DNA of 34,268 nt from assembly GCA_021817065.1 (NCBI GenBank), contig JAKAWH010000025.1:1-34268 (forward strand), in the 5' to 3' direction. Shown here piece by piece: positions 1-34,268 of the stretch. The stretch is from Actinomycetes bacterium. Lineage in GTDB: Bacteria > Actinomycetota > Acidimicrobiia > Acidimicrobiales > JAKAVM01. Each line of letters begins with the position of its first letter. The first letter of the stretch is position 1. The notes beneath the pieces were generated by a model. The model was not told the origin of the DNA. It worked only from the letters and a program-made list of their open reading frames with translations, and ran no database searches. The position numbers were made by a program, and so were the translations under genes.

Positions 1-1
1 T

Positions 2-181
2 CTCCGGGACCACCTGGCAGCGGCAGCTACGGCAGCTCACCTGGCGACCTCGGCCTCTGAGGCGGCGGCAACAGCAGCCCAGACCGGAAGCGAGCTGGCG
101 CTGGCGGCCCTGGCCGCAGCCGAGGCGGCGGCAGCCGCTGCTTCGGCGATCTCCAACCCTCAGAAGGCGGAGGCTTCCTAG
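2..181 (+). CDS. 3' end of an Ala-rich protein (partial; start lies upstream of the window)
   Basis: Open frame from position 2 reads LRDHLAAAATAAHLATSASEAAATAAQTGSELALAALAAAEAAAAAASAISNPQKAEAS followed by TAG at 179-181. Codon-like composition; no domain recognised. Confidence 0.5.
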   Translation, partial: LRDHLAAAATAAHLATSASEAAATAAQTGSELALAALAAAEAAAAAASAISNPQKAEAS

Positions 182-1434
182 GGAAAGACTCCTCGGACCT
201 CGATCGCCTCGGCCACCCGCTCCATGGCCAGGGCGAACGCGGCGCTCCTCATGCTCACCCCCAAGGCATCGGACCGGGACCACACGCTCGAAAAGGCGCG
301 CTCCATGAACGCCTTCAGCCGTGTCGCATGCTCGTGGGCCTCCCATGCGAATCCCTGTCGATCCTGGGCCCACTCGAAGTACGAGGACGTGACTCCGCCG
401 GTATTGGCGAGGATGTCGGGCACCACGGTCACTCCCTTGTCGATGAACACCTGATCGGCCTCGGGGGTGGTCGGGCCATTGGCCGCCTCCACCACCACTG
501 TTGCCCCCAGCGCGCGGGCAGCATCCCCGCTGATGGCCCCCGACAGGGCTGCCGGGATCGCCAGGTCGCAGGGCACCGCCCACAACTCCCCCGGAGCCAA
601 TTCCTCACCACCCGGAAAACCGGCGACAGTCCCGGTCTCCCGGCAGTGGGTGGCCAGATCGGCCGGGTCGAAGCCGCTGGGACTGGCCACTGCCCCCTGG
701 ACATCGGCCACCGCCACCACCCTCATTCCCAGCGAGGAGAGGAGGAAAGCAAGTGGCCCGCCGACGTGGCCGAACCCCTGGATCACCACCCGAGATCCCG
801 CCACCTGCTTCCCCAGGGCACGGTAGACCTCCCGGACGCAAGTGACCACCCCGGCAGCGGTTGCTCCCGCGTGGTCGGTAATGCCTCCCATAACGACTGG
901 TTTGCCGGTAACGGTAGACCAACCGGACTGGCCGGTGACCATCCACAGGGTGTCGGCGAACCAGGCCATCACCTGCTCGTCGGTGTTGACATCCGGCGCG
1001 GGGACATCCCTATCCGGCCCGACCATGGGAGCGATCTCCATGGCATACCGTCGGGTGACCCGTTCCAGCTCGGCATGGGAGAGGAGTGCCGGATCGCAAC
1101 GCACCCCACCCTTGCCTCCGCCGAAGGGCAGGCCGGCTACCGCCGTCTTGAAAGTCATCGCCGCGGCCAGCGACATCAGCTCGCCGATGTCGAGGGCGGG
1201 GTGGAAGCGGATCCCCCCCTTCGCCGGACCGCGAGAGGTGTCGTGGTGAACCCGCCAACCGGTGAAGACTTCCAGATGGCCGTCGTCCATCTTGACCGGG
1301 ACGGCGACCTCGAGGATCCTGCGGGGAACTCGGAGGAGCTGGTGGACCTCGGTGGGAACTCTGGCCAGACGGGCTGCCTCATCCATCCTCTCGCACATCG
1401 CCTGCCAGGGGTCGAAGGGCGCCGTCGGGGTCAC
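178..1434 (-). CDS. Glu/Leu/Phe/Val dehydrogenase family protein (glutamate dehydrogenase-like)
   Basis: Translation contains GPAKGGIRFHP and LPFGGGKGGVRCDP (Glu/Leu/Phe/Val dehydrogenase dimerisation/catalytic motifs) and GFGHVGGPLAFLL (Rossmann). Likely GTG start at 1434 (MTPTAPFDPWQAMCERMDEAARL); ATG at 1398 is an alternative. The ORF-track start at 1752 runs into the divergent gene and is too long. Confidence 0.9.
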   Translation of the reverse strand: MTPTAPFDPWQAMCERMDEAARLARVPTEVHQLLRVPRRILEVAVPVKMDDGHLEVFTGWRVHHDTSRGPAKGGIRFHPALDIGELMSLAAAMTFKTAVAGLPFGGGKGGVRCDPALLSHAELERVTRRYAMEIAPMVGPDRDVPAPDVNTDEQVMAWFADTLWMVTGQSGWSTVTGKPVVMGGITDHAGATAAGVVTCVREVYRALGKQVAGSRVVIQGFGHVGGPLAFLLSSLGMRVVAVADVQGAVASPSGFDPADLATHCRETGTVAGFPGGEELAPGELWAVPCDLAIPAALSGAISGDAARALGATVVVEAANGPTTPEADQVFIDKGVTVVPDILANTGGVTSSYFEWAQDRQGFAWEAHEHATRLKAFMERAFSSVWSRSDALGVSMRSAAFALAMERVAEAIEVRGVFP

Positions 1435-1528
1435 TGCCCGCCACCCTAATTGGCGCCAGGCAGCCTGGAGCGTATCCCCCACCCTGCCCCAACTGGCGCC
1501 AGGCGTCCAGAGGGGGTATGCAAGAACA

Positions 1529-2755
1529 GTGACCGAGACCGCCTCCCCTACCCTGGAAGATTTCGAAAAGTCCGTCCTGGAGTTCCTCGACTCCAACGCT
1601 GAGCTCCGCAGCGAGGAGCATGTGGAGTGGGGAAAGGGCTCCGACAGCGTCGCACTCTTCCCCGAAAAGTCGCCGGAGGAGGAGCGTTGCGACGTGGAGA
1701 CCGCGCAGAGCTGGCGGCGACAGATCTTCGACGCCGGTTTCGGATGGATCACCGGGCCGACCGAGTACGGGGGTGGGGGCCTCCCCTCGTCTTACCAGGC
1801 ACGGTACAACTCGCTGGAGAAGCGGTACCGCACACCCAGTCAGGGACCGTTGGGCATTGGCCTCGGCATGGTCGCCCCCACCATCCTCGCCCACGGCACC
1901 GACCTGGCGAAGGATCTCTACCTGCGGGGAATGTGGCGCGGCGATATTGTCGGCTGCCAGCTCTTCTCCGAGCCGAGTGCCGGATCGGACCTCGCCAGCA
2001 TCCAGACCCGGGCGGTGCGGGACGGCGACGAGTGGGTACTGAACGGGCAGAAGGTGTGGACCTCCGGCGCTCAGTTCTCCGACATCGGCGAGATAATCAC
2101 CCGCACCGACCCCGATGCCCCCAAGCACAAGGGCCTAACCATGTTCGTGGTCGACATGCACGCGCCGGGCGTGGAGGTGCGCCCGTTGCGCCAGATGACC
2201 GGAGGCGCATCCTTCAACGAGGTCTTTTTCAACGACGTTCGGGTACCGGACCACCATCGCCTCGGTGACGTCAACGGTGGGTGGACGGTGGCGCTCACCA
2301 CCTTGATGAACGAGAGGGCGGCCATCGGTGATACCGGTGCCGGGATCATCGGAGTCAACCGGACCTTCGAGATGCTCATGGCCCTGGGAAGCATGCATCG
2401 CGAAGACCCGATCGCGCGCCAGCAGCTCGCCGACCTGTACGTGAACATGAAAGCCGCCAGCTTCACCAGCCAGCGCGCACTGGCGAAGATCCGGGCCGGC
2501 CAGCTCCCCGGTCCCGAGATGTCCATCGCCAAGCTCTCCCTGACACGCAACCTCCAGCGGATAGCCGCATTCGTCTCACACGTTCTCGGTCCCAAGCTCA
2601 CCGCCGACACCGGAGAATGGGGAACCTACGCGTGGACCGAAGTGGTGTTGGGCACGCCGGGAATGCGAGTTGCCGGCGGCACGGATGAAGTGATGAAGAA
2701 CATCATCGGCGAGCGGGTCCTAGGCTTGCCCAAGGAGCCCACCCTCGCACGATAG
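1529..2755 (+). CDS. Acyl-CoA dehydrogenase
   Basis: QLFSEPSAGSDLASIQTRAVRDGDEWVLNGQKVWTSGAQ and C-terminal GTDEVMKNIIGERVLGLPKEP are acyl-CoA dehydrogenase signatures. GTG start at 1529 inferred from the domain N-terminus. Confidence 0.92.
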   Translation: MTETASPTLEDFEKSVLEFLDSNAELRSEEHVEWGKGSDSVALFPEKSPEEERCDVETAQSWRRQIFDAGFGWITGPTEYGGGGLPSSYQARYNSLEKRYRTPSQGPLGIGLGMVAPTILAHGTDLAKDLYLRGMWRGDIVGCQLFSEPSAGSDLASIQTRAVRDGDEWVLNGQKVWTSGAQFSDIGEIITRTDPDAPKHKGLTMFVVDMHAPGVEVRPLRQMTGGASFNEVFFNDVRVPDHHRLGDVNGGWTVALTTLMNERAAIGDTGAGIIGVNRTFEMLMALGSMHREDPIARQQLADLYVNMKAASFTSQRALAKIRAGQLPGPEMSIAKLSLTRNLQRIAAFVSHVLGPKLTADTGEWGTYAWTEVVLGTPGMRVAGGTDEVMKNIIGERVLGLPKEPTLAR

Positions 2756-2768
2756 GCATCATCGGGCG

Positions 2769-3521
2769 CTACCGTTCAGCGCGCAGTGACGGCAAGATTC
2801 CCGCTCGGAGCCAGGGAAGGGCGTCCATGAATGCCCAGGTGGTCCGGTGTATCGCAGTCGGACCGAATCCGGCGAGAGCGATCTGGTGGGCGGGACTGGG
2901 GTATCCCTTGTTGGACGCGAAGTCGAACGGAGGGAAGTGGTGGTCGAGCGACCGCATGTACCGATCCCGCGTCACTTTGGCTAGCACCGAGGCGGCTGCG
3001 ATGGTGAGAGAGGACTGGTCGCCCTTTACCAGGGTGGTCACCGGAGGAGCACCGTTGCCGGTGAGATCCACCGCTCCGTCTGCTTCCACCCGCCTGGGTC
3101 CGGCGAGGTAGTTATGGCTCCCGTCGAGGAGGATATGGTCGGGAACCCGGCCCAGCTTCTCTACGACCTCAGCCAGGGCCCGTCGGGTCGCCTCCCGCAA
3201 TGCAGCGGTCATCCCCAGCTCGTCGCACTCGGTGCTGGTAGCCGAACCGACCGACCAGATAACGCACCAATTAGCCGCCTCCTCGAATGCGGTCTCCCGG
3301 CGCCCCTCGGAATATGCCTTCGAGTCACGGATGCCCGGAGGGTTCCCCGTCGCTGCTGTGCGACGGTCGATACAGGCCACCCCCACGCTAACCGGACCCG
3401 CCCAGGAACCCCTGCCTACCTCGTCCACCCCGACGACCAGTTCGGCCCCCCGCGAGAAAAGCTCCTGTTCGGCGTCGAGGGTCGGCCTCGGGCGCGCCCG
3501 GGGCCCCCTCGTCGGGCTCAC
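2769..3521 (-). CDS. rnhB: Ribonuclease HII
   Basis: VVGVDEVGRGSWAGPVSVGVACI...GIRDSKAYSEGRRE...DHILLDGS...KGDQSSLTIAAASVLAKVTRDRYM...NKGYPSPAH: RNase HII motifs. GTG start overlaps the TGA of the upstream GYD gene (GTGA). Confidence 0.93.
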   Translation of the reverse strand: MSPTRGPRARPRPTLDAEQELFSRGAELVVGVDEVGRGSWAGPVSVGVACIDRRTAATGNPPGIRDSKAYSEGRRETAFEEAANWCVIWSVGSATSTECDELGMTAALREATRRALAEVVEKLGRVPDHILLDGSHNYLAGPRRVEADGAVDLTGNGAPPVTTLVKGDQSSLTIAAASVLAKVTRDRYMRSLDHHFPPFDFASNKGYPSPAHQIALAGFGPTAIHRTTWAFMDALPWLRAGILPSLRAER

Positions 3522-3805
3522 CCCTGGAGGAGTTGGGTGTACCGCTCGGCGGGTACCGCTGCCATGGTGGCGGTCTTGAGGGTCCCCCGCGCCGCGAGAG
3601 CGAGAGCGACCTCCGACATTGTCTCTACATCGGGTGCTTCTACGACGGTACAGAAGTCGTACTGGCCGAGCAGGGCCCACTGGTGCAGGACCTTCACCCC
3701 CATCGCCTCCACCTCGGCGTTTACTTCCTTCAGTCGAGCGGGATTGGAATGGAGGGTGGCGGCGCCGTCAGGCCCCAGGGTGGACAGCATGACGAATGTG
3801 GGCAT
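3518..3805 (-). CDS. GYD-domain protein
   Basis: 95 aa: MPTFVMLSTLGPDGAATLHSNPARLKEVNAEVEAMGVKVLHQWALLGQYDFCTVVEAPD...; LLGQYDFCTVVEAPD is GYD-family-like. Confidence 0.75.
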   Translation of the reverse strand: MPTFVMLSTLGPDGAATLHSNPARLKEVNAEVEAMGVKVLHQWALLGQYDFCTVVEAPDVETMSEVALALAARGTLKTATMAAVPAERYTQLLQG

Positions 3806-3870
3806 GTCCCGAAGTTAGCTCAGCCACCTGCACCATCGGGGTATTCGGAGGCGCGGTCTAGTCTTGGCCG

Positions 3871-5439
3871 ATGAGCCAGACGACTGTCTTGGTGGTCGAC
3901 TACGGCGCCCAGTACGCCCAACTGATCGCTCGCCGGGTCCGGGAGGCACACGTCTTCAGCGAGATCGTCCCCCATACGGCCACGGTCGCCGAGATAATCG
4001 CCCGCCGACCGGCAGCGGTGATCCTTTCGGGAGGTCCGGCGAGTGTCTATGCGGAGGGAGCGCCCTCCCTCGACCCTGCCCTGCTCGACGCCGGGATTCC
4101 GGTACTCGGCATCTGCTACGGCTTCCAGGCAATGGTCCTGGCCATGGGAGGTCGGGTCGAGCGGACCGCTCGCGCAGAGTTCGGGCGGACCGAAGCGACC
4201 GTCCAGCCTTCCTCCCCACTTTTCCGGGACCTGCCGACCGTCCATTCGGTATGGATGTCCCACCGGGACAGTGTGGTCGCCCTGCCCGCCGGCCTCGACG
4301 CCATCGCCACAAGTCCCGGAGCGACCGTCGCTGCATTCGAGGACGGTTCCCGCACCCTCTACGGGGTCCAATGGCACCCGGAAGTCCTCCATACCGAGCA
4401 CGGTCAAGCTGTTCTGGAGCGCTTCCTCCATGTATGTGCGGGCATCGCTCCGGATTGGACCACCGCGTCGATCATCGACCAGCTGGTGGGCTCGGTAGCG
4501 GCGACGGTGGGAGACAACCACGTCCTGTGCGCGCTTTCCGGTGGAGTGGACTCGGCAGTGGCGGCCGCTCTGGTCAACCGCGCAGTGGGTGATCGGCTCA
4601 CCTGCGTCTTCGTCGACCACGGTTTCCTGCGCGCGGGAGAGGCGGGTCAAGTGGAGAGCGACTTCGTCGCCGCCACCGGGGCGACTTTGGTCGCGGTGGA
4701 CGCGCGGCGACGGTTCCTTTCCGCACTCGACGCGCTGGAAGACCCCACCGACCCCGAAGCCAAGCGCAAGACGATCGGTCGCGAGTTCATCCGCGTCTTC
4801 GAGGAGGAAGCCGCCAAGATCATCGCCGGGACCGGGGCAGTCGGCGGGGTGGAGTTCCTGGTGCAGGGGACCCTCTACCCCGACGTTGTGGAATCGGGCG
4901 GAGGAGAAGGTACCGCCAACATCAAGAGCCACCACAACGTGGGTGGCCTCCCTCCCGACCTCGCCTTCGAGCTGATCGAGCCGCTCCGGACCCTTTTCAA
5001 GGACGAGGTGCGCGCCATCGGGACCGAGCTGGGGCTACCCGAATCGATGGTGTGGCGCCATCCTTTTCCCGGACCGGGACTGGCCATCCGGATCATCGGG
5101 CGGGTCACCGAGGAGCGTCTCGACATCGTGCGGCGCGCCGATGCGATCGTGCGGGACGAAGTCACCGCTGCCGGCCTGGACCGCGACGTCTGGCAGTTCC
5201 CGGTGGTGCTGCTGGCCGACGTGCGGTCGGTCGGTGTCCAGGGAGACGAGCGCACCTACGGACACCCGATCGTACTGCGACCGGTTACCAGCGAAGACGC
5301 CATGACCGCGGACTGGGCGCAGCTCCCCCACGAACTCCTGGGTCGCATCTCCTCGCGGATCACCAACGAGGTACCCGAGGTCAACCGGGTCGTCCTCGAC
5401 GTGACCAGCAAGCCCCCGGGCACCATCGAGTGGGAGTGA
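3871..5439 (+). CDS. guaA: GMP synthase (glutamine-hydrolysing)
   Basis: Class I GATase motif [12 protein letters not shown]-PPase loop [42 protein letters not shown]-terminal KPPGTIEWE. Confidence 0.97.
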
Positions 5440-5470
5440 GCTTCTCCCGGCCGGTAGGTCAACCCTGCCC

Positions 5471-6145
5471 GTGATCTCCGCTGCCATCTTCGATCTCGAC
5501 GGGCTGCTGGTGGACACCGAACCCCTGTGGCGCTCAGCTGAGGTGGAGATCCTCACTCGCCTGGGAGTCCCGCTCACCGACGAGATGTGCCGGGAAACCC
5601 AGGGGACCCGGGTCGACCGAGCGATGACCCACTGGTTCGAGCGCTTCCCGTGGAAGGGTCCCGGCGTGGAAGAGGTCGCAGAACAGGTTGTCCACCGGGT
5701 TGTCGAGCTGGTATCCACCGATGCCCGACCGATGCCGGGAGCGGTCGCGGCGGTGGAGGTCTTTTCGCGGCGGGCAATTCCCACCGCGGTGTGCTCTTCG
5801 TCGTGGACCGTGTTGATCGACGCCGCGCTGACCCAGGTGGGTCTCTCTGGCGCGTTCACTATTCGCCATTCCGCCCAGGACGAAGTACTCGGCAAACCGC
5901 ATCCGGCCTGTTACCTCACCGCCGCAGCGAAGCTCGGGGTGGAACCACAGCGCTGCCTGGCGCTGGAGGACTCCTTCAACGGAGCCATTGCTGCCAAGGC
6001 GGCGCTCATGACGGTGATCGCGGTGCCCGAGCCGTCCCTGCGAGACCCGGTCCGGTGGGGATTCTGCGACTTGGTGCTCGATTCGTTGACCGACCTCGAC
6101 GACGAAGTCCTCGATGCTCTGTCGCGCCCGCGCATCCGCCGATAG
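5471..6145 (+). CDS. HAD-superfamily hydrolase (beta-phosphoglucomutase/phosphatase-like)
   Basis: GTG start; FDLDGLLVDTEPL (DxDxT motif I), CSSSW motif II, KPHPACYLTAA and LALEDSFNGAIAAKAA motifs III/IV. Confidence 0.92.
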   Translation: MISAAIFDLDGLLVDTEPLWRSAEVEILTRLGVPLTDEMCRETQGTRVDRAMTHWFERFPWKGPGVEEVAEQVVHRVVELVSTDARPMPGAVAAVEVFSRRAIPTAVCSSSWTVLIDAALTQVGLSGAFTIRHSAQDEVLGKPHPACYLTAAAKLGVEPQRCLALEDSFNGAIAAKAALMTVIAVPEPSLRDPVRWGFCDLVLDSLTDLDDEVLDALSRPRIRR

Positions 6146-6179
6146 GCCCGAAGCTCCACTCCCGGCTCTATCCCCGCCC

Positions 6180-7889
6180 TTAGAAGTGGCCCGGCCCTGG
6201 GCCGTGCGGGTCGTTCCCCAGCCACGCTGCATACATTCCCGCGTAGACACCGCCGACTTCGACCAGCTCTTCATGGGTTCCCACCTCGACGATCCGCCCT
6301 CCGGCGACCACGACCACCTGGTCTGCACGCATCGCAGTGGACAATCGGTGGGCGATGACCACCACCGTCCTGCCCTCGGTCAGCACCGCGATCGCCTCCT
6401 CCACCGCCTCCTCGGTGACCGGATCGAGGTTCGAGGTCGCTTCGTCGAGCACCAGCACGGCGGGCGACACCAGCGCCACCCGGGACAGAGCGATCAATTG
6501 CTTCTCGCCGGCCGACAGGGTCGCACCCCCGGTCGCCACCCTCGTCTCCAATCCGTCGGGAAGCGCCATGAATCGCTCCAGCGCGCCGACGGAGGCGAGT
6601 GCCCGGGACACTTCCTCAATGGTCGCGCCTGCCCTCCCCATTGCCACGTTTCCCGCAATGGTCCCGTCGAAAAGAAACCCCTCCTGGGGCGCGACGACGA
6701 TCCTTTCCCGAAGGGAATCGAAGGTGGCCTCCCGGAGATCCATGCCGCCGAAGGTAACCGTCCCCTGATCGGGATCGTAGAAGCGGGAGAGCAGTTTGGC
6801 CAGCGTCGACTTCCCCGCACCGGTGGGTCCTACCAGAGCCACCCGGGTGCCGGCGACGATTCGCAGGGTGGCATCGACGAGTGCGGGCGAACTACCGGAC
6901 TCATAGGTGAAGCTCACCTCGCTGACCACCAAGTCCCCGGTCGGCGGAAGCGCCCGGGCGGAAGGCAGCTCGGTGAGGGGGGACGCCAGAGAGAGCAGCC
7001 CGAAGAGCTTCTTCAATGCCGCTCCCGCCGACTGGAGTAGATCGAACTGCTGGGAGGTCTGCTGGATTGGAGCGAACAGGTTCCCCAGATACAGAGCAAA
7101 AGCCACCACCGTCCCGATCGGTGCCAGATGCGCGTGAGCCATCCACCCCCCGACACCGACCACCCCCGCCATGGTGGCCACGCTGGACGCCTCGATAACC
7201 GGGAAATAGCGTGCCGAGATAGATACTGCTCTCATGTTGGCATGGAGTTGTTCGGAGTTGTGGGAGCGAAACCGGCGCTCCACTTCCTCCTCGCCGGCAA
7301 AGGCTTGCACGACTCTGATGCCCGACAGGCCTTCCTGCAAGGTGGTGAGGGTCTGTCCTATCGCATCGCGCACAGATAGGTACGCTCGGGATGAGCTGCG
7401 ACGGTAGCTCGCGGACGCGATGTAGAGAACAGGTGCGGAGAGAAGGCACAGCCCGAAGAGAAGAGGCGACATGACCACGAGCACCACCATGGTTACAAGG
7501 ATCAGGAGCGCGTTGGAGAAGAGCTGGACCAGGCCCTGCTGAACGAGGTTCTCGCACGCGTCCATGTCGGTGGTCATTCTCGCCACCAGCCGGCCGGTCC
7601 GCTCTGAGTCGAAAAAGGCCATCGGCATCGACTGGATGTGGGCGAAAACCCGATTGCGAAGTTCCTGGAGCGCCGTCTCGCCCACCCTGGTCACCAACCG
7701 CACCAGGAGTCCGGAGAACAAAGCACCGCTCAACGCAGCAACGAGGTAGCCGATTACCGCCATGTCGAGCGGACCGCTACGGTGGCGGCGGATCCCCTCG
7801 TCGATGGCGAAAGCCACCAGGGCCGGACCGGCGACAAGAGTTCCCGACCAGGCAACGGTACAAGCCAACGCCCCCAGCGCGGCCGGCAT
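6180..7889 (-). CDS. ABC transporter, fused TM-NBD exporter type
   Basis: Walker A GPTGAGKST, Q-loop APQEGFLFDGTI, signature LSAGEKQLIALSR, Walker B VLVLDEATSNLD, H-loop IAHRLST; N-terminal TM domain. ATG 7889 chosen; a non-ATG start a few codons upstream is possible. Confidence 0.93.
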   Translation of the reverse strand: MPAALGALACTVAWSGTLVAGPALVAFAIDEGIRRHRSGPLDMAVIGYLVAALSGALFSGLLVRLVTRVGETALQELRNRVFAHIQSMPMAFFDSERTGRLVARMTTDMDACENLVQQGLVQLFSNALLILVTMVVLVVMSPLLFGLCLLSAPVLYIASASYRRSSSRAYLSVRDAIGQTLTTLQEGLSGIRVVQAFAGEEEVERRFRSHNSEQLHANMRAVSISARYFPVIEASSVATMAGVVGVGGWMAHAHLAPIGTVVAFALYLGNLFAPIQQTSQQFDLLQSAGAALKKLFGLLSLASPLTELPSARALPPTGDLVVSEVSFTYESGSSPALVDATLRIVAGTRVALVGPTGAGKSTLAKLLSRFYDPDQGTVTFGGMDLREATFDSLRERIVVAPQEGFLFDGTIAGNVAMGRAGATIEEVSRALASVGALERFMALPDGLETRVATGGATLSAGEKQLIALSRVALVSPAVLVLDEATSNLDPVTEEAVEEAIAVLTEGRTVVVIAHRLSTAMRADQVVVVAGGRIVEVGTHEELVEVGGVYAGMYAAWLGNDPHGPGPGHF

Positions 7890-7924
7890 CTGGGGGCGCA
7901 GGAGGGCGCACAGGCGCCGGACGG

Positions 7925-9127
<1,203 letters not shown>

Positions 9128-9154
9128 CTACCGGGCGGTAGGCATGCCCGCCTT

Positions 9155-9182
9155 ATTATAGAACGCGTTCTATGGGTGTCCA
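9155..9182 (-). promoter_or_regulatory. Promoter with embedded KstR-type operator upstream of the thiolase
   Basis: Minus strand reads TGGACA (9182-9177), 16-nt spacer, TATAAT (9160-9155). Perfect 16-bp palindrome ATAGAACGCGTTCTAT at 9158-9173 fits TNNAACNNGTTNNA. Confidence 0.75.
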
Positions 9183-9197
9183 CCCGGCGAGCGCTGC

Positions 9198-10985
9198 TCA
9201 GTCCTCCAGCCGCAGCGCGGAGACGAAGGCCTCCTGGGGAACCTCCACCCGCCCGATCGCCTTCATCCTCTTCTTCCCCTCCTTCTGTGCTTCCAGCAGC
9301 TTGCGCTTACGAGTGATGTCGCCCCCATAGCACTTGGCGATCACATCCTTGCGGTAGGCCTTGACCGTCTCTCGAGCGATGATCCGTGACCCGATGGCAG
9401 CCTGGATCGGAACGTCGTAGGCCTGCCGGGGAATCAGCTCGCGCAACTTGGCGGTCATCTTCCGCCCGTAGGACTCGGACTTATCCTTGTGCACGATCGA
9501 GGAAAAGGCGTCCACCGGCATCCCGTTCAGCAAGACGTCCACCCGGACAAGCTGTGAGGGTGCGTATCCCGCCGGTTCGTAGTCCAAGCTGGCGTACCCC
9601 TTGGTGCGTCCCTTCAGCTGGTCGAAGAAGTCGATCACCAATTCGGCCAGCGGAACCCGGTAGACGATCTCGACCCGCTCGGGCGACAGGTACTCCATCC
9701 GCTGCATCTCACCCCGCCTCGACTGGCACAGATCGAGGATCGTCCCGGTGTACTCCGCCGGGGAGATGATCGTGGTGGTGAGATAGGGTTCCTCGACCCG
9801 TTCCAGGTTGTTGGGCGGGGGAAGTGCATTGGGGTTATCCACCCGCTGGGAGGAACCGCTGGTCAGGTAGGCCATGTAGGCGACCGACGGGGCGGTGGCG
9901 ATCAGCTCCAGGTTGAATTCCCGTTCCAGCCGCTCCCGCACGATCTCCATGTGGAGCAGCCCCAGGAAGCCGCACCGGAAGCCAAACCCGAGGGCCGAGG
10001 AGGTCTCCGGCTCGTAGGTGAAGGAAGAGTCGTTCAAGCGAAGCTTCTGGAGCGCCTCCCTCAGGTCCTCGAAGCTGTCCCCGTCGATCGGGTACAGACC
10101 GCAGAAGACCATCGGCTTGGGCTCGAGGTAGCCGGCCAGCGGCTCGCCGGCAGGATGGGAGGCAAGGGTGACCGTCTCACCCGACTTGGCTTCACCCACG
10201 TCGCGAACATTGGCGATGAGGTATCCCACCTCGCCCGGCCCGAGCGAGGGCACCGGAGTGGGATCGGGGGTACGGACCCCCACCTCCTCCACCTCGTGGA
10301 CGATTCCCGCCTGCATGAAACGGACCTTGTCACGGCCAGAGAGAACCCCGGCCATCACCCGGATCGAGCTCACCACTCCCCGGTACTGGTCGTAGTACGA
10401 GTCGAAAATGAGCGCTTGGAGGGGAGCCGCCGAGTCTCCCTCCGGTGCGGGAACCCGGGCAACCACCGCGTCCAGGAGCTCGGGTACCCCGTCTCCGGTC
10501 TTGGCCGAGATGTGGAGGATCTCCCCAGCGGGGATGCCGAGCACCTGCTCGATCTCCGCAGCGCACCGCTCCGGGTCGGCCGCGGGCAGGTCGATCTTGT
10601 TGAGCACCGCCACGATGGCCAGATCGTGCTCCATCGCCAGGTAGCAATTGGCGAGGGTCTGGGCCTGGATACCCTGCGAGGCGTCGACCAGCAGGACCAC
10701 TCCCTCGCAGGCGGCCAAACTGCGGGACACCTCGTAGCCGAAGTCCACGTGGCCGGGGGTGTCGATCAGGTGGAGGGTGGTACCCCGCCAGGTGACCCGC
10801 ACGTTCTGAGCTTTGATGGTGATCCCCCGCTCCCGTTCGATATCCATCGAGTCGAGGTACTGAGCACGCATGGCCCGGGGATCCACCGCCTTGGTCAACT
10901 CCAGGATGCGGTCGGATAAAGTGGACTTGCCGTGGTCCACATGGCTGATGATGGAAAAGTTGCGGATCTGGGTGCCGGGGCGCAT
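9198..10985 (-). CDS. lepA: Elongation factor 4 (LepA)
   Basis: [72 protein letters not shown]-terminal [32 protein letters not shown] are LepA-diagnostic. Confidence 0.97.
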
Positions 10986-10998
10986 TTACACTCACTGT
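10986..10998. promoter_or_regulatory. 13-bp divergent start-to-start gap with opposed -10-like hexamers (lepA / putative lipoprotein)
   Basis: Plus strand TACACT 10987-10992, then 6 nt to ATG 10999. Minus strand TACAGT (10999-10994), then 8 nt to the lepA ATG at 10985. Confidence 0.5.
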
Positions 10999-12009
10999 AT
11001 GGGAATCCGTAGATCGACCCGCGCGGGGGCTCGGCCGGCGAGGTGGGACATGCCCGGCAGATGGACGGGTGGGGCCCTGCTGATCGTCGCGGCGCTCGCC
11101 ACCGCAGGTTGCGGGATCGTCAACGGGATCACCTCCGAGCGCAACTCCACCGATCCCCTGCTCCAGAATTACGGCTTCCCCTCCGCCAAGGTCACCTACT
11201 CCCCCTCCCGGCCGTCCTCTCCTACCGCTGCGATGACGGTGAACGTGGTCGCTTCTCCCCAGACCATGGAATCCACCGGTGGGAACGTTGCATCCATCGA
11301 CCAGCAGTACCTCGAGCTCGCCGGGGAGGTGTGGGATCACTTCGCCTACTCGTTCACTTCCATCGCAGTCACGATCAAGGGATACGGCACCCGCACATAT
11401 CCCTATGCCGACCTCACCCAGTACTTCGGCAGCCGCCCCAAGGGCTTCGGTACGACCAGCCTGGCCAAGGAGGAGTACTCCGCCTGGAGCTACATCTACG
11501 ACGGCGGGTACGCCTTCGGGTCCTTGGTGGTGGTGCTCGTCATCGTGAAGATCTACCGCCGCCAGAAGAGGAAGGTGGCCAAGGTCCCCGTCTCCGAGGG
11601 CAAGTACGGGGGATGGCATCACCAGATGACACATCTCGCCCCCCATCACAACCCGCCGAAGACCTGGACCGCGCCGGTTCCCGAGCCGGCAGCGGTGGTC
11701 AACCCTTCCCCTGCGGGTGCCTCCCCTCCGGCCCCCGGACCGCCACCCGTCCCGGTTGCACCCAGCCAATGGGTCCCTCCCGGCCAACCCGGGCAGGCAC
11801 CTGCCCCCCGGCCGGCCCCGCGACCGGTCGCACCCCAACCTGCGCGTTCCGCCGTTCCTGAACAGGAACCATCGGCCGGGTTCGCCCGGCGACCCTTCGC
11901 CCGGCCCGGCCCCCCGGCCGACGTATCCATGCCGAAGATGCCGACTCTCCCGGCCAAGAGCCCGCCCGCTCCGGCTCCCGCCGAAACCCCGGGGGACGCC
12001 CCCGGCTGA
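10999..12009 (+). CDS. Putative lipoprotein/membrane protein with Pro-rich C-terminal tail
   Basis: N-terminal hydrophobic segment [15 protein letters not shown] (possible lipobox Cys), second TM segment [22 protein letters not shown], then a long Pro/Ala-rich tail. Confidence 0.7.
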
Positions 12010-12059
12010 GTCCCCCGGCGTGGCTGGTCGCGGCGTGCCTCTGCTATCCTGAACCCGCC

Positions 12060-12332
12060 ATGGCGAACATCAAGAGCCAGATCAAGCGCAACCGCCAGAA
12101 CGAGAAGCGCCGTCTCCGCAACAAGGCTGTACGTTCCGAGATGCGCACTCGCACCAAGGTGGCGGTGGCCGCCTATCAGTCCGATCCGGCTGGCGAGACC
12201 TCGGTCGACGCCCTGCGCATCGCCATGAAGCGAATCGACAAGGCCGCCGCCAAGGGAGTCATCCACGCCAACCAGGCGTCCAACCGGAAGTCCCGCCTGA
12301 TGCGGCGGATCAACCAGCTCACCGGCGGCTGA
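12060..12332 (+). CDS. rpsT: 30S ribosomal protein S20
   Basis: [39 protein letters not shown]...[26 protein letters not shown]: bS20. Confidence 0.97.
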
Positions 12333-12354
12333 GCTGCTCCTGCGGAGCAGCTCA
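12330..12354 (+). terminator. Strong hairpin at the rpsT stop codon, probable terminator/3' end structure
   Basis: TGAGCTGCTCC-TGC-GGAGCAGCTCA: perfect 11-bp stem, 3-nt loop, beginning on the rpsT TGA. No U-tract follows. Confidence 0.5.
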
Positions 12355-12398
12355 CCACCAAGGTTGGCGTCGGGAGTGCTCACCGGCGGCTGAACCCT

Positions 12399-13409
12399 TT
12401 AGCCTCGCCGTGCCGGCGCCCGCTGAGCCACCAAACGGCTGAGCCGGGCGACCAGAACCTCCATCACCAGCTCCGGCGGCCATCCGGTCCCGCCCTTCAG
12501 GTCGAGATCGGCATCTGCCAGTAGGGATATCGCACGAGCAATCCGGGCGGAACCGAGCTTGGCAGCTTGGCGTCGCAGCTTGGAGGCTCGGAATGCTGCG
12601 GAACCACCCGAAAATCCGAGAATCTCCGCCGCGGCAGCGTCGGTCCCCGCCCCCGAACCGTCGAGGGCGAGCATCTGTGAAAAGTGGCTGTGCAACGTGG
12701 CCATCACCCCCAGAGCATGGCGGCCTCCCGCCCCGGTCATCCGGGCCAGGAAGCGCAGCGCTCCGGCAACGTCTCCCCGATCGATCGCATCTGTAAGGTC
12801 CCAGGGAGGAACGTCCCCTGCCGACCCGAGAAAAGGCTCCAGCTCCGCGACGCTCACCTTGGTTCCCGCCCCCCAGGTCGCTTCCAGCGAGGAGAGGATG
12901 CCCTCCAGGCGTTCCACGTCCTCCCCCAAGTGATCGGCAAGGCGCTCTCGCGCAGCGGGATCGAACCGGAGGTTCCGGTCGGCGATGCGGGAGGCCAGCC
13001 ACTCCGCCCGTCTCTTGGCACCGGTGGGTGCCGATGCGTCGACAACCTCGGCACCGGCCGCTCGCAAGGCTTTGTCCAGCACTGCAGGCACCCGACCCCC
13101 TCCCCACGCCACCACCAGCACGGTGGACTCCAGGGGTTCGGCCAGGTACCCGGCCACCAGAGCAACGTCCTCGGCACTCATCGCGTTGGCCTCCCTCAGG
13201 ACCACCACCCGAGAATCGGTGAGAAAAGGCGGCGTGCGGCACGCGTCCATCACTGCGGGCACATCGTCGGCACCGGCACGGTAGTCCTCCACCGCCAGGA
13301 GATCGCCCCCCTCGGAACCACCGGTCAGGCGGATCACCAGCGCATGGACGGCCGCGTCGGTCAGGGAAGGGTCTGCCCCCTTCACCAGGAATGCGCAGGT
13401 CTCACCCAT
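12399..13409 (-). CDS. holA: DNA polymerase III subunit delta
   Basis: CAFLVKGADPSLTDAAVHALV...FLTDSRVVVLREANAMSAEDVALVAGYLAEP...ADHLGEDVERLEGILSSLEATWG...: HolA-like. ATG overlaps the folP stop (TGATG). Confidence 0.87.
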   Translation of the reverse strand: MGETCAFLVKGADPSLTDAAVHALVIRLTGGSEGGDLLAVEDYRAGADDVPAVMDACRTPPFLTDSRVVVLREANAMSAEDVALVAGYLAEPLESTVLVVAWGGGRVPAVLDKALRAAGAEVVDASAPTGAKRRAEWLASRIADRNLRFDPAARERLADHLGEDVERLEGILSSLEATWGAGTKVSVAELEPFLGSAGDVPPWDLTDAIDRGDVAGALRFLARMTGAGGRHALGVMATLHSHFSQMLALDGSGAGTDAAAAEILGFSGGSAAFRASKLRRQAAKLGSARIARAISLLADADLDLKGGTGWPPELVMEVLVARLSRLVAQRAPARRG

Positions 13410-14284
13410 CAGGTCCCCTGCCGGGCGGCGAACGGCTGGCGGTGACCCTCCCGCGCCGCCGAGACCATCTCCAGGGCGTCGCAGACCCGACGGGTCCCCG
13501 CCACGTCGTGAGCCCGCACCAGCCGAGCCCCGAGCGAGATCCCGATCGCAGCAGCCCCCAGCGAGGCGTCCCGCCTCTCGTCAACCCCCAGCCCGAGCTG
13601 GGCGCCCAAGAAAGTCTTGTTGGATGCCGAGACGAGGAGCGGAAAGCCGAGGCCGGCGAGCTTCCCCGAAGCATGGAGCAAGGCGAGCGAATGCTCGGAT
13701 GTCTTCCCGAGATCGAGCCCCGCGTCCACGATCACCGACTCGGGGGCAATTCCCGCCTCGACTGCCCGGGAAGCCAGGCCGGTGAGCCGCTCGGCAACCT
13801 CGTCCACAACGTCCTCGTAGACCGGGTCGGGATCAGGTATTCGGGGGGCCAGCCGAATGTGGGTAGCCACTACCGCGGCGCCCGCCGTGGCCGCTGCAGG
13901 CAGGTAGCCCGGATCGGCGAAACCGCTGATGTCGTTGCCGAGAACCGCGCCTGCCTCGAACGCCAGAGCCGCCACCTCCGAGCGCCAGGTGTCCACCGAC
14001 ACCGGGACGTCGAATCGACCCGCCACCGCCGACACCACAGGGACCACCCGTTCGAGTTCCTCGTCCAACCCAACCTCTGGACCGGGACCGGCCTTCACCC
14101 CCCCCACGTCTACCACGTCGGCCCCCTGGGCGACCATCTCCTCGACACGGGCCAGGCACGCGTCGAAACCGAAATAACGGCCCTTTTCGGTGAACGAGTC
14201 GGGAGTGCGGTTCACGATACCCATCACCAGAGCTCGATGGGCGATGTCGAACTCCCACCGCCCTAAGACCAACCGCTCGGGCAC
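13409..14284 (-). CDS. folP: Dihydropteroate synthase
   Basis: ALVMGIVNRTPDSFTEKGRYF, GADVVDVGGVKAGPG, VPVSVDTWRSEVA, NDISGFADPGY, VIVDAGLDLGKTSEHSL. GTG start at 14284 preferred; a TTG at 14383 overlapping the upstream stop is possible but adds a repetitive N-terminus. Confidence 0.9.
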   Translation of the reverse strand: MPERLVLGRWEFDIAHRALVMGIVNRTPDSFTEKGRYFGFDACLARVEEMVAQGADVVDVGGVKAGPGPEVGLDEELERVVPVVSAVAGRFDVPVSVDTWRSEVAALAFEAGAVLGNDISGFADPGYLPAAATAGAAVVATHIRLAPRIPDPDPVYEDVVDEVAERLTGLASRAVEAGIAPESVIVDAGLDLGKTSEHSLALLHASGKLAGLGFPLLVSASNKTFLGAQLGLGVDERRDASLGAAAIGISLGARLVRAHDVAGTRRVCDALEMVSAAREGHRQPFAARQGT

Positions 14285-14300
14285 CGCGCACCCCGCCTCT

Positions 14301-14380
14301 CCGGGAAAAGAGCGGTCGCCGCTGGGCCGGTCCCCCGAAAGGTCCACCCGTGCTTTCCCCGGAAAAGAGTGCCCGCCGCT
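14301..14380. repeat. Imperfect direct repeat pair upstream of folP
   Basis: CCGGGAAAAGAGCGGTCGCCGCT (14301-14323) versus CCGGAAAAGAGTGCCCGCCGCT (14359-14380). Confidence 0.6.
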
Positions 14381-15096
14381 CAAAACAGCTTCGACGCCAT
14401 TGCCCGGCGGTACGAACCCACCCGGGGATCGGCCGGATCCATCGTCTCCAGGATGTCGACGATCTGCTGGCGGGCCTCCTCGTCGCCGGGAAGGCGGGAC
14501 AACAGGCCCTCGACGGTCTCCTCGACGGACGCTTGTGCCCCCGATCCACCGTCGACGACCACGTTCGACTCGGCCAGGCGTGCCCGGGCTGCCACCTGGC
14601 GCACTGCCGCGGTCTCGGGTATCCGTTTCAACAGCTCCAAGGCCTCATCAGGCTCGCCCCGATCCACCAGCAATCCGGCCAGTGCCACCACCGCGCCCGG
14701 ATGGTCGGGGTCCACCTCCAAGGCTGCCCGCAACGAACCCTCGTCCCCCGCATCGACCAGCCGGTCGGCCTCTGAGGGAGCCAGGCGCCCGACGAACTCT
14801 TCTACGAACTTCTCCCCCTGCGCGCCCACGAAACCGTCCACCACCTTGCGGTCCTTGACGGCATAGACCGCCGGGATCGATTGCACCTGGAACTGGGCCG
14901 ACACCCGGGGGTTCTCGTCCACGTTCACCTTGACCAGGTCGACCTGGCCTCCGGTCGCGTCCACCACCTTCTCCAGGATCGGACCGAGCTGGCGGCACGG
15001 GCCGCACCAGGGCGCCCACAGGTCGATCACCACCGGAACGGTCTCGGAGCGGGCGAGAACGGCTTCTTCGAAGGTCGCGTCGGTAACGTCGGTCAT
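14380..15096 (-). CDS. Thioredoxin-domain protein with C-terminal TPR-like tail (YbbN/CnoX-like)
   Basis: VVIDLWAPWCGPCRQLGPILEKV (WCGPC), QSIPAVYAVKDRKVVDGFVGAQ, then a helical repeat tail ...GEPDEALELLKRIPE...LPGDEEARQQIVDILETMDPADPRVGSYRRAMASKLF. Confidence 0.88.
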   Translation of the reverse strand: MTDVTDATFEEAVLARSETVPVVIDLWAPWCGPCRQLGPILEKVVDATGGQVDLVKVNVDENPRVSAQFQVQSIPAVYAVKDRKVVDGFVGAQGEKFVEEFVGRLAPSEADRLVDAGDEGSLRAALEVDPDHPGAVVALAGLLVDRGEPDEALELLKRIPETAAVRQVAARARLAESNVVVDGGSGAQASVEETVEGLLSRLPGDEEARQQIVDILETMDPADPRVGSYRRAMASKLF

Positions 15097-15150
15097 ACAA
15101 GGCTCAACATAGTTGGCCGTCCCCCCCTTCCCGCCAGGTATGGTCGGGCC

Positions 15151-16179
15151 ATGACCGAGGGCATCGACGCCGACCGGGTGTCCGGCTGGCTGGAGGCCAA
15201 CGTGCCCGGAGCCACCGCCCCCTTCGAGATCGAGCTCATCGCCGGAGGTCGCTCCAACCTCACCTACCGGGTCACCTCGGCATCCGGCGAGCGCTTCGCC
15301 CTGCGCCGCCCCCCCACCGCTCAGGTTCTCCCAACCGCCCACGACATGGGCCGGGAATACCGGATCATCTCGGCGCTGGGGGCGACCCCGGTACCGGTCC
15401 CCACCGCCCTCGCCTTCTGCGGCGACCCGGAGATCACCGGCGCGCCCTTCTACGTGATGGGCTTCGTGGAGGGGCACATCCTGCGCAACGTAGAGGAGGC
15501 CGAACGGCTCGACCGTGCCGCGCGGAAGCGAGCGTCCTTTTCCCTCGTCGACACCCTCACCGCTCTCCACTCTGTCGATCTGGCGAGGACCGGCCTGGAC
15601 AGCCTGGCGCGCCATGAGGGCTACATCGAGCGCCAGCTCAAGCGATGGTACGGCCAATTCACCACCTCCCAGGGATTCACCGGCCGGCGAGTGCCTGCGG
15701 TCGACGCGGTGCACGACATCCTGGTCTCCCGCATCCCCGAGCAGGGTCCGGCAACCATCGTGCACGGAGATTTCCGGCTGGACAACACCGTGCTGGGCGA
15801 CGATGGGACTGTGATCGGCGTCCTCGACTGGGAGATCTGCACCCTGGGGGACCCGCTCGCCGACGTGGGGCTGCTGATGGTCTACTGGGCCGAGGCGGGA
15901 GACCCCCACCTCGCCCTGGACGTGGCACCCACCCTGGCCGGGGGCTTCGCCACCCGGGCCGAGCTTGCCGACCGCTATGCGGCAGCCACCGGCCGGAATC
16001 TCGGTTCACTCCCGTTCTACGTCGCCTTCGGATACTGGAAACTGGCCTGCATCTTGGAAGGGGTCTACTCCCGTTACTCGGCCGGGGCGGCCGCTGGGGA
16101 TCGCACCGACCACGAGATATACGCAGAGCAGGTGGGCGTCCTGGCCAATCTCGCTCTGGAGACCGCAGCGACGATCTGA
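15151..16179 (+). CDS. Aminoglycoside phosphotransferase-family protein (acyl-CoA-dehydrogenase-associated APH type)
   Basis: GGRSNLTYRVTSASGERFALRRPP, IVHGDFRLDNTVLGDDGTVIGVLDWEICTLGDPLADVG: APH/choline-kinase catalytic loop HGDxxxxN and DWE. Confidence 0.9.
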   Translation: MTEGIDADRVSGWLEANVPGATAPFEIELIAGGRSNLTYRVTSASGERFALRRPPTAQVLPTAHDMGREYRIISALGATPVPVPTALAFCGDPEITGAPFYVMGFVEGHILRNVEEAERLDRAARKRASFSLVDTLTALHSVDLARTGLDSLARHEGYIERQLKRWYGQFTTSQGFTGRRVPAVDAVHDILVSRIPEQGPATIVHGDFRLDNTVLGDDGTVIGVLDWEICTLGDPLADVGLLMVYWAEAGDPHLALDVAPTLAGGFATRAELADRYAAATGRNLGSLPFYVAFGYWKLACILEGVYSRYSAGAAAGDRTDHEIYAEQVGVLANLALETAATI

Positions 16180-16310
16180 TTGGCCCGGCGCTCGGAGCGG
16201 ATCAGGATCCGCCGCTTTTCGCCGAGTCCGTCGAAGCGGGTGCCGCACCGCCGCCGATAGGGGCTATTGCCTGGTGCCCTCCCGGCTCGGCTGTGGGACA
16301 ATGAGTACAC

Positions 16311-17207
16311 ATGCCGCCTCTTTACTGGGTCCATCGCAACTCGAAGCCGACCGACCCCGTCCTCATCGTGTGCATGGAGGGCTGGGTGGACGCAGGTTCG
16401 GCTTCGTCCACGGCGTCGCGACTCATGCTCGCCCAGATCCCCAACGAGGTGGTGGTGACCTTCGACGCCGACGACCTGCTCGATCTGCGGGCCCGGCGCC
16501 CGACCATGCAGGTGACCGACGGGGTGAACATGACCATCGATTGGCCCGCCATCGAATTGCGCCTCGGGCGTGATCGCGAAGGAAACGATGTGGCCTTTCT
16601 CACCGGATATGAACCGGACTTCCGCTGGCACGCCTTCACCGAGGCGGTCGGCGACCTGGCCACCGACATGGGAGCGCGCCTCGCCATCGGCCTCGGAGCT
16701 TTTCCTGCCCCCGCCCCCCACACCCGTCCCGCTCGGCTGACCTGCACCGCCTCGTCCGCCGAGCTTGCCGACCGGGTGGGATACCTGCCCGGGACCATCG
16801 AGGTGCCCGCAGGCATCGGGTCGGTGCTGGAGCAGACCTTCGCCTCGCGAGGCATTCCTTCCATCGGGCTGTGGGCCCGAGTGCCCCACTACGTCGCGGC
16901 GATGCGCTACCCGGCGGCGAGTGCCGCCCTGGTGGAAGGGGTGAACCGCCTCACCGGCCTCAACTTCGACACGTCGGAGCTCCACGAGCACGCCGAGGAG
17001 ACCCGCCAGCGGATTGACGAGCTCACCTCCGCCAATCCGGACCACAGGGAGATGGTGAGGCTGCTGGAGTACCACGTCGACTCGGAACAGGACGGTTTCC
17101 AGGACAATCCCGACTTCCAGTTCGGTGCTCTGCCCACCGGCGACGAGATTGCCGCCGAGCTGGAGAAGTACCTCAACAAGCGGGTGGGCGACTCCGGGCA
17201 GGACTGA
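16311..17207 (+). CDS. PAC2 family protein
   Basis: VLIVCMEGWVDAGSASSTASRLM, EVVVTFDADDLLDLRARRPTM, ...GIPSIGLWARVPHYVAAMRYPAASAALVEGVNRLTG: actinobacterial PAC2. Confidence 0.88.
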   Translation: MPPLYWVHRNSKPTDPVLIVCMEGWVDAGSASSTASRLMLAQIPNEVVVTFDADDLLDLRARRPTMQVTDGVNMTIDWPAIELRLGRDREGNDVAFLTGYEPDFRWHAFTEAVGDLATDMGARLAIGLGAFPAPAPHTRPARLTCTASSAELADRVGYLPGTIEVPAGIGSVLEQTFASRGIPSIGLWARVPHYVAAMRYPAASAALVEGVNRLTGLNFDTSELHEHAEETRQRIDELTSANPDHREMVRLLEYHVDSEQDGFQDNPDFQFGALPTGDEIAAELEKYLNKRVGDSGQD

Positions 17208-17260
17208 TTCCCTCAGGCCAGCCGCAAACCAGCCCAAGGCGGGAGGCGTAGACTGCCGCC

Positions 17261-18277
17261 ATGAAAGTCGACGGAGGCATCGGTTTCCAGCCAGACCCGG
17301 TGGCCATGGGAGTTGCCGCCAAGAAGATCGAGGACGCCGGATACGACGGCGCCTGGTGTCCGGAACTGGGTCACGGCCCGTTTCTCCCCCTTGCGTTCGC
17401 AGCCGAGCACACCGAATCGATGATGCTGGGCACGGGCATCGCGGTGGCCTTCGCTCGCAACCCCATGGACATGGCCACCATGGCGAACGACCTCCAGCTC
17501 CTTTCACAAGGGCGCCTGCTGCTCGGATTGGGGACCCAGATCAAGCCCCACATCGAGAAGCGATTCTCGATGCCCTGGTCCCACCCGGCCGCCCGGATGC
17601 GCGAGTACATCCTGGCGATGCGGGCGATCTGGGACACCTGGCACAATGGCTCCAAGCTGGAGTTCCGGGGAGATTTCTACACCCACACCCTGATGACCCC
17701 CTTTTTCAGCGCTGGCCCCAATCCCTATGGCCCCCCCAAGGTGCTCCTCGCCGCGGTGGGCGAGCTGATGGCCGAGACGGCCGGAGAGGTCGCCGACGGT
17801 CTGCTGGTCCACGGGTTCACCACCGAGAAGTACCTGAGGGAAGTTACCGTCCCTGCCTTCGAACGCGGCCTGGCCGCGGCGGGTAAATCGCGCACCGATG
17901 CAATCGTGTCTTACCCGGCTTTCGTCGCGACCGGAGCCACCGACGGGGAGAAGGAAGCAGCCATCGGCATGGTCAAGAACCAGATTGCCTTCTACGCCTC
18001 GACCCCCGCTTACCGGGGCGTGCTGGAGCTGCACGGATGGGGCGACCTGCAACCCGAGCTGAACACGCTTTCCAAACGGGGTGAGTGGGTGAAGATGGGC
18101 GAGATGATCACCGATGACATCCTCAACGCTTTCGCGGTGGTCTGCGAGCCCGCCGACGTCGCGTCCGGCCTCCTCGCCCGCTTCGGTGGAGTGATCGACC
18201 GGATCAGCTTCTACGCCCCCTACGACGTCGACTCCGGCATCTGGCAGCAGACGGTCGCTTCGCTGCGGGCCGCTTAG
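17261..18277 (+). CDS. LLM-class (F420-dependent type) oxidoreductase
   Basis: AARKIEDAGYDGAWCPE-type start (MGVAAKKIEDAGYDGAWCPELGHGPFLPLAFAAEHTESMMLGTGIAVAFARNPMDMATMANDLQLLSQGRLLLGLGTQIKPHIEKRFSMPWSHPAARMREYI). Confidence 0.92.
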   Translation: MKVDGGIGFQPDPVAMGVAAKKIEDAGYDGAWCPELGHGPFLPLAFAAEHTESMMLGTGIAVAFARNPMDMATMANDLQLLSQGRLLLGLGTQIKPHIEKRFSMPWSHPAARMREYILAMRAIWDTWHNGSKLEFRGDFYTHTLMTPFFSAGPNPYGPPKVLLAAVGELMAETAGEVADGLLVHGFTTEKYLREVTVPAFERGLAAAGKSRTDAIVSYPAFVATGATDGEKEAAIGMVKNQIAFYASTPAYRGVLELHGWGDLQPELNTLSKRGEWVKMGEMITDDILNAFAVVCEPADVASGLLARFGGVIDRISFYAPYDVDSGIWQQTVASLRAA

Positions 18278-19419
18278 CTAGTTCCCGCCTCCCGGGGCAG
18301 ACCCAGAGCCCGCTCGGCGATGATGTTCCGCTGTACCTGAGCGGTCCCGCCTCCGACGGTGAGCGCTGGGGAGAACAGGAAGCCGATACCCCACTGGAAT
18401 CCCTGGAAATCGTCGCCCTCACCACCCTGTGGACCGGGCGCCGAGACGGTGAGCATTCCGGATGCCCCGGCAAGGTCCTTGGCCAGATTGAAAAGTTCCT
18501 GGCCGAGTTCGTCGGACATCAGCTTGCGGACCGATATCTCCGGTCCCGGCTCGCGTCCCTGAATGGCGGCGGTGACCGTGCGGTAGCGAATCAGATCGAG
18601 GATCCGCGCTCGGGCGTATAGGGATGCCAGCCTCTGCCTCAAGAGAGGGTCGGAGCAGCCTCCCGAGCCCCTCACCAGTTCCACTAGGTCCTGGACAGTG
18701 GGACCCGCACCCCAGATCGCCCCACCTCCCGACAGCGAGATCCTTTCGTTGGCCAGGGTCACCTTCGCCAGCGACCATCCCTGTCCCTCCTCGCCAACCC
18801 GATTGGCCACCGGTATGCGCACCCCGTCGAGGAACACCTGGTTGAAGGTGTGCATCCCGGTCATGTCCACGATGGGGGTTACCGTTATCCCCTCTGCATC
18901 CATCGGGCAGATCAGGTAGGTGATCCCCTCTCGTTTCGGCACATCCGGGTCGGTGCGAGCCAACAGGATTCCGAAATGGGCCTGGTGCCCGTAGGAGGTC
19001 CAGATCTTCTGTCCCTCCACGACATAACAGTCTCCGTCCCGGACGGCCCGGGTAGACAGGCCGGCCAGGTCCGAACCCGCGTCCGGTTCGGAGAAGAGCT
19101 GGCACCAACCCTCCTCCCCCGACAGCATCGGCATGAGATAGCGATCCTTCTGCTCGGAGGTGCCCGCCACCAGCAGAGTAGGACCGGCCCATCCCGTGCC
19201 GATCGGGTTGGACGCGACGGAAACCCGAGCCCGCTTCAGCTCCTGATCGATGACGATCTGGGTGATCGGATCGGCATCCAGGCCCCAGGGCCGTGGCCAG
19301 TGGGGCGCCACGTAGCCGGCTTCGGCGAGCTCTCGGGGACCTGGCGAGGGATGTGCGGCGAGCCAGGCCCGTATCGCGAGGCGTGTCGGGTGGTCGTCTT
19401 CGGGCAACTCGAAGTCCAT
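18274..19419 (-). CDS. Acyl-CoA dehydrogenase
   Basis: CQLFSEPDAGSDLAGLSTRAVRDGDCYVVEGQKIWTSYG and GGGTAQVQRNIIAERALGLPRE. Convergent stop codons overlap the LLM gene (TTAG at 18274-18277). Confidence 0.93.
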   Translation of the reverse strand: MDFELPEDDHPTRLAIRAWLAAHPSPGPRELAEAGYVAPHWPRPWGLDADPITQIVIDQELKRARVSVASNPIGTGWAGPTLLVAGTSEQKDRYLMPMLSGEEGWCQLFSEPDAGSDLAGLSTRAVRDGDCYVVEGQKIWTSYGHQAHFGILLARTDPDVPKREGITYLICPMDAEGITVTPIVDMTGMHTFNQVFLDGVRIPVANRVGEEGQGWSLAKVTLANERISLSGGGAIWGAGPTVQDLVELVRGSGGCSDPLLRQRLASLYARARILDLIRYRTVTAAIQGREPGPEISVRKLMSDELGQELFNLAKDLAGASGMLTVSAPGPQGGEGDDFQGFQWGIGFLFSPALTVGGGTAQVQRNIIAERALGLPREAGTS

Positions 19420-19441
19420 ATCAGCAGGCTAGGCTGGCGCA
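19420..19441. promoter_or_regulatory. 22-bp divergent gap with two opposed, overlapping -10-like hexamers
   Basis: Plus: TAGGCT (19430-19435) + 6 nt + ATG 19442. Minus: TAGCCT (19431-19426) + 6 nt + ATG 19419. Confidence 0.55.
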
Positions 19442-21064
19442 ATGTCATCGTGGAACTTCGCCGACGTATGGGAGGTTGTCGCAGAGAAGATCCCGGAGGC
19501 GCCCGCCCTCCTCCACGGCGATCGGCGCTACACGTGGGACGAGACCAACACGCGAGCCAACGGGATCGCCTCCGCGATTCTCGAGTCCGGGGTGTCCCAG
19601 CAGAACAGCGTTGCCCAGTACCTCTACAACTGCCCAGAGTACCTCGAGTCGACCTTTGCCATCTTCAAGGCGGGGTTGGTCCCGGTGAACACCAACTACC
19701 GGTACGGGCCCAAGGAGCTTGCCTATCTATGGGACAACTCCGACGCCGTGGCAGTCATCTTCCACGCTTCCTTCCTCCCCCTGGTCAGCCAATTGCGCGC
19801 CGACCTCCCCAAGATCCACGCCTGGATCTGGGTGAACGACGGTACCGGTGGCTCCTGTCCCGAGTGGGCCTTCGACTACCAGAAATGTGCCGCCCGGGGG
19901 ACCGGCGACAACCTGCGCGCCCCCTGGTCCCGCTCACCAGACGACGTCTACATGCTCTACACCGGCGGTACAACCGGAATGCCCAAGGGGGTGATGTGGA
20001 GGCAGGACGACCTTTTCTCGGTGATCAACGAGGGGGGATTCTGCTTCTACCCTCCGGAGGGGACCCTCGATGACGTCCGGAACACCCTTTCGATGCCCGG
20101 GCCGGTCCATCTCTCTGCCTGCCCCCTCATGCATGGCACTGGCGCCTTCACCGCCTTCAACGCCCTGGACACCGGAGGGAGCGTGGTGACCATGACGTCG
20201 CGCGCTTTCGACGTCGTGGAGCTGCTCGACACCGTCGAGTCCGCCCAGGTAAACGTGATCTCCATCGTTGGCGACGCCTTCGCCAAGCCGATCCTGGCCG
20301 CTCTCGACGCCGATCCCGGCCGCTGGGACATCTCCTCGCTCAAGATCATCATCTCCTCAGGGGTGATGTGGAGCGAGCAGACCAAGGAGGGACTTCTGAA
20401 GCACCACGGCGGAATGCTCCTCGCCGACACCTTTTCCTCCTCGGAGGCGCTGGGGATGGGGATGTCGGTCTCTTCGGCGGGCGGGTCCTCCCGGACTGCC
20501 ACCTTCACCATCGGCGAGCACGCCCGAATCGTCGATGACGAAGGCAAGGAAGTCGCCGCAGGCGAGGTCGGGCGCCTGGCGGTGCGGGGACGCACCCCGA
20601 TCGGTTACTACAAGGACGAGGAAAAGTCGGCACGGACGTTCCCGATCATCGATGGCGTCCGGTACTCGATCCCGGGTGATTACGCCTACGCCGAGGCCGA
20701 CGGTACCGTCCATCTGCTGGGACGGGGTTCCCAATGCATCAACACGGGTGGGGAGAAGGTCTATCCCGAAGAGGTCGAGGAGGTGCTCAAGCTGCATCCC
20801 GACATTCGCGATGCAGCAGTGGTCGGCATCCCCGACGAGCGCTTCGGCGAGGTGATCTGGGCAGTGGTCGAGCCGGCCCCCGGTGCCGATCTGGACACTG
20901 CCGAGATCGTTCAATTCGTCAAGGACCGCTTGGCCAGCTACAAGGCACCTCGGGGGGTGGTCGCCGTCCATTCGGTGGGACGGAGCCCGTCGGGCAAGCT
21001 CGACTACAAGGCCGCCAAGGAGAGGGCCGTGGCGGCTCGGGACGCTTCCACCTCCGACTCATAG
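19442..21064 (+). CDS. Acyl-CoA synthetase (FadD family, AMP-binding)
   Basis: DDVYMLYTGGTTGMPKGVMWRQDDLF (AMP-binding motif), TFSSSEALGMG, NTGGEKVYPEEVEEVLKLHPDIRDAAVVGIPDERFGEVIWAVVEP, GKLDYKAAKERA. Confidence 0.94.
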   Translation: MSSWNFADVWEVVAEKIPEAPALLHGDRRYTWDETNTRANGIASAILESGVSQQNSVAQYLYNCPEYLESTFAIFKAGLVPVNTNYRYGPKELAYLWDNSDAVAVIFHASFLPLVSQLRADLPKIHAWIWVNDGTGGSCPEWAFDYQKCAARGTGDNLRAPWSRSPDDVYMLYTGGTTGMPKGVMWRQDDLFSVINEGGFCFYPPEGTLDDVRNTLSMPGPVHLSACPLMHGTGAFTAFNALDTGGSVVTMTSRAFDVVELLDTVESAQVNVISIVGDAFAKPILAALDADPGRWDISSLKIIISSGVMWSEQTKEGLLKHHGGMLLADTFSSSEALGMGMSVSSAGGSSRTATFTIGEHARIVDDEGKEVAAGEVGRLAVRGRTPIGYYKDEEKSARTFPIIDGVRYSIPGDYAYAEADGTVHLLGRGSQCINTGGEKVYPEEVEEVLKLHPDIRDAAVVGIPDERFGEVIWAVVEPAPGADLDTAEIVQFVKDRLASYKAPRGVVAVHSVGRSPSGKLDYKAAKERAVAARDASTSDS

Positions 21065-21111
21065 CCCCGGTGCTCGCAGGCTCCCTGACATCGTCTGTGT
21101 ATCCGTAGCCG

Positions 21112-22512
21112 GTGCGCGACCCCCGGGGCATGCACTGGTCCCGTATCGCCAGCACCAACCGGTTCTCCCGAACAACCGGACTGGCCCGGACCGGCCTCCG
21201 CATGATCGCCAACCGGGGCGTTGCCGCTGTTCGTTCTTCTGTTGTTCCCCGATCCAAGCGCGAGGCGATCCGCGACGCTGCCCGCCGGCGTTCCTCCGAA
21301 GACCTGGCTGCAACTCTCGCAGCTATGAAGGGGCTCGCCGCCAAGCTGGGCCAGATGGCTTCCTATCTCGACGAGACCCTTCCGGAAGCAACCCGCGATG
21401 CTCTGGCATCCCTGCAGTCGGACATGCCGCCAATGCACCCGGACACCGCTGCCGAGGTAGTGCGGGAGGAACTGGGCCGGCATCCAGCCAAGCTGTTCGC
21501 ATCCTGGGATCCCGAGCCGTTCGCCGCCGCCTCGATCGGCCAGGTGCACCGGGCGGTGACCCGCTCGGGGCTACCGGTGGCGGTAAAGGTGCAGTACCCG
21601 GGCATCGCCGGCACCGTGGATGCTGACATGTCCACCGCTTCGATGCTCTTCCATGCGTGCAAGTTCGCCTTTCCCACCCTCGATCCCAAGCCGATCGTCG
21701 AGGAATTGTACGCCCGCTTTCGCGAAGAGATCGACTACCGCATCGAAGCCGCCAACCAGCAGCTCTTTTGCGACCATTATCAGGATCATCCCTTCATCCA
21801 CATCCCCCAGGTTCTCCACGAGCTCTCCTCGGAGCGGGTGCTCACCACCGAGATGGCATCGGGGTCACGTTTCGCCGAGTTGCTCACCTGGCCGCAGGAA
21901 GAGCGCGACCTGGCCGGCGAAGCAATCTTTCGTTTCGTGTTTCGCAGCCTCTATACCCTGAACGCTTTCAATGGCGACCCCCATCCTGGTAACTACCTCT
22001 TCCGGCGCGGCGGGCGGGTGACCTTCCTCGACTTCGGGCTGGTGAAACACTTCGAACCGAGTGAGGCGGCGGTATTCAACGACATGGTACGGACCATGGT
22101 CACCGATGCCGACCCGGAAGCCTTCCGCCGGGTGATCGAGAAGGCGGGTCTCCTCAAGCCAGGGGCCGACGTCGCGACCGATGACGTTGCCGGGTACTTC
22201 GGTAGCTTTTACGAGCTGGTCCGGGAATCCCGGGAGATCACCGTCTCCGCCGAACTTGCCTCCGCTATGGTCCGCTCGTTCACCGATACATCCAACCCGG
22301 TGACCAAGCACACCACGGTTCCTCCGGCTTTCGTAATCATCCAGCGGATCAACTTGGGTCTCTACGCCCTCCTGGCCCAACTGGGAGCCGGGGTGAACTG
22401 GCGGGGCGTGGCCGAGGAACTCTGGCCTCATGTGGCCGGACCGCCCTCCTCTCCATTGGGCACGGAGGAGGCGAATTGGCAAGAAAGGATCGGCCGGCAG
22501 CGAACCGGCTAG
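21112..22512 (+). CDS. ABC1/AarF (UbiB-like) kinase-family protein
   Basis: GLAAKLGQMASYLDETLPEATRDALASLQSDMPPM (KxGQ), PFAAASIGQVHRAV, VAVKVQYPGI, NGDPHPGNYLFRRGGRVTFLDFGLVK. GTG start. Confidence 0.9.
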   Translation: MRDPRGMHWSRIASTNRFSRTTGLARTGLRMIANRGVAAVRSSVVPRSKREAIRDAARRRSSEDLAATLAAMKGLAAKLGQMASYLDETLPEATRDALASLQSDMPPMHPDTAAEVVREELGRHPAKLFASWDPEPFAAASIGQVHRAVTRSGLPVAVKVQYPGIAGTVDADMSTASMLFHACKFAFPTLDPKPIVEELYARFREEIDYRIEAANQQLFCDHYQDHPFIHIPQVLHELSSERVLTTEMASGSRFAELLTWPQEERDLAGEAIFRFVFRSLYTLNAFNGDPHPGNYLFRRGGRVTFLDFGLVKHFEPSEAAVFNDMVRTMVTDADPEAFRRVIEKAGLLKPGADVATDDVAGYFGSFYELVRESREITVSAELASAMVRSFTDTSNPVTKHTTVPPAFVIIQRINLGLYALLAQLGAGVNWRGVAEELWPHVAGPPSSPLGTEEANWQERIGRQRTG

Positions 22513-22520
22513 CTAGCCGG
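22505..22520. other. Perfect 16-bp palindrome at the 3' end of the ABC1 kinase gene
   Basis: CCGGCTAGCTAGCCGG, containing the TAG stop at 22510-22512. Confidence 0.6.
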
Positions 22521-22587
22521 GGAAGGCTCCGGCGGCGAGCTTCTCGAACCTTTTTTGCTTGGCGGTTAGCAGTTCCGAGGGAACGGC

Positions 22588-23034
22588 TCAGCTGGCGGTG
22601 AGCTGTGTTCGGCGGGGGGCTCGGGCGGCGTGCTGACGGGCGATCTCGTCGGCCAGGACGTCGCGCAGGGTGTCGATGGCGTCGAGCACCTTGGGATGGC
22701 GCAGCGAGTAGAGAACCCTGTTGCCGTCCCGCTCGGTCGCCACCAATCCCCGCTCGCGCAGCACGGCGAGGTGCTGGGAGGTGTTCGCCTGGGGGACGCC
22801 GAGCGCGTGGCACAACTCGGAGACCGTATGGGGTCCGTCCCGCAATGCGTACAGGGCGATCAGCCTCTTCGGATCGTTGAGCGCCCTGCACATGGACGCG
22901 ACTACCTCGTCCAGTTCTTGCCGAAGAAGCGGGTCGACCTCGATTACAACCGCGCTCGCGGGTACACCCCGACGTACGGGTCCAGAGGCGCGGGTCCTGG
23001 TGGACCCAGTTGGCCGACTGATGTTCTGTGCCAT
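22588..23034 (-). CDS. ArsR/SmtB-type winged-helix regulator
   Basis: MCRALNDPKRLIALYALRDGPHTVSELCHALGVPQANTSQHLAVLRERGLVATERDGNRVLYSL. ATG 23034 (MAQNISRPTG). Confidence 0.9.
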   Translation of the reverse strand: MAQNISRPTGSTRTRASGPVRRGVPASAVVIEVDPLLRQELDEVVASMCRALNDPKRLIALYALRDGPHTVSELCHALGVPQANTSQHLAVLRERGLVATERDGNRVLYSLRHPKVLDAIDTLRDVLADEIARQHAARAPRRTQLTAS

Positions 23035-23160
23035 GCGTCCACTCTCTCTTTCCCCAAACGTGGATAACCGCTGTATGGTTCGCTTCAGAGCCGGGGCACT
23101 TCTCCTGCACGATGATACGGGGCACCCCGGCACCCTGCAAGCAAAAATAAGGATATTCGA

Positions 23161-23733
23161 ATGTACGAGCTTTCGCTTTCCGCTATTGGAACCGACCGGC
23201 CGGGCATCGTCGCGGCGATGACCGGCGTGCTTGCTGAGCTCGGATGCTCCATCGAGGACTCGGAGATGGCGGTACTGCGGAACAACTTCGCGATGATGCT
23301 GGTCCTCTCGGCTCCCGAGAGGACCAGCGCCACCATGGTCGAATCGGCACTCGCTCCCGTCGCCTCCCGCTTCGAACTAGTGGTGGCGGTCCGGCCCCTT
23401 GCCGCGCCCGCATCAGGCTCGATCCCCGCCAAGCCCGTTTCCGGACCTGGGACCGCCGAACCCGGCCAGACCGTGTCGCTATCGGTTCACGGAGCAGACC
23501 GGCCGGGCATCGTGGCGGCTGTCTCGGGATCCCTCGCCGAGGAGGGAGCCAACATCGTGGAGCTCCGGACTCACGTCGCCGGAGAGGCTGCCAACCCCCT
23601 CTACGTCATGGTGATGGAGGCGATCCTTCCCGCAGGGGCCGACCTCGCCACCCTGGGAGAACGGCTCGACTCGGTGGCCCGCGACATGGCCATCACGGTC
23701 ACCATCACGCCCGTCGAGGGCGAGGTCTTCTGA
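23161..23733 (+). CDS. Double ACT-domain protein (GcvR-like)
   Basis: Two ACT modules: ELSLSAIGTDRPGIVAAMTGVLAELGCSIEDSEMAVL and SLSVHGADRPGIVAAVSGSLAEEGANIVELRTHV. Confidence 0.88.
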   Translation: MYELSLSAIGTDRPGIVAAMTGVLAELGCSIEDSEMAVLRNNFAMMLVLSAPERTSATMVESALAPVASRFELVVAVRPLAAPASGSIPAKPVSGPGTAEPGQTVSLSVHGADRPGIVAAVSGSLAEEGANIVELRTHVAGEAANPLYVMVMEAILPAGADLATLGERLDSVARDMAITVTITPVEGEVF

Positions 23734-23763
23734 ACGCCGGCCCTCCCCTAACCCCGGTCCCCC

Positions 23764-24264
23764 ATGCCCGTTCGACCCGTCCTGCAACTCCCCCACCCGG
23801 TTCTGACCTCGCCAGCTTCGCCGGTGGGCGACGACATCGCTGCCGCGCGCGCGCTGGGAGCCGACCTGGTGGACACTATGTACGCATCGCCGGCATGCGT
23901 CGGGCTCGCCGCTCCCCAGATTGGGGTCGGCCTGCGCGCCTTCTGCCTCGACGTCTCCGCGCACAAGAAGGTCACTGCCTGCCACGGGCTGGTGGTCCTC
24001 GTGGATCCGGTGATCCTCTGGGGGGAAGATCCGGTCGTCCAGAGGGAAGGGTGCATGAGCGTCCCGGATTTCACCGGCGATGTGGCCCGCCCCCGACGAA
24101 TCGCTGTATCTGGTTACGATCTTTCGGGCGAAACTATCACCATCGAGTCGGAGGGATTCGAAGCGCGGGCGTTCCTCCACGAGATCGACCACCTCGACGG
24201 CAGGGTGTTCCTCGATCGGGTTGCTGGTCCCCACGCCGTCTTCCCTCGCAAGGTTTACCGGTAG
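23764..24264 (+). CDS. def: Peptide deformylase
   Basis: CVGLAAPQIG (motif 1), EGCMSVPDF (motif 2), FLHEIDHLDGRVF (HEXXH motif 3). Confidence 0.92.
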   Translation: MPVRPVLQLPHPVLTSPASPVGDDIAAARALGADLVDTMYASPACVGLAAPQIGVGLRAFCLDVSAHKKVTACHGLVVLVDPVILWGEDPVVQREGCMSVPDFTGDVARPRRIAVSGYDLSGETITIESEGFEARAFLHEIDHLDGRVFLDRVAGPHAVFPRKVYR

Positions 24265-24268
24265 CTCA

Positions 24269-24395
24269 CCCATCCCGGCACCGCCGTTCACGGCTGGCTC
24301 ACCCGTGAGGTTGGCGCGGCCCATCCCGGCACCGCCGTTCACGGCTGGCTCACCCGTGAGGTTGGCGCGGCCCATCCCGGCACCGCCGTTCACGG
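24269..24395. repeat. 51-bp direct tandem repeat, about 2.5 copies
   Basis: Unit CCCATCCCGGCACCGCCGTTCACGGCTGGCTCACCCGTGAGGTTGGCGCGG at 24269-24319 and 24320-24370, then the first 25 bp at 24371-24395. Confidence 0.97.
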
Positions 24396-24415
24396 TCCCG
24401 TAACCTGGCGGTCAT

Positions 24416-25945
24416 ATGACCACACGAAGAGATTTTCTGGCCGGTAGCGCTGCCGGACTGGCACTCGCTGCCGGCGGCGGGTTGCTGGATTCCTGCTCAG
24501 CTACCGCGAAAAAGGCCGCCTCGGTGAAACCTGCCGGCTCCGACCTGGGAGCGATCGAGCACGTGGTCATCCTCATGCAGGAGAACCGCTCTTTTGACCA
24601 TTACTTCGGTACCTACCGGGGAGTCCGCGGCTTCGACGACCACCCTTCCGGGAACCCGGGGGTATTCGCCCAGCGGTGGCCGGGAGGGCCGGCGTCCTCG
24701 GCGGGCAAGCTGCTCCCCTTCCATCTCGACACCGCCACCCAGGATGCCGAGTGCACCGCCGACCTTTCCCACGCCTGGAACGCCCAGCACCTGTCGGTGA
24801 ACGGCGGGAAGATGGACAGCTTCGTCGCCACCCACACCTCCCCTGTCTTCGAGGGGAACACGAACGGCCCCCTCACCATGGGCTACTACGCCCGCGCCGA
24901 TCTTCCCCTCCACTACGCGCTCGCCGACGCATTCACCATCTGCGACGGCTACCACTGCTCGGTCCTGGGACCCACCCATCCAAACCGCCTGATGTCCATG
25001 TCGGGGACCCTCGACCCGGACGGGCATGGGGGCGGTCCGATCCTCCAGACGAACCTTGCCGAGTCGGCCAAGTTCAGCGTCTCATGGAAGACCATGCCCG
25101 AAGTTCTCTCCGCCAAGGGGGTCTCCTGGAAGCTGTACAACCCCTCGGGAGCCACCTACCAGCCGTCCAGCTCGGTCGCCATGCTGGTCTCCAACAACAT
25201 CCTCCTCTACTTCAAGCAGTACCAGGATCCCGCTTCGCCCCTGTACCAAGGGGCGTTCGGGCACACCTTCGAGTCCGACTTCGCCCGCGACGTCGCCACC
25301 GGCTCGCTCCCGGCGGTCTCCTGGGTGATCCCCGCCATCGGCTACGACGAGCATCCCCCCGCCCCACCCTCCAATGGGGAGTGGTTCATCGACCAGGTGC
25401 TCTCCGCCCTGGTGGCCAATCCCAAGGTATGGGCTAAGACGGTTCTCTTCGTCACCTACGACGAGAACGACGGGTTCTTCGACCACGTCGCCCCGCCACT
25501 GGCCCCGGCAGGGACCCCAGGCGAGTACGTGACGGTGAATCCGCTCCCCGCCGACGCCTCCGGTATCGCCGGCCCGATCGGTCTGGGTGTGCGGGTTCCC
25601 ATGCTGGTGATCTCTCCCTTTTCTCGGGGTGGGTACGTGTGTTCCGACCTGTCAGACCACACATCGACCCTGCGTTTCCTGGAAACTCGCTTCGGGGTGA
25701 CCGTGCCCAACCTGTCGGCGTGGCGCCGCGGCACGGTCGGCAACCTGACCGGCGCCCTCCCCGTGCTCGGCAAGCCCGATAATTCGGTCCCCACCCTTCC
25801 ATCCACCGCCAACGACAGCGCTCTGGTCGAGCGGGAATGCACCGCCAGCCAGCTCATGGAGCTGCCTGGGCCGACTCACCCCTACCCGATCTCCTTCCCC
25901 CAGTCCATGCCCACCCAGGAACCTGGGAGCGCTCGCCGGGGCTGA
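24416..25945 (+). CDS. Tat-type secreted phosphoesterase (phospholipase C/acid phosphatase family)
   Basis: TTRRDFLAGSAAGLALAAGG (twin-arginine signal), IEHVVILMQENRSFDHYFGTYRGVRGFDD, DGYHCSVLGPTHPNRLMSMSGT, FVTYDENDGFFDHVAPP. Confidence 0.93.
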   Translation: MTTRRDFLAGSAAGLALAAGGGLLDSCSATAKKAASVKPAGSDLGAIEHVVILMQENRSFDHYFGTYRGVRGFDDHPSGNPGVFAQRWPGGPASSAGKLLPFHLDTATQDAECTADLSHAWNAQHLSVNGGKMDSFVATHTSPVFEGNTNGPLTMGYYARADLPLHYALADAFTICDGYHCSVLGPTHPNRLMSMSGTLDPDGHGGGPILQTNLAESAKFSVSWKTMPEVLSAKGVSWKLYNPSGATYQPSSSVAMLVSNNILLYFKQYQDPASPLYQGAFGHTFESDFARDVATGSLPAVSWVIPAIGYDEHPPAPPSNGEWFIDQVLSALVANPKVWAKTVLFVTYDENDGFFDHVAPPLAPAGTPGEYVTVNPLPADASGIAGPIGLGVRVPMLVISPFSRGGYVCSDLSDHTSTLRFLETRFGVTVPNLSAWRRGTVGNLTGALPVLGKPDNSVPTLPSTANDSALVERECTASQLMELPGPTHPYPISFPQSMPTQEPGSARRG

Positions 25946-25967
25946 CCGGTCCGTCTCCGCTGGAAAC

Positions 25968-25983
25968 TTGACCGCGCGGTCAA
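25968..25983. promoter_or_regulatory. Perfect 16-bp palindromic operator candidate upstream of the NMO gene
   Basis: TTGACCGCGCGGTCAA, followed directly by TATGCT (25984-25989), 6 nt, then ATG 25996. Confidence 0.75.
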
Positions 25984-25995
25984 TATGCTGGGCCC

Positions 25996-26973
25996 ATGCT
26001 GCGCACCCGCCTCACCGAGCTGCTCAACGTCGACCATCCGGTCATGCTGGCCGGGATGGGGGGCGTCTCCTACAACAAGCTGGTCGCCGCGGTGTCCGAG
26101 GCCGGTGGTTTCGGGTGCCTGGGCGCGTCCACCATGATCACCGACCAGATGATCACCGAGATACGCAAGGTGAAGGACCAGACCTCCAAGCCGTTCGGAG
26201 TGGACCTTCTCACCGCCATGCCGGGCGACATGGTCCGCCAGGTCGAGATCGTCATCGCCGAGGGAGCATCGGTCTTCGTCGCCGGACTGGGCATCCCCGC
26301 TGACGTGATCGAGCTCTGTCACCGCCACGGCGTACTTGTCGTAAATATGTGCGGCAAGGTGATCCACGCTCGCAAAGCAGTGGATGCCGGATGCGACATC
26401 GTGGTGGCTCAGGGGACCGAGGCGGGAGGCCACACAGGTACTGTCGCCACCATGCCGCTGGTTCCCCAGATCGTCGACGCTGTCGGGGGGCAGGTGCCTG
26501 TAGTGGCTGCAGGAGGCATCTTCGACGGGCGTGGACTCGCCGCCGCCCTCGCCCTGGGTGCCGACGGCGTGTGGATCGGTACACGATTCATCGCAACTCC
26601 AGAAGCCCGCGCAGTTGTCGGGTACAAAGACACGATACTGGCTACAGCGGAGGACGGCACGGTGGTGACCCGGGGCTTCTCCGGCAAGACGATGCGGGCG
26701 ATCCGCAACACCTACACCGACTACTGGGCCGCCCACCCCGACGAGTTGGACACCTTCCCGATGCAGGCGGCCAAGTCGATGCAAGCGGGAGCGTTCCATC
26801 TGGGTGGCGACGAGGAGACGCCGGACGTCGATCCCAGCCGGGAGTGCTACCCGTCCGGGCAGGGGGTAGGAGCGATCTCCTCGTTGATCCCGGCAGCCGA
26901 ATTGGTCCGTTCCTTCGTCGACGTGGCCGAACAGGTATTGGCACGGATCGCCCCGTCCGCCGTCAGCGCTTGA
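25996..26973 (+). CDS. Nitronate monooxygenase / 2-nitropropane dioxygenase-like flavoprotein
   Basis: HPVMLAGMGGVSYNKLVAAVSEAGGFGCLGAST, VDAGCDIVVAQGTEAGGHTG, VPVVAAGGIFDGRGLAAALALGADGVWIGTRFIATPEA. Confidence 0.92.
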   Translation: MLRTRLTELLNVDHPVMLAGMGGVSYNKLVAAVSEAGGFGCLGASTMITDQMITEIRKVKDQTSKPFGVDLLTAMPGDMVRQVEIVIAEGASVFVAGLGIPADVIELCHRHGVLVVNMCGKVIHARKAVDAGCDIVVAQGTEAGGHTGTVATMPLVPQIVDAVGGQVPVVAAGGIFDGRGLAAALALGADGVWIGTRFIATPEARAVVGYKDTILATAEDGTVVTRGFSGKTMRAIRNTYTDYWAAHPDELDTFPMQAAKSMQAGAFHLGGDEETPDVDPSRECYPSGQGVGAISSLIPAAELVRSFVDVAEQVLARIAPSAVSA

Positions 26974-27025
26974 TGAGCCCCGGAAGTCGCTACCCCGACA
27001 GCGTTTCGGAGCCTCCCTCGTGGCC

Positions 27026-27451
27026 ATGACCGAGGCGGATCAGGAGGCGGCCCGAAAGTCGATCACCGAGCTGATGGCGAAGACGCCCTTCCTGGCCGGC
27101 CTGGGAATCGTGTTCGAGAAGTACGAGCCCGACGATGTAACCGTACGCTTGCCCTTCCGCGAAGACCTCACCAACGACGGGACTGTCTACCACGGTGGAG
27201 TCGTCGCCTCGATCATCGACACAGCGGGAGCGGCGGCAGCCTGGTCCCATCACGACTTCGAAAAGGGAATCCGCGCCTCCACCGTCTCGATGAGTATCCA
27301 GTACGTCGGAACCGCCAAGAAGTCAGACCTTCTCTGCCATGGGCGCGCGATCAAACGGGGGAAGGAACTGATCTTCACCGAGATATCGGCAACCGATGCA
27401 ATTGGGAACCCGGTTGCACATGCCGTCCAGGTCTACCGCATCGCACAGTGA
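27026..27451 (+). CDS. Hotdog-fold thioesterase (PaaI-like)
   Basis: VRLPFREDLTNDGTVYHGGVVASIIDTAGAAAAWSHH...ASTVSMSIQYVGTAKKSDLLCHGRAIKRGKELIFTEISATDAIGNPVAHAVQVYRI. A GTG at 27020 is an alternative start. Confidence 0.9.
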   Translation: MTEADQEAARKSITELMAKTPFLAGLGIVFEKYEPDDVTVRLPFREDLTNDGTVYHGGVVASIIDTAGAAAAWSHHDFEKGIRASTVSMSIQYVGTAKKSDLLCHGRAIKRGKELIFTEISATDAIGNPVAHAVQVYRIAQ

Positions 27452-28539
27452 CCATCGCCAAGGCTCTCGTCCTGGAGGGACCGCGGCGTCTGGTGCCTCG
27501 TTCCCTCTCCATCCCAGCTGTGGGCGAAGACACCGCCCTCCTCCGGATCGAGGCGTGCGGCCTCTGCGGTACCGACCACGAGCAGTTCACAGGTGCCATG
27601 GGATCGGGATTCGCATTCGTCCCCGGTCACGAGGCAGTCGGCATCATCGAGGAGATTGGTCCGGTGGCGGAATCCCGGTGGGGGGTCACAATTGGAGACC
27701 GAGTGGCGGTGGAGGTCTTTCAGTCCTGCCGCGAGTGCGAACATTGCCGGCAGGGCGAGTACCGCCGGTGCCAGGTACACGGAATCGGCGACATGTACGG
27801 CTTCATCCCGGTCGGCAAGGAACCCGGGCTGTGGGGAGGCTATTCCACCCACCTTTTCCTCTCTCGTGACGCGATGCTCCACCGGGTGCCCGACGGCGTC
27901 GATCCGGTGCTGGCCACACTTTTCAATCCGCTCGGAGCCGGCATCCGATGGGGATGCACCTTGCCGGGTACGGCTCGTGGAGACGTGGTGGCAATCTTCG
28001 GCCCGGGTATCCGAGGACTCTGCTCGGTCGTTGCCGTCCACCAGGCCGGTGCCTCGTTCGTCATGGTGACCGGGTACGGGCCGGGAGACGCAGGCAGGTT
28101 GGAGGTAGCCAGGACACTTGGGGCCGACCTCGCAGTGGACGTGGCGGAGGAGGACCCAGCCGCCGCCCTCGCCGGAGCGACCGGTCGGCTGGCTGACGTG
28201 GTGGTGAACGTAACCGCCAAAGCGCCCTCCGCGTTCGGTCAGGCGATCCAGACGGTCCGGCCGGGAGGCACGGTGGTAATGGCCGGCACCAGCGGAGCGG
28301 TGGGCACACCGGGTCTCGTGCCCGACATGATCGCCTTCAAAGAGGTCCGGGTACTGGGCGCTCTGGGGGTGGACGCGCCTGCCTACGCCGAGGCCCTCCG
28401 GGTAATCGCCTCCGGGCGGTACCCATTCGGGGATCTTCCCCGGCGCATCGCTACGCTGGAAACCCTGGAACAACTGCTCACGAACATGGCCGGAGAAGGC
28501 AGTGTGCCACCCCCGGTTCACGGAGTTCTGGTGCCGTGA
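27448..28539 (+). CDS. Zinc-binding alcohol dehydrogenase family protein
   Basis: IEACGLCGTDHEQF, PGHEAVGIIEEIGP, structural-Zn cysteines CRECEHCRQGEYRRC. GTG start overlaps the thioesterase TGA (GTGA). Confidence 0.92.
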   Translation: MTIAKALVLEGPRRLVPRSLSIPAVGEDTALLRIEACGLCGTDHEQFTGAMGSGFAFVPGHEAVGIIEEIGPVAESRWGVTIGDRVAVEVFQSCRECEHCRQGEYRRCQVHGIGDMYGFIPVGKEPGLWGGYSTHLFLSRDAMLHRVPDGVDPVLATLFNPLGAGIRWGCTLPGTARGDVVAIFGPGIRGLCSVVAVHQAGASFVMVTGYGPGDAGRLEVARTLGADLAVDVAEEDPAAALAGATGRLADVVVNVTAKAPSAFGQAIQTVRPGGTVVMAGTSGAVGTPGLVPDMIAFKEVRVLGALGVDAPAYAEALRVIASGRYPFGDLPRRIATLETLEQLLTNMAGEGSVPPPVHGVLVP

Positions 28540-28556
28540 ACACCTCCATCGGCGGT

Positions 28557-28654
28557 ACCAGCTATGTTCATCCCGCCGGAAACACCAGGCGACCCTGTCG
28601 GCATGGCGACACCAGGGGTGCCACCAGCGACGTTCCTCCCGCCGGAGACACACC
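28557..28654. repeat. Direct repeat pair in the ADH-CMD intergenic region
   Basis: ACCAGCTATGTTCATCCCGCCGGAAACACCA (28557) versus ACCAGCGACGTTCCTCCCGCCGGAGACACACCA (28623); offset 66 bp. Confidence 0.8.
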
Positions 28655-29275
28655 ATGACCGTGTCCCCCCTCGATCGGGATTCCGCCCGGAAAGCTGCCG
28701 AGGCATTGGGGGTGCCCGAAGGGATGACCCGGCTGTCGGTGTTCCAGGTGCTGCTGAGGCACCCCGCGCTGGCCAAACCGTTCAACGACCTGTTGATGTG
28801 CCTGCTTTTTTCCGGCTCGCTAGACGTGCGGCTGCGGGAACTGGTGATCATGCGCATGGGATGGGTGACCGGCTCGGTATACGAGTGGACCCAGCACTGG
28901 GGAATCGCCCAGGTCCTCGGAATCGATCCCGACGATCTACTCGCTGTACGCGACTGGCACTCGGCTCCGGCGTCGCAATTCACCCCCGTCGACCGCGCCG
29001 CTCTCGCCGCGGTCGACGACGTGGCCTCGTGCGGCTACATCTCCCCGACCACCTGGGTCGCCGTCGAGGAGGCGCTGCCAGACCGGGCCGATCAGGTGGA
29101 ACTCGCCATGCTTGTGTCCACCTACGCCGCGGTGTCGGTGTTCCTCCGCAGCCTGGAAGTGCCACTCGAAGAGGGTGTCGAGCCCTGGCCCCCCGACGGG
29201 CTCGACCCGGGGAGGGCGACTCCCCCTGAATCGCCTGCTGCCGCGGTCGCGCCGAACCCCCCCACTGATCTCTAG
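28655..29275 (+). CDS. Carboxymuconolactone decarboxylase (AhpD-like) family protein
   Basis: PALAKPFNDLLMCLLFSGSLDVRLRELVIMRMGWVTGSVYEWTQHWGIAQVLGIDPDDL is CMD-fold-like (E...H pattern). Confidence 0.85.
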   Translation: MTVSPLDRDSARKAAEALGVPEGMTRLSVFQVLLRHPALAKPFNDLLMCLLFSGSLDVRLRELVIMRMGWVTGSVYEWTQHWGIAQVLGIDPDDLLAVRDWHSAPASQFTPVDRAALAAVDDVASCGYISPTTWVAVEEALPDRADQVELAMLVSTYAAVSVFLRSLEVPLEEGVEPWPPDGLDPGRATPPESPAAAVAPNPPTDL

Positions 29276-29480
29276 CTCTGTCGCCGAAATGTGCACACGT
29301 GCCGGAATGCGCGCGATGAGACGCAAATTCGCGCGCTCTGCCCACGAACCGTAGTTAGTTGGGCATATGTAGCGATTAATTCTCGCGATCCTGCCCCTTG
29401 AGACTGCGTTCTACCTAGTGAAGATGCATCCCGTGTCGCACACGTCATCGTGGACGGGATCCGGAAGGGAGGAAGGTGAA

Positions 29481-30233
29481 GTGATCGGAGTGCTGGGCAC
29501 GCGCGGAGAGGAGAGTCGCGTCAGGCGAGGTGGGGAAAAGCAGAACGCAGGGGTGACTACCCCGCGGAGCCGACTTCACCGGGAGAGCAGTTCGGCTGAA
29601 GCGCCGTGTACCAACCCCCGGTGCAGGGAACTGATCACGTCGCTGCAGCAGGCAGCACTCGTCGATCTCCTTACGGGCTGCAGGAACAGGCGCGCGCTCG
29701 ATACGGAGTTCGGTGCCGTCGTGGCGGCGGCAAGAAGGGCATCCGGAGATATCGCGGTGATCGTCGCAGATCTCGACGGATTGAAGGCCACCAACGACGG
29801 CCTCGGCCATCTTTACGGCGATGCGCGGCTGCGGGCTTTTGCATCTGCACTTCGCAACGGCCTACGGGAGTCCGATCTCGTATACAGATTCGGCGGTGAC
29901 GAATTCGTCATCGTCATTCCCTCCACCGATCGCGACGGAGCGATCGAGGTGATGAACCGGATCTCCCTATCCGGGAGCCCTCCCTTCTCGTGGGGCGCGA
30001 CGTCACTGCAGGTGTGCACGGGGTCCCCGAGCGAAGAGGTACCGGGATCGTACGACCCCTTCCACCTCATCGCGGTTGCCGACACCGAGCTTTACGAGGC
30101 CAAGCGGCGGTCGCATGCTTCGAGCTCGATGGGACGGATGCCGGGAAACGGGAGCACCCGTTGGCACGCTGAGGTCATCGGGGCGCCTTCGGGAGGGTGG
30201 GTCGACATAGAACCTCTGCAATGCGTGCAGTGA
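29481..30233 (+). CDS. GGDEF-domain diguanylate cyclase, no recognisable sensor domain
   Basis: LVDLLTGCRNRRALDTEF, IVADLDGLKATNDGLGHLYGD, RESDLVYRFGGDEFVIVIPS (I-site RxxD and intact GGDEF). GTG 29481 preceded by GGGAGGAAGG; an in-frame ATG at 29418 is possible. Confidence 0.9.
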   Translation: MIGVLGTRGEESRVRRGGEKQNAGVTTPRSRLHRESSSAEAPCTNPRCRELITSLQQAALVDLLTGCRNRRALDTEFGAVVAAARRASGDIAVIVADLDGLKATNDGLGHLYGDARLRAFASALRNGLRESDLVYRFGGDEFVIVIPSTDRDGAIEVMNRISLSGSPPFSWGATSLQVCTGSPSEEVPGSYDPFHLIAVADTELYEAKRRSHASSSMGRMPGNGSTRWHAEVIGAPSGGWVDIEPLQCVQ

Positions 30234-31339
30234 GCGACAATGGTTGCCTGGTCGACCTGTCCGAGGACAGGAAGCTCGTCGAGGAGTGCCAGGCCGGAAA
30301 CCTAGCAGCCTTTGACCAATTGTATGCGCGGTATTTCGCGCGCCTCACTCGTTTCTGTCACCGGAGACTGGGGAGCGGATGTGACGCGGAAGACGTAGCG
30401 CAAGAGACGTTCTTCCGTGCCTGGAAGGCGCTGCCCTCCTTCAGCGGGGAGAAGCACTTCTACCCGTGGCTCACCGTCATCGCCGCACACCTGTGCACCG
30501 ACCGCCTTCGATCCTCGGCGCGTTGCGTGCCAGTCAGGGAGCTCGCCGTCGGCGGTCACGACGTTCACAGTGAGCAAGAAGAACGGCTGATGGCCCGTGC
30601 TGAAGGGGCGATGGCACGTGAGGCGCTGCACAGGATTCCTCCTCGACACCGTGAGATCCTCCTCGAGAAGGAGGACAAAGGGTGGACGTGTGAGCAGATC
30701 GCAACGCACCATGACGTGTCCGTTTCGGCGGTGATGACCACTCTCTGGCGGGCCCGCCAAGAACTCCGCAGGGCGTATTCGGATATCGAGGCACGATGCT
30801 GCGTGCTGGGTTCCGCCTTGTTCGTCCTGCGACGTGTCGTGAGAGGCGGCGCGATCAAGACGACCAGCGTGGTCGCGGGCTCAGCGGGAGCCGTCCCACC
30901 CGGTTTTGCTCCGGTAGCTCGTTCCACGCTCGCCGCGGCAGCTTCGATGGCGGCCCTTCCCTCGGGTACCGGCCCGATGGCCATCACGATTCCTTCGATA
31001 TCCCTGAGGCGATCTCCCGTCATGCCACTGGGCGCTCCGGTGGGCGCTATGCACGGTACGGGCACAGTGCCCGGCGGGACTCCGGCGGCGGCGCTCTCGG
31101 TGCCCCTAGTGCCGCGACCAGACCAGGGAACCGGGAATGGCGCCTCTGGTGCACACCAGGAAGCCGCGGTGCGTTGGTCGGGCGATGGCCCCGTGAACAC
31201 GCCGGAGGGTGGCGCGAGCTCCAGCCTGCATCCGGACACGTCCGCAGGTTGGTCAAGATGGGATACCGCGGGCCCACCCGCAATCACCGGTGCTGATCGG
31301 ACACACCCGGGAGGATCCGAAGGGAGACGGCACGGTTGA
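30221..31339 (+). CDS. ECF-type RNA polymerase sigma factor with about 180-aa C-terminal extension
   Basis: AFDQLYARYFARLTRFCHRRLGSGCDAEDVAQETFFRAWKALPSF (sigma2), ALHRIPPRHREILLEKEDKGWTCEQIATHHDVSVSAVMTTLWRARQELRRAY (sigma4), then an Ala/Gly/Pro/Ser-rich tail. Start (ATG 30221 or GTG 30230) overlaps the GGDEF stop. Confidence 0.92.
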   Translation: MRAVSDNGCLVDLSEDRKLVEECQAGNLAAFDQLYARYFARLTRFCHRRLGSGCDAEDVAQETFFRAWKALPSFSGEKHFYPWLTVIAAHLCTDRLRSSARCVPVRELAVGGHDVHSEQEERLMARAEGAMAREALHRIPPRHREILLEKEDKGWTCEQIATHHDVSVSAVMTTLWRARQELRRAYSDIEARCCVLGSALFVLRRVVRGGAIKTTSVVAGSAGAVPPGFAPVARSTLAAAASMAALPSGTGPMAITIPSISLRRSPVMPLGAPVGAMHGTGTVPGGTPAAALSVPLVPRPDQGTGNGASGAHQEAAVRWSGDGPVNTPEGGASSSLHPDTSAGWSRWDTAGPPAITGADRTHPGGSEGRRHG

Positions 31340-31384
31340 ACTCCCACCCCGGCAGTCGGTCCTCATCCAGCAAGGCGCACCCAC

Positions 31385-31402
31385 TCCAGCGAGTACTCTG
31401 GA
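31385..31402. promoter_or_regulatory. Candidate TetR autoregulatory operator over the -10
   Basis: TCCAG-N8-CTGGA inverted repeat containing GAGTACTC and the -10-like TACTCT (31394-31399), 6 nt from ATG 31406. Confidence 0.5.
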
Positions 31403-31405
31403 ACC

Positions 31406-32092
31406 ATGGTCGGGAGGGTGCCAGCTCTTCCGTCGCTGGATGTGTCGGCTGCGACGGTGACGCCCCGCCGACGCAGGCGTGCCTCGAGCGACCACCAGAA
31501 AGAAATGCGGCGAGAACAGATCCTCGCTGCGGCGAAGCGGGTGTTCGCCGCCAACGGCTTCCACGCAACCACCATCGCCGATGTCGCCCGGCAGGCGGGT
31601 GTCTCCTACGGGATCGTCTACTGGTACTTCGACAACAAGGAGGCACTCTTCCGCTCCCTCATGGACGGGGAGGAGCAGGCGCTCCGTACCCACATCGGCC
31701 AGTCCGTCCTCGAGAGGGCACTGCACCCTGGCGATCCCGACCTCACCGTCACCGCCATCAAGCAGGCCCTTCGGGCTACCCTGGGGTTCTTCGAGTCCCG
31801 CCCCGATTCGGCGCGCATCCTCTTCCGCGATTCCCTATCCTTCAGCGATAATTTCGCCCGGCACCTTTTCGACATCTACGAAAGGTTCATCGGGGACATC
31901 GAGGCTGCCCTCGTCGCGGCACAGGAGGGAGGGCAGGTCATCCAGGGCCCAGCCCGGATCATGGCCTACTCGGTCGCGGCTCTCGTCGGGCAAGTCACGC
32001 TGCGGCGCCTGGTCACCGACGATGGCCTCACCACCGATCAGGTTGCCGACTTCCTGGTGGAATTTATCCTGAACGGGATTCTGGCGCGCTGA
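31406..32092 (+). CDS. TetR-family regulator
   Basis: RREQILAAAKRVFAANGFHATTIADVARQAGVSYGIVYWYFDNKEALFRSLM: TetR HTH. Confidence 0.94.
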   Translation: MVGRVPALPSLDVSAATVTPRRRRRASSDHQKEMRREQILAAAKRVFAANGFHATTIADVARQAGVSYGIVYWYFDNKEALFRSLMDGEEQALRTHIGQSVLERALHPGDPDLTVTAIKQALRATLGFFESRPDSARILFRDSLSFSDNFARHLFDIYERFIGDIEAALVAAQEGGQVIQGPARIMAYSVAALVGQVTLRRLVTDDGLTTDQVADFLVEFILNGILAR

Positions 32093-32146
32093 CCCCAGTC
32101 GTGGCCGGGGGTTTGCCAGGGACTCAACTGCCTCGGGGCGGGCGCC

Positions 32147-32428
32147 CTACAAGTAGGTGTTGAGGAAGCCTTCCGCTGCGCGGCCCGAAGCGCCGCCAAG
32201 GCTCCCCACCGCCTGGCTGATCGAGTTGATCATGCCTGCTGCTGGAGATGCCGCCTGTGCAGACCCGGAACCGGATCCCCCGAGCTGGTTGGCGACGTAC
32301 TGATCGATCTGCTGGGTGGGACTCGACGCCTGAGAGGTCGTCACACCGCCCGCGAGCGCTCCGGCGACATATTGATCGATCTCCTGGGTGGGGTTGGGGT
32401 ACTGGTTAACTCCTGAAACCGAACTCAT
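32147..32428 (-). CDS. Small protein of unknown function with duplicated PTQ(E/Q)IDQYVA motif
   Basis: 93 aa: MSSVSGVNQYPNPTQEIDQYVAGALAGGVTTSQASSPTQQIDQYVANQLGGSGSGSAQAASPAAGMINSISQAVGSLGGASGRAAEGFLNTYL. Purine-rich SD-like GGAGGCAAAGGAG upstream on the minus strand. Confidence 0.7.
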   Translation of the reverse strand: MSSVSGVNQYPNPTQEIDQYVAGALAGGVTTSQASSPTQQIDQYVANQLGGSGSGSAQAASPAAGMINSISQAVGSLGGASGRAAEGFLNTYL

Positions 32429-32511
32429 CGGCGGCCGCTCCTTTGCCTCCCCAGGATATCGGCATTCTCTGCTTCATTGTTGAGCACCGCGTAGGCATGG
32501 GTTAACTTTTC

Positions 32512-32611
32512 GCCTGGTTGCCTCCTGGTTGCCTCCTGGTTGCCTCCTGAATCCTGCTTGCCTCCTGAATCCTGCCTCCTGACTCCTGCTTGCCTCCTGA
32601 CTCCTGACTTC
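32512..32611. repeat. Low-complexity tandem repeat tract
   Basis: GGTTGCCTCCT x3 (32516-32548) followed by degenerate CCTGAATCCTGCTTGCCT-type repeats. Confidence 0.95.
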
Positions 32612-32670
32612 CCGTTTAGGACTCGGTCGGGTGTTTCTCACCTTCGCCCTGGTTCACCCTCCTCACCGTC

Positions 32671-32700
32671 CCCCGGCTCCCCCCGGCTCCCCCCGGCGCC
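32671..32700. repeat. 10-bp tandem repeat CCCCGGCTCC x3 (last copy degenerate)
   Basis: ccccggctcc ccccggctcc ccccggcgcc. Confidence 0.9.
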
Positions 32701-32758
32701 TTGATATCCACAGGATATTCCCTAGTCGCATTGATTATTCAGCGGTAGAATCCTCCTT

Positions 32759-34240
32759 ATGTTTGATACTCTTTCTCCCGAGGCGGGGCCGGCAGGCCAT
32801 CCTGCATCCTCGCTCTCCGACGAGGATCTCCATCGGGAGATTCTCACCTTGGCCGGCCACATTGCCGCCGCCAAGTGCGCCTGGCTCGATCTGGTGGCCG
32901 AGATGGACAGAAGGGCGATGTACTACGAGTGGGGATGCAAATCGGCAGCCGACTGGCTGTCGGTGCGATGCGGCATCGGGCTGGGCACTGCTTTCGAATA
33001 CGTGCGGGTGGCCCGGGCCATGTCGGAGTTCCCCCTCATCCACGACGCCTTTGCGACCGGCGAGTTCTCCTATTCCAAGGTGAGGGCAGTGACCCGAGTG
33101 GCAACGCCTGCCAATGAGGAGACCCTGGTCGATTACGCTCGCTACGCAACGGGAGCCCAACTGGAGAAGATCGTGGGCGCCTTTCGGGGAGCCAGGGAGG
33201 CTGCCGATCCCGAACGCGTTGCCCGCCGGTTGGCCAGGCGTTACCTGCGCTTTCACTTCGATGCAGATGGATCTCTGGTGGGATCGTTCCGGCTTCCCCC
33301 CGAGACCGGAGCCACTTTGGTGGCCGCCATCGAAGCGGCACGAGCCGAGCTGGAAGCCGACGAGAGGGGAGGCAGTCCGGTCGAGCCCCAGGGAGAGCCA
33401 GCCGGGACCGGCGAGCCTTCCCCCGCTGGTGACACTGCCGGTCAAGAGTGCCCCGGTGGCTCCTTCGCTGGTGAGTCTTCCGCGGAAGAGTCGGACCCTG
33501 CCGATTCCCCTGCTGGTGACACTGCCCCTGCTGGTGACACTGCCCCTGCTGGTGACACTGCCGGGCAAGAGTGCCCCGGTGGCTCCTTCGGACCGATCGT
33601 CATTGCCGACGACCCCGAGCCTGCCTCCTGGAGGAACGCAGACGAGCCCCACGGTGCCAGAATGGTCGACGCCCTGGTGCATATGGCCGAGACGGCCGTC
33701 TCGAAGATGAGCCAAACCGGCTCGGTGATGCCAGCCCCCTCGATCATCGTCCACGTGGACGGGTCTTCGATCACCATCGACGACGGTCCCCACGTCGGAT
33801 TCGAGACCGCGCTGCGCCTGGCCTGCGATGGATCGGTGGCCACCCAGTGGATGGTCGATGGCCTGCCCGTCGACCTTGGACGCACGAAGAGAGTGGTGTC
33901 GCCCGCCCTGCGGCGCACCCTCCATGCACGCGATGGTGGCTGCGTCTTTCCCGGGTGCCACCGCAAACGCTTCACCCAGGCCCACCACCTCATCCACTGG
34001 GCCGACGGAGGACCCACCGATCTGGACAATCTGGCCACCTTCTGCTCCTGGCACCACCACCTGGTTCACGAGGGAGGTTTCACTGTAAGCCGGTGCGAGG
34101 ACGGCAAGCTCACTTTTTACAATGCCAAAGGCGAGGATATCTGTTGGCGGCACAGCTATCTACACACGCGCCGGCAACATTCCATGACCACGATTCGGCA
34201 GTGGTATTTGCCGACGGGAACCACTCGGTGTAGCCAGTAG
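32759..34240 (+). CDS. DUF222 / HNH endonuclease domain protein (13E12-repeat type)
   Basis: DUF222-like N-terminus (LAGHIAAAKCAWLDLVAEMDRR...GCKSAADWLSVRCGIGLGTAFEYVRVARAM) and C-terminal HNH CVFPGCHRKRFTQAHHLIHWADGGPTDLDNLATFCSWHHHLVH. Confidence 0.93.
   Translation: MFDTLSPEAGPAGHPASSLSDEDLHREILTLAGHIAAAKCAWLDLVAEMDRRAMYYEWGCKSAADWLSVRCGIGLGTAFEYVRVARAMSEFPLIHDAFATGEFSYSKVRAVTRVATPANEETLVDYARYATGAQLEKIVGAFRGAREAADPERVARRLARRYLRFHFDADGSLVGSFRLPPETGATLVAAIEAARAELEADERGGSPVEPQGEPAGTGEPSPAGDTAGQECPGGSFAGESSAEESDPADSPAGDTAPAGDTAPAGDTAGQECPGGSFGPIVIADDPEPASWRNADEPHGARMVDALVHMAETAVSKMSQTGSVMPAPSIIVHVDGSSITIDDGPHVGFETALRLACDGSVATQWMVDGLPVDLGRTKRVVSPALRRTLHARDGGCVFPGCHRKRFTQAHHLIHWADGGPTDLDNLATFCSWHHHLVHEGGFTVSRCEDGKLTFYNAKGEDICWRHSYLHTRRQHSMTTIRQWYLPTGTTRCSQ
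33509..33562 (+). repeat. 18-bp in-frame tandem repeat x3 inside the DUF222-HNH gene
   Basis: CCTGCTGGTGACACTGCC three times exactly, encoding (PAGDTA)3. A further PAGDTAGQECPGGSF copy lies at 33422-33466. Confidence 0.97.
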
Positions 34241-34268
34241 CAGCCGGCGTTCCGGCGGCGTCAAGGCC

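Follow-up and report, generated by a model that had tools for sequence, protein, structure and literature searches.

The locus examined here raises the question of how an ECF-type sigma factor is controlled when a diguanylate cyclase gene, and no anti-sigma gene, lies beside it. The window, a stretch of 34,268 nucleotides from an Actinomycetes bacterium of the order Acidimicrobiales (assembly GCA_021817065.1, contig JAKAWH010000025.1), carries both genes on the forward strand. The first, at 29481-30233, encodes a GGDEF protein of 250 aa, running from a GTG start to a TGA stop at 30231-30233, and a purine-rich, Shine-Dalgarno-like stretch, GGAAGGGAGGAAGG, is read directly upstream of its start at 29463-29476. 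The GGDEF domain (29655-30113, PF00990, E=1.5e-28) is the sole Pfam match in the protein, which ends 36 residues past the domain, without a hydrophobic segment. Motif searches bore out the original prediction of intact catalytic and inhibitory sites: the I-site RESD (RxxD, residues 129-132, 29865-29876) stands five residues before the GGDEF motif (residues 138-142, 29892-29906). In alignment with its subfamily, the protein keeps all 27 of the 27 fully conserved columns, compared with 15 of the 67 variable ones. Judged by its sequence, it is a stand-alone diguanylate cyclase that should make c-di-GMP, encoded by one of 15 GGDEF genes in its own genome.

The predicted overlap of the two genes is real. 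The sigma gene extends to 31339, and both of its proposed starts, ATG 30221 and GTG 30230, are present. The GTG codon, which forms a GTGA overlap (30230-30233) with the GGDEF stop, gives the same N-terminal length as relatives opening with MALRADDVDLVRDR and is therefore preferred. A well-placed Shine-Dalgarno site is absent at both starts, so that translation of the sigma gene is likely coupled to that of the GGDEF gene. By Pfam, the pair is flanked upstream by a gene for a carboxymuconolactone-decarboxylase-family protein and downstream by a TetR regulator gene; hence, as had been claimed, no anti-sigma gene lies beside it. Searches of the window yielded no riboswitch, for c-di-GMP or otherwise, and no sigma-70-like promoter in 29100-31600. 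Further downstream, at 32759-34240, the window encodes a DUF222/HNH protein that contains an AGDTAP-type internal repeat.

The sigma protein (30230-31339, forward strand) comprises region 2 (30320-30523, PF04542, Sigma70_r2, E=6e-19), region 4 (30617-30766, PF08281, Sigma70_r4_2, E=4.8e-8) and a C-terminal extension. Pfam gives regions 2 and 4 and no region 3, as in ECF-type factors, and AlphaFold2 predicts confident helices across the two regions. Alignment with the family showed that 39 of the 45 fully conserved columns are kept, compared with 9 of the 52 variable ones, and that the recognition-helix neighbourhood differs from that of relatives (VMTTLWRAR versus VETLLWRAR). Since conserved columns are kept far beyond variable ones in both proteins, both genes remain under constraint. 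The extension begins with a helical stretch (30767-30850) that continues the last region 4 helix (AlphaFold2 helix 168-210), followed by an Ala/Gly/Pro/Ser-rich tail (30851-31336) that lacks the transmembrane helix of its relatives and is predicted to be disordered as far as the model reaches, which is residue 272. A cis-acting anti-sigma fold in the extension was rejected on this model, in which the helix to residue 210 gives way to disorder. Motif searches found neither the RsiG-type motif E(X)3S(X)2R(X)3Q(X)3D nor the PilZ motif D.SxxG in the GGDEF or the sigma protein, and no c-di-GMP-binding motif was visible in the latter. Zinc-finger motifs are missing from both proteins as well (HxxxCxxC and CxxC in the sigma), and neither the sigma nor its paralog on contig C55 of the same genome has a zinc-finger Pfam match. 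The proposal that the sigma tail is a target of c-di-GMP was thus not upheld, the tail being free of RsiG- and PilZ-type motifs and predicted to be disordered where modelled.

Searching 59 relatives revealed a clear sigma family, which was enlarged by scanning the named genomes plus 397 genomes of the window's order. Among the genomes scanned, the family is confined almost wholly to that order (Acidimicrobiales-type MAGs): no member turned up outside it in 296 sampled genomes of the class, and the members that carry a name come from Acidimicrobiales/Acidimicrobiaceae or Actinomycetes/Actinobacteria MAGs. Four distant Verrucomicrobia matches (27-34%) served as the outgroup; these MAG sigmas (L122-L125) also carry the peptide patterns by which the family was found. 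The window sigma is 34-44% identical to family members (alignment A2) and 53% identical to the C55 paralog over the sigma domain. Past region 4, family members have a helical stretch, one hydrophobic segment and a tail of some 90-330 residues rich in Ser/Thr/Pro/Gly/Ala, probably a transmembrane anchor with an extracytoplasmic tail. With an extension of this kind being the norm in the family, the usual regulator is probably the anchor rather than c-di-GMP binding by the tail.

Many members of the family also occupy a conserved genomic setting, in which, by Pfam identities, an Mce gene and two MlaE genes, often with a sortase gene, are divergent from the sigma gene, which is followed by MlaF. 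The C55 sigma has both the Mce/MlaF-type locus and the transmembrane helix; the window sigma lies away from such a locus and lacks the helix, and so differs from the family on both counts. Sortase genes adjoin anchored sigma genes at L169, L111, L105, L108, L110, L113, L159, L163 and other loci, and a gene for a TIG-domain surface protein does so at L111; these are possible targets. Just upstream of the C55 sigma gene (L036) lies a tandem array of somewhat fewer than 20 copies of the 7-base unit CCTCCCG. A second branch of the family is found near genes that we take, from our own reading of the sequences, to be ruvB and genes of the queA-tgt-yajC-secD type. At four loci of this other branch (L039, L046, L048, L049), the sigma gene is followed by a gene for a secreted protein of 60-80 aa, overlapping or nearly so.

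The closest relatives of the window GGDEF protein have LTGCxNRR-type and SFSWG-type motifs in common. Most consist of a helical-looking N-terminal domain of about 110-130 residues, which in the full-length relatives (L085-L104, L169) has no Pfam match, followed by the GGDEF domain, a transmembrane helix and a tail resembling those of the sigma family. The claim that the cyclase has no sensor domain therefore stands as far as Pfam goes, but comparison with these relatives indicates that it is not sensor-less by origin, having lost their N-terminal helical domain and transmembrane helix.

Phylogenetic analysis relates the two window proteins to anchored paralogs in their own genome (G000). The GGDEF protein groups at 96/79 with the anchored protein encoded on contig C145, to which it is 52% identical, with end branches of 0.96 versus 0.24. 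The sigma lies on a long branch without firm grouping and is nearest by tree path to the C55 paralog, with end branches of 0.85 versus 0.25, an excess divergence similar to that of the GGDEF protein. In a ranking by Hessa-type values, which serve for order of rank only, its tail scored lowest for a transmembrane helix among about 58 tails of the family; the GGDEF protein, unlike its close relatives, has no such helix. When the tail of the C145 GGDEF protein was searched against its own genome, the sole other match was the tail of the C55 sigma, which is 49% identical over about 119 residues (E=2e-7) in an alignment spanning most of both tails. This similarity has z=14.2 compared with a maximum of 5.1 in 287 between-genome comparisons, on a scale that is inflated by repeats such as PPVT. 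Similarity between sigma and GGDEF tails of one genome was found in G000 only and was absent from the other genomes, including those in which the two genes are linked. Tail likeness as a general rule was accordingly dropped, and the sharing is taken as a lead for this genome alone. From its sequences, the window pair is best understood as a rapidly evolving copy of an anchored sigma/cyclase couple that has shed both anchors and retained the catalytic and sigma residues; it may have arisen by co-duplication. A broken third sigma of the family is present on contig C146 of the same genome (about 10972-11280, reverse strand; about 5976-6281 of L054). It resembles the window sigma (WACRQVADHHQISVSAAMTALWRARQALRREY) more closely than that of C55, so other copies of the window side branch appear to have decayed.

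The original prediction suggested conservation of the pair in relatives as a check, and this was borne out in part. Members of the same two families are linked in three further lineages: sigma then GGDEF with a gap of about 50 bases in G003, sigma-MlaF-GGDEF in G098, and sigma and GGDEF, in that order, ahead of MlaE and Mce in G120. In G206, a sister of G098, the sigma and GGDEF genes lie at contig ends, an arrangement that fits the same order, and in PKXA01000056.1 (L111) a GGDEF gene is 4 kb away from the sigma gene. On the other side, no GGDEF gene lies near the sigma gene at about 65 other loci, and the linkage is sporadic. Gene order also varies, with the cyclase first in the window and the sigma first in G003, G098 and G120. 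A GTGA overlap of 4 nt is possible in G120, but a GTG further downstream, after AGGAG, is no less likely to be the start, and the overlap was not counted. With an estimated 2.5 copies of the subfamily per 3 Mb, chance would give about 0.25 linkages within 2.5 kb, compared with three found outside the window (P about 0.002); P is 0.014 at an estimated 5 subfamily copies, and the three linkages may be two events because the G003 and G120 sigmas are sisters. That the two genes are chance neighbours within an ordinary packed operon would suit the abundance of GGDEF genes, since at 15 copies per 3 Mb, the number in the window's own genome, three linkages would be unsurprising (P=0.19). We nevertheless hold this to be decidedly unlikely, as the linked GGDEF proteins all fall in one subfamily with transmembrane helix and tail and do not group with the four other GGDEF proteins of the window's genome in the tree, and as the C55 and C145 proteins share their tails.

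The pair might also be a decaying duplicate whose genes, having lost their anchors, evolve fast towards pseudogenes. The long branches of both genes, their weak coding scores and the broken window-like sigma on C146 all point this way; both frames are open, however, and the fully conserved columns are largely retained (27/27 and 39/45), making decay an unlikely account. The main rival is that the sigma drives its own operon, with c-di-GMP as the output and a cyclase that neither touches nor regulates the sigma. Positive autoregulation is common among ECFs (PMC5826349), the GGDEF gene lies downstream of the sigma gene in all three linked lineages, and the sigma has no c-di-GMP-binding motif. 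In the window, however, the cyclase comes first, and upstream of 63 family sigma genes no shared bipartite ECF promoter stood clearly above shuffled controls; we consider this rival possible, though rather improbable. Functional coupling of the window GGDEF protein and sigma is likely, and we put at about even the chance of the reading we prefer: a co-transcribed, translation-coupled cyclase and ECF-type sigma, descended from an anchored couple, whose anchors were lost and in which the GGDEF protein is the regulatory partner.

On this preferred reading, each member of the ancestral couple would have been anchored to the membrane through a C-terminal helix bearing a Ser/Thr/Pro/Gly/Ala-rich, probably extracytoplasmic tail. 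By analogy with ECF48/52/53 and IutY, the anchored sigma would probably have been kept at the membrane and released by proteolysis, its tail substituting for a separate anti-sigma factor. In the window copy, this control would be gone and the coupled GGDEF protein would be the likeliest regulator. The window sigma should be soluble, because its anchor is lost; coupled translation would supply the two proteins in a fixed ratio, and the GGDEF protein may contact the sigma, set the local c-di-GMP level, or both. Direct contact is plausible by the precedent of RmdB and CdgE with sigma-WhiG. The more far-reaching version is tentative: that a co-translated cyclase replaces the anti-sigma factor and derives from an anchored couple with matching extracytoplasmic sensor tails, giving a hitherto unrecognised link from outside signal through c-di-GMP to sigma in Acidimicrobiales. 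An anchor-less pair whose relatives are anchored with outside tails suggests a little-known wiring of external signals to gene expression. If true, a sigma factor would have evolved in partnership with a c-di-GMP enzyme, the two at first both bound to the membrane through similar outside tails and afterwards released together. Binding of a GGDEF domain to a sigma, as in RmdB/CdgE and sigma-WhiG, would extend to ECF-type factors, which would here be controlled without an anti-sigma factor, and sigma/cyclase control would be tied to an Mce lipid-transport locus in poorly studied environmental actinobacteria. A search of titles and abstracts, with the subscription literature mostly outside its reach, returned no case of an ECF-type sigma encoded together with a GGDEF partner.

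The closest known systems are of two kinds. Among membrane-tethered ECFs, the actinobacterial ECF48, ECF52 and ECF53 (SCO4117 of Streptomyces coelicolor) have a C-terminal extension with a transmembrane helix, a Pro-rich extracytoplasmic region in SCO4117, and proposed release by proteolysis (PMC8999054, PMC5826349). The anchored relatives of the window sigma likewise bear a C-terminal transmembrane helix and an extracytoplasmic-type tail. They differ in their neighbourhood of Mce/MlaE/MlaF, sortase and sometimes GGDEF genes; the extensions of the window sigma and of C55 lack the zinc-finger domain, C55 has no carbohydrate-binding module, and the transmembrane helix is gone from the window sigma. 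IutY of Pseudomonas putida (ECF243) is fused C-terminally to a membrane-bound regulatory part and is activated by Prc/RseP proteolysis (PMC8999054). The anchored relatives resemble it in their C-terminal membrane-bound part, with proteolysis suggested by analogy, and lack its context of iron-starvation cell-surface signalling. For c-di-GMP enzymes acting on a sigma factor, the model is Streptomyces, where RmdB binds sigma-WhiG directly through its GGDEF domain, keeping RsiG away from it, and where sigma-WhiG has a further interaction partner in the cyclase CdgE (PMC13232838); a similar action is proposed here by analogy. Unlike the window sigma, WhiG is not an ECF, an RsiG-type motif or gene is absent at the window locus, and the window GGDEF protein is co-encoded with its sigma. 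Membrane-tethered ECFs and c-di-GMP control of sigma factors are thus kinds already known, and the window pair is a variant of them.
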